Origin: Cecembia sp.
GTDB taxonomy: Bacteria > Bacteroidota > Bacteroidia > Cytophagales > Cyclobacteriaceae
Assembly: GCF_007126775.1 (NCBI RefSeq)
Contig: NZ_SLAP01000165.1
Coordinates: 1-64,000 of the forward strand
Reading direction: 5' to 3'
Length of the DNA stretch: 64,000 bases
Shown here: piece by piece, positions 1 through 64,000 of the stretch
Layout of the letters: each line of letters starts with the position of its first letter
Numbering within the stretch: the stretch's first letter is position 1
Notes under the pieces: model-generated
The model's database searches: none
Told to the model about the DNA's origin: nothing
Seen by the model: the letters and a program-made list of their open reading frames with translations, nothing else
Made by a program: the position numbers and the translations under genes

Positions 1-24
1 AATTTTCCGAAACTAAAGTTTTGC

Positions 25-32
25 TATATTTG
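25..32 (+). promoter_or_regulatory. Candidate -7 promoter element for the ACBP gene
   Basis: TATATTTG is an exact match to the Bacteroidota -7 consensus TAnnTTTG and lies 18 bases before the ATG at 51. The -33 region would fall at the very edge of the window and shows only a T-run, not a clear TTG. Weak on its own, because this motif is common by chance in A+T-rich DNA. Confidence 0.3.
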
Positions 33-50
33 GAAACTAATAAACGCAAA

Positions 51-323
51 ATGAGTTTACTTATGCATGTAACTACTTTAGAAGAAGCCTTTAACCTGAC
101 AAAAAAATTCACCAGTAAACCTGGGAATGAAGAGCTTTTGAAGCTATACAGTCTTTACAAACAAGCAACAGAAGGAGACAACCAAGATGAGCCTCCAGGA
201 GGTTTTGATTTTGTGGCTGCAGCCAAGTACAATGCATGGTCTAAATTAAAAGGCATGGACAAGCAGGAAGCAGTAGAAAAATATATCTCTCTTGTAAATA
301 ACCTTTCGAAAGCTCACATTTGA
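51..323 (+). CDS. Acyl-CoA-binding protein (ACBP family)
   Basis: A 90-residue protein, the usual length of the ACBP family, which binds long-chain acyl-CoA esters in the cytosol. The family signature is visible: LYSLYKQATEGDN, then KYNAWSKLKG, with the conserved Tyr and Lys residues of the acyl-CoA pocket. The frame opens at a TTG at 21, but that codon lies next to a likely -7 promoter element (25-32), so I take the ATG at 51; an ATG at 63 is also possible. ACBP is mainly a eukaryotic family with scattered bacterial members, several of them in Bacteroidota. It stands alone, with about 250 non-coding bases before the helicase gene. Family assignment is firm; the role in this organism, perhaps buffering acyl-CoA, is inferred. 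Confidence 0.88.
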   Translation: MSLLMHVTTLEEAFNLTKKFTSKPGNEELLKLYSLYKQATEGDNQDEPPGGFDFVAAAKYNAWSKLKGMDKQEAVEKYISLVNNLSKAHI

Positions 324-439
324 TTGGCAGTTGAAGCAAAGCAAATTTGGAAAAACACAAAAATGCGCTTTGCTTCAAAATTTTCCTCCATAAAAAGTAT
401 ATATTTTTCCAGAATATTTTATCAAGCAATAGCATGTCC

Positions 440-470
440 TTGCTTTTATAATTATTTACTCATACCTTTG
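440..470 (+). promoter_or_regulatory. Bacteroidota-type promoter for the DEAD-box helicase
   Basis: TTG at 440-442, then exactly 20 bases, then TACCTTTG at 463-470. This fits the Bacteroidota sigma-A pattern TTG-N19-21-TAnnTTTG. Transcription would start near 476-478, giving an untranslated leader of about 100 bases before the ATG at 577. It is the best two-part promoter match I found in the window. Confidence 0.5.
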
Positions 471-576
471 TACCCGAATTAATTATTAATATTTTTCTAA
501 CCGTGGGTTTCCTTTCTGTCGCTTGACTTGGGTTACTTGTAGGAGTCATGGATTAGAAGAAGTAAGGAAACATTTC

Positions 577-2298
577 ATGGAAAAAGAATTATTATTCTCA
601 GACCTTGGGATTTCGGCTGAAATTCTCAAGGCAGTGGAAGATATGGGCTATACCCATCCTTCTACTATTCAAGCACAATCTATCCCCTACTTATTAGAAG
701 GTAAAGATGTTATTGGACAAGCACAAACCGGTACAGGTAAGACTGCATCTTTTGCTATTCCAATTATTGACATGGTTGATGCTTCATTTAACAAACCTCA
801 AGCCTTGATACTCTGCCCTACAAGGGAACTTGCTGTTCAGGTTGAAGGTGAAATTGTCAAACTATCTAAATACAAAAGAGGGGTATCTTCTACTTGCATT
901 TATGGTGGTGAAGCAATAGACAGGCAGATCAGAAGCCTTAAAAAAGGTGTTCAGATTGTAGTAGGTACTCCTGGAAGGATCATGGATCACATGGACAGGG
1001 GCACATTGAATCTAGACCACGTACGCATTATTGTTCTTGACGAGGCAGATGAAATGTTGGATATGGGGTTCAGGGAAGATATAGAGAATATTCTCAGTGA
1101 TTGTCCTGAGGAGCGTCAGACTGTGTTTTTCTCTGCTACAATGCCTAAGCCTATCATGGACTTGACCAGAAAATTTCAGGATAACCCCGAAATTGTAAGA
1201 GTGCTTAGAAAGGAGTTGACAGTAGAGAATATCTCTCAGGTATACTATGAGGTTAAGCCTGCTTTAAAACTTGAATTGATGTCCAGGTTAATCAACCTCC
1301 ACCAATTTCAATTGAGCGTGGTATTCTGCAACACCAAAAGGGTTACGGATGAGGTTACAGAAGAGCTTGCTGCCAGAGGAATTACTGCTGAAGCCCTTCA
1401 TGGCGACCTTTCCCAGGCACAACGTACCAAAGTCATGAACAAGTTCAGAAAAGGACATGTTTCGGTTTTAGTAGCCACCGATGTTGCTGCAAGAGGCATA
1501 GATGTGGATAATGTTGAGGCTGTTTTCAATTTTGACCTTCCTTTAGATGAGGAAAATTATGTACACAGAATCGGAAGAACAGGCCGTGCTGGAAAGTCTG
1601 GTGCTGCAATCAGTTTTGTGACAGGTAGAAAAGACATGTTCAAAATCAAGGATTTGGAAAAATTCATTAAGACTTCCATCTCCAAAATGGATCCACCTTC
1701 AGTTGCCGACTTGATCGAACTGAAGAAAGAACAATTGATCAAAGATGTCAATAGACATTTGAGCAAAGATGAAGACAATAGCTTTTACGAAGATGCTATT
1801 GGTCAAATGTTGACTGAAGGTCTTAGCATGGAGCAAATTGTTTTAGCACTTACCAAAATTCAATTGGCGGATGCTGTGAAAGAAATGCAAGAGCAGAACT
1901 TCAATTTAGATCTTGGAAGAGACAGAGACAGGGGAGTCAGAAGTGATAGAGGGGAAAGAAGAGGTAGAGAGCGTGGAAGAGAAAGAGATAGAAGCGGAAG
2001 AGGCGAAAGAAGCGAAAGAAGCGAAAGAAGAGGGGGAAGAGAAAAAGGAGTTAGAGAGCCTGGAATGGCTCGATTATTCTTGAATCTTGGTAAAAAAGAT
2101 AGAATCCGACCAAATGATATTGTTGGTGCCATTGCAGGGGAAACCGGTGTACCAGGAAAAAATATAGGCGGAATTGATATTTTTGATAACTTTTCGTTTG
2201 TGGATGTCCCTTCAAAAGATGCTGATCATGTAATCAAAGTGATGAAGAACAATACCATTAAGGGCAAGTCTGTCAATATGGAAATTTCAAAAGGATAA
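577..2298 (+). CDS. deaD: DEAD-box ATP-dependent RNA helicase with DbpA-like RNA-binding domain
   Basis: A 573-residue cytosolic RNA helicase of the DeaD/CsdA type, which unwinds RNA duplexes in ribosome assembly, mRNA turnover and cold adaptation. Motifs in order: Q motif near residue 30, Walker A AQTGTGKT (49-56), PTRELAVQ (81-88), TPGR (131-134), DEAD (155-158), SAT (186-188), then ARGID and HRIGRTGRAG in the second RecA domain. An Arg/Gly/Glu-rich linker (about residues 447-495) leads to a C-terminal DbpA/CsdA RNA-binding domain starting near MARLFLNLGKKD. The frame could begin at a TTG at 523, but those extra 18 residues resemble no helicase N-terminus, while MEKELLFSDLG from 577 does. 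It has its own promoter and terminator, so it is probably monocistronic. Confidence 0.95.
   Translation: MEKELLFSDLGISAEILKAVEDMGYTHPSTIQAQSIPYLLEGKDVIGQAQTGTGKTASFAIPIIDMVDASFNKPQALILCPTRELAVQVEGEIVKLSKYKRGVSSTCIYGGEAIDRQIRSLKKGVQIVVGTPGRIMDHMDRGTLNLDHVRIIVLDEADEMLDMGFREDIENILSDCPEERQTVFFSATMPKPIMDLTRKFQDNPEIVRVLRKELTVENISQVYYEVKPALKLELMSRLINLHQFQLSVVFCNTKRVTDEVTEELAARGITAEALHGDLSQAQRTKVMNKFRKGHVSVLVATDVAARGIDVDNVEAVFNFDLPLDEENYVHRIGRTGRAGKSGAAISFVTGRKDMFKIKDLEKFIKTSISKMDPPSVADLIELKKEQLIKDVNRHLSKDEDNSFYEDAIGQMLTEGLSMEQIVLALTKIQLADAVKEMQEQNFNLDLGRDRDRGVRSDRGERRGRERGRERDRSGRGERSERSERRGGREKGVREPGMARLFLNLGKKDRIRPNDIVGAIAGETGVPGKNIGGIDIFDNFSFVDVPSKDADHVIKVMKNNTIKGKSVNMEISKG
2003..2029 (+). repeat. 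Three perfect 9-base tandem copies in the helicase linker
   Basis: GCGAAAGAA occurs three times head to tail (2003-2011, 2012-2020, 2021-2029) inside the low-complexity linker of the helicase gene. The unit is a multiple of three, so gain or loss of copies would change linker length without shifting the frame. Confidence 0.8.
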
Positions 2299-2341
2299 TT
2301 TGAATAATTGGTTTATATAGTTTATAAAGGTTAGTGTTGTT

Positions 2342-2375
2342 AAAGCGTAGTCCCTGAGGGATTACGCTTTTTTTT
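2342..2375 (+). terminator. Rho-independent terminator after the DEAD-box helicase
   Basis: Stem AAGCGTAGTCCC / GGGATTACGCTT, with one G-T wobble, closes a TGA loop and is followed by a run of T to 2375. It sits about 45 bases after the helicase stop codon. Confidence 0.85.
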
Positions 2376-2447
2376 AAATCCAATATCTGTGTCTTTTCTA
2401 TATATATTGCATATTTTTGAATCTGACAAATAGCATGAAAAAACAGG

Positions 2448-3164
2448 ATGCAGCTTTTCTATCATGAAAATACCCAAGAAGACGTTTTTTACCTAGGTCC
2501 TGATGAATCCAGGCACCTTACCAAAGTGCTCAGGAAAACGCTTGGAGATCAGGTCCGGTTTACCGATGGCAGGGGATGCCTTTTTACCGGCACCATCATT
2601 CAGGCCAGTCCAGCAAAAACTAAAATTCAGATAAATAAAAGGCATTTCATTCCTCAAGAAGATTTTTATATCCATTTGGCAATCAGCCCAACCAAAAATT
2701 CGGACCGAATGGAGTGGATGGTGGAAAAAATTACAGAAATCGGAGTCCATGAAATTACGTTCATGGTTTCAGAACATTCTGAAAGGCCACATCTGAAAAT
2801 GGACCGTATAGAAAAGAAAGTAATAGCTGCCTGCAAACAAAGTTTAAAAACCCACTTTCCAAAATTGAATCCCATCAGGCCCATGCAGGAATTGGTACAG
2901 GATAAAACTTTCGACGATTACCAGAGGTTTATAGCCTATGTAGATGAAGACAACAGCAGGCACTTATTTGAAAAGGCCTCAAAAGACCGAGCATACATTA
3001 TATTGATAGGTCCTGAAGGTGATTTCTCTGAACAAGAACTTCAAATGGCATTTGACCAACACTTTCTTCCCTGTTCTTTAGCAAAAAGCAGACTCAGAAG
3101 TGAAACAGCAGGTATTGCAGCAGTGCATACTTTACAATTGATCAACAATCTGAAAAATTTATGA
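2448..3164 (+). CDS. rsmE: 16S rRNA (uracil(1498)-N(3))-methyltransferase
   Basis: A 238-residue RsmE, of the SPOUT superfamily, which methylates N3 of U1498 in 16S rRNA using S-adenosylmethionine. The N-terminal PUA-like part carries DESRHLTKVLRKTLGD. The C-terminal knot region carries LIGPEGDFSEQEL and SRLRSETAGIAA, the cofactor-binding loops of the family. Length is normal. TATTTTTG at 2412-2419 matches the -7 promoter consensus, although no good TTG precedes it. The stop codon overlaps the next start (ATGA, 3161-3164), so the downstream cytochrome gene is probably translationally coupled. The two functions have no obvious link. Confidence 0.95.
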   Translation: MQLFYHENTQEDVFYLGPDESRHLTKVLRKTLGDQVRFTDGRGCLFTGTIIQASPAKTKIQINKRHFIPQEDFYIHLAISPTKNSDRMEWMVEKITEIGVHEITFMVSEHSERPHLKMDRIEKKVIAACKQSLKTHFPKLNPIRPMQELVQDKTFDDYQRFIAYVDEDNSRHLFEKASKDRAYIILIGPEGDFSEQELQMAFDQHFLPCSLAKSRLRSETAGIAAVHTLQLINNLKNL

Positions 3165-3652
3165 AAAAATTAATGTTTACTATCGGTATAGCCCTTGCAA
3201 TAGGTTCATGTCAATCTACAACCGAAGAAAAGTCTACAGCCGTGGGTTTAGATGGCTGGCTTGAGGGCACTAGCGAGGAAAAATTTGAAGAAGTGGCACA
3301 CCAATTGGGAGGCTACAGTAGGACTATGGTAGAGGTAGGGTACCGCTATTCAGAACTTTACTGGGCTGCTATGGATGAAAACTGGGGTTATGCTGATCAC
3401 CAAATAGAACACATCATTGAGGCAATGGAAGATGGACTCAAAAGAAGGCCTGTAAGGGCAGCCTCGGCTGAAGATTTTATGAATGAAACACTTCCTTATA
3501 TGGAATCCTTGTTGGAAAAAGAAGATAAAGAGGAATTCTTGAAAGGCTTTCAAATATTTACCTCTGCCTGTAACGCATGTCACGCAAAAGAGGGGGAATC
3601 TGCTATCATGATACAGCTTCCACTCAACAGGACATCCCCTGTCAGGTTTTAA
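3161..3652 (+). CDS. Lipoprotein with a single c-type haem site
   Basis: A 163-residue exported protein. MKKLMFTIGIALAIGSC is a lipoprotein signal peptide with the lipid-carrying Cys at residue 17. Near the C-terminus CNACH (137-141) is a covalent haem-c attachment motif; Met150 could be the distal iron ligand. The middle is helical and charged and gives no strong family match by eye. It resembles the small cytochrome-c lipoproteins often annotated in Bacteroidota. The start overlaps the rsmE stop by four bases. It would be anchored to a membrane facing the periplasm, possibly in electron transfer, but the partner is not evident. Cytochrome assignment is good; its role is unknown. Confidence 0.75.
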   Translation: MKKLMFTIGIALAIGSCQSTTEEKSTAVGLDGWLEGTSEEKFEEVAHQLGGYSRTMVEVGYRYSELYWAAMDENWGYADHQIEHIIEAMEDGLKRRPVRAASAEDFMNETLPYMESLLEKEDKEEFLKGFQIFTSACNACHAKEGESAIMIQLPLNRTSPVRF

Positions 3653-3764
3653 TACGGCCATTAACCTAGCAATTCGTAAAAATTATTGTTTAGCTGCCTT
3701 TTGATCAAACATCCACTTCCTTCCTTTAAGGATATATCGAAACAAATTTCCGGAGCATCACAAA

Positions 3765-4910
3765 ATGGATTCTGAAGAAAAAACAGAGACGGTAGAAATA
3801 AACAGTTCAAAAAATAATCAAGAACTTACTATTCTCCTTAGAACAGATGAAGATGATCACAGACCTGTCTATCTTTCCGGTAATTTTAATAACTGGGAGA
3901 CACAGGACCGGCGATTTATGCTTCATCGCATTAAGGAAGGAGAATACCAATATACCTTCCCTGCTAATTTTGATTTTCCGGACACCTTGGCTTATAAATT
4001 CACAAAAGGAGACTGGTCTGAAGTGGAGATAGACCGATATGGAAACAAAACCTCGAATAGACTTTGTATTAAAAGGTCAGGTATCCAAGAAGAACATGTC
4101 CCCAAATGGAGAAAGAACTGGTTACCCTACAGGCCCAGTCAACTTCCGCAAGTACATCTGATATCCGAAGAATTTGAAATCCCTCAACTGAACAAAAAAA
4201 GAAAAATTTGGGCTTTACTCCCCTATGATTACGAGACTTCAGAGGAACATTACCCAGTTTTATATTTACAGGACGCTCAGAATCTCTTCAATGAAAATGC
4301 TCCCTTCGGTAATTGGCAAATTGATAAAAAATTGGCCGTAATGTCAGACTATGGTATTGGAAAAATCATCATTATTGCCATTGAACACGCAGAAAAAGAA
4401 AGACTTTTGGAATACAATGTTGGGAAAACCTTACTCGGAGAAGGGCAAGGAAAAAAATACATCCGATTTGTAACCGACACACTCAAACCTTTTATTGATA
4501 AAAATTTCAGAACCAAACCTGAACGGGAATTTACTGGGATCGGAGGAAGCTCTATGGGGGGCTTGGTCAGTATTTTTAGCGGGCTGATGTATCCCGAAGT
4601 ATATGGAAAGCTCATGATTTTTTCTCCTTCTCTCTGGGTTATTCCGAAAATAAAATTTTCATTTTTAGATATTTTTGCTCCTATGGAAACCAAAATTTAT
4701 CTGTATGCAGGTGGTGATGAAAGTGAAACCATGATCAAACATGTCAAAAAATTCAAAAAAAGATTATTGAAAAAAGAACCGGTAAAAGAAAAAATAAAGG
4801 TAAATCTGAGCATTAATATGGAAGGAAAACACAGTGAGACTTACTGGAGTGATGAATTCCCAAAAGCAATTGAATGGCTGTTCTTTAGTGATAGGGAAGG
4901 AACTATATAG
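3765..4910 (+). CDS. Esterase-family alpha/beta hydrolase with N-terminal glycogen-binding-like domain
   Basis: A 381-residue protein with no evident signal peptide. Residues about 20-105 look like an early-set/CBM48-type domain: VYLSGNFNNW and YQYTFPANF are typical of AMPK-beta and isoamylase N domains. Residues about 135-375 form a putative esterase domain (PF00756, Esterase D/Fes-like): VLYLQDAQNLF, then GIGGSSMGG, where Ser263 is the likely nucleophile (GxSxG), a later GGDES acid region, and GKHSE with a candidate catalytic His. Relatives act on siderophore esters, feruloyl esters or acyl carbohydrates; the N-domain suggests a carbohydrate-linked substrate. Probably monocistronic, ending at a bidirectional terminator. 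Confidence 0.8.
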   Translation: MDSEEKTETVEINSSKNNQELTILLRTDEDDHRPVYLSGNFNNWETQDRRFMLHRIKEGEYQYTFPANFDFPDTLAYKFTKGDWSEVEIDRYGNKTSNRLCIKRSGIQEEHVPKWRKNWLPYRPSQLPQVHLISEEFEIPQLNKKRKIWALLPYDYETSEEHYPVLYLQDAQNLFNENAPFGNWQIDKKLAVMSDYGIGKIIIIAIEHAEKERLLEYNVGKTLLGEGQGKKYIRFVTDTLKPFIDKNFRTKPEREFTGIGGSSMGGLVSIFSGLMYPEVYGKLMIFSPSLWVIPKIKFSFLDIFAPMETKIYLYAGGDESETMIKHVKKFKKRLLKKEPVKEKIKVNLSINMEGKHSETYWSDEFPKAIEWLFFSDREGTI

Positions 4911-4927
4911 GAGTAAAGATATAACAT

Positions 4928-4967
4928 AAAAAAACCCACTGGGATATCAGTGGGTTTTTATTTTTTT
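4928..4967. terminator. Bidirectional terminator between the esterase gene and ahcY
   Basis: AAACCCACTG and CAGTGGGTTT form a perfect stem around a short loop, with A-runs on the left and T-runs on the right. It can serve the plus-strand esterase gene and the minus-strand ahcY, which converge here. Confidence 0.85.
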
Positions 4968-4979
4968 GCCAAAAGAGGA

Positions 4980-6299
4980 TCAGTACCTGTAATATTCTGG
5001 TTTAAATGGCCCTTCAACCGTTACACCAATATATTCAGCCTGATCTTTTGTAAGACTATCTAGCTCCACGCCCAACTTAGACAAATGGAATGCTGCTACT
5101 TTTTCATCTAAATGCTTGGGCAATACATATACTCCCGCCTCATATTTATCAATATTGGTCCAAAGTTCAATTTGAGCCAATGTCTGATTTGAAAAAGAGT
5201 TGGACATTACAAAAGATGGGTGTCCAGTAGCACAGCCCAAATTCACAAGTCTACCCTCTGCAAGAACAATGATTTGCTTGTCCTCTATAGTATATAAATC
5301 CACTTGGGGCTTTATGACATCTTTTGTTTGGCCATAATTTTTATTGAGCCAAGCCATATCTATCTCATTGTCAAAGTGGCCTATATTACAAACAATAGCT
5401 TTATCCTTCATTGCCCTAAAGTGTGCTTCAGAAATGATGTCTTTGTTCCCTGTAGCGGTGACTACAATATCAGCTTCTTTTACAGCATCTACCATTCTCT
5501 TAACCGCAAACCCGTCCATTGCTGCCTGAAGGGCGCAAATTGGATCTATTTCGGTTACAATTACCCTTGCACCAGCACCTCTTAACGAAGCTGCAGATCC
5601 CTTACCTACATCTCCATATCCTGCAACAACCGCTACTTTCCCTGCCATCATTACATCAGTTGCTCTTCTAATGGCATCTACCAAAGACTCCTTGCAGCCA
5701 TATTTATTATCAAATTTTGACTTGGTAACTGAATCATTGACGTTGATTGCAGGCATGGGTAGGGTACCTTTTTTCATGCGCTCATACAACCTGTGTACAC
5801 CCGTGGTAGTTTCTTCTGAAAGGCCTTTGATACCTGCCACAAGCTCTGGATAATTATCCAAAACCATATTGGTAAGGTCTCCCCCATCATCCAAAATCAT
5901 ATTTAAAGGTTTTCTTTCTTTACCAAAGAAAAGTGTCTGCTCAATACACCAATCAAATTCTTCTGCAGTCATTCCTTTCCATGCATAAACAGAAATTCCC
6001 GCTGCTGCAATGGCTGCTGCTGCATGGTCTTGGGTAGAGAAGATATTGCACGAAGACCAGGTAACTTCAGCACCTAAAGCTGTCAATGTTTCTATCAAAA
6101 CGGCAGTCTGAATGGTCATGTGAAGACAACCAGCTATCCTTGCCCCTTTCAAGGGCTGTGACGGCCCATATTCTTCTCTAATGGCCATCAAACCAGGCAT
6201 TTCGGCCTCCGCTAATTTTATTTCTTTTCTTCCCCACTCTGCCAGGGAGATGTCTTTCACCTTGTATTGGATGAATTTGTCAGATTTAATTTCAGACAT
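4980..6299 (-). CDS. ahcY: Adenosylhomocysteinase
   Basis: A 439-residue S-adenosylhomocysteine hydrolase, which reversibly splits SAH into adenosine and homocysteine and so keeps methylation reactions running. NAD-binding [10 protein letters not shown] is present, as are the substrate-site region around [12 protein letters not shown] and the C-terminal KPEYYRY tail, whose Lys and Tyr contact NAD of the partner subunit. Length and ends are those of the bacterial family. The minus-strand birA gene lies upstream with an 82-base gap that holds its own likely promoter, so co-transcription is possible but not needed. Confidence 0.97.
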
Positions 6300-6341
6300 A
6301 TTATTAAGTAATTAATGAATTGATTTTCAATTTAGAAGATG

Positions 6342-6349
6342 CAAATTTA
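6342..6349 (-). promoter_or_regulatory. Candidate -7 promoter element for ahcY
   Basis: On the minus strand TAAATTTG matches TAnnTTTG exactly, 43 bases before the ahcY ATG. The -33 position shows TTTT rather than TTG. Plausible but modest. Confidence 0.3.
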
Positions 6350-6381
6350 GGCTTTTTGGAGCACAATATAAAATGACAGAC

Positions 6382-7137
6382 TCACAGGTATCTAACCTCT
6401 TTAAAGGCATAATGGTTGAGTGATCCGTCTGTTTTTTCAATAATCAGTCTTCCATCCGACCCAATACCAACTATTTTACCTTTAAATGGCCTTTCATCAA
6501 AATAATCTGCCTCTTTTCCAAACCTGTACAATTGGCTTAAATAAAGCGCTCTCAAAACATTCTTTTGCCCTTTTTTTAATAAAAGATAGTTTTTTTCAAT
6601 TTTTTGGACCAAAATTTCGAATATTTCAGCTTTATCCCATTCCTTTCCTGTAAGATCCATAAAGGAAGTTGAAAAGGGTAAATCACTCATTTTTTGGTTG
6701 ATATTCAACCCAATCCCAATAATTGAATATTCAATTCCTTTCTGATTGATGATATTTTCAATTAAAATCCCTCCCAATTTCCCATAAACCTCATGAAGAA
6801 CATCATTTGGCCATTTTACTCTGACGCCTGAAAAATAGTCCGATAGGGTTTCAACAACAGCGAGAGCAATTGCTATACTCAATTCAAATTGCTCAGAAGG
6901 TTTCAAAAAATAAGGCTTTAGTACAAGTGAAAAGGTTAAATTTTTATAAGGCACTGACCACCATATATTTCCCCGCTGCCCTTTCCCTCTTGTTTGGACC
7001 TCCGTGATCACGATACTGCCTTCTGTCAATTCTCCATTTTTAATTTTTTCCATTGCCATATCATTAGTAGAGTGACACTCTGTCAGGAAATGGATATCTT
7101 TTCCAAGAAAAACCGTATTGGCAAGGATTTTATACAT
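6382..7137 (-). CDS. birA: Biotin--[acetyl-CoA-carboxylase] ligase
   Basis: A 251-residue biotin protein ligase that makes biotinyl-AMP and transfers biotin to the carrier domain of acetyl-CoA carboxylase. Visible motifs are STNDMA near the N-terminus, TRGKGQRGN (the biotinyl-5'-AMP loop), VKWPNDV with the catalytic Lys, KLGGILIE and GIGLNIN. There is no N-terminal helix-turn-helix, so this is a class I enzyme without repressor function. The frame extends to a TTG at 7164, but the ATG at 7137 (MYKILANTV) is the better start. It diverges from rsfS and shares its strand with ahcY. Confidence 0.93.
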   Translation of the reverse strand: MYKILANTVFLGKDIHFLTECHSTNDMAMEKIKNGELTEGSIVITEVQTRGKGQRGNIWWSVPYKNLTFSLVLKPYFLKPSEQFELSIAIALAVVETLSDYFSGVRVKWPNDVLHEVYGKLGGILIENIINQKGIEYSIIGIGLNINQKMSDLPFSTSFMDLTGKEWDKAEIFEILVQKIEKNYLLLKKGQKNVLRALYLSQLYRFGKEADYFDERPFKGKIVGIGSDGRLIIEKTDGSLNHYAFKEVRYL

Positions 7138-7230
7138 TCTTTTATTAGTTAATTTGTAAGGCAATCAAGATATTTAGTTTCCATTTGCCGGAAGAGTTAT
7201 AACCTAAAAACAAAATTAGCACAATTAAGT

Positions 7231-7581
7231 ATGACAGCAGAAGAGCTGAGTAAAGTTATCATTAAAGGAATGGAAGAAAAAAAAGCTTCCGATATTGTTG
7301 TAATGGATCTAAGAGGTGTAAAAAACGCCTTCACAGATTTTTTCGTCATATGTTCCGGTAATTCAGACACACAAATAGAAGCCATATCCGACGCTGTTGA
7401 AGAAGAGGTGATCAAATCCAGCAAAGAAAAGCCTTTTCGAAGTGAGGGTAAAAATAATAAACAATGGATTCTTATGGATTATGTAAATGTAGTCGCACAT
7501 ATCTTTTTAAAGGAAAGGCGAACATTTTATGGTCTTGAGGAATTATGGGGAGATGCTAAAATTACTAAAATTGAATCCTGA
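7231..7581 (+). CDS. rsfS: Ribosomal silencing factor RsfS
   Basis: A 116-residue member of the RsfS/Iojap family, which binds ribosomal protein uL14 and blocks joining of the subunits when nutrients are scarce. The family core is clear: DIVVMDLRGV, FTDFFVICSGNSDTQ, SEGKNNKQWILMDY and VVAHIFLKERRTFYGLEELW. Length is normal. It heads the plus-strand run rsfS-ftsH. TTG-N18-TAGTTTC upstream (about 7156-7183) could be its promoter, although it deviates from consensus at one base. Confidence 0.95.
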   Translation: MTAEELSKVIIKGMEEKKASDIVVMDLRGVKNAFTDFFVICSGNSDTQIEAISDAVEEEVIKSSKEKPFRSEGKNNKQWILMDYVNVVAHIFLKERRTFYGLEELWGDAKITKIES

Positions 7582-7598
7582 AAGTTTTGAACTTTCAA
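7580..7598. repeat. Inverted repeat just after rsfS
   Basis: TGAAAGTT-TTG-AACTTTCA is a perfect 8-base inverted repeat that begins at the rsfS stop codon and lies 48 bases before ftsH. No T-run follows, so it is not a standard terminator. It could be an mRNA-stabilising hairpin or an operator. Confidence 0.5.
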
Positions 7599-7645
7599 GC
7601 ATCAAAAACGTTTTAAATGAGTTCAAGTCACTATAGTATATAAGA

Positions 7646-9706
7646 ATGAGCGAGAAGAATAAAAATAAAAACTTCATTCCCAAAACACCTCAAAAGCCCA
7701 ATTTTCAGCTTTGGCTGATCATCACAGCGGTAATTGTGTTGATAGGGATTACTTGGTTTAACCAAAGAAGTACCGTCATCGATGTTACCCTGAAGCGTTT
7801 TGAGGACATGTATCTGGCCAACGATGTCGCCAAAGTAGTGGTGATTTACAACCAAAACTTGGTAGAGGTCAGTCTGAGACCAGAAAGTCTGCAAAATACC
7901 AAATACAAGGAAGAACTAGAGGCCAACAGTCCCTTTTTCACTCCAGCTGGCCCACATTATCAGGTAAGAATTGCTTCAGTAGACAAATTCATTGAAGATT
8001 TTCAAAATCTTGAGTCAGCTAAACCTGATGATCAAAGAATAGGATATACAGCAAAAACCCAAGAATCCTGGACCAATTGGTTTGGAAGTTTTGGGTTTCT
8101 TATCCTGCTCTTTCTTCTCTTTTGGATCATGATGAGGAGAATGGCAGGACCAAGTGGGCCTGGAGGCCAGATTTTCAATGTTGGGAAATCCAGGGCGCAA
8201 TTGTTTGATGCTGAGAATAAAGTCAAAATTACTTTTGACAATGTGGCAGGATTGGATGAGGCCAAAGAAGAAATACAGGAAATTGTTGAATTCCTTAAAA
8301 ACCCATCCAAATTCACTAAACTTGGTGGAAAAATCCCCAAGGGTGCCCTTCTTGTAGGCCCTCCCGGAACTGGAAAGACATTGCTTGCAAAAGCAGTGGC
8401 AGGTGAAGCAGGTGTTCCATTTTATACCCTTTCAGGTTCCGATTTTGTGGAAATGTTTGTTGGTGTTGGTGCTGCCCGGGTCAGAGACTTGTTCAAGCAG
8501 GCTAAAGAAAAAGCTCCATGTATTATATTTATCGACGAAATAGATGCTATCGGAAGGTCAAGAGGTAAGGGGCAAATGCCAGGTTCCAACGATGAAAGAG
8601 AAAACACACTGAATTCTTTGCTGGTAGAAATGGATGGTTTCGGTACAGATTCAGGTGTAATCGTATTGGCCGCAACCAACAGGCCGGATGTTTTGGATAC
8701 TGCGCTTTTGAGACCGGGAAGATTTGACAGACAGATCAGTATAGACAAGCCTGATATTATTGGTAGAGAAGCTATTTTCAAAGTACACCTTAAGCCAATC
8801 AAAATTTCTGATGATGTAGATGCTAAGAAAATAGCTGCGCAGACACCAGGATTTGCAGGAGCTGAGATTGCCAATGTCTGTAATGAAGCAGCGCTGATTG
8901 CTGCAAGGAGAAATAAATCTGCAGTAGACATGCAAGACTTCCAGGATGCTATTGATAGGGTCATTGGTGGTCTTGAAAAGAAAAATAAAATCATCTCTCC
9001 AGAGGAGAAAAAAATAGTAGCATACCACGAAGCTGGTCATGCTGTGGCGGGATGGTTTCTTGAGCATGCTGACCCATTGGTCAAAGTAAGCATTGTACCG
9101 AGAGGTGTTGCTGCCCTTGGATATGCACAGTACCTACCCAAAGAACAGTTTCTGTATCAAACCGAGCAGTTAATAGATGAAATGTGCATGACCTTAGGCG
9201 GACGTGCGGCAGAGGAGATTATATTTGGTAAAATTTCCACAGGAGCACTGAGTGATCTTGAAAGGGTCACTAAAATGGCCTACTCTATGGTCTCAGTTTA
9301 TGGTATGAATGACAAAATAGGCAATGTTTCCTTTTACGACAGTAAAAGCAATGAATACAAAATGACCAAGCCTTATTCCGAAACTACTGCAGAAACCATA
9401 GATGAAGAAGTCAGAAAGCTAATAGCTTCTGCTTACGAAAGAACTAAAAAGCTTCTGAATGAGAAGAAAGCAGAGCTAGAAATTTTATCAAAGGAATTAC
9501 TTGAAAAAGAAATCCTTTTCCAGACTGATTTGGAGAAGCTTATTGGAAAGAGACCTTTTGCCAAAGAGACTACTTACGAAGCATTTACTAAAAAAGTAGA
9601 TGCAAAAGAAAAGGAAGAAAAACTAAAATCGGAAAATAAACCGAAAATCAATGATGAGGGAAGTGATGAAAAGCAACCTCAAAAGATAGAAGAGGATAAG
9701 AGCTAA
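7646..9706 (+). CDS. ftsH: ATP-dependent zinc metalloprotease FtsH
   Basis: A 686-residue membrane-bound AAA+ protease that degrades unassembled membrane proteins and regulatory proteins. Two membrane segments flank a periplasmic loop (about residues 21-38 and 147-163). Then come the AAA module with Walker A GPPGTGKT (238-245) and Walker B IIFIDEID (293-300), the ATNRPDVLD region, the arginine-finger region, and the zinc site HEAGH (461-465). The tail is Lys/Glu-rich, as in many Bacteroidota FtsH proteins. It follows rsfS by 64 bases and ends at a good terminator. Confidence 0.97.
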
Positions 9707-9728
9707 TCCAGATCTAATTTAGGCATTC

Positions 9729-9760
9729 AATAACCTCCTGACTTGGGAGGTTATTTTTTT
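9729..9760 (+). terminator. Rho-independent terminator after ftsH
   Basis: AATAACCTCC and GGAGGTTATT form a perfect 10-base stem with a 7-base loop, followed by a T-run. It separates ftsH from lpxH. Confidence 0.88.
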
Positions 9761-9808
9761 TATCAGTTAAAAGTTCTCTAAATTCGGTGCTGGATTCTTA
9801 AAACAGGC

Positions 9809-10570
9809 ATGAATATATCCCTTCACAACAAAAAAGTTTTTTTTGCTTCTGATTTTCATCTCGGAGCGCCGGATGAAGCCCTGAGCAAAATCCGGGAAAA
9901 AAAAATAATCAATTGGTTAAATAGTATTGAAGAAGAGGCGGCTGCCATTTTCCTGGTAGGAGACATCTTTGATTTTTGGTTTGAATATGATAAGGTTGTT
10001 CCCAAAGGATTTATTCGTTTTTTAGGGAAAATTGCTGACCTTAAAGAAAAGAATATCCCTGTGTTTTTCTTTACGGGAAATCATGATTTATGGATGGATG
10101 ATTATTTCACAAAGGAACTTCAAATACCTGTATACCATCATCCTATAGAGATCACTATCGAAAATAAAACTTTCTTAATTGGTCATGGAGATGGACTAGG
10201 TCCTGGGGATGAACATTATAAAGTGCTGAAAAAAATATTTACCAATCCTTTTTGTAAGTGGCTATTCAAATGGCTGCACCCCGATATTGGTGTCCGTCTA
10301 GCCCATAAATGGTCTAAAAATAGCCGCATAACCAATATGAAAAAAAACGAAGGGGAATTCAAAGGGGGGGATGAATGGCTATGGGCTTATTGCAATGATT
10401 TAATCCAAAAGAAACATTTTGACTATTTTATATTTGGACATCGGCATCTTCCACTTGATCTCCCAGTTGGTGAGGGATCCCGATACTTCAATCTTGGAGA
10501 GTGGGTTAACCATTTTACTTATGGTGTATTTGATGGCCTTGAATTCGAATTGAAAAAATACCAAGGATGA
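9809..10570 (+). CDS. lpxH: UDP-2,3-diacylglucosamine diphosphatase (LpxH-type)
   Basis: A 253-residue calcineurin-like phosphoesterase that splits UDP-2,3-diacylglucosamine into lipid X and UMP in lipid A synthesis. Metal-binding motifs in order: DFHLG, GDIFDFW, GNHDLW, GHGD and GHRH. The FDFWFEYD segment and the insert containing KWLFKWLHPD are typical of LpxH. A second LpxH-like gene lies at 15575-16426; this one is closer to the canonical enzyme by its motifs, so I assign the symbol here. It overlaps the next gene by four bases (ATGA). Confidence 0.87.
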   Translation: MNISLHNKKVFFASDFHLGAPDEALSKIREKKIINWLNSIEEEAAAIFLVGDIFDFWFEYDKVVPKGFIRFLGKIADLKEKNIPVFFFTGNHDLWMDDYFTKELQIPVYHHPIEITIENKTFLIGHGDGLGPGDEHYKVLKKIFTNPFCKWLFKWLHPDIGVRLAHKWSKNSRITNMKKNEGEFKGGDEWLWAYCNDLIQKKHFDYFIFGHRHLPLDLPVGEGSRYFNLGEWVNHFTYGVFDGLEFELKKYQG

Positions 10571-11403
10571 AAAAAATCATATTGATACTATTATTATTAA
10601 ACCTAATTCAACCACTTTCAGGTCAGCAGGATTGGGGTAACCCTATTCTAATTGAGTTCCCCAGACTAAGTCAGCTTTCCGTGGATAATCAGGGTTTTAT
10701 ATTCATCGCAGACACTGAAGGTAATATTTATCAATATGATCAAAGAGGCAAAGAAATCAATAATTTTTCACCCAATAGGCAGGCTGCTATTTCCCATCTG
10801 GAAGCGGCTTGGACAGTAAATATATTTACTTTTTCTGCAGATTTACAGGAGTACAGGATTTTGGACAGATTTATCAACCCAGTTTCTGAAAACCGTATTC
10901 CTTTGGAACATTTTAACGTGGTTAAAATTGCAACTTTAGGCAATAATAATATTATATGGGCATTCGATGAAACAGATTTATCTCTCAAACAATGGGATTA
11001 TAGAAGAAACAGAATATTTCAAAACCAACCTCTAAATTTAATTTTTAACAAGTCTTCTTTTGAAATCAGGGATATGAGAGAATATCAAAACCTTTTGTTT
11101 TTGAGTATAGAAGATGAGGGGATTTATATATTGGATAATCAGGGTAACTTCATAAAAAATATCCCTAAAGAAATTACCCAAAGATTGTCTTTTTTAGAAA
11201 GTAACCTGATTTTTAATGAACTTGGCAAACTCAAATTATTGAACTATCAATCAGGACAAGAAAACGTTTTCTCCCTTCCTGATGAATTATTGAACTATCA
11301 TGTGATTGCTAATCGCTATCAATTGATATTTTACAATGATAGGAGGGTAATGATCTATCCATTGGAACAAAGTCCACTAAAGGATATAAAAAAACAGCCC
11401 TAG
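10567..11403 (+). CDS. Exported protein of unknown function, propeller-like, coupled to lpxH
   Basis: A 278-residue protein with a clear signal peptide (MKKIILILLLLNLIQPLSGQ). The mature part is rich in beta-strand-like segments with repeating aromatic and Asp/Asn residues (DNQGFIFIADTEGNIYQYD, LDNQGNFIKNI), suggesting a partial beta-propeller of the NHL/YncE kind. No catalytic motif is visible. Its start overlaps the lpxH stop (ATGA), so the two are probably co-translated. A role in the envelope is only a guess from this coupling. The stop codon lies inside a bidirectional terminator. Confidence 0.7.
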   Translation: MKKIILILLLLNLIQPLSGQQDWGNPILIEFPRLSQLSVDNQGFIFIADTEGNIYQYDQRGKEINNFSPNRQAAISHLEAAWTVNIFTFSADLQEYRILDRFINPVSENRIPLEHFNVVKIATLGNNNIIWAFDETDLSLKQWDYRRNRIFQNQPLNLIFNKSSFEIRDMREYQNLLFLSIEDEGIYILDNQGNFIKNIPKEITQRLSFLESNLIFNELGKLKLLNYQSGQENVFSLPDELLNYHVIANRYQLIFYNDRRVMIYPLEQSPLKDIKKQP

Positions 11404-11425
11404 AATAAATAGGGCTGTTTTTATT
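11391..11425. terminator. Bidirectional terminator that includes a stop codon
   Basis: AAACAGCCCTA and TAGGGCTGTTT pair perfectly around GAATAAA, with an A-run on the left and T-rich sequence on the right. The TAG of the upstream gene is within the hairpin. It can stop transcription of the plus-strand unknown gene and of the minus-strand FKBP gene. Confidence 0.85.
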
Positions 11426-11440
11426 ATGGGTATACTTAAA

Positions 11441-11869
11441 TTATGCTATTTCAACCAAAGTTATATCAAAAATCAGGTCTTTTCCTGCCAAAGGATGGTT
11501 GGCATCAAGTGTGATTTTTTCTTCATCAACGTTGGTAACCTTTACAGGTACAGGTTGGCCTGCCTGATTTTGTAATGAAAGCTCCATTCCGACTTCCGGC
11601 TTGATATGAGGAGGGACCTGGGCCAAAGGGATATCTAACATCATGTCATCTCTTTTTTCACCATAGGCCTCTACACAAGGAATGGTCACACTCTTTTCAT
11701 CTCCAACTGCCATACCGTGTACAGCTGTATCAAAACCTTTGATCATATTGCCATCACCAAGAGTAAATTGAAGCGGTTCCCGGTTTGCTGAGCTGTCAAA
11801 AACAGTACCGTCTTCAAGTTTTCCGGTGTAGTGAACTTTCACAGAATTTCCTTTATTTGCTACTGACAT
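11441..11869 (-). CDS. FKBP-type peptidyl-prolyl cis-trans isomerase (SlyD-like)
   Basis: A 142-residue cytosolic prolyl isomerase and chaperone. VKVHYTGKLEDGTVFDSS starts the FKBP fold; GMAVGDEKSVTIP follows, with a flap insert (roughly residues 65-115) as in SlyD, and the domain closes with NHPLAGKDLIFDITLVEI. The His-rich metal-binding tail of E. coli SlyD is absent, which is usual in this group. Probably monocistronic. Confidence 0.9.
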   Translation of the reverse strand: MSVANKGNSVKVHYTGKLEDGTVFDSSANREPLQFTLGDGNMIKGFDTAVHGMAVGDEKSVTIPCVEAYGEKRDDMMLDIPLAQVPPHIKPEVGMELSLQNQAGQPVPVKVTNVDEEKITLDANHPLAGKDLIFDITLVEIA

Positions 11870-12084
11870 AATATATTATTTATGAATTGATTAAGGCATA
11901 AAGATAATAATTTTAAGCCCCGATTAAAAGTCAATAAGCGGTCAATACAGCAACTGTCCGTTTTTTTCAATAAAGTGTACGATATTGAACATTAAATTCT
12001 TATATTAAGGCCATCTGGACCTTCATGACCTATTTTACAACTCTGGCATTATTTTGTCAATAACATATCTAAAATAATAGCATC

Positions 12085-13467
12085 ATGGAAAATCAACAAT
12101 TGGGGAAAATACTAATCATAGATGATAATGAAGACTTGTTATTTGCAGCTAAGATGTTGCTTAAAAAATATGCAAAGGAAGTCACTATAGAAAAGGACCC
12201 AAGGAGAATCCCTTTTTTAGTAAACAACAACAGTTTTGATGTGATTCTTTTGGATATGAACTTCACAGAGGACACCACCTCAGGCAAAGAGGGATTCCAT
12301 TGGTTGAAACAAATAAAAGAAATTGATCCTAAAGCTGTAGTGATATTGATAACAGCCTTTGGAGATGTCGAAATGGCTGTAAAGGCTTTAAAAGAAGGCG
12401 CTACCGATTTTATTTTAAAACCTTGGCAAAATGAAAAATTACTGGCTACACTGACTGCCGCAAGCAGGCTGAAAGAAAGTTATGATGAGGTCGATAAGCT
12501 CTCAAAAAAACAAAAGCAATTGCAATCTGATGCCCAGAAGCCTTACACTGATATTATTGGCAGCAGTACTGCCATGAAGAACATTTTCTCCATCATTGAC
12601 AAAGTGGCCCAAACAGATGCCAATGTATTGATACTCGGTGAAAATGGGACAGGAAAAGAACTGATAGCCAGAGCTATACATGACAGATCACTCCGAAAAA
12701 ATGAAATTTTTGTAGGCGTAGATATGGGTGCTATTACCGAGACTTTATTTGAAAGTGAGCTTTTTGGTCACAAAAGGGGAGCATTCACAGATGCCAAAGA
12801 AGATAGGGCAGGAAGATTTGAAATCGCAGATAAAGGAACACTATTTTTAGATGAAATTGGAAATTTAAGTATGCCGCTACAGTCAAAGCTACTCACCGTA
12901 CTGCAAAAAAGAGAGGTGACCCGTATTGGTACCAATAAATCCCTACCTGTAGATATTAGATTGATATGTGCTACAAATATGCCTGTACATGACATGGTTA
13001 TGGAAAATACTTTCCGTCAGGATTTACTTTATAGGATCAATACAGTTGAGATCTACCTTCCCCCTTTAAGGGAACGGCAGGACGATATCCCTACACTGGC
13101 TGAACATTTTTTGAAAACTTACAGTCAAAAATACCGAAAAAGCTTCAAAGGTTTCAGTTCTTCTGCCATGCAATTACTACAACGGTACAATTGGCCCGGG
13201 AACATCAGAGAACTACAGCATGCCATAGAAAGGGCCATTATCATGGCAGATGGAGACGAACTCGATGGCAGGGATTTCTTTTTCCTTTCTGCCAAACCCA
13301 TGAATGAAAAAATTTCAACCCCTGCTTCATTCAATTTAGATGAGGTAGAAAAAACCACCATTCAAAGGGTGATTGATAAAAATGGCGGGAACATATCAAA
13401 AGCAGCAAAAGAGTTAGGCCTTACCCGGGCCTCATTATACAGGAGGTTGGAAAAATATGGATTATAA
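12085..13467 (+). CDS. Sigma-54-dependent response regulator, NtrC family
   Basis: A 460-residue transcription activator. The receiver domain spans 1-125 with the phospho-accepting Asp57 (VILLDMNF) and acidic pair DD 13-14. The AAA+ sigma-54 interaction domain follows, with Walker A GENGTGKE. Where most activators have GAFTGA, this protein has GAFTDA. A Fis-type helix-turn-helix closes the protein (GGNISKAAKELGLTRASLYRRL). The stop overlaps the start of the histidine kinase gene by 11 bases, so they form a two-component pair. Targets cannot be read from the window. Confidence 0.93.
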   Translation: MENQQLGKILIIDDNEDLLFAAKMLLKKYAKEVTIEKDPRRIPFLVNNNSFDVILLDMNFTEDTTSGKEGFHWLKQIKEIDPKAVVILITAFGDVEMAVKALKEGATDFILKPWQNEKLLATLTAASRLKESYDEVDKLSKKQKQLQSDAQKPYTDIIGSSTAMKNIFSIIDKVAQTDANVLILGENGTGKELIARAIHDRSLRKNEIFVGVDMGAITETLFESELFGHKRGAFTDAKEDRAGRFEIADKGTLFLDEIGNLSMPLQSKLLTVLQKREVTRIGTNKSLPVDIRLICATNMPVHDMVMENTFRQDLLYRINTVEIYLPPLRERQDDIPTLAEHFLKTYSQKYRKSFKGFSSSAMQLLQRYNWPGNIRELQHAIERAIIMADGDELDGRDFFFLSAKPMNEKISTPASFNLDEVEKTTIQRVIDKNGGNISKAAKELGLTRASLYRRLEKYGL

Positions 13468-14800
13468 AGTCGGTCTGCTTGGGAGAATTGCCCTTCTGGC
13501 TGTCTCTATCTTTTTACTCTCTAATTTCATCCTTAACGGATCGGGAGTATTTCTTATTTCTTTGTTTATCATCTTGGTACTAGCCCAATTCATTCTTTTG
13601 GTACGATATTCTGAGAGTTCTTTCAAAAAGGTAAGGCAGTTTCTTGATAACATCAAACAGGACAATTACAATAATGTGTATCCAGTAAAGTTTGACGGTA
13701 CAGATACAGATGACCTGCATATTGAATTCAATGCCATTTTGGCCAAATTACAGGAAGATCAGGCAGAAAAAGAGGCCAATTACCAGTACTTTCGTTCTGT
13801 CTTTCAACACCTGAGCATTGGTCTGATCACATTTGATGAAGATGGAAAAGTGCAAATTGTCAACACCGCAGCCAAGCGTATGCTGGATATTCAATTCCTT
13901 TCCAATATCAATGAGATTGAAAAAATTAACAAAGAGCTGCACCACGCCATTCACAACCTAAGAACTGGGGGAAGTGAACTCATCAAAATTGCACATCCTG
14001 ACGGTATCATGCAACTATCTGTTTATGTAATTGAGTTGGTATTGCGTGACACGAAATTCAAATTGGTTTCTCTACAAAATATACAAAGTGAGCTAGAAGA
14101 GAAAGAAATGGAGGCTTGGCAGAACCTGGTAAGGGTTCTTACGCATGAAATCATGAATAGTATTGCACCCATTTCTTCATTGGCTGCCACTGTTAAGGGT
14201 GACATAGCACACAAGCTTGACATTGACGTACCAGTCCCTTCTCATGAGTTGGAAGATTATTTTATGGCCTTGGAAACCATCGAAAAACGCAGTGAGGGGA
14301 TGATCAACTTTGTGAGTGATTTCAGAAGTCTGGCACATATTCCAATGCCCAAATTCCAGACCATTCAATTGAAAAACTTATTTGGACAATTGGAAACTTT
14401 GCTCCAACATCAATTTGAAAACCATAAAATCCTCTTCAAAACAAAGATTGAGCCGGAAGAACTTATCCTTTTCGGAGACCAAAACCTAATAGAACAGGTA
14501 ATGATCAACCTCATTCAAAATGCTATCCATGCAGTTGAAGAATCAGTCATGCGTGTTATTTCCTTGGAAGCTTTCATAGATGAATCTGGGAAAATCATTA
14601 TTGAAATCACAGACAGTGGAAAAGGTATTGAAGAAGATGCTTTATCTAAAATTTTCATTCCATTTTTTACAACCAAGAAAAAAGGTTCGGGTATCGGATT
14701 GAGTCTATCCAAACAAATCATGCGCAGACACAAAGGCAATATCCAAGTACGCTCCATCCTAGGACAAGGCACTACTTTTAAATTGATTTTTAATGCTTGA
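13457..14800 (+). CDS. Sensor histidine kinase, NtrY-like
   Basis: A 447-residue membrane kinase, cognate to the preceding regulator. Two hydrophobic segments near the N-terminus (about 8-27 and 30-48) have almost no loop between them, so it probably senses an intracellular or membrane signal. A PAS-like region lies at about 105-210, the phospho-accepting His230 is in VRVLTHEIMNSIAP, and the ATP-binding domain has NLIQNAIHAVEE, TDSGKGIEED and GSGIGLSLSKQI. An AGGAGG sequence at 13441-13446, ten bases before the ATG, is one of the few strong Shine-Dalgarno sites in the window. Confidence 0.92.
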   Translation: MDYKVGLLGRIALLAVSIFLLSNFILNGSGVFLISLFIILVLAQFILLVRYSESSFKKVRQFLDNIKQDNYNNVYPVKFDGTDTDDLHIEFNAILAKLQEDQAEKEANYQYFRSVFQHLSIGLITFDEDGKVQIVNTAAKRMLDIQFLSNINEIEKINKELHHAIHNLRTGGSELIKIAHPDGIMQLSVYVIELVLRDTKFKLVSLQNIQSELEEKEMEAWQNLVRVLTHEIMNSIAPISSLAATVKGDIAHKLDIDVPVPSHELEDYFMALETIEKRSEGMINFVSDFRSLAHIPMPKFQTIQLKNLFGQLETLLQHQFENHKILFKTKIEPEELILFGDQNLIEQVMINLIQNAIHAVEESVMRVISLEAFIDESGKIIIEITDSGKGIEEDALSKIFIPFFTTKKKGSGIGLSLSKQIMRRHKGNIQVRSILGQGTTFKLIFNA

Positions 14801-14836
14801 ATCTCAATGTCCTTGAACAGCTAAAAAAAATGCTGT

Positions 14837-15304
14837 TTATTTTGATTTTGAATATACATACCCAAGACCATCGCATGCGGACCAAGAAGTATTAACAAGC
14901 TTATTGGATTTGGTGATAAAAAGATATTCTGTATTAGCCTCTCCACAGTTAGCTGCCATCTCAGGATTGGTATCAAAAACAAGCTTGACCTCATAAATAA
15001 TTTCGTCATTACCATGTTCCATTGGAGAAAAAGTATACACACCCAAAGCCTGAACAGGAACTTGAAGCTTCTCTCCTATTCCTTTTGGTCTATTTGAGAA
15101 TTTAATAAAGCTTCCATCATGGTTAAAAATATATTTCTCGTTAAAATCAATCACTTTACCATCATAATCAGGCACAGGCCAAGAAGGAACTATCTGAATC
15201 AGGTTCCAATAACCGGCAACACTGAACTCAGGTTCTTTATCATCCTGATTACAGGAAGTAAATGCGATGAAAACCAGAAAAAGAAAAGGAATTATACTCC
15301 TCAT
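14837..15304 (-). CDS. Lipoprotein, lipocalin-like, function unknown
   Basis: A 155-residue protein with a lipoprotein signal peptide ending FTSC (lipidated Cys18). After an acidic spacer (NQDDKEPE), SVAGYWNLIQI resembles the GxW opening of small lipocalin-like beta-barrel domains found in many Bacteroidota lipoproteins. Two further Cys residues (in ANCGEA and SACDGLG) could form a disulphide. The Asp/Glu after the Cys are compatible with surface export in this phylum. Monocistronic; convergent with the kinase gene, with only a weak hairpin between them. Confidence 0.7.
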   Translation of the reverse strand: MRSIIPFLFLVFIAFTSCNQDDKEPEFSVAGYWNLIQIVPSWPVPDYDGKVIDFNEKYIFNHDGSFIKFSNRPKGIGEKLQVPVQALGVYTFSPMEHGNDEIIYEVKLVFDTNPEMAANCGEANTEYLFITKSNKLVNTSWSACDGLGYVYSKSK

Positions 15305-15574
15305 AAGTTATTAAGTTCTGATATTGTAAACTCCTAAAACCACTTAGGGTTTTACCTTACAACGGAAATGTACAACATTCTGTTAGAATACCATAAAATC
15401 AACCCTCAATCTTAGCATAGCTTTGATTTTTTTCATTTAAAACGGGTAATTTAATAATCCGTTAACAATAGTTTCACAATCAAAGCTTTAATAATCCAAA
15501 ACTTAGCCAAAGGATAATACGGTATTCATCATAGGTTGACATAGCCGATTTACATTGCTTCAAAACTGAAAGCA

Positions 15575-16426
15575 TTGAAAACTAATTTCAAAACTATCGT
15601 GATCTCAGATGTTCATCTTGGAACAAAAGGGTCAAAAGCCAAAGAGGTTTCAAGATTTCTTAAGCAATATAGCTGCGAAAATCTTATCCTCAATGGAGAC
15701 ATTATAGACGGTTGGCAATTGAAAAAGTCTGGCGCGTGGAAAAGAAAACACACCAGGTTTTTTAATAGAATTCTGAAAATGATCGAACAAGAAAACACCA
15801 AAGTGTTTTATTTACGTGGCAATCATGACGATTTTTTAGACCAGGTACTTCCTCTTCAGATAGGGAATCTCTCTATTCAAAATGATATGGTTTATGAAAG
15901 TCAAGGCAAAAAGTATTTCATCACCCACGGAGATGTCTTTGACAGTGTTACTTCCAATTTTAGATGGATAGCTTACTTGGGAGATATGGGTTATACTTTT
16001 TTGCTGTGGCTCAATCGACAGGTCAATTACCACAGGCGTAAAAGGGGGCTACCATATTTTTCATTGTCCCAATATGTAAAATCGAAGGTAAAATCTGCTG
16101 TCTCTTACATTGATCAATATGAAGAAGAGCTGGCAAAAATGGCCAGAGCAAAAAACTGCGATGGTATAATTTGCGGGCACATTCACAAAGCAGAAAATCG
16201 GGTAATCGATGGCGTTGCATATATGAATTCAGGAGACTGGGTAGAGAGCATGAGTGCTTTGGCTGAGGACTTTGATGGCAATTGGCAATTGATTTATTAT
16301 AATGAGATTGTATTCAAAAAGGAATTTGATCAAAAAGTCATCAGCCTTCCGGAAGACGCTTTAAAGACTGTTGCTATCCAAAAACTTCCGGATGACGGAT
16401 TTAACAAAAACATTTTTTTCAGATGA
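15575..16426 (+). CDS. LpxH-like metallophosphoesterase, second copy
   Basis: A 283-residue calcineurin-like phosphoesterase. Metal motifs: SDVHLGT, NGDIIDGW, RGNHDD, THGDVFD and GHIHKAE. It is related to UDP-2,3-diacylglucosamine diphosphatases but differs from the canonical enzyme at 9809-10570 in its insert (LNRQVNYHRRKRGLPYF) and longer C-terminus. The start is TTG at 15575: a stop lies in frame 31 bases upstream and no ATG or GTG occurs between. The last four bases overlap the glycosyltransferase start. The substrate is probably a nucleotide-linked or phosphorylated lipid precursor, inferred from family and neighbour. Confidence 0.85.
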   Translation: MKTNFKTIVISDVHLGTKGSKAKEVSRFLKQYSCENLILNGDIIDGWQLKKSGAWKRKHTRFFNRILKMIEQENTKVFYLRGNHDDFLDQVLPLQIGNLSIQNDMVYESQGKKYFITHGDVFDSVTSNFRWIAYLGDMGYTFLLWLNRQVNYHRRKRGLPYFSLSQYVKSKVKSAVSYIDQYEEELAKMARAKNCDGIICGHIHKAENRVIDGVAYMNSGDWVESMSALAEDFDGNWQLIYYNEIVFKKEFDQKVISLPEDALKTVAIQKLPDDGFNKNIFFR

Positions 16427-17562
16427 GATTCCTTTTTATTGTGCAGGGAGAAGGAAGAGGGCATATGACCCAGGCCATTTCCTTATTAGAATACCTTAAA
16501 AGCGATGGCCATGAGCTTACAGCGGTTGCCTTGGGCTCAAGCAAGAGAAGAGAAATTCCTGATTTTGTACAAAATGCTTTCGATTGTCCATTACATACTT
16601 TCGAAAGTCCCAATTTTATTACTGACAAAAAAGGAAAAACTATCCGTTTGTCAAGAACTATTATCCATAATTTTCTTAGAGCCAATACCTTCTACAATAG
16701 TCTGATAGAAATAAATACACTGGTTAAAGTATACCGTCCGGATATCATATTGAACTTTTATGATGTTTTAGGTGGTCTTTATAATTTATTATTCAGACCT
16801 AAATGCAGGTTTTGGGTTATCGGTCACCAGTACCTTATAGGGCATCAGGATTTCCCTTTTGCAAAAAGTAAGGGTATTCAAAAGTTACTTTTTATACTCA
16901 ATACAAAAATCACTGCTTTTGGAGCGGACAAAGAGTTGGCTCTTTCTTTTCGACCAATGGAACCTCCTCTCCGAAAAAGTCTCTTCGTACTTCCACCATT
17001 GTTAAGGAAAGAGCTCAAAGAATTATGCTCAAAAAAAGGAGATTATTACCTTTCTTATGTGGTCAACTCCGGATATGGTGAGGAAATAATAGCCACTGCA
17101 ACAAAAAATCCAGAAATAAATATTGTGGCATTTTGGGACAAAAAAGAAGCATGTAATCCTTATCAGCCTCTTCCCAATCTTATTTTTCATAAAATAAACA
17201 ACCGCCTTTTCCTGGAAAAAATGGCAAGTTGTAAGGGATTGGTATGTAGCGCCGGGTTTGAATCCATCTGTGAGGCAATGTTTTTAGGTAAACCTGTAAT
17301 GGTCATTCCAGTAAAAGGGCAATACGAACAATCCTGCAATGCTTTGGATGCAGAAATTTCAGGGGCAGGAATTCATCATCATGAATTTGATTTTTCCATC
17401 TTTGACGAATACTTACTTAAGAAAAAACTCCCTGTACATGACCCTCAAGCATGGGCAAACAGCTTTTATGCTACTTTTCAAAATCTATTGCATGCCGAAA
17501 ATCAGGCCGTAAACACCTTCCCATTGCCTTCAATCAAAGAAAACCGAATGATATCATCCTGA
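16423..17562 (+). CDS. GT-B glycosyltransferase, MurG/MGD-like
   Basis: A 379-residue glycosyltransferase. The N-terminal loop VQGEGRGHMTQAI has the Gly-rich start and His of the GT28/GT1 fold. The C-terminal donor-binding region reads SAGFESICEAMFLGKPVMVIP with a following GQYEQ, as in MurG-type enzymes. There is no signal peptide; such enzymes act on the cytosolic face of the membrane, often on lipid acceptors. It is coupled by ATGA to the LpxH-like phosphoesterase, suggesting the two act on the same glycolipid. Donor and acceptor cannot be told from sequence alone. Confidence 0.82.
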   Translation: MRFLFIVQGEGRGHMTQAISLLEYLKSDGHELTAVALGSSKRREIPDFVQNAFDCPLHTFESPNFITDKKGKTIRLSRTIIHNFLRANTFYNSLIEINTLVKVYRPDIILNFYDVLGGLYNLLFRPKCRFWVIGHQYLIGHQDFPFAKSKGIQKLLFILNTKITAFGADKELALSFRPMEPPLRKSLFVLPPLLRKELKELCSKKGDYYLSYVVNSGYGEEIIATATKNPEINIVAFWDKKEACNPYQPLPNLIFHKINNRLFLEKMASCKGLVCSAGFESICEAMFLGKPVMVIPVKGQYEQSCNALDAEISGAGIHHHEFDFSIFDEYLLKKKLPVHDPQAWANSFYATFQNLLHAENQAVNTFPLPSIKENRMISS

Positions 17563-17781
17563 TTTCATTTTCAATTTAAACTTATCCCTATTCATTTTGG
17601 TTTAATACACGAATTAATACCGTTTAGGTATTTTTGCCAAATCCCAAACAGATAAAAGAGCTTAGAAATTGTTTGTTTGAATTGGATTACTTGGTAAAAT
17701 TTTTGAGTAATAAAAATAATCTACATCGGAGATTATTTAAAAACCAGTAAATTCGAGGCTGTTTAATTGGATACAAGGTTC

Positions 17782-20454
17782 ATGAATATAGAAAGACAAA
17801 GGCTTAAAGAAGATAGGGAATGGAAAAAGCATTGGAAAAAGTGGGGTCCTTATCTTACAGAAAGACAGTGGGGAACTGTTAGAGAAGATTACAGCCCAAA
17901 TGGAGCAGCTTGGGACAATGTGACTCATGATGAAGCTAAAAGTAAAGCCTATCGCTGGGGAGAAGAAGGAATTGGGGGAATTTCTGACTATAAGCAAAAA
18001 CTTTGTGTGGCCTGGGCCTTTTGGAATGGAAAGGACCCCATAATAAAAGAAAGGCTATTTGGATTGACTGGCCCTCAGGGAAACCATGGAGAGGATGTCA
18101 AGGAATTGTATTACTACCTGGACTCTACGCCAAGTCACAGTTATATGAAAATGCTGTACAAATACCCTCAAAATGCATTTCCATACAAGCAACTCGTTGA
18201 AGAAAACAGAATAAGAACCAAGAATGATCCTGAATTTGAAATTCTGAATACAGGACTTTTTGACAACGATGCTTATTTTGATATTTTCATTGAATATGCA
18301 AAAGAGGACATTGAAGATATTACTGCAATAGCTACCATCCACAACAGGGGTAAAGAGGATGCGGAAATCTGGGTAATGCCCACGATATGGTTTCGAAAGA
18401 ACTGGTTTACAGGGCATGAGCCATTTATGCCAAAACTATCCAAAATAAATGAGCAAAGCATCAAGGCATATAGCCCCAAGAGTGGGAATTATTTTTTCTC
18501 ATTCGATGGGGAACCAGAGTTAAAATTTTGTGATAATGAAACCAACAGAGAAAAGCTATATCACATTCCAAATGAAAAGAAATACCTGAAAGATGCGATC
18601 AACGATTATGTAGTGCATAACTTCTCCCAGCATCTTAATCCTGACAATTATGGTACAAAAGCAGCTGCTATCTATAAATTCCGAATACCTGCTGGTTCTA
18701 GCAGCGTGGTAAAGTTTAGAATGACCCATCAGGAAATTAAGGAAAGTGTGCTTTCCTGCGATGAGATTCTGAAAGTCAGAAAGAAAGAGGCGGATGAATT
18801 TTACGCAGAAATTCAGGATAGGGTGAAAGATAAAGATATGCGCAACATCCAAAGGCAGGCCTTTGCAGGTATGATGTGGAGTAAGCAGTTTTATTATTAC
18901 AATGTAGAACGTTGGTTGGAAGGAGATCCTGGAAGATACACCCCTCCAAAGGAGCGAAAAAAAGGGAGAAACCATAATTGGAGGCATTTACACAATTACG
19001 ACATCATCTCTATGCCGGATAAATGGGAATATCCGTGGTATGCTGCATGGGATCTGGCATTCCATTGTATTCCAATTGCAAGAATAGACCCTGATTTCGC
19101 CAAAAGCCAGCTGGTTCTTTTGCTCAATGATTGGTATATGCATCCAAATGGCCAGATTCCCGCTTATGAATGGAATTTCAGCGATGTGAATCCACCCGTT
19201 CATGCCTATGCAGTACAACGGGTTTACCAAATTGATAAAAAAATGAACGGGGGAAAAGGAGATCAGGAATTTTTGGAACGATGCTTCCATAAATTAATGA
19301 TCAATTTTACCTGGTGGGTCAATCAAAAAGACAGCGATGGAAAGAATATTTTTGAAGGTGGCTTTCTTGGACTCGATAACATATCAGTAATAGACAGAAG
19401 TCATGCCCACCATTACAGTGGAAAGCTCGAACAAGCAGATGCTACTTCTTGGATGGCCATGTTTTCCTTGAATATGCTCAGAATTTCACTTGATCTTTGT
19501 GAATTCAACAACAGTTACCAATACACTGCTGGGAAATTTTTGGAACATTTTCTTTACATAGCTGGTGCAATGAGCAATATTTCAGGGGAGAACATCAGTT
19601 TGTGGAACGATGAGGAAAGTTTCTTTTTTGACATTATACATCTCCCTAGAAAAGAACCACAGGTAATGAAGGTTAAATCTATTGTTGGGATCATCCCACT
19701 TTTTGCTGTTGAATCTATAAGGGTGGATATGTTTGATAGTCTACCTGATTTTAAAAAGAGAATGGAATTTTTTCTAAAAGAAAAGCCCAAATTGGCTGCT
19801 TTGGTTTCAAGCTGGATTCAACCTGGATATGAAAAAAGAAGGTTATTTTCCCTTTTGAGAGGCCATAGGATGAAAAGTATTTTGAATAAAATGTTAGATC
19901 CTGATGAATTTCTCAGTGAATTTGGGATAAGGTCCCTTTCCAAGGTCCACGAAAAAAATCCTTACAGTTTAAAAATCAATGGAGATATAATGACTGTAAA
20001 ATATACCCCAGGCGAATCAGACTCTTTGATGTTTGGAGGGAATTCCAATTGGAGAGGTCCTATTTGGTTCCCAATTAACCATTTAATAATTGAATCACTT
20101 CGTAAATTTGATTATTATTACGGAGGAGAATTTCCCATAGAATATCCCACTGGCTCAGGAAATCATCTCACCATTGACTTGATTGCCAAAGAGCTGTCTT
20201 TAAGGTGTATCAAAATATTTTTGAAAGATGAAAATGGATACAGACCTGTTTATGGAAAGCATAAAAAATTACAGGAAGATCCATACTTCAAGGATTACAT
20301 CTTATTTTATGAATACTTCAATGGAGATAATGGCAGCGGTTTAGGTGCTTCTCACCAGACAGGTTGGACAGGATTGGTAGCTGAGATGATCCATAAATAC
20401 CACAAACCTCAAAAAGACAATCAGGAAAATGCTGAAGCCATTTTTAGAATCTGA
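17782..20454 (+). CDS. Large GH63-type (MGH1-domain) glycosidase
   Basis: An 890-residue protein without a signal peptide, related to bacterial proteins annotated as glucosidase or mannosyl-oligosaccharide glucosidase (GH63). The N-terminal 330 residues are a beta-rich domain (WGEEGIGGISDYKQKL, LTGPQGNHGEDVKE). The C-terminal (alpha/alpha)6-barrel carries YPWYAAWDLAFH, PAYEWNFSDVNPP and NWRGPIWFPIN, which are conserved active-site regions of the clan. The frame opens at a TTG at 17767; ATG 17782 is preferred. The end overlaps rnhB by 26 bases. It is cytosolic, so it probably trims an internal glycan or glucoside. The substrate is unknown. Confidence 0.8.
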   Translation: MNIERQRLKEDREWKKHWKKWGPYLTERQWGTVREDYSPNGAAWDNVTHDEAKSKAYRWGEEGIGGISDYKQKLCVAWAFWNGKDPIIKERLFGLTGPQGNHGEDVKELYYYLDSTPSHSYMKMLYKYPQNAFPYKQLVEENRIRTKNDPEFEILNTGLFDNDAYFDIFIEYAKEDIEDITAIATIHNRGKEDAEIWVMPTIWFRKNWFTGHEPFMPKLSKINEQSIKAYSPKSGNYFFSFDGEPELKFCDNETNREKLYHIPNEKKYLKDAINDYVVHNFSQHLNPDNYGTKAAAIYKFRIPAGSSSVVKFRMTHQEIKESVLSCDEILKVRKKEADEFYAEIQDRVKDKDMRNIQRQAFAGMMWSKQFYYYNVERWLEGDPGRYTPPKERKKGRNHNWRHLHNYDIISMPDKWEYPWYAAWDLAFHCIPIARIDPDFAKSQLVLLLNDWYMHPNGQIPAYEWNFSDVNPPVHAYAVQRVYQIDKKMNGGKGDQEFLERCFHKLMINFTWWVNQKDSDGKNIFEGGFLGLDNISVIDRSHAHHYSGKLEQADATSWMAMFSLNMLRISLDLCEFNNSYQYTAGKFLEHFLYIAGAMSNISGENISLWNDEESFFFDIIHLPRKEPQVMKVKSIVGIIPLFAVESIRVDMFDSLPDFKKRMEFFLKEKPKLAALVSSWIQPGYEKRRLFSLLRGHRMKSILNKMLDPDEFLSEFGIRSLSKVHEKNPYSLKINGDIMTVKYTPGESDSLMFGGNSNWRGPIWFPINHLIIESLRKFDYYYGGEFPIEYPTGSGNHLTIDLIAKELSLRCIKIFLKDENGYRPVYGKHKKLQEDPYFKDYILFYEYFNGDNGSGLGASHQTGWTGLVAEMIHKYHKPQKDNQENAEAIFRI

Positions 20455-21028
20455 TAGAATAGAAGCAGGATGCGATGAAGTAGGTAGAGGCTGTCTATGT
20501 GGTCCAGTGGTAGCTGCTGCTGTTATTTTGCCTGCTGATTATGCAAATGAATTCATCAATGATTCCAAAAAAATAAGCAAATCCAATAGAACCTTTCTTG
20601 TAGACGAAATCAAGGAATCCGCTATTTCATGGGCCATAGCGGAGGCGAGTGTAGAAGAAATTGACCAAATAAACATCCTCTATGCTTCCTTCTTGGCCAT
20701 GACTCGTGCAGTTAAGAATTTGAATATCAAACCCGATCATTTGCTTGTTGACGGCAACCGATTCAAAAGTAATATCGACATTCCATACTCATGCATTGTA
20801 AAAGGAGATGGGAAATTTGCCAGTATTGCGGCAGCTTCTATCCTTGCTAAAGTATATAGGGATGAGCTGATGGAAAAAATGGCTATGCAATACCCCGGAT
20901 ATGGTTGGGAAAAAAATGCCGGTTACCCAACCAAATTACATAGAGAAGGAATAATTAAGTTGGGACTAACCCCTATCCATCGGAAATCTTTCAAACAGTT
21001 TCCCGAGCAGCTCAATATGGATTTTTAA
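20429..21028 (+). CDS. rnhB: Ribonuclease HII
   Basis: A 199-residue RNase HII, which cuts RNA in RNA-DNA hybrids and starts removal of single ribonucleotides from DNA. Active-site motifs are CDEVGRGCLCGPVVAAAV (first acidic pair), LLVDGN (third Asp region) and SIAAASILAKVYRDE. GYPTKLHREGI and PIHRKSF mark the C-terminal part. Translation starts within the end of the GH63 gene (26-base overlap), implying a shared transcript. Convergent with the next gene, with 22 bases between them and no clear terminator. Confidence 0.95.
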   Translation: MLKPFLESDRIEAGCDEVGRGCLCGPVVAAAVILPADYANEFINDSKKISKSNRTFLVDEIKESAISWAIAEASVEEIDQINILYASFLAMTRAVKNLNIKPDHLLVDGNRFKSNIDIPYSCIVKGDGKFASIAAASILAKVYRDELMEKMAMQYPGYGWEKNAGYPTKLHREGIIKLGLTPIHRKSFKQFPEQLNMDF

Positions 21029-21050
21029 ATTTATTTTTTGCCAAAACTTA

Positions 21051-23876
21051 TTATAGTTCTCTCTTCGCAGCTGGACTATCCAAATCAACGTAAAAAATTT
21101 TTGAAATCGGATCATTGTCATTGGAAAGGCCTTCAATTTTGATTAGAAGTCGCTTAGTCTGACTGGACATTTCAAAAGAAATGGGAATGCTCGTCTTGTC
21201 TTTATCCCACTCCAGTTTTGGATTCCAATACACTGCTGACTGACGGAAAATTACACCATCCTGTTTTTCAAAATCTGGAAATCCAGGGACCTTAGTAAAT
21301 CCTCTGATTTTAAATTTTTCAAATTGGGTATCATCAAAAACCTGGCTTCCATTCATTCTTCTGGAACCTTTTTTAGTCTCTATAAGTATTGCACCAGCAT
21401 AACCCTGCAAACCAAAGACAGGTGCAGAAAATGTGTACACTTTAATTGATTCAACTTCAGAAGCAATGAAAGTAGACAAATAATTCATCACTGACTCGGT
21501 TTCCGTTTCGAAAAACCTTGAGCCATCAACTATCAGAAGTGGCGAGCCAGCTTCTGTACCCCAATTATATAGACCCATACCTCCACCAGGCATATACATG
21601 GAAATAATTCTATCTAAGGTTAAATCTGACCATCGTTCCAACTGCTCTGGCCCAATAATCCTATCAGGATCCCCATAGCCATAATTATCAGATGCTGCAT
21701 CTCCAATGACAGCACTTGAAACTGTGAACTCATCCAACTCAAAAAATTCACCTTCCAATAAATCTGCGTAGCTCATTTTTGAATGAGAGAATGGGTTAGC
21801 AATTTTTTGGTAGCGGAGCCTGGGATAAAAATGCTTCACCACTGGTAACAGTGAAGGAGCCAAATGAACTTTGCCAAACCTCTTTCTCCTAGAATTTAGG
21901 GCTGCTATTGAAACTGTTGCAGAATCCGTAAATGAAAGGCCTGTAGCCCAAAAATAACCGTTGCTATCAGACTCCACAATTCCATAGTCTTCCAACTCTC
22001 CCTTTACAATGGTCAAAGGGACTGAAAGAGGTCTCTTAGGACGGTCTATAAAATACCCTTTTACAGAAATCCCATATTCTATTGGGTACTTTGGAGTTTC
22101 ATATGATAACCCAGTTTCTGATTCTAATAACCATTCCATGGCATTGGAAATTGAAGGTAGTAAGCCTATAGCTGGATTTAAGTCCACATCCAAAACGGAA
22201 ACATTGAAAATCCCTCCTTTAATATCTGGGTACGGTTCGGAAAGATTAATTTTCAGTTCGGCTTTTGTATTCCATTGGCTTGGCTTAAAATCCCATTCAA
22301 TATGCACATCAATGTCACCTTCCGGATCCACCCACTCCTCTAAGGTCTCAGATAAAGCCAATTGATCTGGGGAAAGAATAGGAACAGGAAAAAAAGAAAA
22401 ACCATCCTCTCCGTAGTTTCTTGACCAATTGGTGTAGGCCCTGAGCACAAAATCTCCAGGAGACAACGTTTCTGGTATTTCAAAAACCCCAGAAACATGT
22501 CCATTTACTATTTCGAACTTTTCTGACTTAAGCAATTCAAAATCCTTTCCATACAGGTCAACATATAATACCCTACTCAACGTATCTGCATTCATTGGGT
22601 TTTGGTAAAGCATGTGACCTGAAAACCAAAGAACTTCTCCAGGCTCATAAAATGATTTATTGAGGCTCAAATGAGGGCGTTCTCTCAAAGAATTCCATTT
22701 TAATTTCTCCACTAAAGTAGAATCAAATACAGCGGTCAACTCTCTGAACTCTTCGGAAGGCTCGAAATCATAAGGTAAAAACCTGGCCATCCGTTCCCGC
22801 CCTACAAATCCCGACCTCACTAATTGACTGGGATCAAGTAAAACACCAGATTCATCCACAATAAAAAATCCTCTTGGAGCTTCTAACCAAAAAATACTGT
22901 TGTTGATATATTCATAATAATCACTTAGCCAAGGGATTTTTAGATTATGTACTTCTACTTTGTATGGCAACTCCACCCTGATCCTATTCTCAGACAATTC
23001 ACAAATGTAAAGTGAATCCCTTCCAATTCTAATGATAGACCTTCCTAATTCCTGACCAAAATTATTAGTTCTTTCACTGGCTGATATACGAGGGTTAACC
23101 TTGTACATTTCAAATTCCAGGGTATCAATTTTATTCTGTATCAACGATTGGATGAAATACCTCAGAGAGCCCCGAAAGGTGGAATTTCTCTCTCTTTCTA
23201 TATCACTTTCACCATCCATCTCTTCAAATTTAACCAATCCGCTATAATGAACACCTCTTCTCCACTCTATAAAATGCTGTAAATGGTATTCAATTTGGTA
23301 ACCCAAAGCATTGTTCTCAATTAGTATTGGTTCTTGGGCATTGGCCATAAAATATCTCCGCCCACCTTCTTTAAGCTGCTCAAAATTTAGCACCCAAGGA
23401 TTTAAAATTTTGTTCTTTTGGAGGAAGGGGTCATCAGGAAGTGCTAAAAATGCTTTCTCAAATCTTTTTAAATTTCTTTCCCACTTTTTATCTCTTCTTG
23501 CTTTTAACACGACCTCATCCAATTGATCAATTTTTGGAATCAACTCAAAATCAACATTGATATGAGTACTATTTATAATATCTATTCTTGTGGATTTTGT
23601 ATAATACCCGATAAATGAAGCTGCCAATTCAAAGTTCTGAAGAGTCGGAACTGAAATCTTATAATTACCATGGATATCAGAAGTAGCACCTAGTGTTGTA
23701 TTGCTAATAAATACATTGGCAAATGGTAAAGGCTTGCGTGTGTTGGCATCAAATACCCTACCTGCAATAGTCTGAGCGATTAAATTACTATGAAAACCAA
23801 AAAAAAAGATATTGTAAATTAAAAATAGGATGAAAATATTTAAACGATAAAAGATTAAAATTCTTTTCATTTTCAT
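21051..23876 (-). CDS. Exported CarboxypepD-reg / MG2-like / TonB-plug protein lacking a beta-barrel
   Basis: A 941-residue protein with a long hydrophobic N-terminal signal. Domains: a CarboxypepD_reg-like domain at about 35-125 (IAGRVFDANTRKPLPFANVFI); a middle section with a macroglobulin MG2-like stretch near 400-480 (YEPGEVLWFSGHMLYQ); and a TonB plug-like region near 725-850 (PLLIVDG, VESIKVYT, GYAGAILIETKKG). A normal TonB-dependent receptor would continue with a barrel of 500 or more residues, but this protein ends about 100 residues after the plug. It resembles the large Bacteroidota proteins annotated as carboxypeptidase regulatory-like or TonB-dependent receptor plug domain-containing. 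Last of a minus-strand run of three exported proteins. Transport function is unlikely without a barrel. Confidence 0.75.
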   Translation of the reverse strand: MKMKRILIFYRLNIFILFLIYNIFFFGFHSNLIAQTIAGRVFDANTRKPLPFANVFISNTTLGATSDIHGNYKISVPTLQNFELAASFIGYYTKSTRIDIINSTHINVDFELIPKIDQLDEVVLKARRDKKWERNLKRFEKAFLALPDDPFLQKNKILNPWVLNFEQLKEGGRRYFMANAQEPILIENNALGYQIEYHLQHFIEWRRGVHYSGLVKFEEMDGESDIERERNSTFRGSLRYFIQSLIQNKIDTLEFEMYKVNPRISASERTNNFGQELGRSIIRIGRDSLYICELSENRIRVELPYKVEVHNLKIPWLSDYYEYINNSIFWLEAPRGFFIVDESGVLLDPSQLVRSGFVGRERMARFLPYDFEPSEEFRELTAVFDSTLVEKLKWNSLRERPHLSLNKSFYEPGEVLWFSGHMLYQNPMNADTLSRVLYVDLYGKDFELLKSEKFEIVNGHVSGVFEIPETLSPGDFVLRAYTNWSRNYGEDGFSFFPVPILSPDQLALSETLEEWVDPEGDIDVHIEWDFKPSQWNTKAELKINLSEPYPDIKGGIFNVSVLDVDLNPAIGLLPSISNAMEWLLESETGLSYETPKYPIEYGISVKGYFIDRPKRPLSVPLTIVKGELEDYGIVESDSNGYFWATGLSFTDSATVSIAALNSRRKRFGKVHLAPSLLPVVKHFYPRLRYQKIANPFSHSKMSYADLLEGEFFELDEFTVSSAVIGDAASDNYGYGDPDRIIGPEQLERWSDLTLDRIISMYMPGGGMGLYNWGTEAGSPLLIVDGSRFFETETESVMNYLSTFIASEVESIKVYTFSAPVFGLQGYAGAILIETKKGSRRMNGSQVFDDTQFEKFKIRGFTKVPGFPDFEKQDGVIFRQSAVYWNPKLEWDKDKTSIPISFEMSSQTKRLLIKIEGLSNDNDPISKIFYVDLDSPAAKREL

Positions 23877-24014
23877 GCTTGAGAATACGAAATTTTTAAA
23901 AAATAAGTTACAAAACCTAAGAATTTTCTTACCTTATAAAAACTGCTGAAAGTAAGAGCTTAATAATAATTCTTTTTATCAAAACAACTCTATCCCAACA
24001 CATAAATCCAAGCA

Positions 24015-24551
24015 CTAAAAACGTAAGAGCATGTATCCATCCGGTACATATTTGGTCAATACCGTGAGCATAGAAAGCGCGATTTGAGTCCCATACCATA
24101 CGTCTGTGGTTTTCATATCCCTTGCTATGAGAGATTGCCCACAAACATAAAATTCAACGCCTGCTTTCTTTAAAGCCTCATATATGGGCAAATTTGGATT
24201 GTTTACGCCATAAAGTTTTTGATAGAAGTCATTATTTAAAAGACTAAAAACTGCTCCTCCATGGACTGCTACTTTTATGTGTAAGTTTTCTTTTTTGACA
24301 CCCCCAAGCCCATGGAGATTCATCATTCGGGCAATATTATCTACCATACGGTTGATCTGAGTAGGGTCTTCTGATCCCGATACCAAATCAATGATGATCT
24401 TAAATTCTTTATTTGCGTCGGGATTTTCAGTGGATTCCGGGATTTCAAAAATCCCTCCAAAATCTTTGACTATAGGGAATTTTGCTTCTTGTGCAATTAC
24501 ACTTTGTAAATGCAAACAAATTAATAAATTGAACAATAGTAAATGTTTCAA
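24015..24551 (-). CDS. Exported DsrE-like protein
   Basis: A 178-residue protein with a signal peptide (about residues 1-20, ending VIAQ). The mature part has the DsrE/DsrF-like fold signature: an N-terminal FKIIIDLVSG strand, a helix with MNLHGLGG, HIKVAVHGGAVFSLL, and a conserved Cys in FYVCGQSL. Cytosolic DsrE proteins handle sulfur through this Cys; exported versions are known but little characterised. The start is TTG: a TAA stop lies in frame 15 bases upstream, with no ATG or GTG between. It sits 69 bases after an exported propeller-like gene and before the plug-domain gene. Confidence 0.75.
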   Translation of the reverse strand: MKHLLLFNLLICLHLQSVIAQEAKFPIVKDFGGIFEIPESTENPDANKEFKIIIDLVSGSEDPTQINRMVDNIARMMNLHGLGGVKKENLHIKVAVHGGAVFSLLNNDFYQKLYGVNNPNLPIYEALKKAGVEFYVCGQSLIARDMKTTDVWYGTQIALSMLTVLTKYVPDGYMLLRF

Positions 24552-24620
24552 GCTGTAGACAGGTTAAATTAACGGTTGATTAAATGGCTTCTAAAACCTT
24601 CAAGGTTATTGAATACCCAA

Positions 24621-26003
24621 TCATACTTCAATTTTCCTGATAATGAATTCGGATTGGTTGATTCTCCCTTCTCTAGGTTTTGTCAAACCAAAAAATACAA
24701 ATTTATTCTCATACCAGTGCAAAAATTTTGGGTATGGCAAATAATTCAAAATCGATGGATCGGTTAAAAAGCTTTGAACCTGATTGAATTGTAAACCTTC
24801 TCCTTTTTTGATTGAGTAAATTTTTTTTCCAGGGGGATTCAGCCGGTTTTGATTTCCTCCAAACATAAAGTAAACGGTAGAATCCTGATTGGTTAGCTGC
24901 AATTCGGAAGGATTAATTCTATTATGATAGAATAGCTTCACTGATTTGTCGAATTCTTTCACTCCATCTTGATTAATAGAAATAATATGTGCAAACTTTT
25001 TAACTGTTCGAAGTGGCTCAGAAACAATGGTAATGAATTCTCCATCAGTTGCAGCATCCACCATTACCATTTCTTTGTTAAAATTTGTTCTTTTAGGCTT
25101 TTTGGATCTATTATTATTCCCAAGGTAATCATAGAACCCTTCCAGTTCTTTATAGGGGTAAAGTTGTAAATCCTGTTCCAACAAATCATTGATGCTCAAT
25201 TGGAAATATCCAGAAAACCACTCTCCATACCTGTTACTGTAAATGCCAACAATTTTCTGTTCCTGAAAAGGTCCATGTATTAACTGCGCAGTACTTACAA
25301 AAAAATTCTTGTTTTGAGGGAATTTCAGCGGAATGTTGAATAATCTGTTTCCTTCTTGGTCAAAAGATAAAATTTGCAACAATTGTTTTCGCTTTTTGTC
25401 TCCTGTAAATAACAAAAGGTCGACTTGATCTTCTATAATTTTTATATCCCAAACTCTGGTATTTGGCATAAAGAAGTCAGTTATGGTGATCAGGTAATTT
25501 TGGTCAAAATGATAAATCTCCATTACGTCCCCCTCTTCTAAAACACCTATCATTAAAACCGCTGAAGAAAAAGCTTTAAAGACAGTGGGAAAAGCGAAAT
25601 TTGACTGAACCGTATGGGCTCTGTAGTCAGCAGTTTCAAGATCAATGACTAATAAAGTTTTTAAATAATTTTTGAACACACCATAGGCTAATAAAACAAA
25701 CGCTTTATCTCCCTGAACATCTACTTCTATCTTTTCTATGCTAGGAGATAACTTCACCGACTGAAAAGCAATATTTTCAAGCGTCTCATTTTTTATTTGA
25801 ATCTCTATCTCTCCATTACTCTGATTGACCTTATATACAAACAATTTCTTTTCAGCCGGCACAACACCATAAACAATAGGAGCGGAACTCGGTAAAATAC
25901 CTCTGTCAAGTTGAGCATAAGTTTTTGGATATATAGCAAAAAAAAGAAGTAGGGTTAAACTCAAAGAAAAAAAATAAGGGCCATATTTCTTTTTCCCACT
26001 CAC
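24621..26003 (-). CDS. Exported protein of unknown function, propeller-like
   Basis: A 460-residue protein. A GTG start at 26003 gives MSGKKKYGPYFFSLSLTLLLFFAIYPKTYAQ, a good signal peptide; there is no ATG near. The mature part is mainly beta-strand-like with repeated aromatic-Asp segments, suggesting a six- or seven-bladed propeller, but I recognise no named family and no catalytic motif. No T9SS C-terminal sorting domain is visible. First of three minus-strand genes for exported proteins. Confidence 0.65.
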   Translation of the reverse strand: MSGKKKYGPYFFSLSLTLLLFFAIYPKTYAQLDRGILPSSAPIVYGVVPAEKKLFVYKVNQSNGEIEIQIKNETLENIAFQSVKLSPSIEKIEVDVQGDKAFVLLAYGVFKNYLKTLLVIDLETADYRAHTVQSNFAFPTVFKAFSSAVLMIGVLEEGDVMEIYHFDQNYLITITDFFMPNTRVWDIKIIEDQVDLLLFTGDKKRKQLLQILSFDQEGNRLFNIPLKFPQNKNFFVSTAQLIHGPFQEQKIVGIYSNRYGEWFSGYFQLSINDLLEQDLQLYPYKELEGFYDYLGNNNRSKKPKRTNFNKEMVMVDAATDGEFITIVSEPLRTVKKFAHIISINQDGVKEFDKSVKLFYHNRINPSELQLTNQDSTVYFMFGGNQNRLNPPGKKIYSIKKGEGLQFNQVQSFLTDPSILNYLPYPKFLHWYENKFVFFGLTKPREGRINQSEFIIRKIEV

Positions 26004-26104
26004 AATTAAAGATTACGTACAATTAGAAATATGGTTTTAATTAATAAAGAGGAAAACTAGAAACATTAAATAAAAAAGCCTCAGATGATGCATCCAAGGC
26101 TTTG

Positions 26105-26187
26105 TGCGCACGAGAAGACTCGAACTTCCATGCCCATAGGGCACCACCCCCTCAAGATGGCGTGTCTACCAATTTCACCACGTGCGC
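26105..26187 (-). tRNA. tRNA-Leu (GAG anticodon)
   Basis: An 83-base class II tRNA on the minus strand. The acceptor stem GCGCACG pairs with CGTGCGC, with discriminator A. The anticodon stem CCATC/GGTGG closes the loop TTGAGGG, giving anticodon GAG, which reads CUC and CUU. The long variable arm (TGCCCTATGGGCA) and the T-loop TTCGAGT are those of tRNA-Leu. CCA is not encoded. Confidence 0.95.
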
Positions 26188-26282
26188 TTTTAAGGTCTGC
26201 AAAAGTAGGAAGGATTGCCATTCACTGCAACTCTTATCCTTTATTTTTAATTTGAAATAGTCCTTCGCCCTCTTCAAATGGA

Positions 26283-27170
26283 TTATTTAGAATATATTTT
26301 CCCTTCCGCTGCCAGTAGCGTATTGTGAAGCAGAGAAGCTATGGTCATGGGCCCCACCCCACCTGGTACAGGCGTAATAGCAGATGCTTTAGTGGCTACT
26401 TCTTCAAACTTAACATCCCCAATCAACCTAAACCCTGATTTCTTACTAACATCCTCCACCCTATGAATCCCTACATCAATCACTACCGCGCCTTCTTTGA
26501 CCATGTCTGCTGTCACAAATCCAGGCTTACCCAATGCGACAATTAAAATATCAGCAGATTGGGCAATTTCCGGCAAATTCTTGGTTCTGCTGTGCGTCAA
26601 TGTCACTGTACAATTGCCGGGATATTCATTTCTTGCCATCAAAATACTCATTGGAGAACCTACAATATGGCTTCTTCCAATCACCACGCAATGCTTCCCT
26701 GCAGTTTCTATAGCGTATCTTTTTAGTAATTCCACAATTCCATAAGGAGTAGCTGCCACATAAGCAGGCCAACCCAAAGTCATCCTTCCTACATTGGCGG
26801 GAGTGAAACCATCTACATCCTTTTCCGGTTTGATTTTGTTGGTTACTTTTTCAACAGAAATATGGTTGGGTAGAGGAAGCTGTACAATCAAGCCATCAAT
26901 TGCCGGGTTTTGGTTGATATCCTGCACTACCTTAAGCAATTCACCTTCGGTAACCGTTTCCTCAAGCCTGACCAATGTGGATTCAAAACCAACCTGTTCA
27001 CAGGCTTTTACTTTGGCACCTACATAGGTCTGACTGGCACCATCATTTCCTACTAGTACGGCAGCCAAATGAGGGATTTTCCCACCTTTGGCTTTGATTT
27101 CACTTACCTGGGCAGCAATTTCAGATTTGATTTGTTCCGAGGTTTTTCTTCCGTCTATAATTGTTGGCAT
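26283..27170 (-). CDS. folD: Bifunctional methylenetetrahydrofolate dehydrogenase / methenyltetrahydrofolate cyclohydrolase
   Basis: A 295-residue FolD, which interconverts 5,10-methylene-, methenyl- and 10-formyl-tetrahydrofolate in one-carbon metabolism. [13 protein letters not shown] holds the catalytic Tyr and Lys, GLIVQLPLP and [12 protein letters not shown] are substrate loops, [14 protein letters not shown] is the NADP loop, and [11 protein letters not shown] the C-terminal signature. Normal length. Probably monocistronic; the tRNA gene lies downstream on the same strand. Confidence 0.97.
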
Positions 27171-27344
27171 AATGGAAAAATGATTTTTAGAGGTTGGTTA
27201 ATTGTTATTAGTTAACTGTTAAATGATAAGTATTAAGTTGAACGGATGATAATTCTGCTTTATCGCTTCTCAAAATAACAAATTTCCAAAGCATCCGAAA
27301 TTCAGTCTCATTTCTGGCCTCTCACTTCTATTGTCTAGCTTCTC

Positions 27345-29138
27345 TTAATCCAACTTCAAAACCGCCATAAACGCCTCTTGAGGAACCTCCACGTTCCCCA
27401 CCTGTCTCATTCTCTTCTTGCCCTTCTTCTGCTTTTCCAAGAGTTTACGTTTACGCGAAATATCACCACCATAGCATTTGGCCAATACGTTTTTACGGAG
27501 AGCTTTTACAGTTTCTCTTGCAATGATCTTGGTTCCTATCGCAGCCTGAATAGCAATTTCAAACATTTGTCTAGGTACCAGTTCTTTGAGTTTCTCACAG
27601 AGGCGCTTACCCCATTCATATGCCTTATCTCTATGTACTATAGCAGAAAGTGCATCTACAATTTCTCCATTGAGCATCACATCCAATCTGACCAAATGTG
27701 ATTGTCTAAAGCCTATCAATTCATAATCAAGGGATGCATAACCTCTGGAGATTGTTTTTAGTTTATCGAAGAAATCAAATACAATCTCCGCCAAAGGCAT
27801 ATCAAAGGTAAGTTCTACCCTTTCAGAAGTTAAATAAACCTGGTTTTTGATTTGTCCGCGCTTATCCATACAAAGCTGGATAACCGGCCCCACATATTCA
27901 GAAGCAGTAATGATTGTTGCTTTTACAAAAGGCTCTTCTATGTGCTTAAATTTATTAGGATCAGGCATGTCCGACGGGGCATTGATTAGACTTATCTGGT
28001 CATTGGTCATGAGTGCTCGGAACTGAACAGAAGGAACGGTAGTAATAACGGTCATGTCAAATTCCCGCTCCAATCGCTCCTGAATAATCTCCATGTGAAG
28101 CATCCCCAAAAAACCACAACGAAATCCAAAACCTAGAGCAGCGGAGGTTTCCGGTTCCCATACCAGCGAAGCATCATTCAATTGAAGCTTCTCCATAGAT
28201 GCTCGCAATTCCTCAAATTCAGTAGTATCTACAGGATAAATCCCTGCAAAAACCATAGGTTTTACGTTTTCAAAACCCTGTATGGCTGCAGAACAAGGTT
28301 TCTTCACATGGGTAATGGTATCTCCTACCTTAATTTCTTTAGCCACCTTGATACCGGAAATAAGGTAACCTACATTTCCTGCTGACATGGTCTGTTGAGG
28401 AATCTGATTGAATCCTAAAATACCGATTTCATCAGCCTCATACTCCTTACCTGTATTGACAAATTTAATTTTGTCTCCTTTATTGATGGTGCCGTTGAAA
28501 ATCCTGAAAATAACCTCAACTCCTCTAAATGGATTGTATACAGAATCAAAAATCATGGCTTGCAGAGGTGCGTCTGGATCCCCTTTTGGTGCAGGAATTT
28601 TTTCGACCACAGCATTTAGAATATCCTCTATCCCTAGCCCCTCTTTTCCTGAAGCAAGGATAATATCCTCTCTGTCACATCCGATTAAGTCGATGACTTC
28701 ATCGGCTACAACTTCAGGATCTGCACCAGGGAGGTCAATTTTATTTAAGACGGGTATTATCTCCAAGTCATGCCCTATTGCCAAATACAAATTGGATATG
28801 GTCTGGGCCTCAATCCCTTGGGAAGCATCCACAATCAATAGCGCTCCTTCGCAGGCTGCAATGGAGCGGGATACCTCATAAGAAAAATCCACGTGTCCAG
28901 GAGTATCTATCAGATTGAGGGTATATTCCTCACCCTTGTAATTGTACTTCATCTGGATAGCGTGAGATTTGATGGTAATACCTCTCTCCCTTTCCAGGTC
29001 CATATTATCGAGCAATTGATCTTGCATCTCTCTATCTGTTACCGTATTGGTAAACTGTAGGAGACGGTCCGCTAGCGTACTCTTCCCATGGTCAATATGG
29101 GCTATGATACAGAAATTTCTAGTTCTTTGCATATTCAT
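27345..29138 (-). CDS. lepA: Elongation factor 4 (LepA)
   Basis: A 597-residue translational GTPase that acts on stalled ribosomes and in initiation. G1 is [14 protein letters not shown], the switch region has [12 protein letters not shown]3 is DTPGHVDFS and G4 NKIDLPGAD. The LepA-specific C-terminal domain includes [16 protein letters not shown]. The open frame runs up to an ATG at 29189, but the standard N-terminus begins at [10 protein letters not shown], so 29138 is chosen; 29132 is equally possible. TATTTTTG on the minus strand at 29147-29154 matches a -7 element but would leave almost no leader, so it may be fortuitous. Confidence 0.96.
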
Positions 29139-29372
29139 TCTGGGCGCAAAAATAGATAAATTTATGGGGATTATTGATATAACATTCAAGTATCCCTAGA
29201 ATTTTCAGGATTACTTTATATCAAAAACCCACTGTAGTACTTTAAATGATTTGTAGCATCACAATGTTTTGATAAGAGCCAACTTCTTAGGTTCTAAAAG
29301 GATTAATCTTCTCCAATATTTTTACTGTTTTTGGACCTTTCTTGTTTTCTTTGTTTCCAAAATTGTAGTTCT

Positions 29373-29918
29373 ATGAAAACGGTAGCAGATAAAAAAAAGG
29401 GACAAAATATTGGCGAGTACATCATCTATATGTACCAGATGGAAGACTTGTTAAGGGCTTATCAGTTTGAAATGGAAGAAGTCAAACGATATGTGATTTC
29501 CCATTACCCGATTTCTGAAGAAGAAAAAGCAGAAACTACAGCATGGTTTGCAGAAATTGCCAAAGCCCTCAAAAACGAAGGTAAGGAAGAAAAAGGAAGG
29601 CTTAACAGCACCCAAGTCTATGTCACTGAATTAGCAAAAATCCATTGGGAATTGCTCAAAACAGACAAAAACTATTTTGAGCATTACCGAAAAGCAAAAC
29701 CTCATATCCTTCAATTGGTCATTGAAGCAGGCGATAAAGCTCCTTCCAACGAGGTACAGGTTTGTCTCAATGCCATTTATGGTTTGCTTTTGGCCAAACT
29801 AAAAGGGCGTGATGTCCCCAAAGATATGGAAAACGCAACCGAGGCTTTTGGTAATGTCCTCAGCTACCTGAATTGGGCCTATTTTCATAAAAACGAGAAA
29901 AAAATCAGAGAAAATTGA
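29373..29918 (+). CDS. DUF4924 family protein
   Basis: A 181-residue cytosolic protein of a family confined to Bacteroidota. The N-terminus (KKKGQNIGEYIIYMYQMEDLLRA) is characteristic. Predicted almost all helical, with no membrane segment and no catalytic motif. Starting at the ATG at 29373 drops 14 leading residues of the frame, which opens at a TTG at 29331 and looks non-coding. Function is not known. It stands alone between divergent lepA and the 300-base non-coding stretch. Confidence 0.8.
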   Translation: MKTVADKKKGQNIGEYIIYMYQMEDLLRAYQFEMEEVKRYVISHYPISEEEKAETTAWFAEIAKALKNEGKEEKGRLNSTQVYVTELAKIHWELLKTDKNYFEHYRKAKPHILQLVIEAGDKAPSNEVQVCLNAIYGLLLAKLKGRDVPKDMENATEAFGNVLSYLNWAYFHKNEKKIREN

Positions 29919-29927
29919 TAATTAGGT

Positions 29928-30044
29928 AGGGTCTGCTGAAAAAGGCTCAAGTGCAATAGATTCTAGGCGTCAAAGCGAAGACGTATTGTTATACTTCGAG
30001 CTGAAGCCAACAAAGAAGACATTGTGCCTGAGGTTAAGCTATAA
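29928..30044. other. Non-coding segment, possible remnant of an insertion element or interspersed repeat
   Basis: The gap 29919-30217 is the longest in the window without a gene. Its left part starts GGGTCTGCTGAAAAAG, which resembles the terminal repeats of some transposons, and contains a short hairpin (CGAAG...CTTCG, about 29976-29997). Further on, ATCAAATTatgaCAATTTGAT (30047-30067) is another inverted repeat. No transposase fragment is readable in any frame. The identification as an element remnant is a guess. Confidence 0.25.
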
Positions 30045-30217
30045 ATTATCAAATTATGACAATTTGATGCAAGCTTTCCAACATATCTTGCTTAAAAACC
30101 TTCCACTTTGATTTCTAAAAACCATCCTCTAAATATTGATTTAAAGTGTCTTAGCTGTTTTTAGCAAACCCTAGTTAAATGCATCCCAATCCCGTTATAA
30201 AACTTACGACAGGTCAA

Positions 30218-32146
30218 TCAAACCAAATATTCATACACACTTTTATAACAGTCATTTTCATCCACATAATCCAAGAAAGCATTGTAAAAAGAGTGGTGGC
30301 TAAGTGTAGCACTATCTCCAACGACCACCAATTTTCTTTTGGCCCGTGTCAGGGCTACATTCATCCTCCTGGTATCTGCCAGAAAGCCAATTTCTCCTTT
30401 CGCATTTGACCTCACCAAGGAAATCAGGATAATATCCCGTTCTTGGCCCTGAAAACCATCAATGGAATCTATTGTCAAAAGTTCTGAGAAAGACCGGAGG
30501 TTGGGAAAGGCATAGCTTTCAAAAAGCAGTTCATTGAATTTCCTCACCTGTGCCCTGTATGGCGCTATGAGTCCAATTGTCCATCCCTTTTCCTTGATTT
30601 TGGCTATTCCTGTACGCTTCAGCAATTCCTCCAAGTATTGTAGTGCAAACCTGGCTTCTTCCTGATTATAAGTGCTGAGAGACTCTTCTTCAACAGCTTC
30701 CACAAACCCACTGCCCGCAGTATCGATAAATTCCAAAACAGGTTCCTCCTCAGAAATAAAATGATTTTGTGTATTTTCTGATGCCCTTAATTCATTTTTG
30801 TAAAAGAATTTATTTGAAAATCCCATAATCAAATCTGGCATTCTATACTGCAGCTGAAGCATTTTAGAAGCCTGCGGCTGTCTTTTGATCACCTTTTCAA
30901 ACAAGGTTTCGCTTAAACCGGCTTTGGCTGCCTCAAAAGATTTAATGGTGGGCGGTAACTGACAATGATCTCCTGCCATCACCACTTTTTGTGCCTTTTG
31001 AATGGGAATCCAGGTGGCTGCTTCCAATCCCTGTGCAGCTTCATCTATAAAAACTACAGGAAACTTCATTCCCTTCAAAGCGGTATTTGCTGCTCCTACC
31101 AGGGTAGCTGCAAATACTTGGGTTTGCTGAAATACATCAAAAACAATATATTCCTCCAAGTGTACCGCTTCATCTTTCAACCTATTTGCCTCATCAAAAA
31201 GTCTCTTTCTCTGCATCCTTTCCTCCGGACCAAAGCTTCTTTTGTATTTCTGTCCCAATTTTCGATATTCATCAGCCTTTTTCTTGAGTTTTTTTAAATC
31301 CTTATAGCTATCATGGAGGGCAATTTTTGCATCAAGGGTTTGGGTTAAAATATGGTCTTCCACCCTAGCTGGATGTCCGATTCTTATGGATCTCATTCCT
31401 TTTTCCATGATTTTTTCTACTAGCAAATCTACCGCAGCATTGCTGGGTGCGCACACCAACACCTGTTTGTGATGTTCAAGGCTTTTTTTTATTGCCTCCA
31501 CTAGGGTAGTTGTTTTTCCTGTCCCTGGCGGGCCATGAATCACGGCCACGTCTATAGCACTGGCCACCAGTTCTAAAGCAGCCTGTTGACTTGAATTAAG
31601 GTCTGTGTGATCCAATGCAACAACACTTTCAAAACTCCCCTCTCTTTGTCCCAATAAAGTATTTTTAAGCTCCCCAAGTCTACTATTTTCCGCTTTAATG
31701 ACTGATTTTAAAGCAGATTCCATCTCCCTGTAACTGGCTTCGTCAAATAAGAGGTCTATTCCTACCTTACCTTTATGCAACCAGTCAGGCAATTCTTCCA
31801 TCTGCAAAGTCACTGTCATCACATCTTTTTTGACCTGATTGATCACTCCATTGATCCTGAATTCCGGAGAAATATGTTGCTCTAAATTAGAAAAAATAGA
31901 AACAGACTTACCGGATTGAAAGATATGACTCTGATTGGTGTCCATTCTTTCCATGTCCACTATCCATCGCTCTCCATATCCCAACCTGAATTTCTTTAGT
32001 TGTACGGGATACCAACAGATGCCTTCCTCCTTTTTATCTCCTATAGAAGTGTATAAAAACTTTTTTTTGAACTGTTGAAGATCCTCTTCCCACTCCTGCC
32101 TCAAAAGTTTCAAAGATTTTTTTAATTCCTCGGTGATATTTGGCAT
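30218..32146 (-). CDS. SF1B (UPF1/IGHMBP2-like) helicase
   Basis: A 642-residue cytosolic ATPase of superfamily 1. A beta-rich N-terminal section of about 170 residues is followed by Walker A GPPGTGKT (205-212), an inserted coiled-coil-like Lys/Arg-rich arm near 285-335, Walker B VVFIDEAAQ, MAGDHCQLPPT, QYRMPDLIMGFSN, and the C-terminal motifs IDGFQGQERDIILISLVRSN and RRMNVALTRAKRKLVVVG. This matches bacterial relatives of IGHMBP2 and UPF1, often annotated as AAA domain-containing helicase. It may act on DNA or RNA; the substrate is unknown. Divergent from the next gene. Confidence 0.9.
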   Translation of the reverse strand: MPNITEELKKSLKLLRQEWEEDLQQFKKKFLYTSIGDKKEEGICWYPVQLKKFRLGYGERWIVDMERMDTNQSHIFQSGKSVSIFSNLEQHISPEFRINGVINQVKKDVMTVTLQMEELPDWLHKGKVGIDLLFDEASYREMESALKSVIKAENSRLGELKNTLLGQREGSFESVVALDHTDLNSSQQAALELVASAIDVAVIHGPPGTGKTTTLVEAIKKSLEHHKQVLVCAPSNAAVDLLVEKIMEKGMRSIRIGHPARVEDHILTQTLDAKIALHDSYKDLKKLKKKADEYRKLGQKYKRSFGPEERMQRKRLFDEANRLKDEAVHLEEYIVFDVFQQTQVFAATLVGAANTALKGMKFPVVFIDEAAQGLEAATWIPIQKAQKVVMAGDHCQLPPTIKSFEAAKAGLSETLFEKVIKRQPQASKMLQLQYRMPDLIMGFSNKFFYKNELRASENTQNHFISEEEPVLEFIDTAGSGFVEAVEEESLSTYNQEEARFALQYLEELLKRTGIAKIKEKGWTIGLIAPYRAQVRKFNELLFESYAFPNLRSFSELLTIDSIDGFQGQERDIILISLVRSNAKGEIGFLADTRRMNVALTRAKRKLVVVGDSATLSHHSFYNAFLDYVDENDCYKSVYEYLV

Positions 32147-32212
32147 CTTTAGTTAAATTTATCGCAAAATTAAGATATAAACCATCCCATTTAATCACTG
32201 TTTATATAAAAC

Positions 32213-32818
32213 GTGAATTATCTAGCGCATGCATATTTGTCCTTTGGTGAACCAAAGGTTTTAGTTGGAAATTTTATCGGAGATTTCGTTAGGGGATCGA
32301 TAGAAAAATCCTATGAAAAGGAAATTGTGGTCGGTATAAAACTCCACTGGTCTATTGATAAGTATACGGACAATCACCCTATAGTAAAAGAAGCGCAGGA
32401 AATCCTAAAGCCTGAGTACGGCCGGTACTCTACCGTAATTACGGACATGTATTTTGATTATTTCCTTGCCAAATACTGGAACAATTACCATCCTGTTTCT
32501 TTGGATGACTTCGTACAAGATGTTTATGAGACGATTGATAGTTTCAGAAATGTAGTTCCGGAGAAATTTATGAAAACATTTGCCTACATGCGCTATTGGG
32601 ACTGGCTGGGTGGATATGGAGAATTGGACGGAATAAGACAGGCAATGACAGGGATGGCAAAAAGAACCAAGTTTCAATCTAACTTGGATACTGCCCACAT
32701 CTTCTTAGATGAACATCATGAATTTTTGAGATTGCATTTCGGTGATTTTTTTGAAGACTTGGTCAGCCATGCTAAACACAAGCTTTATGAACTAAAATCA
32801 GACCTCAATCCGGCATGA
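32213..32818 (+). CDS. Acyl-carrier-protein phosphodiesterase family (AcpH-like)
   Basis: A 201-residue protein with the N-terminal signature NYLAHAYLSFGEPKVLVGNFIGDFVRG and LHWSIDKYTDNHP of the ACP phosphodiesterase (AcpH) family, HD-like hydrolases that remove 4'-phosphopantetheine from acyl carrier protein. The catalytic His and Asp candidates are in these segments. The start is GTG at 32213, 31 bases after a T-rich stretch. It overlaps the next gene by four bases. Family membership is clear; the ACP substrate is taken from E. coli. Confidence 0.85.
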   Translation: MNYLAHAYLSFGEPKVLVGNFIGDFVRGSIEKSYEKEIVVGIKLHWSIDKYTDNHPIVKEAQEILKPEYGRYSTVITDMYFDYFLAKYWNNYHPVSLDDFVQDVYETIDSFRNVVPEKFMKTFAYMRYWDWLGGYGELDGIRQAMTGMAKRTKFQSNLDTAHIFLDEHHEFLRLHFGDFFEDLVSHAKHKLYELKSDLNPA

Positions 32819-33300
32819 TACAATGTAAACCCAAAGTCAATACTTACTTTGCACTTACTTTGGTGCTTATTGTCCTGATAAGTGGTCTGGTGTATATACT
32901 TAACCATTTTGCAGTACAAAGAACATTTGGGCTGGTCTTTTACCTAATTGCAGCAGTAATTCTCACCTTTGTCATCATTATGCTGCTGGTAAAAATGATG
33001 GCTGCGTACAAATTTATATCTGCTGGAAAGGAAAGGATCATCACCCGTTTACCTCTTAAAGGGATCACAAAGTCATACAAATTGGATGAGGTAATGGTCT
33101 GGGAAGAAGAAAAAATAATTTCCAACAAAAGAGAGTTCAGGCAACTTACCATTGCCTTCAATGATCAGCAATCTTTCACCATAAGCAATCATGAACACAT
33201 CAATTATGATGATTTTTCTCAATATTTACAGAAAAAGGTGCCAGGGAAAAACGTAAAATCATTAAAAAAAGCTAAAAGCTCAGGGAAAAAGAAGCAGTAA
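32815..33300 (+). CDS. Small membrane protein, function unknown
   Basis: A 161-residue protein with two membrane segments (about residues 12-32 and 39-61), then a soluble part (about 65-140) that looks like a small beta-rich, PH-like domain, and a very Lys-rich tail. It is not recognisable as a named family by eye. The start overlaps the ACP-phosphodiesterase stop (ATGA), so the pair is likely co-translated. The 3' end overlaps the convergent porin gene by 29 bases. Confidence 0.7.
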   Translation: MIQCKPKVNTYFALTLVLIVLISGLVYILNHFAVQRTFGLVFYLIAAVILTFVIIMLLVKMMAAYKFISAGKERIITRLPLKGITKSYKLDEVMVWEEEKIISNKREFRQLTIAFNDQQSFTISNHEHINYDDFSQYLQKKVPGKNVKSLKKAKSSGKKKQ

Positions 33301-34318
33301 CTGCCGTATTGCCTTTACTAAACCTCCCCCCCGGAAGTGAAAAAACGCCTTCAGAACTTATAAATTGACGCACTTCCAATCTAAATAATGCGGACGGATT
33401 ATAATGATAATCCAGATTACAAGATAATCCTGAAACTTTAAGTCCTTCATTCAAGATAATTCCTTTTGGATCGGAATAATATTCTGCTCTAGCTGCCACA
33501 TAAACCTTTTCATCAATTGCCCTTCTAAGGGATGCTGTGAGGCCATACCATTGATTGATTCCCCCAAGGTATGCTTGTTGAATTCCATAATCCGTGCCTA
33601 GGGTTAGTCCCCAATAGCCTACTTCAGACTGCAAATAAAAATTGTTAAAAAAACGCCAAAGTTTAACAGGGTCAATCCCCTCGTTTCCCAAATAATTGGC
33701 ATAGTTGATTTCCAGTCCTGGAATGGGCCTGTGCGTTACTCCAAAACCCAATCCAAGCCCTCTGTTCCTTTCTACTCTTTGAACATTTTGCCAACCGTTG
33801 GAAGCCCAGAGAGTAAGGTCTATATTCTCTTTAACTGCATAACTTAGTCTAGCTCCAGTTAAAAAATAGGGGGAATTTTCAGCCAGCAAACTTCGGCTGA
33901 GGTGCCAGCATTCCGCTCCTATCCAAGTTTCAAAACCAATATGAGATGGCATAACGCCTATATCAAGCCACAATTTCTCATGCAACCTTACCCCAAGGGA
34001 AGCCTCGTTGATGAACTGTGCCCAAGTGGGTTCATTGGCCATATTGAATTGCGCATAGGTGCCTGCCATAAGAGCCAGATTAGCACGGATGCCATCTGAC
34101 TGATAAGCCATTTTCACCATTGCCAAATTGATGCTGAACTCGTTGTGTCTGGAAAAATTATATAGAAAATCAGGCCTATTTTGATCATCAGGCTGGTTAA
34201 AATCATACGAATAATAAGTCTCTAAATAAGCTGAAAAGTTAAAATTGTCTTTATTCAAGTCCTGTCCTATTGCAGGAATAATCAAAAGTGAAAACAGAAA
34301 GCTCAGCAATGGTTTCAT
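33272..34318 (-). CDS. Outer-membrane porin (OmpL-like beta-barrel)
   Basis: A 348-residue exported protein (signal peptide MKPLLSFLFSLLIIPAIGQ). The mature part alternates polar and aromatic residues and ends with Phe (TAVTASFSLSF), as beta-barrels do. The segment ASLGVRLHEKLWLDIGVMPSHIGFE and the closing strands fit the putative beta-barrel porin-2 family (bbp2). It would form an outer-membrane channel of unknown specificity. The frame could open at 34354, but the signal peptide starts at 34318. A terminator for ppa lies in front. Its 3' end overlaps the facing gene by 29 bases. Confidence 0.82.
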   Translation of the reverse strand: MKPLLSFLFSLLIIPAIGQDLNKDNFNFSAYLETYYSYDFNQPDDQNRPDFLYNFSRHNEFSINLAMVKMAYQSDGIRANLALMAGTYAQFNMANEPTWAQFINEASLGVRLHEKLWLDIGVMPSHIGFETWIGAECWHLSRSLLAENSPYFLTGARLSYAVKENIDLTLWASNGWQNVQRVERNRGLGLGFGVTHRPIPGLEINYANYLGNEGIDPVKLWRFFNNFYLQSEVGYWGLTLGTDYGIQQAYLGGINQWYGLTASLRRAIDEKVYVAARAEYYSDPKGIILNEGLKVSGLSCNLDYHYNPSALFRLEVRQFISSEGVFSLPGGRFSKGNTAVTASFSLSF

Positions 34319-34323
34319 AGGAA

Positions 34324-34355
34324 TAAAAAAATGCCTAGATCTTAATCCAGGCATT
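34324..34355 (-). terminator. Rho-independent terminator after ppa
   Basis: On the minus strand AATGCCT and AGGCATT pair, with GA/TC extending the stem inward, followed by a run of seven T. It lies between the ppa stop and the porin start, so the porin probably has its own promoter or depends on read-through. Confidence 0.8.
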
Positions 34356-34361
34356 ACAAAA

Positions 34362-34901
34362 TCAAATACGTGTTCTGAAGTTTTTATCGTAAAGTTCTAT
34401 GCTCTCTTTGATGATACCGAACGCCTCCTCTTTTCCCAGGAAATCCTCTACTTTGACCTCTTTATTTTCAAGCTTTTTATAGTCTTCAAAAAAGCGGTGC
34501 ACTTCCTTCATCAGGTGGGGAGGAAGTTCATCTATATCGTTGATATAATTGACTGATTGATCATCCGCTGCAACTGCTATAATTTTATCATCCGCTTCAC
34601 CTCCATCGACCATTCGCATTACTCCAATAACTTTGGCTTTCACCAAGGTCATGGAAGGAATATCAATTTGAGATATAATCAAAATGTCCAATGGATCCTT
34701 ATCATCACAAAATGTCTGGGGAATAAACCCATAATTGGCAGGATAATGGACAGCCGAAAATAATACCCTATCCAGTAGCAACATACCGGTTTTTTTATCC
34801 AACTCGTATTTCCCCTTGCTTCCCTTTGGGATTTCAATTACGCCAGTAACGAACTCTGGCGCTTCTTTTCCTATTTGCACATCGTGCCACGGATTAATCA
34901 T
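34362..34901 (-). CDS. ppa: Inorganic pyrophosphatase (family I)
   Basis: A 179-residue soluble pyrophosphatase that hydrolyses PPi to phosphate, pulling biosynthetic reactions forward. [29 protein letters not shown], and the metal-binding DDKDPLDIL with the later EADDKIIAV are the family motifs. Length is normal. A likely promoter (34932-34962) and a terminator frame it as a single-gene unit. Confidence 0.96.
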
Positions 34902-34931
34902 AATGAAAAACTATTAAGTTTAATTGGAATG

Positions 34932-34962
34932 CAAATTACGGCCAATTTGGTCTTTTAACAAA
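34932..34962 (-). promoter_or_regulatory. Candidate promoter for ppa
   Basis: On the minus strand TTTG (34962-34959), 20 bases, then TAATTTG (34938-34932). The -7 box is one base shorter than TAnnTTTG, but spacing and the -33 TTTG fit the Bacteroidota type. The ppa leader would be about 25 bases. Confidence 0.35.
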
Positions 34963-35061
34963 GGGAGAATTTACTTTTGTACCGACCAAATGACCTATTT
35001 TAGCCATATCGGCTTGAATGACCTTATTTGAAGCTAGTATTTTAAACAAAATACCTTTTTG

Positions 35062-35077
35062 GCAACAACTTTGTTGC
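35062..35077. promoter_or_regulatory. Palindrome, possible operator
   Basis: GCAACAA-ct-TTGTTGC is a perfect 7-base inverted repeat with a 2-base spacer in the 286-base region between divergent ppa and the orphan response regulator. It lies about 110 bases before the regulator start and 160 before ppa. No T-run follows. It has the form of a dimeric repressor site. Confidence 0.35.
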
Positions 35078-35187
35078 AAATTAATATCGGGTCCAAAAAT
35101 TTTTGAAATTTGCCCCATTAATAGAATATTTTCAATCTTTTAATTCAAATTATTATTAGCTTACAATATAAACCCAACGCAATTAAG

Positions 35188-35661
35188 ATGTCTAAGGCCA
35201 ATATGGAGAAAATTAGGGTACTTTACGTAGATGATGAGAAGATCAATTTACAGGCATTTAGAACCACCTTTAAAAAAGATTACGAAATACTGCTGGCATC
35301 CTCTGCTAAAGAAGCCCGGCAATTACTTTTGAAAAATAAAGTTGATATCATCATTACGGATCAAAGAATGCCCCAAGAAACCGGCATCGAATTTTTTTTA
35401 TCGATAAAAGACGCCTACCCCGAACCTATCCGGTTATTACTAACAGCCTACTCTGACAATCAAACAGTGCAAGATGCAGTGGGAAATGGACTGGTTTACC
35501 ACTATTTGACCAAACCTTGGGAGGAGAAATATTTCAATAATATTATACGCAATGCATATGAAGCGTATGTTCTCAGAAAGCAAGTAAAAGACTTACAAAA
35601 GGAATTGTTGATGGTCAGGCAGGATTTGGAACTGTCCTACCGACAAAACCAAATTACTTAA
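35188..35661 (+). CDS. Single-domain response regulator
   Basis: A 157-residue protein: receiver domain at about 9-125 with Asp58 as phospho-acceptor (IIITDQRMP), acidic pair at 15-16, LLTAYSD and the conserved Lys in HYLTKPW. A short helical tail follows (VKDLQKELLMVRQDLELSYRQ), probably a coiled coil. The domain is close to the receivers of RpfG-type proteins, but there is no HD-GYP or other output domain. No kinase gene is adjacent. It may work by protein contact or as a phosphorelay link. Confidence 0.88.
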   Translation: MSKANMEKIRVLYVDDEKINLQAFRTTFKKDYEILLASSAKEARQLLLKNKVDIIITDQRMPQETGIEFFLSIKDAYPEPIRLLLTAYSDNQTVQDAVGNGLVYHYLTKPWEEKYFNNIIRNAYEAYVLRKQVKDLQKELLMVRQDLELSYRQNQIT

Positions 35662-35663
35662 GC

Positions 35664-36875
35664 TTAATACCTAGCTGCTAATAGTAGCTGAAGTTCTTTA
35701 TGGCTCATGGTAAATTTCCTTGCAAGATAGGCGTTTGTAAGGCTACCTCTGTAGGTGTAAACACCTTTCATAAACCATTTGTAGTTAAAAATCATTTCTT
35801 CGGCACCCCTAAGATCCGCCATTTGTAGTAAAATAGGCGTAAATATATTGCTCAAACCTGCAGAAGCAGTTCGGGCAACCCTTGATGCAATATTTGGCAC
35901 ACAATAGTGGATTACACCGTGCTTGACATATGTAGGGTGTTCATGGGAAGTCATTACCGCAGTCTCTATACAACCTCCCTGATCAATACTTACATCTATA
36001 ATGATACTCCCCTCCATCATTCCAGAAACCATCTCCTCACTGACCACAATTTTGTTTCTCCCTTTTTCAGCGCGAAGGGCTCCTATGACCACATCGGCCT
36101 CTTTGAGTGCTTTGCCTAAAGTATAGTTATCAATAGTAGAGGTGTATACCTGTTGTCCAAGGAGCTGCTTGATCCTGCGTAACTTATAAATTTGATTGTC
36201 AAAAACTTTTATACTGGCACCAAGGCCCAAAGCCGTCCTTGCAGCATATTCTGCCACAGTCCCTGCACCTACAATTACAACCTCTGTAGGAGGAACTCCT
36301 GTTACACCCCCCAAAATCAAACCCTTACCATCATTCACACTACTGAGGTATTCGGCAGCAATCAACATTACTGTACTGCCCGCAATTTCACTCATAGCCC
36401 TAACTACTGGCATCCCACCAACTTTATCCTCCAAATTTTCAAAAGCAACTGCCGTTATTCTTTTCCTGTTCAAGGCATGGATATAATCTGCATGTTGCTT
36501 CCCTAGCTGAAGCGCTGAAATCAGACAGGCACCGGGGCGCATATTTTCGATTTCTTCTATGGTAGGGGGCTCTACTTTCAAGATTACTTCTGCATCAAAG
36601 GCTTCCTTTGCAGAATACACCATTTTTGCACCTGCATCAGAATACTCTTTGTCCGTAAATTTTGCATCTTTTCCAGCCAGGGTTTCTACAATTACCTCTT
36701 GCCCATTATTCACCAAAAGCCCAACTGCTTCTGGGGTAAGTACAACCCTTTTTTCCTGGGCAGCCGTTTCCCTGGGAATACCAATTACCAAAGCATTTTT
36801 AGAACTTTTGATTTTAGCTGGCGCCTCTTTTGTATAAACTATATTCTCTGTTAAATCAACCATTGATTTCCCCAT
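35664..36875 (-). CDS. ald: Alanine dehydrogenase
   Basis: A 403-residue member of the alanine dehydrogenase/PNT family, converting L-alanine to pyruvate and ammonia with NAD. Substrate residues lie in GIPRETAAQEKRVVLTPEAV; the dinucleotide loop is VVIGAGTVAEYAARTALGLGA; IIDVSIDQGGCIET is also conserved. It is somewhat longer than Bacillus Ald and of the Bacteroidota subtype. The start at 36875, preceded by AGGG seven bases upstream, overlaps the tsaE end by 20 bases; the Met at 36863 is an alternative. It is the last gene of a porX-tsaE-ald set. Confidence 0.88.
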   Translation of the reverse strand: MGKSMVDLTENIVYTKEAPAKIKSSKNALVIGIPRETAAQEKRVVLTPEAVGLLVNNGQEVIVETLAGKDAKFTDKEYSDAGAKMVYSAKEAFDAEVILKVEPPTIEEIENMRPGACLISALQLGKQHADYIHALNRKRITAVAFENLEDKVGGMPVVRAMSEIAGSTVMLIAAEYLSSVNDGKGLILGGVTGVPPTEVVIVGAGTVAEYAARTALGLGASIKVFDNQIYKLRRIKQLLGQQVYTSTIDNYTLGKALKEADVVIGALRAEKGRNKIVVSEEMVSGMMEGSIIIDVSIDQGGCIETAVMTSHEHPTYVKHGVIHYCVPNIASRVARTASAGLSNIFTPILLQMADLRGAEEMIFNYKWFMKGVYTYRGSLTNAYLARKFTMSHKELQLLLAARY

Positions 36876-37299
36876 TAACGACCCTATTTAAACTGATAAT
36901 CCTTACGTCACTTTCATCAACTTCCATATTAATTAAGATAAAATCAAGCGGAATGTAGTCGGGAATTTTCTCAGCCCACTCCAACCAGCAAATACGTCCA
37001 CTGTAGAAATATTCATCTACACCGATTTCTAGAACTTCCTCAGGCTTTTCAATCCTGTAGAAATCGAAATGATAAAATATTTCACCCCGCTTGTTCCTGT
37101 ATTCATTTACTATGGAAAAGGTAGGAGACGATACCATATCCTCAATTCCAAATCTTTTGGAAATGGCTTTGATCAAGGTGGTTTTACCTGCCCCCATTTG
37201 GCCTTTAAACACCCAAACCTTTTCATCACCACAAAACTGAATGATTTTTTCAGCTGCCCCTGCAAGCTGGTTTAGATTTTCACAACGGATTACTTTCAA
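36856..37299 (-). CDS. tsaE: tRNA threonylcarbamoyladenosine biosynthesis protein TsaE
   Basis: A 147-residue ATPase of the TsaE family, which works with TsaB and TsaD to form t6A at position 37 of ANN-decoding tRNAs. Walker A is GQMGAGKTTLIKAI; SSPTFSIVNEY, YHFDFYRI and the late CWLEWAEKIPDYIP are conserved. Its start lies five bases after the porX stop, and its end overlaps ald, so the three genes are probably one transcript. Confidence 0.95.
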   Translation of the reverse strand: MKVIRCENLNQLAGAAEKIIQFCGDEKVWVFKGQMGAGKTTLIKAISKRFGIEDMVSSPTFSIVNEYRNKRGEIFYHFDFYRIEKPEEVLEIGVDEYFYSGRICWLEWAEKIPDYIPLDFILINMEVDESDVRIISLNRVVNGEING

Positions 37300-37304
37300 T
37301 CTGC

Positions 37305-38864
37305 TTAAATATTCTTTGGAACAAGATGAATAAGTGGAATAATAATTTCCTCCAAGGATACTCCTCCATGCTGAAAAGTATCTTTGTAGTAATTTACATA
37401 ATAATTGTAATTGTTTGGATATGCAAAGAAATAATCTTCCACTGCAAAAACATAACTTGTTGATACATTAAATTTTGGAAGCTTTGCGTCTTCAGGCTTT
37501 AATATTTCGAAAACTTTTCCACTTTCAAAGTTCAGATTTTTCCCTTGTTTGTACCTTAGGTTTGTTGTGATGGTTTTATCACCGACAATTTTATAAGGTT
37601 TATGAACCCGCTTTGTCCCGTGATCTGTGGTTACGATTACCTCCGCTCCCACATCATTGATTTTTTTGAACAGTTCAAATAAGGAGGAGTGCTCAAACCA
37701 ACTTTTTGTCAATGACCTATAGGCAGATTCATTGGGTGCGAGCTCCCTGATCATTTTCATGTCAGTTCGCGCATGGGACATCATATCCACAAAATTATAC
37801 ACCAATACATTCAGATCATTGTTCAGAAGATTATGTACCTGATCCAAAACTGCTTTTCCCTGATAAGCCTGTAAAATTTTATGATAGCTAAATTTAATAT
37901 TCAACCTGTTACGGTGAAGGTTTTCGGCTAAAAACTCCTCCTCTTTATTATTTTTCCCTTCATCTGTATCCTCCCCTTCCCACAGATCGGGATGAAATCT
38001 GGCCATTTCAGAAGGCATAAGCCCACTAAAGAGTGCATTTCTGGAATAAGCGGTAGTGGTAGGCAGGATGCTGTAATAAGTCCCTTCTTCTTTGACATTG
38101 AAATAATTGGTAATTAAAGGCTTTAAAACTTCCCATTGGTCAAGCCGAAGATTATCTATTACCACAAAAAACAAAGGTTTCCCTGATTTTAGCAAAGGGA
38201 AAACCTTTTCTTTCATCAGTTTATTAGATAAAATGGGCATCTCTGACCTGGAATCATTGATCCAGTCCAAATAATTGGTTTTAATAAATTTTGCAAAAGT
38301 GGAATTGGCTTCGGTCTTTTGAGTCTCCAACACCTCTTGCATACTTTTATTTTCTGTTTTGTCTATTTCTAATTCCCAATAAGTAAGCCGCTTATAAATA
38401 TCAGTCCATTCCTGATGAGTAGAGGCCTCATCGCAGGCCATACTTATATTCATAAAATCCTGTCTATAGGACAGATTTGTTCTTTCAGATATCAGCTGTT
38501 TATTCTGTAGGATTTTTTTTACCGAAAGCAATATCTGGTTAGGATTGATGGGTTTGATCAGGTAATCGGCAATTTGACCACCTATGGCATCATCCATGAT
38601 GTGCTCTTCTTCACTTTTGGTGATCATCACCACTGGAATCTGAGGCTTTATCATTTTAATCTGCTGAAGGGTTTCCAAACCAGTCATACCTGGCATCATT
38701 TCATCTAGGAAAATTACATCAAAATTTTGCTCTTCAACCATATCAATGGCATCTACTCCGCTGTTAACAGTCAGAATATCATATCCTTTTTGTTGGAGGA
38801 AAAGAATATGAGGCTTCAATAAATCTATTTCATCGTCCGCCCAAAGGATTTTGGAATTTTGCAT
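37305..38864 (-). CDS. porX: PorX response regulator of the type IX secretion system (REC-PglZ)
   Basis: A 519-residue protein. The receiver domain (about 5-120) has acidic DDE at 10-12, phospho-accepting Asp54 (VIFLDEMMPG), and YLIKPI with the conserved Lys. A helical linker leads to a PglZ-type alkaline-phosphatase-superfamily domain (about 200-515) with VVIDNLRLDQW, an early Thr-rich segment (LPTTTAYSRN), DMMSHARTD and VTTDHGT as metal-site regions. This architecture and length are those of PorX, which with PorY and the sigma factor SigP controls T9SS genes. The frame extends to 39023, but M54 is the true start: MQNSKILWADDE matches PorX N-termini. It heads the porX-tsaE-ald set. Confidence 0.93.
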   Translation of the reverse strand: MQNSKILWADDEIDLLKPHILFLQQKGYDILTVNSGVDAIDMVEEQNFDVIFLDEMMPGMTGLETLQQIKMIKPQIPVVMITKSEEEHIMDDAIGGQIADYLIKPINPNQILLSVKKILQNKQLISERTNLSYRQDFMNISMACDEASTHQEWTDIYKRLTYWELEIDKTENKSMQEVLETQKTEANSTFAKFIKTNYLDWINDSRSEMPILSNKLMKEKVFPLLKSGKPLFFVVIDNLRLDQWEVLKPLITNYFNVKEEGTYYSILPTTTAYSRNALFSGLMPSEMARFHPDLWEGEDTDEGKNNKEEEFLAENLHRNRLNIKFSYHKILQAYQGKAVLDQVHNLLNNDLNVLVYNFVDMMSHARTDMKMIRELAPNESAYRSLTKSWFEHSSLFELFKKINDVGAEVIVTTDHGTKRVHKPYKIVGDKTITTNLRYKQGKNLNFESGKVFEILKPEDAKLPKFNVSTSYVFAVEDYFFAYPNNYNYYVNYYKDTFQHGGVSLEEIIIPLIHLVPKNI

Positions 38865-38915
38865 GTGATACGGTTTATTTCTTTTAAAATTATAATTACT
38901 TTTGAAACCAATCAA

Positions 38916-40154
38916 ATGTCTGAGACATTGAAAAGCCACAAAATATTGAATGATCCTGTTTACGGATTTATTACCATACCCAGCGAGCTGATTTTTTCGA
39001 TAATTGACCATCCCTTCTTTCAAAGGTTACGTCGTATCAAGCAACTTGGTTTAACTGACTTTGTCTATCCCGGTGCTTTGCATACACGTTTCCATCATGC
39101 CATAGGCGCTATGCACCTCATGAGTATCACTTTGGACAATTTACGAAATAAAGGGAATGAAATCTCAGATGAGGAATATGAAGCTGCCTTGATTGCCATT
39201 TTACTTCATGACGTAGGCCACGGGCCATTTTCCCACGCTTTGGAATTTAGCCTGCTACAAAATATTCCCCATGAATCAGTTTCATTATTGGTAATTCAAG
39301 CCATGAACAAAGAATTTTGTGGAAGCTTGAATCTTGCTCTTAAAATTTTTGAAAACCAATATGAAAGAAAATTTTTTCACCAATTGGTAGCCAGTCAATT
39401 GGATATAGACCGCCTGGATTATCTTCAAAGAGACTGTTTTTTTACAGGAGTTTCTGAAGGAACCATTGGAGCAGACCGAATCATTAAAATGATGAACATC
39501 AAAAACGACCAATTGGTCGTTGAAGAGAAGGGGTTGTACAGCATTGAAAATTTTCTTAGCGCGAGGAGGTTGATGTATTGGCAGGTTTATCTGCATAAAA
39601 CTACCGTTTCTGCAGAAAAAATGCTCATCAACCTCATCATTAGGGCCAAAGAGATTCAACAAAGCAGAGGAAAAGTGAAAGCTTCTGAAGATCTGCTTCA
39701 TTTTCTGGAAAATGATTTCAGATTGAAAGACTTCGAAGAATCCCCGGATTTATTAAAGGCTTTTCTAGGTTTGGATGATTTCGACATATGGGGAGGGATC
39801 AAACACTGGAAAAACGAACCTGATTACATCCTGCGAAATATTTCCAATATGTTTCTTACCAGGAAGCTCTATAAGATTTCTTTGAGAAACGAAGCATTCG
39901 AAGCCGAAGAATTGGAATCTTTGAAAAACAAAACCCTGAAAAAACTAGGAATACCTGAACAGGACTTGCATTATTTCTTTACTCATGGTTCAATTAGCAA
40001 TCATGCCTATTTGAATAAAGAACGCATCCATATTCTAACCAAAAAGGGGAAAATAATTGACGTGGCTCAGGCTGCCGATCTACCTAACATTAAAGCCATG
40101 AGCAAAATTGTAAAAAAGCATTACGTATGTCAAGCTAAAAGTTTAATTTTATAG
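38916..40154 (+). CDS. HD-domain phosphohydrolase (dNTPase/SAMHD1-like)
   Basis: A 412-residue protein. HTRFHHAIGAMHLM and LLHDVGHGPFSHALE carry the H...HD...D metal ligands of the HD superfamily, and SQLDIDRLDYLQRDC is typical of the SAMHD1/dGTPase-like COG1078 group. The start ATG at 38916 lies 51 bases from the divergent porX start; TACTTTTG (38897-38904) may be a -7 element but leaves a very short leader. It leads the lipid A set, 21 bases before lpxD. Nucleotide hydrolase activity is inferred from family; why it travels with lipid A genes is unclear. Confidence 0.87.
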   Translation: MSETLKSHKILNDPVYGFITIPSELIFSIIDHPFFQRLRRIKQLGLTDFVYPGALHTRFHHAIGAMHLMSITLDNLRNKGNEISDEEYEAALIAILLHDVGHGPFSHALEFSLLQNIPHESVSLLVIQAMNKEFCGSLNLALKIFENQYERKFFHQLVASQLDIDRLDYLQRDCFFTGVSEGTIGADRIIKMMNIKNDQLVVEEKGLYSIENFLSARRLMYWQVYLHKTTVSAEKMLINLIIRAKEIQQSRGKVKASEDLLHFLENDFRLKDFEESPDLLKAFLGLDDFDIWGGIKHWKNEPDYILRNISNMFLTRKLYKISLRNEAFEAEELESLKNKTLKKLGIPEQDLHYFFTHGSISNHAYLNKERIHILTKKGKIIDVAQAADLPNIKAMSKIVKKHYVCQAKSLIL

Positions 40155-40175
40155 CCAAATTGTACCAAATTAAGC

Positions 40176-41198
40176 ATGGAATTCACCCTAGAACAGATTG
40201 CAACGATTCTCGATGGGAAAGTAGAGGGAAACGAAAACCTAAAGGTTTACAGACTGGATAAAATCCAAGAGGGCAAACCTGGTGGCATCAGTTTTCTTTC
40301 CAATGAAAAATACGAGCCATTTATCTATACAACCTCAGCTACTGCTGTAATCGTATCCGAGGATTTCAAGCCATCCAAACCAATTTCTTGTCAACTTATT
40401 CGGGTAAAAAATGCTTACACAGGCTTTACCCAATTATTGGAAGCCTATTCCAAGTTGAGTAAAATGAGTAAAACCGGAATAGAAGAACCTTCACATTTTC
40501 ATACTTCAAGTTCTCAGGGAGATGCTGGATATAGGGGCGCTTTTTCTTATGTAGGTAAGAACTGTTCCATAGGAATAGGTGTGAAAATCCATCCCCATGT
40601 GTATATTGGCGACAATGTAAGCATAGGGGATCATACAATTATTCATGTAGGTGCAAGAATTTTAGATGATACCACAATCGGAAGCCATTGTGAAATTCAC
40701 CCCAATGCAGTAATTGGCTCTGATGGTTTTGGATTTGCTCCTCAAGATAATGGGAGCTATAAGGCAATCCCACAAATAGGGAATGTAATTATTGAAAGTC
40801 ATGTAAGTATAGGAGCCAATACCACTGTGGACCGGGCAACTATGGGAAGTACAATCATTAAAGAAGGTGCAAAAATCGATAATTTAGTGCAAATAGCACA
40901 TAATGTGGTTGTAGGAAAGCACACTGTAATTGCTTCTCAGACAGGTATTTCGGGGTCAACAGAAATAGGAAATAATTGTGTGATCGCAGGTCAGGTAGGA
41001 CTTGTAGGCCACATAAAAATCGCGGATAAAACAACAATAGGCGCCAAAACTGGAATTACAAGAAGCATTGAAGGTTCGGGAAAAACTATTTTTGGATATA
41101 TGGGAATGGAGATTAAAGAATTCTTAAAATCCTATTCCATTTTCAAAAACTTACCATCTCTTCAGGACCGTTTAAGGGAACTGGAAAAAAAACAATAA
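40176..41198 (+). CDS. lpxD: UDP-3-O-(3-hydroxyacyl)glucosamine N-acyltransferase
   Basis: A 340-residue LpxD, which adds the second, N-linked hydroxyacyl chain in lipid A synthesis. An N-terminal uridine-binding domain (about 1-105) is followed by left-handed beta-helix hexapeptide repeats ([20 protein letters not shown]). [10 protein letters not shown] and [12 protein letters not shown], with the catalytic His, are diagnostic. Normal length. In the HD-lpxD-lpxC/fabZ-lpxA operon. Confidence 0.96.
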
Positions 41199-41235
41199 CT
41201 TTGTAAGCCTTTTAACTTTAGCACAATAAAATCCG

Positions 41236-42630
41236 ATGAGGGTAAAACAACATACGATTAAAAAACAAGTAACAGTTTCAGGTGTAGGTCTCCACACAGG
41301 AGTCATTTCTAATTTAACCTTTTTACCTGCTCCAGCTAATCACGGTTTCAAATTCCAGAGGATTGACCTGGAAGGCATGCCCATCATTGATGCGGACGTG
41401 GACAATGTGGTGGATGTATCCCGAGGGACTACACTTGAACAAAGCGGGGCAAGGGTATTTACAGTTGAACATGTGCTTGCAGCCTTAGTTGGATTGGAGA
41501 TTGATAATATTCTGATGCAATTGGATGGCCCTGAACCTCCTATTTTGGATGGTTCTTCGATCCAGTTTATTGAAGTTTTGGAAAATGCCGGTATGGAAGA
41601 GCAGAACGCACTCAGAAGATTTTTTGAGGTTCCTGAAAGCATCAGTTACAGAGATCCATCCAGAGAAGTGGAACTTGCGGCTTTGCCCTTGGATGATTAT
41701 CGGGTAACAGTCATGGTGGATTACAATTCCCCGGTATTGGGAAGCCAGCATGCCTCGATAACCAATATCAGTCAATTCAAAAATGAAATCGCCTCTTGTA
41801 GGACTTTTTGTTTTTTGCATGAACTTGAAATGCTCTATAACCAAAACCTGATCAAAGGGGGAGACTTAAACAATGCCATAGTTGTGGTGGACAGAATCAT
41901 TGAAGATTCTGAACTGAATAATTTGGCTAAAATGTTCAATAAAGAAAAAGTTGAGGTCCGTAAAGAGGGGATTCTGAACAATGTCGAATTAAGATACAAA
42001 AATGAACCTGCTCGTCATAAATTATTGGATGTCGTTGGTGATCTTGCTTTGGTTGGAAGACCTTTAAAGGCGCAGATCCTTGCCGCCAGACCAGGTCATG
42101 CTGCAAATGTAGCTTTTGCCAAAAAATTGAAACGGGCTTGGGAAAAAATAGGCCCTAGCCATATCCCTCATTATGATCCAAAATTGCCACCTGTAATGGA
42201 TATCAATCAGATCAGTAATATACTACCTCATAGGTATCCATTCCAGCTCTTGGACAAAATAATCTATTTGGATGACACCACAGTAGCAGGTGTCAAAAAT
42301 GTCACAATCAATGAGCCCTTCTTTATGGGACATTTCCCCAATAACCCTGTAATGCCTGGTGTGTTACAAGTGGAAGCAATGGCTCAAACTGGGGGGATTT
42401 TAGTCCTCAGTACCGTAAAAGATCCAGAGAATTATTGGACATATTTTCTCGGAATAGAGAGCTGCAAATTTAGGAAAATGGTACTTCCTGGAGATACTAT
42501 CGTCTTCAAATGCGAACTCTTGGCTCCTATTAGAAGGGGTATAGCCAAAATGAAAGGAGAAGCTTTTGTAGGAAACACCTTGGTTTGTGAAGCAGTAATG
42601 ACCGCAAGTATTGTAAGAAAAGAATCATGA
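41236..42630 (+). CDS. lpxC/fabZ: Bifunctional LpxC deacetylase / FabZ hydroxyacyl-ACP dehydratase
   Basis: A 464-residue fusion typical of Bacteroidota. LpxC part (about 1-305): Glu78-His79 in TVEHVLAAL, His261 and Asp265 in [10 protein letters not shown], and His288 in ARPGH; it removes acetate from UDP-3-O-acyl-GlcNAc, the committed step of lipid A synthesis. FabZ part (about 325-464): [11 protein letters not shown], His366 in [12 protein letters not shown] and Glu380 in [10 protein letters not shown]; it dehydrates 3-hydroxyacyl-ACP for fatty acid synthesis. The fusion ties two pathways that compete for hydroxyacyl-ACP. Its stop overlaps lpxA (ATGA). Confidence 0.97.
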
Positions 42631-43406
42631 TCAGTCAACTCGCCCAAATCCACGAAAGCTCCAAAATTGGTCAAAAAGTACACATTGACCCATTCACCAT
42701 GATACATGAAGATGTAGAAATAGGCGAAGGCACATGGATAGGATCCAATGTTACTATATTTCCAGGGACAAGGATTGGTAAAAATTGTAAGATTTTCCCA
42801 GGAGCAGTGATCGCTGCCATCCCACAAGACTTAAAATTTCAAGGAGAAAAGTCTACTGTAGAAATAGGAGACGATACCACCATAAGGGAATGCGTCACCA
42901 TTAGCAGGGGGACTTTGGAAAAGAAAACCACCAAAGTGGGGAGTAATTGCTTGCTTATGGCATATGTACATATTGCCCATGACTGTATCGTAGGCAATAA
43001 CGTTATTATTGCTAATGCAGTGCAGGTAGCAGGGCATGTAATTATAGATGATTGGGCCATTATTGGTGGAAGCAGCGCCATTCATCAGTTTGTTAAAATC
43101 GGAATGCATTCCATGATTTCTGGGGGATCTTTGGTGAGAAAAGATGTCCCTCCTTACACAAAAGCAGCCAGAGAGCCTTTGAGTTATGCAGGAGTGAATA
43201 GCCTTGGGCTTAGGAGAAGAGGCTTCTCCTCTGAAACCATCAGTCTTATTCAGGAAGTGTACCGATATCTTTTTCTCAATAGTCTGAATAACAGCAGGGC
43301 TTTGGAAGAAATTGAGATCAATCTTCCAGCTACGAAAGAAAGAGACGAGATAGTGAATTTTATCCGCTCTTCCGAAAGGGGAGTAATGAAAGGATACATC
43401 AGTTAG
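42627..43406 (+). CDS. lpxA: Acyl-ACP--UDP-N-acetylglucosamine O-acyltransferase
   Basis: A 259-residue LpxA, first enzyme of lipid A synthesis. It has hexapeptide beta-helix repeats, catalytic His118 in YVHIAHDC, the chain-length ruler region IHQFVKIG, and a C-terminal helical part (SYAGVNSLGLRRRGFS). Normal length. Start overlaps the lpxC/fabZ stop by four bases; the ABC ATPase gene follows after four bases. Confidence 0.96.
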   Translation: MISQLAQIHESSKIGQKVHIDPFTMIHEDVEIGEGTWIGSNVTIFPGTRIGKNCKIFPGAVIAAIPQDLKFQGEKSTVEIGDDTTIRECVTISRGTLEKKTTKVGSNCLLMAYVHIAHDCIVGNNVIIANAVQVAGHVIIDDWAIIGGSSAIHQFVKIGMHSMISGGSLVRKDVPPYTKAAREPLSYAGVNSLGLRRRGFSSETISLIQEVYRYLFLNSLNNSRALEEIEINLPATKERDEIVNFIRSSERGVMKGYIS

Positions 43407-43410
43407 TCCT

Positions 43411-44043
43411 ATGGAGATAAGGCTGGAATCAGCAGGTAAACGTTTTCAGTACGATTGGATTTTTAAAAGTCTGACCACTGTGATACCGGAAGGTGAAGCC
43501 ATTGCCATAACCGGAAGCAATGGCTCAGGCAAGTCGACTTTGCTCAAATGCATAGCAGGTCTGAATCCGCTTACAGAGGGAAATGTCTATTTCCACTGGA
43601 AAAATCAGGAAGTCAATGACGCAGATATTTTTAACCACCTGGTCATCAGCGCTCCTTATCTTGAATTACCGGAAGAATTTCAATTACTTGAATTGCTCCA
43701 ATTTCACTTTAAATTCAAAAGACCTTTCAATGAAATGTCATTTGATGAAATGATGGATAAAATGTACCTAAAGGATCACAAATTTAAGCCCATCAATCAG
43801 TTCAGCAGTGGCATGAAACAACGGCTAAAACTTGGGCTTTGTCTCTTTTCAGACGTCCCATTGGTTCTCTTGGATGAGCCTACCTCCAATCTAGATGAAA
43901 AAGGAGTTTTATGGTATTTGGAATTGATAGGAAGTTATGGCAAGGGAAAGACCTTATTGATTTGTTCCAATGACCCCAGAGAGTATGGTTTTTGTCACCA
44001 AAAAATTCACGTAGAAGATTATAAGCTAAGTCAAAGGCTTTGA
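43411..44043 (+). CDS. ABC transporter ATP-binding protein, CcmA-like
   Basis: A 210-residue ATPase subunit. Walker A TGSNGSGKSTLLK, signature QFSSGMKQRLKLG, Walker B VLLDEPTSNLD. Small size and sequence resemble CcmA-type haem-exporter or simple ABC-2 ATPases. No permease gene is adjacent, so its partner must be elsewhere. It follows lpxA by four bases, which hints at an envelope role, but sequence does not show the cargo. Confidence 0.85.
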   Translation: MEIRLESAGKRFQYDWIFKSLTTVIPEGEAIAITGSNGSGKSTLLKCIAGLNPLTEGNVYFHWKNQEVNDADIFNHLVISAPYLELPEEFQLLELLQFHFKFKRPFNEMSFDEMMDKMYLKDHKFKPINQFSSGMKQRLKLGLCLFSDVPLVLLDEPTSNLDEKGVLWYLELIGSYGKGKTLLICSNDPREYGFCHQKIHVEDYKLSQRL

Positions 44044-44093
44044 AAATCGAATCTAATATTTAATTTTACTGAAAATACTTAATATTATTTTAT

Positions 44094-44573
44094 ATGAAGC
44101 ATCCTTTTTATAAGCTTTTTATCCTTTTAAGCATACTGACCCTTTCTTTTGCATGTGGTGAAAAAAGCACTGACCCTGAGCCTCAGAAGACCCCGGAAGA
44201 ATTGGCAATTGAAGATCTGGCAGGAAGTGGATCTGAAGTGTGGGGTATTGCAAATGGTGGCTCAGTTCAACGGGACGGCCGTTCAGAAACCAATATATAT
44301 CAAAACTTTACAATTACTTTTTCTGCAAATAATTCCAGTAAGACTTATCAAACAAGCAATGGCAACAGTTTATTTGACGCAAGCGGTAATTGGAATTTTG
44401 CTTCAGGAAGTATTGAAAGAATCATTTTAACAGGTTCTTCACCTGCTTCGGGCCAAGAAATTACTTTTACCAGATCGGGAAATAATCTCAGGTTACAATT
44501 CAATATTCCAATTCCTGAAGCAAGGGTAAATGCTATCGCAGGAAGCTATGTGTTCAACCTGACAAGGCAATAA
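44094..44573 (+). CDS. Lipoprotein of unknown function
   Basis: A 159-residue protein with a lipoprotein signal peptide ending LSFAC (Cys near residue 21). The mature part is Ser/Asn-rich with beta-strand-like repeats (NFTITFSANNSSKTYQTSNGN) and resembles small single-domain beta-sandwich or lipocalin-like lipoproteins of Bacteroidota. No named family is recognised. It follows the ABC ATPase gene by 50 bases. Confidence 0.65.
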   Translation: MKHPFYKLFILLSILTLSFACGEKSTDPEPQKTPEELAIEDLAGSGSEVWGIANGGSVQRDGRSETNIYQNFTITFSANNSSKTYQTSNGNSLFDASGNWNFASGSIERIILTGSSPASGQEITFTRSGNNLRLQFNIPIPEARVNAIAGSYVFNLTRQ

Positions 44574-44624
44574 TACCTAAGCCTATTAGTTTTATTAAAA
44601 CTAAGTAGTTCGCTATAAGTTTTT

Positions 44625-47012
44625 TTAAACCTTTAGGGTAACCAACGTAACGCCTGCTCCACCCCTATCAGCATGCTCATCCTCCAATTTACCGACCTGC
44701 TTCATTCCCCTTAGGATATTTCTGGTGATATCCCTTAAAATCCCATCCCCTTTCCCATGCACGATTCTAAGATCTTTCAATCCCAACATATATGCATCGT
44801 CAATAAAGTTTTGGACGAATGGAAGTATTTCCTCTCCCCTTTTGCCGCGAATATCCAGATTGGGAGAAAAATCCAACATTTTACTGTGGGTATCAAAACC
44901 AGTTCTCTTGGCTAATGACTTCTTTTCTTTTTTGACTTCACCTTGAGAAATTTTCTCAAGCCGGTTTAATTTTACAGTAGATTTTAAATCCCCAATACTT
45001 ATTTCTGCTACCTTATTTTTCAGTACCAGTACTTGTGCTATTGCCCCATTATCTTTCAAGCGCACATGGTCTCCTTCTTTGATTTCTCCTCCAATCACCT
45101 TTACTTCAGCAACCGGAATCAAAGGCTTTTCTGGTTTTACCTCTTTTTTGAGTACCTCAAGCTCAGCCCTTACTTTTTTAGAGACTTCGCTATCAGCTTT
45201 GCTTTGTTTGATTTCTTTGATGGATGCTTCAATCTTTTTATTGACCTGATCTAAAAGGGCTTTGGCTTCTGTTTTGGCCTCCTGTATGTATTGTTTTTTA
45301 TTTTTATCTAAGGTCTCTTTCAATTGATTGTATTCCTTTAGCTTTTGGTCCAGAAGGCGTTCCTTTTTTTGATTTGCTGAAATGATCTGCTCAAATTTCA
45401 CTTTCTCATTTTCCAATTTCGTCAGCAAGCGATCATAAGTGACACGTTCCTCTCCTATTTGGTTTTTAGCATGTTCAATGATGTCCCTAGCAATACCGAT
45501 TTTAGACGCAATCTCCAACGCGAATGAACTCCCTGGCTTTCCAATTTCCAGTTGATACAAGGGCTCTAAATTATCCACATCATATCTCATGGCCCCATTT
45601 ACCAGCCCTTGATTTTTAGATGCCACTTGTTTCAAGTTTCCATAATGCGTGGTGATAATACCATAAGCTCCAGTTTTATTCAAAGACAAAAGAATCCCCT
45701 CAGCGATGGCACCTCCAAACAGTGGTTCTGTTCCCGTTCCAAATTCATCTATAAAAAGTATTGTCTTCTTATCGGCAAACTGGGTAAAGTATTTCATACT
45801 CATCAAGTGAGAACTGTAAGTACTTAGGTCATTTTCGATATTTTGTTCATCTCCAATATCAATAAAAAAATGATCAAAAAGACAACAGATAGAATGGGGT
45901 TCCATGGGAACCAAGAGACCACATTGCAACATATATTGTACCATAGCGACCGTCTTCAAAGTAACTGACTTGCCTCCAGCATTTGGGCCTGATATAATAA
46001 GCAATCTTCTATTATGATCGAGTTGAATATGGAGTGGAATAATTATTTTTCCCTGCTGCTTAAGTGCAATCTCCAAAAGTGGATGCCTGGCCTCATGCCA
46101 TTGAAGGAGCCTGGCCTTTTCCAATTTGGGTCGGTTGGAAGCAGTTTTTATTGCAAATCTTGCCTTGGCCCTGATAAAATCAACCAATCCAAGGAATTGA
46201 AAAGCCTTTCTAAGTTCGGGGATATAAGGCCTTAGTTCATCAGTGAGATTCATAAGGATTTTTTGAATTTCCCTGCGTTCCATATACTCGAGGTCCTTCA
46301 ATTCATTATTAATATCCAAAACCTCAGCAGGTTCAAGGTAAACCGTCTGTCCTGTGGCTGATTCGTCATGAATAAAGCCTTTGATCTTCCTTTTATTCTC
46401 AGCCAGCACTGGTATTACCATTCTTCCGCCTCTTATGGTCACGGATGCATCTTCAGGAGTAAGTCCCTTTGATTTAGCATCTTTGAATATCCTATCCAAA
46501 ACTTTCCTTAGTCGGTTTTCTTCATAAAGAATCTGGGAGCGTATCAAAGATAGCTCCCGAGAAGCGTTATTTCTGATTTTTCCCTTTTCATCAATGATCC
46601 TTTCAATAGCTCTCAAAAGATCATTATTGAGATTGACCAGTCCTAAAAGTTCAAAAAGCTGGGGGTAATCGGCCTCATGATCCAGGAAAAAAGATATACA
46701 TTGACTCAGGGTATTGAGTGCTAATTTTACTTCATGAAATTCATCTTCGTACAAAAATGTACCTTCGATTTTTGCTTTTTCAAGAAAAGGATGGATGTTG
46801 GTAAAGTTGGAAGAAGGAAAAAATTCACCCGACTCTATAAGCCGCTTAAATTCTTCTGTTTGATCCAGTAATCTATTGACCAATCTAAAGTCTTTAGAAA
46901 AGGACATTTTATCAACAAAGTCCATTCCCAAAGGACCCGTACATTCTCCTTTGATCAGCTCCCTGATTTTTTGAAAGTTTATTTTTTCTTCCAGATTCTG
47001 TGGATATACCAT
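44625..47012 (-). CDS. mutS2: Endonuclease MutS2
   Basis: A 795-residue MutS2, an ATPase and nuclease linked to suppression of recombination and to ribosome rescue in different bacteria. Core and lever helices are followed by Walker A GPNAGGKS, Walker B ILFIDEFGTGTEP, then a long coiled coil (about 510-630), a KOW-like segment (IKEGDHVRLKDNGAIAQV) and a C-terminal Smr domain with LDIRGKRGEE and IVHGKGDGILR. Full length. The DUF4296 gene lies four bases upstream on the same strand. Confidence 0.95.
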   Translation of the reverse strand: MVYPQNLEEKINFQKIRELIKGECTGPLGMDFVDKMSFSKDFRLVNRLLDQTEEFKRLIESGEFFPSSNFTNIHPFLEKAKIEGTFLYEDEFHEVKLALNTLSQCISFFLDHEADYPQLFELLGLVNLNNDLLRAIERIIDEKGKIRNNASRELSLIRSQILYEENRLRKVLDRIFKDAKSKGLTPEDASVTIRGGRMVIPVLAENKRKIKGFIHDESATGQTVYLEPAEVLDINNELKDLEYMERREIQKILMNLTDELRPYIPELRKAFQFLGLVDFIRAKARFAIKTASNRPKLEKARLLQWHEARHPLLEIALKQQGKIIIPLHIQLDHNRRLLIISGPNAGGKSVTLKTVAMVQYMLQCGLLVPMEPHSICCLFDHFFIDIGDEQNIENDLSTYSSHLMSMKYFTQFADKKTILFIDEFGTGTEPLFGGAIAEGILLSLNKTGAYGIITTHYGNLKQVASKNQGLVNGAMRYDVDNLEPLYQLEIGKPGSSFALEIASKIGIARDIIEHAKNQIGEERVTYDRLLTKLENEKVKFEQIISANQKKERLLDQKLKEYNQLKETLDKNKKQYIQEAKTEAKALLDQVNKKIEASIKEIKQSKADSEVSKKVRAELEVLKKEVKPEKPLIPVAEVKVIGGEIKEGDHVRLKDNGAIAQVLVLKNKVAEISIGDLKSTVKLNRLEKISQGEVKKEKKSLAKRTGFDTHSKMLDFSPNLDIRGKRGEEILPFVQNFIDDAYMLGLKDLRIVHGKGDGILRDITRNILRGMKQVGKLEDEHADRGGAGVTLVTLKV

Positions 47013-47016
47013 TGAT

Positions 47017-47355
47017 TTACTGATTGCCTGATTTTTCTACCACATGCAGGGAGTCGATAGTCCTTGCATAAAGCCTGTCCATCACCCGGGTATCCCTCAT
47101 GTAATATTCCAGGCTTTTTCTAAAAACTGAATCTGACACTTGATGTTTTTTGAAAACTTCTTTTTCGAATAAGGGGTACAAGATTCGAGAAGAATCATAG
47201 TGTATTGGAAAAGTACTCACCAAGCCTTCTGCAAGGTGAATATCAATGAGAAGTTCAACCATTGTATCCTCATCCAAAATCCCTTCCGGTAACCGCTGCC
47301 TGTTACAGGATTGAAGCATGAGTGCAACTGTCAAAAGAATCAAAATATTTTTCAC
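47017..47355 (-). CDS. DUF4296 lipoprotein
   Basis: A 112-residue small lipoprotein of a family limited to Bacteroidota. The open frame runs upstream to an ATG at 47472, but a GTG at 47355 gives VKNILILLTVALMLQSC, a perfect lipoprotein signal with Cys17, so I choose it. After the Cys, the family segment LDEDTMVELLIDIHLAEGLVS and the later FRKSLEYYMRD are visible. Function unknown. Adjacent to mutS2 in the same direction with a four-base gap. Confidence 0.78.
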   Translation of the reverse strand: MKNILILLTVALMLQSCNRQRLPEGILDEDTMVELLIDIHLAEGLVSTFPIHYDSSRILYPLFEKEVFKKHQVSDSVFRKSLEYYMRDTRVMDRLYARTIDSLHVVEKSGNQ

Positions 47356-47529
47356 GTCATAAAAATACGATTTATAAATGTATTTGGAATGTTTCTCTAT
47401 GGTTTCAACCATGTTTGTCTTAAATAATCTTAAATTCACACCTCTCGATGAATAGAATACATGGGTTTCCAATTACCTTTTTTATTATTCAGAGTAGTCC
47501 CTTAAATTAGGCCTCTGAATGAGGTGTCC

Positions 47530-48408
47530 ATGAAACAACTGCTGAAAAAACTTCGAAAATATGAAATCATGATACGCAAGGTGGCAAATAACCACTTGCA
47601 AGGTGATTACCGTTCCATATTCAAAGGTGCAGGATTGGAGTTTGATGACCTAAGACCCTATCAGTATGGTGATGATGTGCGTACTATAGAATGGAAAGTC
47701 TCTGCCAAGGGCCATGGTACATTTGTCAAAACCTTCAAGGAAGACAAGGACCAATCAGTTTATTTTCTTTTGGATATTTCCGGGTCTCAGGACATTGGTG
47801 AAGCAGGTAGGAAGAAAATAGATTTGGGCAAAGAAATTGCAGGGGTACTTACCTTGGCGGCCATATTTGATGGCAGTCAGGCAGGATTGATATCATTTTC
47901 CGATCAAAAAGAAAAAATCATCCTTCCCGGAAAAGGTCCTAAGCAAGGTGTGAAAATCATTCAGGGTATCTTTCATCATGAAAATAAATCTTTTAGGACC
48001 AACCTGAAGGAAATGTTTAACTTTGCTTTGAACCACATAAAAAAAAGAAGCATTATCATTGTTATCTCCGATTTTATTGATGAAGGCTATGAAAGACCAT
48101 TTAAGGCATTGGCTGAAAAACATGATTTGGTGGCCATCCAAATAACAGATCCAAGAGAATCTGCCTTGCCATCATTGGGAATCATTCCAGTTTTTGACAA
48201 AGAAGAAGGAAGGACTACGTGGGTAAACACAGCTTTTGGTTCATTTTCCAAAAAAATTGCCGATACCTTTACTGTAGAAAGGATACATTTACAGGAAATC
48301 TGTAAAAAAAATCAGATCAATTATCTCAATATCAATACCAAAGATGATATTGTACTACCGCTAATTGAACTATTCAAAAGAAGAAACCGTACCATGAAAC
48401 GTGGCTAA
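47530..48408 (+). CDS. DUF58 domain protein (Bat locus)
   Basis: A 292-residue cytosolic protein. The DUF58 core is clear: GAGLEFDDLRPYQYGDDVRTIEWKVSA, then a von-Willebrand-A-like fold with FLLDISGSQD. In Bacteroidota this protein follows a MoxR AAA ATPase and precedes BatA. Here the neighbour upstream is an unrelated minus-strand gene and no MoxR is present. GAGG lies just before the ATG at 47530; a GTG at 47524 is the alternative. It overlaps the next gene by eight bases. Confidence 0.88.
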   Translation: MKQLLKKLRKYEIMIRKVANNHLQGDYRSIFKGAGLEFDDLRPYQYGDDVRTIEWKVSAKGHGTFVKTFKEDKDQSVYFLLDISGSQDIGEAGRKKIDLGKEIAGVLTLAAIFDGSQAGLISFSDQKEKIILPGKGPKQGVKIIQGIFHHENKSFRTNLKEMFNFALNHIKKRSIIIVISDFIDEGYERPFKALAEKHDLVAIQITDPRESALPSLGIIPVFDKEEGRTTWVNTAFGSFSKKIADTFTVERIHLQEICKKNQINYLNINTKDDIVLPLIELFKRRNRTMKRG

Positions 48409-49303
48409 GAAATTGAAAAACATCATTACTTGTCTCGCAATTTGCTTCCTTCCGTGGTCTATACAGGCTCAGGAAATAATTGTAGAAGGTTATTTCCTGC
48501 AGGACTCTGCCAAATTGGGTGAGCGCATTCCTTACGTACTCAAAGCCAAGTATGGGGCTGGTCAAAATATTGTATTTCCTGACTCCACCTATGATTACTC
48601 TCCTTTTGTTCTATTAGAGAAAAAAACGTTTATGTCATCGACCAAGGATGGGGTCACCTTGGACAGTGCTATTTATTATGTTTCCAACTTTTCATTGGAA
48701 CCGGTTATTGAATTTACAATTCCTGTTTTTGAGGTATTTAAGTACGATAGCCTAAAACATGAGCCCTTGGAATCCTCCCTTACGTTAAAATTAATCATCG
48801 ATCAAATTCCGGATGAACTTGCCTTCAGAGACAATAATGTTTATCAACCAATACCGACAGTTTTCAATTACCCCTTATGGATAAGTATCCTAGTTGGCAT
48901 AGTCATCTTAGGCTTCATATTGTTCTTTTTCTTTGGAAACAAATTACAGAAGCGATGGGACATTTGGATGGAGAAGAAAAGGTACAAGAGGTTTGAGAAG
49001 CGTTGGCGAGCAGCTGAAGATGCCTTTAAAAAGCAACCTGATATGGATCAGGCTGATGAGTTATTAGGGCTTTGGAAGACCTATATGGAGCACTTAAAGG
49101 CCAAACCGTTTAGGGAATGGACTACTACCGAAATAGCTGAATTCCTGGAAAACAAAGCAATAATTAAGGACTTTAGGGATATTGAAATGATCATTTACGC
49201 GGGAAAAACAAGTGATGGTCTTCCCCAAGCATGTCAAAATCTTTGGAAAATCTGTTCAGATTCCTACCAACAAAAAATTACCCTCACAGATGAGCGTCAA
49301 TAG
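48401..49303 (+). CDS. BatD-like membrane protein
   Basis: A 300-residue protein with GTG start, signal peptide (to about residue 23, ending IQAQ), a periplasmic beta-rich domain (24-150), one membrane helix (about 155-178) and a cytosolic helical tail. This arrangement matches the protein that sits between DUF58 and BatA in Bacteroidota Bat loci. Its function is unknown; it may be a scaffold for the VWA proteins. It overlaps both neighbours (8 and 14 bases), implying coupled translation. Confidence 0.75.
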   Translation: MAKKLKNIITCLAICFLPWSIQAQEIIVEGYFLQDSAKLGERIPYVLKAKYGAGQNIVFPDSTYDYSPFVLLEKKTFMSSTKDGVTLDSAIYYVSNFSLEPVIEFTIPVFEVFKYDSLKHEPLESSLTLKLIIDQIPDELAFRDNNVYQPIPTVFNYPLWISILVGIVILGFILFFFFGNKLQKRWDIWMEKKRYKRFEKRWRAAEDAFKKQPDMDQADELLGLWKTYMEHLKAKPFREWTTTEIAEFLENKAIIKDFRDIEMIIYAGKTSDGLPQACQNLWKICSDSYQQKITLTDERQ

Positions 49304-50336
49304 TATTGCTGATTTTTTCTCTTTTTATTGGTTCTCACCAGAAACCCTTCGTTCATTTGAATGGGAAAATCTCTGGGCACTCCACCTGCTCTGGGTCATT
49401 CCTTTGCTTTTTTTGCTCAGAAAATTTATTAAGTTCTTAAAAAACCCAGTCTTGGAGCTTTCACTTCCAGGCAGTGTTTCCCAGAGTAACCCATGGACTT
49501 ACCTAAGGTTAATTCCGGGGATTTTATTTTTACTGGCCACTTGGATGATAATAGTTGCACTTGCAAGGCCTCAGCGTACCAATGAACGGGTAGAACAATA
49601 CACAGAAGGGATAGATATCATGATTGTCCTCGATATTTCAGAGTCCATGGATTTGCAAGATTTCAAACCCAATAGATTAGAGGCAGCCAAAGAGACAGCC
49701 ATAGCGTTTATTAACGGTCGTTTCGGAGACAGAATAGGTATGGTGATTTTTTCAGGAGAAGCTTATTCTCTTGCTCCTTTGACCACTGATTATGCCCTGC
49801 TAACAGATTTGGTCAAAGATATCTCCTTTAATATGATGGATGCAAAAGGTACAGCTATAGGCAGTGCATTGGCAGCGGGAACTAACCGGATGAGAGAGTC
49901 AGATTCGAAGTCAAAGGTGATGATTTTATTGAGTGATGGAGAAAACAATGCTGGAAATGTGGACCCTATTTTTGCCGCACAGCTTGCTACTGCACTGGAC
50001 ATCAAAATCTACAGCATTGCAGTAGGCAAAGACGGTATGGTACCTTATGGGGTAGATTTTTTTGGAAGACCGCAAATGATCGAAAGCTACTTGGATGAAA
50101 CAACACTAAGAGAAATCGCTGAAATTGGTGGTGGCCGCTTTTACAGGGCTTCTGATGATACCGCTCTTGAAAACATTTTTGATGAAATCGATAACCTGGA
50201 AAAAGCGGAAATCATTGAATCAAGGTACAAAGAAACAGTTGATTACTACCGTACATACCTTTTCTGGGGCATCCTATTTTTCTTAGGCTGGCTGGGATTA
50301 AAGAGCACCTTCTTTAACAACTTCCTCTTGGATTAA
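49290..50336 (+). CDS. batA: VWA-domain membrane protein BatA
   Basis: A 348-residue protein. Two membrane helices near the N-terminus (about 30-45 and 73-93), a von Willebrand A domain with intact MIDAS (VLDISES, the LTTDY Thr, and LLSDGENNAG), and a C-terminal helix (about 322-342). This is the BatA of the Bacteroides aerotolerance locus. The frame could open at 49212, but the ATG at 49290 gives the expected N-terminus. The usual batB to batE genes do not follow: the next gene is on the other strand, two bases away. Confidence 0.9.
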   Translation: MSVNSIADFFSFYWFSPETLRSFEWENLWALHLLWVIPLLFLLRKFIKFLKNPVLELSLPGSVSQSNPWTYLRLIPGILFLLATWMIIVALARPQRTNERVEQYTEGIDIMIVLDISESMDLQDFKPNRLEAAKETAIAFINGRFGDRIGMVIFSGEAYSLAPLTTDYALLTDLVKDISFNMMDAKGTAIGSALAAGTNRMRESDSKSKVMILLSDGENNAGNVDPIFAAQLATALDIKIYSIAVGKDGMVPYGVDFFGRPQMIESYLDETTLREIAEIGGGRFYRASDDTALENIFDEIDNLEKAEIIESRYKETVDYYRTYLFWGILFFLGWLGLKSTFFNNFLLD

Positions 50337-50337
50337 A

Positions 50338-50967
50338 TTACTCGGAAAAAATATCTAGCGTCAAATCTTCAAATAAAATATAGGTAGCATAAAATGTGAC
50401 CGGCAATGTTACGATCAAACCAATAAACAAGAAGAGTACGCCTAGTACGTTGATGAGTATCAAAAACAGGGAGAAAAGAAAAAACTTCCACCACCTAACG
50501 GTAATCAGCTTACGGCTTTCCTCCAAGGCTGTCCAAAAATCAAAGCCTCCAAAGATGGCCATCATTACTGAAAAACTGTAGGCTACTGCCAAATAGACTC
50601 CAGGTAAAATAAATGCAAAAATCCCCAGTGCAGTGAGCGCTTGACCGACCAACCAAATTGGAATAACTACCAAAGCCACACTGAACCCTTTAAAAAAATC
50701 AGGATAAATTACAGGTTGCTTTAGACTGATTTTATTGGCAACGTAATAAAACCCTGTAAATAAAGGAGGCGCAAGGAATACGGCATACAAAAGTGTGAAA
50801 TTTGGAAAATACGAAGCAAAAATAATTTGAATCGTTAAAATCAGGAGGGTGTAAGCCATGCTATACAGTGGCTGGGAAAGAAACATTTGAAGTCCTCTTT
50901 CAAGAATATCTTTTATTTCAAAATCATAGCCCCTTTCCCGGAGATCGGCTAGCCTATCTTTGTTCAT
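50338..50967 (-). CDS. Membrane protein of unknown function
   Basis: A 209-residue integral membrane protein with five or six hydrophobic segments (about 35-57, 60-78, 93-113, 115-140, 162-195) after a soluble N-terminus (YDFEIKDILERGLQMFLSQP). It resembles small Bacteroidota membrane proteins sometimes mislabelled as beta-carotene monooxygenase; no catalytic residues are evident. It starts 15 bases after the upstream PLP-enzyme gene and is probably in its operon. Confidence 0.72.
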   Translation of the reverse strand: MNKDRLADLRERGYDFEIKDILERGLQMFLSQPLYSMAYTLLILTIQIIFASYFPNFTLLYAVFLAPPLFTGFYYVANKISLKQPVIYPDFFKGFSVALVVIPIWLVGQALTALGIFAFILPGVYLAVAYSFSVMMAIFGGFDFWTALEESRKLITVRWWKFFLFSLFLILINVLGVLFLFIGLIVTLPVTFYATYILFEDLTLDIFSE

Positions 50968-50982
50968 AAAACAATAGCCCTA

Positions 50983-52353
50983 TTATGACCTGGTAATAGC
51001 TTCCAGTATATCATGTTTGGTGATGATATGTATTTGATGATGATCATCTCTTACCAAAACCGCCTTTTCTTTGTCTACCATGGAGGAGAGTACATCTAAG
51101 GTGCTATCAAGGGCCACAAATTTCATAGAATCTTCCATGACCTCGGATACTGCTGCATCTTTAAGTGCTGGATTTTCAATGATTTTACTTAAAATTTTAT
51201 TATCTGTGATGCTCCCTACCACATTTCCTTCTTCCATGACGGGGATTTGGGAAACACTTTTACTGTTCATCATGGCTATGGCATCTTTTACAGAATCCGA
51301 CTTTTGGGATACTACCAAATGGTAATTTCCGTTCCTCCCAGTGATAATATCTCTTGCTGTTCCAAATGTTCTGTCTTCTAGAAACCCATGGTTTCTCATC
51401 CAGTCATCATTGTAGACCTTTCCCAAATATCGGGTACCATGATCAGGAAGTATGATCACCATCCTGTCCCCTTCTTTCAAGTTTTCTTTGGCATATTCAA
51501 GAGCTCCGTGCACAGCAGAGCCGCAAGACCAGCCTATAAAAAGTCCTTCTTCTCTTGACAGCCTTCTTGTCATTACCGCCGCATCCTTATCTGTTACTTT
51601 TACAAAGTGATCAATCATATCAAAATCCACATTCTTCGGCAGAATGTCTTCACCAATGCCCTCTGTGAGGTAAGGATAGATTTCATTTTCATCAAAAACG
51701 CCCGTTTCTTTGTATTTTTTGAATACAGAACCATAAGTATCAATACCCACAGTGACAATTTCTGGATTCATTTCTTTTAGGTATTTTGCGGTACCGCACA
51801 TCGAGCCTCCTGTACCCACTCCTGCTGCATAATGGGTGATTTTGCCTTCTGTATCCTTCCAGATTTCAGGACCAGTTGTTTCATAATGTGCCTGAGCATT
51901 GGAAAGGTTATCGTATTGATTTGGATAAAAAGAATTTGGAATTTCATTATTGAGTTTCCTGGCGACGGAATAATAAGACCTTGGATCATCAGGAGCTACA
52001 TTGGTTGGACAAACAATCACTTCAGCGCCCACCGCTTTAAGGATATCAATTTTCTCCTTGGACTGCTTGTCAGCCATGGTAAATATACATTTATATCCTT
52101 TGGCAATCCCTGCTAAAGCCAAACCCATTCCAGTATTTCCTGAAGTACCTTCAATGATTGTACCCCCAGGTTTTAAAATACCCGCACGTTCTGCATCTTC
52201 CACCATTTTTATTGCCATACGGTCTTTCATGGAGTTTCCTGGGTTGAAATATTCAACCTTGACCAAAATTTCTCCTTTTATATCTTTATTGATTTTATTC
52301 AACCGAATCAGGGGCGTATTACCGATGGTCTCAATGATGGAATTGTAAATCAT
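50983..52353 (-). CDS. Cystathionine beta-synthase / cysteine synthase with CBS domain pair
   Basis: A 456-residue PLP enzyme. Lys43 in NSMKDRMAIKM is the PLP-binding lysine; GTSGNTGMGLA binds the cofactor phosphate. The catalytic part spans about 1-325, and two CBS motifs fill about 340-456 (VKDAIAMMNSKSVSQIPVMEEG). This is the domain order of cystathionine beta-synthase, which joins serine and homocysteine; the reaction could also be cysteine synthesis. AhcY elsewhere in the window would supply homocysteine. The frame opens with TTG at 52380; ATG 52353 is preferred. Confidence 0.9.
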   Translation of the reverse strand: MIYNSIIETIGNTPLIRLNKINKDIKGEILVKVEYFNPGNSMKDRMAIKMVEDAERAGILKPGGTIIEGTSGNTGMGLALAGIAKGYKCIFTMADKQSKEKIDILKAVGAEVIVCPTNVAPDDPRSYYSVARKLNNEIPNSFYPNQYDNLSNAQAHYETTGPEIWKDTEGKITHYAAGVGTGGSMCGTAKYLKEMNPEIVTVGIDTYGSVFKKYKETGVFDENEIYPYLTEGIGEDILPKNVDFDMIDHFVKVTDKDAAVMTRRLSREEGLFIGWSCGSAVHGALEYAKENLKEGDRMVIILPDHGTRYLGKVYNDDWMRNHGFLEDRTFGTARDIITGRNGNYHLVVSQKSDSVKDAIAMMNSKSVSQIPVMEEGNVVGSITDNKILSKIIENPALKDAAVSEVMEDSMKFVALDSTLDVLSSMVDKEKAVLVRDDHHQIHIITKHDILEAITRS

Positions 52354-52500
52354 AACTAGTTGGCTATTTTTTCTCCGCAAGTTACGAATAATTTAAAGCC
52401 AAGGCGAAACCTAATATAGAAATCCGAAGAATATTTTGGTGAGAAAAAGTCTTGCTGTAATACCTGAGTAAAAATCGAGAATGGTGCTATTGCCTTTTAA

Positions 52501-53376
52501 CTATAACAATGAATTTACAGGAACTGAAAATTCATCTACCAAAGCTACTGCACCATGAATGGCTGTTTCATCCAATTCCGAAATAAGTACTTTCAAATTG
52601 GAACTTACGGTGGGATATTTGAATCGCGAAATACTGGAAAACATACTATCTTTGAAAAAAGGATATGCTTTGCGGATAGATCCTCCCAAAACAATGGCTT
52701 GGGGAGCCAAAACATAGAGTACATTTTTGATTAATTCTCCTAAATGAACGCCAAATTCATCAAATGCCTTTAGAGCTTCAGGATCTCCCAAAGCCGCTTT
52801 TTTAAATAGAGATTTAGGCTTTTTCCCAAATTTCCTAATAAAAAATTTACCGCTGCAATAAAATTCAAAATCCTTTTCCAGATAGGGTACTGAACACCAT
52901 TCTCCGGCAGCACAATAGCGCCCACAATACAAGTGCCCATTGGCAATGATTCCTGTACCTACTCCTGTACCTAATGTAATTCCAACCACATGTTGATATC
53001 CTTGGGCAGAACCAAATTTGTATTCCCCTAATGTGAAGCAATTAGCATCATTATTTATAAATACTGGCTTGGCAAATCTATTCTGCAAAAAGTCTTTCAA
53101 ATGTACTTTGGTAAAGGAAGGAATATTACTGAGGTTAAGTACGATTCCGTTTTCAGTATCGATCAGTCCTGGTATACCAATACCAATGGCAAAGAAATCA
53201 TAATCCAAATATCCACTAATAAAGTCAGCAATGACTTCTAAAATATACTCTTTACTTTCCCTAGATGGGGTTTCGATGCTGCGAATATCTTGCAACTCGT
53301 TATTGATCATTACCCCGGCCCTGATGTTAGTGCCTCCAATGTCTATACCCAAAATGGGTTGAGTAACTGTGAGCAT
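52501..53376 (-). CDS. ROK-family sugar kinase
   Basis: A 291-residue ROK protein. LGIDIGGTNIRAGV is the ATP phosphate loop, GIGIPGLID and FINNDANCFTLGE (catalytic Asp in NND) follow, then GITLGTGVGTGII. The usual zinc motif HxCxCGxxGC is not present as such; the corresponding segment reads CGRYCAAGEWCSVPYLE, with a further Cys later. No DNA-binding domain, so it is an enzyme, probably glucokinase- or N-acetylglucosamine kinase-like. It follows the NagB-like gene on the same strand after 81 bases. Confidence 0.85.
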   Translation of the reverse strand: MLTVTQPILGIDIGGTNIRAGVMINNELQDIRSIETPSRESKEYILEVIADFISGYLDYDFFAIGIGIPGLIDTENGIVLNLSNIPSFTKVHLKDFLQNRFAKPVFINNDANCFTLGEYKFGSAQGYQHVVGITLGTGVGTGIIANGHLYCGRYCAAGEWCSVPYLEKDFEFYCSGKFFIRKFGKKPKSLFKKAALGDPEALKAFDEFGVHLGELIKNVLYVLAPQAIVLGGSIRKAYPFFKDSMFSSISRFKYPTVSSNLKVLISELDETAIHGAVALVDEFSVPVNSLL

Positions 53377-53457
53377 ATTTTTAGATGTTAATAGGTTTCA
53401 AGAGCAAAGAAGATGAAAAAGCCATCTCCTTTGCTTTAGCAATAGGTTTTAAATGAA

Positions 53458-55791
53458 TTATAACATGCCTTCGATCGACTTTTCCAATTCGCGAGCATGG
53501 GCCAAAAACTCCTCCACATTCATGTCCTTGAAAAATATCAATCCATGACTTGACCTTACTTTGGCTGATTCATGGAGATAGAAGTAATTTTTACCAAGCA
53601 ATAACTGTATATCATTCAATTGACTGACCCATATTCTTTTGGCTACAGTACTGAATTTGCCATTATGGGAATAACTTGGAAAAGAAGCATTGACCTGGCT
53701 CAGGTAGCAATTGGAAAAGGAGTCTTCCATGACTGACATATCTCCCAATGAAACGGGAACAATAACGTTCGCCTCATGTGGCTCGAATTTGAACCATACA
53801 TTCCTATAACCAACGATCCTCAATTCACTTAAATCTTTTTCCTCAGCCCATTGCCTCACTGCTTCTGCTGTAGCTTGAAGTACTTTGTAGTGGGTATCGG
53901 GTCCCGAGCCTTCCGGATCCAAGGTTAGACTTATTTTGGTGGGGTTAACCCTTCTAAACATTTCCACAATTGGTTCTACATCCCGCTTCTTATCAGGCTG
54001 TTCGGTGAAAATATCTCCAGTGTAAAACCCAAGCCTTAGGTGATGGACGTTTTGCACCTGTACGCCAAAATGGGCCCAAACAAGTTCTTCTTCAAACTCC
54101 CTGATCATCCCTTTTAATTTTTGGATTTTTGAAGGGTTCTTCTCACCATCATAACTATTTCTCAATATGCTAATGACATCATTGATGGTTTCTCGGAGTT
54201 TTTGCTTGTTCTTCACCTCAAAAATATCCACCAGAGCCCGAACCACCCTGTGGCAAAGTCCCCGCATTCTACCAGCAGAATCTTCCGCGGCAACTTTAGT
54301 CAAATAATGGTAAACATCCTTATCTGTTTTAAGCTTATATCCGATTTCAAAGAAATCATCATAATGCACCATCTGAATCTCTCCATCATCTAATAACCTT
54401 TTGGTATGCAAGAGTGTATCTATTACAAAAGTATTGGTGACCGCAGTAAACCCGGAAGTAAGAACTGAAAAGTGGGCCTCATTGCTGTTTTCCTGTAATT
54501 GATTGGTGATATGAGGCAATATTCCCAGAGAAATATCATCATGATGTGGTCCAGTATGAAGAATAACCTCTTGCTTTTCTTTTGCTGTGCCCCGATTGAT
54601 TTTTTCAATTACACTCTGAACAACCCGATTAACTGTTTCCTCAGAAAGATCAGGGATTAAAGCCGTATACTTGTCGTTTTTTAAATCTTCCAGTTTCAAC
54701 CTGTGTCCATATTTCCCCAGTTTTTTACAGAGCTCGATTACAGAACGCTCTGTTTTCTCCCAAGTCCACTCCCCAGACTTATAGTAAGTATCTACTGAAT
54801 CAGTAAGCCGTACAGCAGCTCCTTTAGTAAGGAAAAATCTGCCATTCTTTAATTTTTGAAGTGCAGTAGCAGGATAAACATTGCTCAAACTATTTTCAAG
54901 AGAATCTTTCACAATTTGGGCTTTGGCTTCCCCTGCGGCTATAATAATGGCTACCGCATCTTTATTATAGGTAATGGTTTCGAGTCCAATTGTAATCACC
55001 AATCTATTTGCTGAAACTTCTATTCCTCCCAAATCACCCGCTGCAACTGCCTGGGTTTCAAAATTGGTCTCTGTCAATCGGGTAGGCGAAAAAAGATGGG
55101 AACCTCTCGTATTAAAAGCTATGTGTCCATCAGGACCTATACCCCCAAGAAAAAAACCTATCCCACCGAGATCCCTTATTCTTTGTTCATATTCTGCACA
55201 CCACTGATCAATTAAATAGATGGACTCTTGCTGCATTTTTTCTAGAACGCTTACAGGTTCTCTGAATCTCAAAGATAAATCTACTTTAAGGTCTGGAAAT
55301 ATTTCCCTGTAATGCTTGCCTCCTGAAAGTGGAATTTCATCAGAGTTGATCAAAATAGCTTTCTCCTTACTCAATCCAAAACCTTCGAGATAAAACTTAT
55401 TGACATAATGAAAAAAACTATTGTTCTGCTTAGAAGAAATCGGATAAAACTCATCAATCTGTACAAAAGTGAGTTCATTTAAAACCGGCTTCTTGGTTTT
55501 ACCCAGATTATACCTTTCCCTGATCTCTTTACCTTTTTTGCTGTCCCAGTTTTCCAATAAATATTGACTCCATTTGATAAAATATTCAGGCGTTTTGCCA
55601 GTAGGCAAACTGATTACACCGCGGGGATTTTCTGCAGCCCATTCCAAAAATCTACAGGCGGTGATCAATCCCAATTTGGGGAAATTGTCAACCGTCAGGT
55701 ATGGTATTTTGGAATTAATGGAAGTGATTCCAGATTCCTCCTGAAAGGCTTTTTCAACATCGGATAGTGGATAGTTGCTGAGCATATGCAC
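53458..55791 (-). CDS. nagB: Glucosamine-6-phosphate deaminase fused to a PIG-L/LmbE-like domain
   Basis: A 777-residue two-domain protein. N-terminal NagB part (about 35-340): VISLPTGKTPEYF, LTFVQIDEFYP and GGIGPDGHIAFN carry the phosphate-binding and catalytic residues for converting glucosamine-6-phosphate to fructose-6-phosphate and ammonia. C-terminal part (about 400-640) begins VILHTGPHHDDISLG, like PIG-L/LmbE N-deacetylases, where the usual HPDD reads HHDD. This fusion is known in Bacteroidota. It could combine deacetylation and deamination of GlcNAc-6-phosphate. The ROK kinase downstream fits amino sugar use. Confidence 0.9.
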   Translation of the reverse strand: MHMLSNYPLSDVEKAFQEESGITSINSKIPYLTVDNFPKLGLITACRFLEWAAENPRGVISLPTGKTPEYFIKWSQYLLENWDSKKGKEIRERYNLGKTKKPVLNELTFVQIDEFYPISSKQNNSFFHYVNKFYLEGFGLSKEKAILINSDEIPLSGGKHYREIFPDLKVDLSLRFREPVSVLEKMQQESIYLIDQWCAEYEQRIRDLGGIGFFLGGIGPDGHIAFNTRGSHLFSPTRLTETNFETQAVAAGDLGGIEVSANRLVITIGLETITYNKDAVAIIIAAGEAKAQIVKDSLENSLSNVYPATALQKLKNGRFFLTKGAAVRLTDSVDTYYKSGEWTWEKTERSVIELCKKLGKYGHRLKLEDLKNDKYTALIPDLSEETVNRVVQSVIEKINRGTAKEKQEVILHTGPHHDDISLGILPHITNQLQENSNEAHFSVLTSGFTAVTNTFVIDTLLHTKRLLDDGEIQMVHYDDFFEIGYKLKTDKDVYHYLTKVAAEDSAGRMRGLCHRVVRALVDIFEVKNKQKLRETINDVISILRNSYDGEKNPSKIQKLKGMIREFEEELVWAHFGVQVQNVHHLRLGFYTGDIFTEQPDKKRDVEPIVEMFRRVNPTKISLTLDPEGSGPDTHYKVLQATAEAVRQWAEEKDLSELRIVGYRNVWFKFEPHEANVIVPVSLGDMSVMEDSFSNCYLSQVNASFPSYSHNGKFSTVAKRIWVSQLNDIQLLLGKNYFYLHESAKVRSSHGLIFFKDMNVEEFLAHARELEKSIEGML

Positions 55792-55882
55792 GTAGTTTGT
55801 TTTTATTTTTCACAAAATAAAAAATCTTTGAATTAAAATCATATACTTTTATAAAAAATTTAAAAAAGATATTTTCGATTAA

Positions 55883-57343
55883 TTAAAATATATTTTTTGT
55901 GAATTCAAGCTTAATCTTAAGTTGAAAGTCTTTAATCACTTTGAATATTTCCAATAAAGTGACAACCTGAACCTTTGTCAATTGCTTGATCGCTACATAA
56001 TTCACTGGTTTTTGTCCATTCTGAATAATCTGCATTGCTTGTTTTTCAAGTCTTAAAGCCATAAGGTAATAATAGGCATGGGACAACTCTCTTGTTTCTT
56101 TTTCCGAGAACACTCCTATCTTACTCAGAGCTGCAATCCTTTTCCCTGTATTGGGTTCAAAGATTCTATGTTTTAAAGCAAACGCCCTCGCTAAATCTAC
56201 GATTGGAGTCATAGCTTTTTTGATGTTAAAATGCGCTTCTCCATCGATATCGAACGTTTTGATATTTCTTTTAAAAAATGTGAGAGGGGGCTCGTATTGC
56301 AGAGCATTCACCCCCAAATTGATGAAAAACTTCTCTGTTGGATTTTTAAGTTGCTCATCCATGAAGTTTCTAAGCTCATCCAATAATCCATAATCTCCAT
56401 AAATTGCCCTGCAATCAAAAAAAGTTGCGTATTTCATCATTGTTTCCGGTGTGGATTCCTGTATCCAATTTTCATAATTTCTTTTCCAGTGTGAAAGGGA
56501 ATGGGTCCATTTGGGATTTTTGGCCATAAAGTCCCCTTTACAGAAATCAATTCCTATTTGGTCTAAGGCTGTAGAAACCCGATCTGCAAAATCCAAAAAA
56601 TAAGTTCTTACCAATTCTCTCTTTTCATTGGCTTTATCCTCATAGATAATGGCGTTGTCCTGATCTGTTTTTAAGGTTTGTTCTCCCCTTCCTTCCGAGC
56701 CCAACACTATGAATACAAAATTAGCTGGGGCTGGCCCTATTTCATGTATTTGTATTTCAATTACCCTTTGTGTGATTGTATCTGTAACTGTCGAAACAAT
56801 TTGATTGATGATTTGTGCTCGGATACCTTTCTCAACCAATTGATGAACCATAACTGGTACAAGACGCCACTTTTGCACCAATTCCTCTACGTCAAGCGCC
56901 TGTTTGAGGGATTGAATAAAAATAAATGGCCCTTGGTACTGTTCTGTCATAATTTTGGTCCTGCTGATCCAGCCCACAAAATGATGACCCTCTTTTACCA
57001 AAAGGTACCTTATTTTGGATTGAAACATCTGTAATAGGGCCTCATAAAGTAGCGCATTTTTATCTATGTAAAAAATATCAGTATCCATTACTTTTTCAAC
57101 AGCTATAGATGGGCTTAGATTATTGGCCAATACACGGTCTCTCAATGTAATATCTGTAACAAAGCCTTCAATATTGTCCTTCAAATCCGTGATGAAAACG
57201 CAGGAAACCCTTTCTCTGGCCATCAATTTTGCAACTTGGTGTACCGCTGTTTGGCCATTGCAGGTAATCAGACCCCTGTAATGTAAGTCACTAACTTTTT
57301 TTGTGTAAAAGTGAGCTGATTCAATTCCAATCTGTGGGTCCAT
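55883..57343 (-). CDS. DUF294 nucleotidyltransferase-like protein with CBS domains
   Basis: A 486-residue protein. Two CBS-like motifs lie at about 15-135 (VHQVAKLMARERVSCVFITD; LLYEALLQMFQSKIRYLLV). The DUF294 nucleotidyltransferase fold follows, with GSEGRGEQTLKTDQDNAIIYED, then the DUF294_C helical domain (about 335-480). Many relatives also carry an N-terminal cyclic-nucleotide-binding domain and exceed 600 residues; this one lacks it, and the 49-base gap to the divergent gene leaves no room. Role unknown, possibly a signalling protein related to GlnD-type transferases. Confidence 0.85.
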   Translation of the reverse strand: MDPQIGIESAHFYTKKVSDLHYRGLITCNGQTAVHQVAKLMARERVSCVFITDLKDNIEGFVTDITLRDRVLANNLSPSIAVEKVMDTDIFYIDKNALLYEALLQMFQSKIRYLLVKEGHHFVGWISRTKIMTEQYQGPFIFIQSLKQALDVEELVQKWRLVPVMVHQLVEKGIRAQIINQIVSTVTDTITQRVIEIQIHEIGPAPANFVFIVLGSEGRGEQTLKTDQDNAIIYEDKANEKRELVRTYFLDFADRVSTALDQIGIDFCKGDFMAKNPKWTHSLSHWKRNYENWIQESTPETMMKYATFFDCRAIYGDYGLLDELRNFMDEQLKNPTEKFFINLGVNALQYEPPLTFFKRNIKTFDIDGEAHFNIKKAMTPIVDLARAFALKHRIFEPNTGKRIAALSKIGVFSEKETRELSHAYYYLMALRLEKQAMQIIQNGQKPVNYVAIKQLTKVQVVTLLEIFKVIKDFQLKIKLEFTKNIF

Positions 57344-57392
57344 AGCAGTTTAAATATCAAGGTGAAAATAATTAATTTTCTTAACTTAGACC

Positions 57393-59327
57393 ATGATATG
57401 TATTGTAACAGGTGTTTCAGGCAGTGGTAAAACGACCATTGGCACACTTCTTTCCAAAAAAACCCATCTGCCATTTTTTGATGCAGATGATTTCCACCCC
57501 GGTACCAATGTGGAAAAAATGTCCCAAGGTATACCTTTAACGGACCATGACCGTATGCCTTGGCTACAACATTTGGCAAACAAGATTCAAGATTGGGAAA
57601 AAAGCGGTGGGGCTATTCTGGCCTGTTCAGCCCTTAAAGAAACCTACAGACAGATACTGCATGCTGTTCCAGACATCCTTTGGGTTCACCTTCAGGGAGA
57701 AAGACCCAGTCTTGAAGAACGATTGAAAAAGAGGCAAAATCGCTACATGCCCCCAGGTTTGCTGAATTCCCAGATTGATGCATGGGAGCAGCCTGACTAT
57801 GGTCTTCATCTTGATATCAAAGATACTCCTGAGAGTATGGTGAATATCATCATAGAGAAGCTAAGGTTAAAAAGCCCAAACTCCCATATAGGCATAATAG
57901 GAATGGGAGTGATGGGAAAAAGTCTCGCACTCAATATGGCAGAAAATGGTATCCCAATTGCTGTTTACAACAGGTTTGTCGTAGGAAAGGAAGAGCATAT
58001 CGCTACAGGATTCGCCGCCACAAACAAGCATTTCCCACTGCTGAAAGGATTTGATGAACTGGCATTGTTTGTACAAAACTTGGAAAGCCCTAAAAAGATC
58101 CTTTTGATGATTCCTGCGGGTGAAGCCATTGATCACCAAATTGGGGATTTGCTTCCTTTTCTTCAAAAAGGAGATATTCTTATTGATGGAGGGAATTCTT
58201 TTTTTGAAGATTCAAGCAAAAGATATGATTATCTTGCTAGCAAAGGTATTCATTTTTTACCCATGGGCGTTTCTGGAGGAGAAGAAGGGGCTAGGAAAGG
58301 ACCTTCTCTAATGCCGGGCGGCAACGCAGAGGCCTATGAATTACTTTTCCCTTATCTCCAAAAAATTGCAGCAAAAGATAAAAACGGGAAAGCCTGTGTA
58401 ACTTATGTGGGTCCACAGGGCGCCGGTCATTTTATCAAAATGGTTCATAATAGCATAGAATATGGTGAAATGCAGGTCATTGCAGAAACAGTTCATCTTT
58501 TGCGCTATGGTATGAAACTGAGTGCAGTTGAAGTTGCGAAAATTCTTAGAAACTGGATAGCTGAAGGCCTAAGTAGTTATTTATTGGAAATTACGGCAGA
58601 TATTCTGGAGATACAGGAAAACGAGGAGTTGATTTTAGACAAAATCCTGGATAAAGCGGGACAAAAAGGGACCGGAAATTGGTCTATTTCAACTGCACTG
58701 AAATACAATACCCCTTATAGCCCTCTTTTCGAAGCAGTGACCGCAAGGCAGTTATCCGCTAACAAAGAAGAAAGAACGCAGCTTTCCAAGGAATACAGTC
58801 ACCGGTTCAGGGCATTTGCAGGAGACAAGGTGCTGCTTTTAGATCATTTGAAAAATGCATTCAGATTGGTCCGAATCATTAATCATGAAACAGGTTTTGA
58901 CCTTATGCACAAAGTGTCTTCTTCACTTCATTGGAATTTAAATTTTTCAGAGATTGCAAGGATATGGACAAATGGCTGCATCATTCGTTCAAAGTTAATG
59001 GAAGATTTGGTGGCTATTTTTCAAGAAAATCCTTCAATCATTCATCACAAAGCCCTTGTCGGAAAAATTAAAGAGTGGAAATCTGACCTTGCCTATCTTA
59101 TCGGTTTAGGACTTAGTCACGACTTCGCTCTTCCGGTAATGTCTGCTAGCTTAAACTACCTTTTAGGTAGAATAATTGAAGCCTCTTCAGCCAATATGAT
59201 CCAAGCCCAAAGGGACTACTTCGGTGCCCATACCTATATCAGAAATGATGATCCTAAAGGTCTTGCAAAGCATACAGATTGGCTTTTGTTAAAAGAAAAA
59301 CATCAAAATAAAGATAATGCCTTATGA
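57393..59327 (+). CDS. Fusion of gluconokinase and 6-phosphogluconate dehydrogenase
   Basis: A 644-residue two-enzyme protein. Residues 1-158 are a GntK-type gluconokinase: Walker A GVSGSGKTT (7-15), DADDFHPGTNVEKMSQGIPLTDHDR and LACSALKETYR. Residues 164-644 are a full 6-phosphogluconate dehydrogenase: GMGVMG (NADP loop), VSGGEEGARKGPSLMPGG, the catalytic-Lys segment FIKMVHNSIEYGEMQ, KGTGNW and QAQRDYFGAHTY. Gluconate would be phosphorylated, oxidised and decarboxylated to ribulose-5-phosphate by one polypeptide. No internal stop or frameshift separates the parts, and each is about the normal length. Stop overlaps the next gene (ATGA). No gluconate transporter or zwf is nearby. Confidence 0.93.
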   Translation: MICIVTGVSGSGKTTIGTLLSKKTHLPFFDADDFHPGTNVEKMSQGIPLTDHDRMPWLQHLANKIQDWEKSGGAILACSALKETYRQILHAVPDILWVHLQGERPSLEERLKKRQNRYMPPGLLNSQIDAWEQPDYGLHLDIKDTPESMVNIIIEKLRLKSPNSHIGIIGMGVMGKSLALNMAENGIPIAVYNRFVVGKEEHIATGFAATNKHFPLLKGFDELALFVQNLESPKKILLMIPAGEAIDHQIGDLLPFLQKGDILIDGGNSFFEDSSKRYDYLASKGIHFLPMGVSGGEEGARKGPSLMPGGNAEAYELLFPYLQKIAAKDKNGKACVTYVGPQGAGHFIKMVHNSIEYGEMQVIAETVHLLRYGMKLSAVEVAKILRNWIAEGLSSYLLEITADILEIQENEELILDKILDKAGQKGTGNWSISTALKYNTPYSPLFEAVTARQLSANKEERTQLSKEYSHRFRAFAGDKVLLLDHLKNAFRLVRIINHETGFDLMHKVSSSLHWNLNFSEIARIWTNGCIIRSKLMEDLVAIFQENPSIIHHKALVGKIKEWKSDLAYLIGLGLSHDFALPVMSASLNYLLGRIIEASSANMIQAQRDYFGAHTYIRNDDPKGLAKHTDWLLLKEKHQNKDNAL

Positions 59328-60703
59328 AAAAAATACATCTTACCCTTGTTTTGCTTATCCTCTTTGTTTGTTGCAAGGTCAGGATTTCAGAGGCTCAGGA
59401 GTATTTGTTAAAAAATGTTCACGTTCTGAAACTTGATGACAACACAGTCCTGAAATCACAAAATATCCATGTGCGGGATGGGGAAATCATCAACTTTTAT
59501 TCAGCATCCAGTATCCCTTCATTGATAGATCAGATTGAAATTATTGATGGTCATGGAGGCTATATCTATCCCGGTCTGGCTGAAATGCATTCCCATATTC
59601 CAACTACGGAAACAGAGGATTTCTCTTACATCCAAGATGTCATGTGGTTGTACCTGGCCAATGGCATCTTGAATGTGAGAGGAATGATCGGTCATGCTTC
59701 TCATTTGCAACTTAAAAGTAAAATTAGCCAAGGAGAAATTACTGGTCCAAGAATTTTTGCAGCAGGCCCTTCTTTAAATGGATCTTCTGTTGAAGATCCA
59801 AAAATGGGCATAAAAATGGTACTAGAACAAAAAAAGCTTGGCTACGACCACTTGAAGCTTCATCCTGGATTGGATATGCCTAGGTTTTTGGCCATTGCCA
59901 ATACAGCCAAAGATGTAGATATTAAATTTGGGGGACACGTTTCTCTCGAGGTGGGATTAGAAAATTCTCTCAATCATGGATACCGTTCTGTTGAACACAT
60001 AGATGGTTACATCGAAGCACTTATTGAAGATAAAAGCAAGCTGGATCCCCAAATTGCCGGTCCTTTCAGTATGCTTTTGGTCAAAGAAGCAAACTTGGAT
60101 AGATTACCGGAAATGGTTCAGCTGACTTTGGATACAGATGCATGGATTGCCCCTACCCTTACCCTTTTTGAGAGGTTTTTTGGATATATCCCAGCCGATG
60201 AATTCAGATTGGAAGAGGAGATGAAATACATGCCAGGAATTCAGGTACAGCAGTGGGTTAATCAGAAAAAATTATTGGAAAACCAAGGTGTGCTCAGAGC
60301 TGAAAATGTCAAACCCTACCTGGAATTCAGGCAAATGTTATTAAAAAAGCTCTATGATGCAGGTGTCCCCATTCTGATGAGTTCTGATTCTCCTCAAGTA
60401 TTTAATGTACCGGGCTTCTCCATTCATAATGAGATCAAATCTATGCATGAATCAGGATTGACAGCCTTGGATATTTTGAGATCTGGTTCGAGAAATGTTG
60501 CCCGCTATTTTGATCGGGAGGGTGAATTTGGAATTCTGGAAAAAGGTGCATCAGCCGACTTTGTCCTGGTTTCAGGTAATCCATTGGAGGACTTAAATCA
60601 ATTAAAGCATGTAAAAGGAGTAATGCTTAGAGGTGAGTGGATAGATCAGAAAAAGATTCAGGCGGAATTAGAACGGATCAAGGAGAAAAATATAAGAAAA
60701 TAA
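59324..60703 (+). CDS. Exported amidohydrolase family protein
   Basis: A 459-residue protein with a signal peptide (MKKIHLTLVLLILFVCCKV..., to about residue 24); two Cys residues near its end could make it a lipoprotein. The amidohydrolase metal site is visible: HSH in YPGLAEMHSHIP, Lys/His in LKLHPGL, GGHVS, VEHIDGY and the Asp in SSDSPQV. ILEKGASADFVLVSGNPLED is the usual C-terminal composite domain. It resembles imidazolonepropionase-like or prolidase-type exported hydrolases. Coupled to the GntK-Gnd gene by ATGA, although no metabolic link is obvious. Substrate unknown. Confidence 0.85.
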   Translation: MKKIHLTLVLLILFVCCKVRISEAQEYLLKNVHVLKLDDNTVLKSQNIHVRDGEIINFYSASSIPSLIDQIEIIDGHGGYIYPGLAEMHSHIPTTETEDFSYIQDVMWLYLANGILNVRGMIGHASHLQLKSKISQGEITGPRIFAAGPSLNGSSVEDPKMGIKMVLEQKKLGYDHLKLHPGLDMPRFLAIANTAKDVDIKFGGHVSLEVGLENSLNHGYRSVEHIDGYIEALIEDKSKLDPQIAGPFSMLLVKEANLDRLPEMVQLTLDTDAWIAPTLTLFERFFGYIPADEFRLEEEMKYMPGIQVQQWVNQKKLLENQGVLRAENVKPYLEFRQMLLKKLYDAGVPILMSSDSPQVFNVPGFSIHNEIKSMHESGLTALDILRSGSRNVARYFDREGEFGILEKGASADFVLVSGNPLEDLNQLKHVKGVMLRGEWIDQKKIQAELERIKEKNIRK

Positions 60704-60726
60704 AAAGCCCTGTCCAGGGCTTTTTT
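60702..60726. terminator. Bidirectional terminator between the amidohydrolase gene and the cold-shock gene
   Basis: AAAAGCCCT and AGGGCTTTT form a stem with a GTCC loop, followed by a T-run on the plus strand and an A-run that gives a T-run on the minus strand. It lies directly after the amidohydrolase stop and 20 bases beyond the end of the minus-strand cold-shock gene. Confidence 0.87.
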
Positions 60727-60746
60727 GACAACATCAAGAAACACTA

Positions 60747-60941
60747 TTACTCAACTTTTTTAACGTTTATAGCATTTGGACCTTTCTTGCCATCCTTTAC
60801 ATCGAAGGTTACTTTGTCATTTTGGGCTACTTTGTCTACTAGGCCAGTGGCGTGGACAAAAACATCGCTCTGTGATTCGTCATCAACTATAAATCCGAAT
60901 CCCTTGGCATCATTGTAGAATTTAACTGTTCCGGTAAGCAT
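60747..60941 (-). CDS. Cold-shock protein (CspA family)
   Basis: A 64-residue OB-fold RNA/DNA-binding protein. RNP1 is KGFGFI and RNP2 is VFVHATG; GTVKFYNDAKGFG opens the fold and GPNAINVKKV closes it. Such proteins melt RNA structure and bind single-stranded nucleic acids. Length is typical. Monocistronic, with an A+T-rich leader region of about 85 bases before sixA on the opposite strand. Confidence 0.96.
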   Translation of the reverse strand: MLTGTVKFYNDAKGFGFIVDDESQSDVFVHATGLVDKVAQNDKVTFDVKDGKKGPNAINVKKVE

Positions 60942-61030
60942 GATAAATATTAGAATTATGTGGTTAAATGTATTTTAAATGTAAATATACTTCCTCAAAA
61001 AACAAAAAATAATTTTGCTAAATTGCTGAT

Positions 61031-61522
61031 ATGAAGAAGCTAGTGATAATCAGACATGCCAAATCCTCCTGGGAAGACCCCTATTTAAATGATCATGCAA
61101 GACCTTTGGCAGAAAGGGGATATCGTGATGCACCACGTATGGCACAAAGATTAAAGCAAAAAGAAATCTTTCCGGATGCCATACTTTCCTCTGATGCAGA
61201 AAGGGCAAAAAGCACGGCCATGATCACTTCAGAAAACCTCCACTTCCCAAAAGATAAAATCCAGTTCACAGAAAAACTCTACCATGCATCAGCTAACAGC
61301 ATTATCAATGAGATAAAAAAAACAAAAAAAGAAATCAATACACTATTCATTTTTGGACATAATCCGGGTTTCAATGAGCTGATTGAAAAACTAGGAGGGG
61401 AAATAGACAATCTCCCAACAACAGGTCAATTTGGGTTTGAATTAGATATAGAGGATTGGGAGGAGATTAGCCCAAAGAGAGCCAAGGTTTGGTTTTTTGA
61501 CTACCCGAAGAAAATTGGATAG
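61031..61522 (+). CDS. sixA: SixA-type histidine phosphatase
   Basis: A 163-residue phosphatase of the histidine phosphatase superfamily (branch 1). LVIIRHAKSSW holds the RHA/RHG catalytic His; RPLAERGYRDAP, SSDAERAKSTA and FGHNPGFNEL (second His) complete the active site. SixA removes phosphate from histidine phosphotransfer proteins in E. coli; the substrate here is not shown. TAATTTTG at 61010-61017 matches a -7 element but leaves a short leader. Convergent with the SDR gene (15-base gap). Confidence 0.9.
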   Translation: MKKLVIIRHAKSSWEDPYLNDHARPLAERGYRDAPRMAQRLKQKEIFPDAILSSDAERAKSTAMITSENLHFPKDKIQFTEKLYHASANSIINEIKKTKKEINTLFIFGHNPGFNELIEKLGGEIDNLPTTGQFGFELDIEDWEEISPKRAKVWFFDYPKKIG

Positions 61523-61537
61523 TCGTGTCACCCTAGA

Positions 61538-62275
61538 TCAATATTCCCTGACATCCTGCAAAACACCCTTAAACCTTTCAGGTTCTTCCATGAGCGCAAT
61601 TAGCTTTGAAGCGGAATGATCCGGTGTACTGAGCAGCTTATTTTCTTTTAGACCTACAAATTTATCCAATAGGGAAAAAGATTTTTTATCAGCCGCTCTA
61701 ATATCAGATTGCATGGCCGTATCCACCACACCTGGCGCAACGGAAAAAACCCTGATACCAGACTCATCCAACTCCGCCTCCAAAGCTGCTGCTTCACTCA
61801 ACAAATTAATCGCTGCTTTGGAAGAAGAATAACAGGCCCATCCGTCAATGGCTTTCTTGGCGGCTCCCGAACTGATATTGACTATCAGGCGTTCCGCTTC
61901 CTTTAACCCAGCATATTTTTCAATAAATGCATTCATCAGAATGGTCGGAGAAATGGTATTCAAGGCAAAAATCTTGTAGATACTTTCCGGAGACATCTTT
62001 CCCAAGTGTTCAATCTCGCCTATCCAACCTGCATTATTGACAAGTGCTATCTTACCAAAATCCCCTGAAGGGAACATGGCATCTACATTTTTCAATATTT
62101 CCTGTAAATTGGACAAGTCCATAGCCAAGCCCTTGAACCTTGGATTTTTAAGTTGTTCCTGTGACCGGGCCACCCCAATCACCTGATTGTTCGGATCCTT
62201 CAAAAGTTGTTGTACCAAAGCCTTTCCAATCCCTTTGCTTGAACCTGTAACAATATATAAAGCTGTTTTTGACAT
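61538..62275 (-). CDS. Short-chain dehydrogenase/reductase (sepiapterin-reductase-like)
   Basis: A 245-residue classical SDR. TGSSKGIGKAL binds NAD(P), NNAG is conserved, and the catalytic Ser and Tyr-x-x-x-Lys are in VNISSGAAKKAIDGWACYSSSKAAI. The C-terminal part (VAPGVVDTAMQSDIR) and size resemble sepiapterin reductases and benzil reductases. The frame opens farther upstream, but the Rossmann fold starts right after the ATG at 62275 (MSKTALYIVTG). Substrate unknown. Confidence 0.88.
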   Translation of the reverse strand: MSKTALYIVTGSSKGIGKALVQQLLKDPNNQVIGVARSQEQLKNPRFKGLAMDLSNLQEILKNVDAMFPSGDFGKIALVNNAGWIGEIEHLGKMSPESIYKIFALNTISPTILMNAFIEKYAGLKEAERLIVNISSGAAKKAIDGWACYSSSKAAINLLSEAAALEAELDESGIRVFSVAPGVVDTAMQSDIRAADKKSFSLLDKFVGLKENKLLSTPDHSASKLIALMEEPERFKGVLQDVREY

Positions 62276-62399
62276 GTTGTTGGTTTTAAATTCCATCCAT
62301 ACAAACCTTACAGGTCTGACTAAAGGCGCGATATCTTTAAGCCAATAAAAAGCCAAACTATCACATTGTTGACCTATTCTAAATAGATTTAAAGAAATA

Positions 62400-63122
62400 C
62401 TAATCTATAAGCTTAATGTTTTTAAACCAAAAATGTTTGTTACGGGCTTTTCCTTCACTGTCCTGAAAAGAGTAACTTTTCTTTACCGTTTCTCCAAAAC
62501 TTATGGGAACCTTTTCTGAAAATATAGGCCCATCGAAGCAAAAAGTATGAAACTCACCATTTTCCCCACAATGATCTACAGATCGGGGCAATGCATCTAA
62601 AAAATCATAGCTTAGAATTTCCCCCAACCAATCTTCCCCGATTTTATCAGCATCTGCAGCACAAATGGCGGCAGAAAAGCCGGATTGGATGACTTCACGA
62701 ATCATTTTCCGGGTACTTTTGCCCCAAAGCGGGAAAACAGGCTGAATGCCTGCTTTCTCTAATTGCTTTTCCCTGTACTGTTTGAGGTCCTCCAAGAAGA
62801 TGTCACCGTAGGCGACATGAAAAACCCCCTTATACTTTAGCCTTTCGAAATAATTTGACATGGATTTTTCATAAGCTTGATTGTCCCCACTTTCAGAAAA
62901 ATAAATGCTATCTAGTGGAAGGCCGATCAACTTTGCCTGTTTTTGAATCAAACATTCATGGATACCATGCAGCCCCACCCTTCTTGTCTCTTCTTCGAAA
63001 GTTGTGTGTAATCTGACTACCCGATAGACAGGATCTTCCATCAATAGATATAAAGCGTATGCCGCATCTTTACCTCCTGACCAAGCCAACGAAACAGGAA
63101 TCTTTGGATAGATTGGATTCAT
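62400..63122 (-). CDS. Dph6-like ATP pyrophosphatase (DUF71)
   Basis: A 240-residue protein of the adenine nucleotide alpha hydrolase fold. SLAWSGGKDAAYALYLL is the PP-loop; HGIHECLIQKQAKLIGLPL, VAYGDIFLEDLKQYRE, and FPLWGKSTRKMIREVI (the Dph6 PLW motif region) match the diphthine-ammonia ligase family. Bacteria do not make diphthamide, so the bacterial members have another, largely unknown, amidation substrate. The leading TTG at 63128 is less likely than the ATG at 63122. It starts 13 bases after the propeller gene. Confidence 0.88.
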   Translation of the reverse strand: MNPIYPKIPVSLAWSGGKDAAYALYLLMEDPVYRVVRLHTTFEEETRRVGLHGIHECLIQKQAKLIGLPLDSIYFSESGDNQAYEKSMSNYFERLKYKGVFHVAYGDIFLEDLKQYREKQLEKAGIQPVFPLWGKSTRKMIREVIQSGFSAAICAADADKIGEDWLGEILSYDFLDALPRSVDHCGENGEFHTFCFDGPIFSEKVPISFGETVKKSYSFQDSEGKARNKHFWFKNIKLID

Positions 63123-63135
63123 TTTCAAAAAACAC

Positions 63136-64000
63136 CTATTTGAACATAAAACCTGAGGGCCCTCTTCCGACAGCTAATGTTTTTTGCTGCTGTCCGCTTT
63201 GATCCAAAACAATAACAGTACCATTGCCCTGAAAGCCATTATTGTCGGCTACATAAATTTCCCTGCGATCGGCATCATAACCAATTCCATATAAACCAGA
63301 TCCTGTAAAAATAGAGGCACTCAATACCTCTCCACTGTTGATATTTACACTGGCTATGGCATCATTAAATTCCGGCCAACCCGTAGAAGTAATGATCAGC
63401 ATTTCTGCATTTTCCGTCAGGGTAAAATTGAATGTCGACATGGCCAAATTAACAGTTTTGGTACCTATGATTTCCGCATTGGACCTGTTGATTTCGTGGA
63501 AATACACTTTAGAAGCATCTCTGGAAAATAGGTATAGATTACCTCCTGCCTCAAAAAACCGGATAGGTCCTCCTTTTACATCCAGCGATTTACTTCTTTC
63601 TTCCGTGTTAAGTGAAATCACATCCATTTTTTGTGCTGCTGTGCAGGCAACCAACAATTGATTACCCACTACATACATACCTTCAGGTCTACTGGAAACA
63701 GGTATTTTGTCGGTAATAGTCCCGCCATCCAATTGCCCTACTACTGCAATATAAGATTCCGGGCTCGCGAAATTGGCATCATAAGGACCCCAATCTGAGA
63801 TATAGACCTTCTGATTGGCAGTTACCAGGGATCTGCTGATGTCTAGGCCTGAACTTACAGCGCCGATACTAGCAAAATCCCTAGGGTCTACGATCTCCAC
63901 CTTTCCGGTGTTGGCAACCAGATACAACCTGCCTTCAGATGCTACCATATCCTGGATCAGACCCGCAAAAGGCCTCCCATTCTTTTTTTCAAAAATATCC
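63136..64000 (-). CDS. YncE/DUF5074-like beta-propeller protein (5' end outside window)
   Basis: At least 287 residues of the C-terminal part of a beta-propeller. The frame stays open to the window edge, where IFEKKNGRPFAGLIQDMV precedes the first internal ATG (63948), so the real start is outside. Repeats such as LYLVANTGKVEIVDPRDFASIG and YVADNNGFQGNGTVIVLD are the blades of YncE/DUF5074 proteins, usually exported lipoproteins in Bacteroidota. These often sit beside outer-membrane receptors for vitamin B12 or metals; here the upstream gene cannot be seen. The Dph6-like gene follows after 13 bases. Confidence 0.8.
   Translation of the reverse strand, partial: DIFEKKNGRPFAGLIQDMVASEGRLYLVANTGKVEIVDPRDFASIGAVSSGLDISRSLVTANQKVYISDWGPYDANFASPESYIAVVGQLDGGTITDKIPVSSRPEGMYVVGNQLLVACTAAQKMDVISLNTEERSKSLDVKGGPIRFFEAGGNLYLFSRDASKVYFHEINRSNAEIIGTKTVNLAMSTFNFTLTENAEMLIITSTGWPEFNDAIASVNINSGEVLSASIFTGSGLYGIGYDADRREIYVADNNGFQGNGTVIVLDQSGQQQKTLAVGRGPSGFMFK

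Follow-up and report, generated by a model that had tools for sequence, protein, structure and literature searches.

The question raised by this 64,000-nucleotide stretch of Cecembia sp. DNA (the window, referring to the whole stretch analyzed) is whether one of its open reading frames, which appears to join two enzymes of gluconate use, encodes a genuine bifunctional protein and, if so, how such a fusion arose and what it offers its carriers. The frame runs uninterrupted from ATG to TGA with no internal stop codons (Table 1). The first-pass annotation had named a sequencing error hiding a stop between residues 158 and 164 as a possible refutation, and inspection of the DNA revealed no stop there. 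Residues 4-138 score 142.3 bits against TIGR01313, the model for GntK/IdnK-type gluconokinases (cut-off 113.75), and residues 164-633 score 505 bits against the gnd models TIGR00873 and NF006765 (cut-offs 427 and 413), with the Pfam families PF03446 and PF00393 also recognized in the Gnd half. Alignment with homologues demonstrates conservation of kinase residues G7-T15, D30, D32, H35, D51, D53, R54, and R114, which are near-invariant across the fused class, while the Gnd catalytic residues K349, H352, N353, and E356 (within KMVHNxxEY) are invariant across the fusions. With both family cut-offs passed and these residues conserved, the initial reading of two gluconate-use enzymes in one frame holds, and the gene is predicted to encode a bifunctional gluconokinase and 6-phosphogluconate dehydrogenase.

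Table 1. Coordinates, within the window, of the fused gene, its domains and motifs, and the adjoining downstream gene.
Feature	Position	Strand	Remarks
Whole fused gene, gluconokinase and 6-phosphogluconate dehydrogenase	57393..59327	+	644 aa
GntK-type gluconokinase domain, residues 1-157	57393..57863	+	TIGR01313 above cut-off; matches gluconate kinases 1knq, 3t61, 4eun
Walker A motif GVSGSGKT, residues 7-14	57411..57434	+	near-invariant in fused and split homologues
Linker, residues 158-163; site of former gntK stop / gnd start	57864..57881	+	2-6 aa in relatives
Gnd NAD(P)-binding domain, residues 164-340	57882..58412	+	PF03446 at residues 166-340
Cofactor loop NRFVVGKEEH, residues 193-202	57969..57998	+	Asn-Arg kept, Phe replaces Ser/Thr, inserted residues
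Gnd C-terminal helical domain, residues 345-630	58425..59282	+	PF00393
Gnd catalytic segment KMVHNSIEY, residues 349-357	58437..58463	+	K, H, N, E, Y invariant
Amidohydrolase-family gene downstream	59324..60703	+	4-nt overlap (ATGA) with fused gene

In an AlphaFold2 model of the fused protein, both halves are confidently folded (mean pLDDT 89.7, pTM 0.74), with lower confidence near residues 111-130, 151-160, and 421-430. A sequence search of solved structures returned no chain spanning both halves, and the best matches were structures of separate Gnds and separate gluconokinases. The gluconokinase half would convert D-gluconate and ATP to 6-phosphogluconate, which the Gnd half would then oxidatively decarboxylate to ribulose-5-phosphate, CO2, and NAD(P)H. 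The short linker (2-6 residues) would allow substrate channeling of 6-phosphogluconate between the two, although the fusion does not by itself imply it, as the first-pass annotation had supposed, and a natural one-chain enzyme leading from gluconate to ribulose-5-phosphate offers a ready test case for channeling. Candidate internal starts for a free Gnd lie at residues 149/150 (at the kinase end) or at residue 171 or beyond (inside the Rossmann motif), and none is convincing. A scan for promoter and terminator consensus sequences gave nothing useful above chance.

The same domain order was found well beyond this contig, with 96 distinct fused proteins recovered across the fetched Bacteroidota loci and the full-length fusion present in 51 of 196 genomes of the same family. 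Among the named carriers are Cecembia, Algoriphagus, Mongoliibacter, Aquiflexum, Indibacter, Cesiribacter, Echinicola, Lacihabitans, Emticicia, Winogradskyella, Olleya, Lacinutrix, and Psychroserpens, together with metagenome-assembled genomes of Saprospiraceae. A sequencing or assembly artefact that joined two genes might be imagined, as split overlapping homologues exist that are one frameshift away from fusion, but the fused homologues come from independent assemblies (one-contig genomes included), and so many distinct relatives leave local sequencing error as no explanation; the probability of such an artefact is negligible. The fusion is genuine and widespread in one phylum, the Bacteroidota. 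Four genomes of the phylum sample were counted as split because translation demonstrated separate open reading frames. One genome of the family has two copies of the fusion that belong to different lineages: the first groups with flavobacterial forms, and the second has gntP directly downstream, a possible case of lateral transfer.

The split homologues also bear on the origin of the fusion. In a Gnd tree built with a quick method, a branch with 99% support divides the fused forms, together with six of the split pairs, from the separate Gnds and all other split pairs. Of the six split pairs grouped with the fused forms, five have the same 8-nt overlap, running from the gnd start to the gntK stop. 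A methionine stands just before the Gnd domain in 73 of the 96 fused proteins, compared with ~28 expected from composition (a descriptive comparison, the rows being related), and has been lost from the window's own protein. The methionine marks the place where gnd once started, and both observations fit an origin of the fusion from overlapping genes, which is probable: in a Bacteroidota gntK-gnd pair with an overlap of a few bases, a frameshift there would have joined the two frames. The split, overlapping, and fused forms, together with the methionine scar, make the history of this gene fusion unusually easy to read.

Compared with known systems, the kinase half shares the whole fold and the motifs of GntK/IdnK-type gluconokinases (TIGR01313; e.g., E. 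coli GntK, PDB 1knq), the difference being that the E. coli type is free-standing whereas here the kinase forms the N-terminal half of a fusion. Likewise, the second half has the full-length domain and catalytic residues of decarboxylating 6-phosphogluconate dehydrogenases (TIGR00873/NF006765), but differs from the usual gnd product in having an aromatic residue or His after Asn-Arg, an inserted cofactor loop, and a fused kinase. Fusions of glucose-6-phosphate dehydrogenase to 6-phosphogluconolactonase or to 6-phosphogluconate dehydrogenase are known (PMC3148214, PMC11237513) and resemble the GntK-Gnd protein in linking, within one chain, oxidative pentose phosphate enzymes that act consecutively or nearly so. 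Those proteins include glucose-6-phosphate dehydrogenase, whereas the GntK-Gnd fusion starts from gluconate and occurs mostly where that dehydrogenase is missing. The gluconate shunt of obligate methanotrophs (PMC8062543), which employs glucose dehydrogenase (GDH) and GntK, similarly leads from glucose through gluconate to 6-phosphogluconate, but uses separate enzymes and can feed the Entner-Doudoroff pathway as well. No published description of a GntK-Gnd fusion was found in the papers searched, all of them open-access full texts. Since both halves belong to known families, the protein combines known parts in a new way.

The remaining gene content of the Cecembia genome (3.8 Mb in 254 contigs, 91.7% complete) indicates how the fused enzyme might be used. 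Within this assembly, the fused gene is the sole gnd found (other PF03446 matches are weak), and no further gluconokinase scores above the cut-off; the first-pass annotation had proposed a search for a separate gnd elsewhere, and had named a second gntK beside an inactive kinase half as evidence against its reading. Neither this assembly nor a genome of the same genus has a match to the zwf model TIGR00871. The search for edd (TIGR01196, cut-off 708) returned only two ILVD/EDD (PF00920) proteins, a sugar-acid dehydratase-like protein and an IlvD, at 226 and 238 bits, so that Entner-Doudoroff use of 6-phosphogluconate is rejected on this assembly and the earlier suggestion of a pentose phosphate rather than an Entner-Doudoroff fate gains support for this genome. 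Import or production of gluconate by the organism is plausible given its symporters of the GntP family (one of which exceeds the TIGR00791 cut-off), two SMP-30 lactonase-family genes, and four Gluconate_2-dh3 family genes. With no zwf or edd in the assembly, the organism would enter the oxidative pentose phosphate route from gluconate, imported or produced in the periplasm, and the fused enzyme would presumably contribute to the supply of reductant. Contig C54 of the same genome carries an uncharacterized sugar oxidation locus (L183:735-7327) containing a hexulose-6-phosphate synthase-like gene (below cut-off), a Zn-alcohol dehydrogenase, an SDR, an SMP-30 lactonase, a sugar-phosphate deaminase-like gene, and an FAD lactone-oxidase-like gene.

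The absence of zwf extends to many other carriers. Among the family genomes sampled, 13 of the 51 with the fusion have zwf, compared with 57 of the 61 in which gnd is separate (38 and 4, respectively, lack it; Fisher p 2e-14, uncorrected for shared ancestry), in searches for the TIGR00871 type of glucose-6-phosphate dehydrogenase. Three of the four zwf-less genomes with a separate gnd have gntK and gnd adjacent and overlapping. The phylum sample gives a similar distribution, with zwf in 2 of 10 fused genomes, in none of 12 with split gntK-gnd pairs (separate but near, 11 within ~240 nt and one ~2 kb apart), and in 70 of the 94 whose gnd is separate; zwf is also absent from 28 of the 32 searched genomes that hold named loci. 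Linkage of gntK and gnd, whether by fusion or adjacency, thus tracks the absence of zwf, which is most simply taken to mean that 6-phosphogluconate in such genomes derives from gluconate rather than from glucose-6-phosphate. Because it occurs mostly where zwf is missing, the fusion probably gives its carriers another way into the pathway, which suggests how bacteria lacking glucose-6-phosphate dehydrogenase could still maintain flux through the oxidative pentose phosphate pathway and generate NAD(P)H.

The 13 zwf-positive carriers indicate that the fusion is not strictly tied to zwf loss. They also lend something to the alternative that enzymes of a gluconate operon were joined by chance, as a fusion of convenience without a functional connection to zwf loss, and that the association reflects shared ancestry; the overlapping gntK-gnd pairs offer ready material for such an event, and the sampled genomes are highly related. 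Yet several families within the phylum sample show the same association, and at least 5 of the 13 zwf-bearing carriers have, by coordinates, a second, separate gnd beside zwf, which makes chance joining rather unlikely. The preferred account, that of a bifunctional enzyme providing gluconate entry in the absence of zwf and edd and originating by a frameshift in an overlap, is considered likely as a whole. In three of the fused carriers, zwf scores only 464-469 bits, compared with >600 for most zwf of the family, and may represent a divergent or acquired glucose-6-phosphate dehydrogenase.

Gene neighborhoods provide further insight, largely from relatives. Within the window, no neighbor of the fused gene points to gluconate. 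The downstream amidohydrolase gene follows the fused gene in 41 of 81 analyzed loci, and this adjacency carries no information on the function of the fused gene. A 777-aa glucosamine-6-phosphate deaminase-like protein with a long C-terminal extension is encoded at window positions 53458-55791 on the reverse strand, and its gene adjoins the fused gene in ~19 relatives. Elsewhere, the gluconate symporter gene gntP lies directly downstream of the fused gene in many relatives (e.g., in Cesiribacter, Flavisolibacter, and Saprospiraceae loci), including, by coordinates, 12 genomes of the family. In Lutimonas and one relative, the fused gene is preceded by genes for a GMC oxidoreductase, a Gluconate_2-dh3 subunit, and an SMP-30 lactonase, in that order, an arrangement that possibly constitutes a complete sugar-oxidation route to ribulose-5-phosphate. 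This operon is seen at L092:2693-7872 and at L106, and L090 has it without the lactonase. A transhydrogenase alpha-type gene follows the fused gene in one Cesiribacteraceae locus. Family assignments, residue conservation, and the gntP, lactonase, and oxidoreductase neighbors in relatives support a place for the fusion in gluconate use.

A different setting is found in ~15 flavobacterial loci, where the fused gene lies within an alginate-lyase operon together with genes for PF08787 and PF14592 lyases, an Nramp-like transporter, an SDR, a heparinase-II/III-type lyase, and a cupin. Compact versions of this operon occur at 14 loci of marine Flavobacteriaceae. Gluconate is no obvious intermediate of alginate breakdown, and two papers on alginate loci make no mention of a gntK-gnd fusion gene. 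The company of the SDR, transporter, and cupin could mean that, at least in these operons, the substrate of the kinase half has shifted to a different hexonate or deoxy-hexonate, so that not every copy of the fusion would be a gluconate enzyme. Against this, the motif residues of the kinase scarcely vary across the class, the gluconate-related neighbors at other loci indicate gluconate, and a 6-phosphogluconate dehydrogenase partner suits that substrate, making such drift improbable. One may tentatively speculate that much of the Bacteroidota swapped glucose-6-phosphate entry for gluconate entry through the fused enzyme, fed by extracytoplasmic sugar oxidation or gluconate uptake, and that marine Flavobacteriaceae recruited the fusion into alginate operons, where it might supply reductant for the uronate reductase or act on a hexonate so far not linked to alginate breakdown.

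The unusual cofactor loop is shared by the fused class as a whole. The observation in the first-pass annotation that this loop reads NRF is confirmed, with Asn-Arg kept at the 2'-phosphate site, Phe as the third residue, and a loop insertion; its suggestion that cofactor choice may differ stands only in part, as a full change to NAD is not indicated. Across the fused class, the site has Asn in 96 of 96 proteins and Arg in 95 of 96, and His, Phe, or Tyr occupies the position of the Ser or Thr of NADP enzymes in 82 of 96. The insertion of several residues is absent from all but one of the sampled standalone Gnds. In the Thermotoga enzyme, the single substitution of Asp for Asn32 increases the NADP Km ~460-fold (PMC5090862). 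The retention of Asn-Arg argues against a full switch, and a clean change to NAD is unsupported for the fused class; judging from the residues at this site, loss of Thr and the longer loop may relax cofactor specificity. Within the family, the NAD-type Asp is instead found in several zwf-linked separate Gnds. Among the separate Gnds encoded beside zwf at ten Cyclobacteriaceae loci, most have Asp in place of Asn, which suggests that these enzymes prefer NAD.
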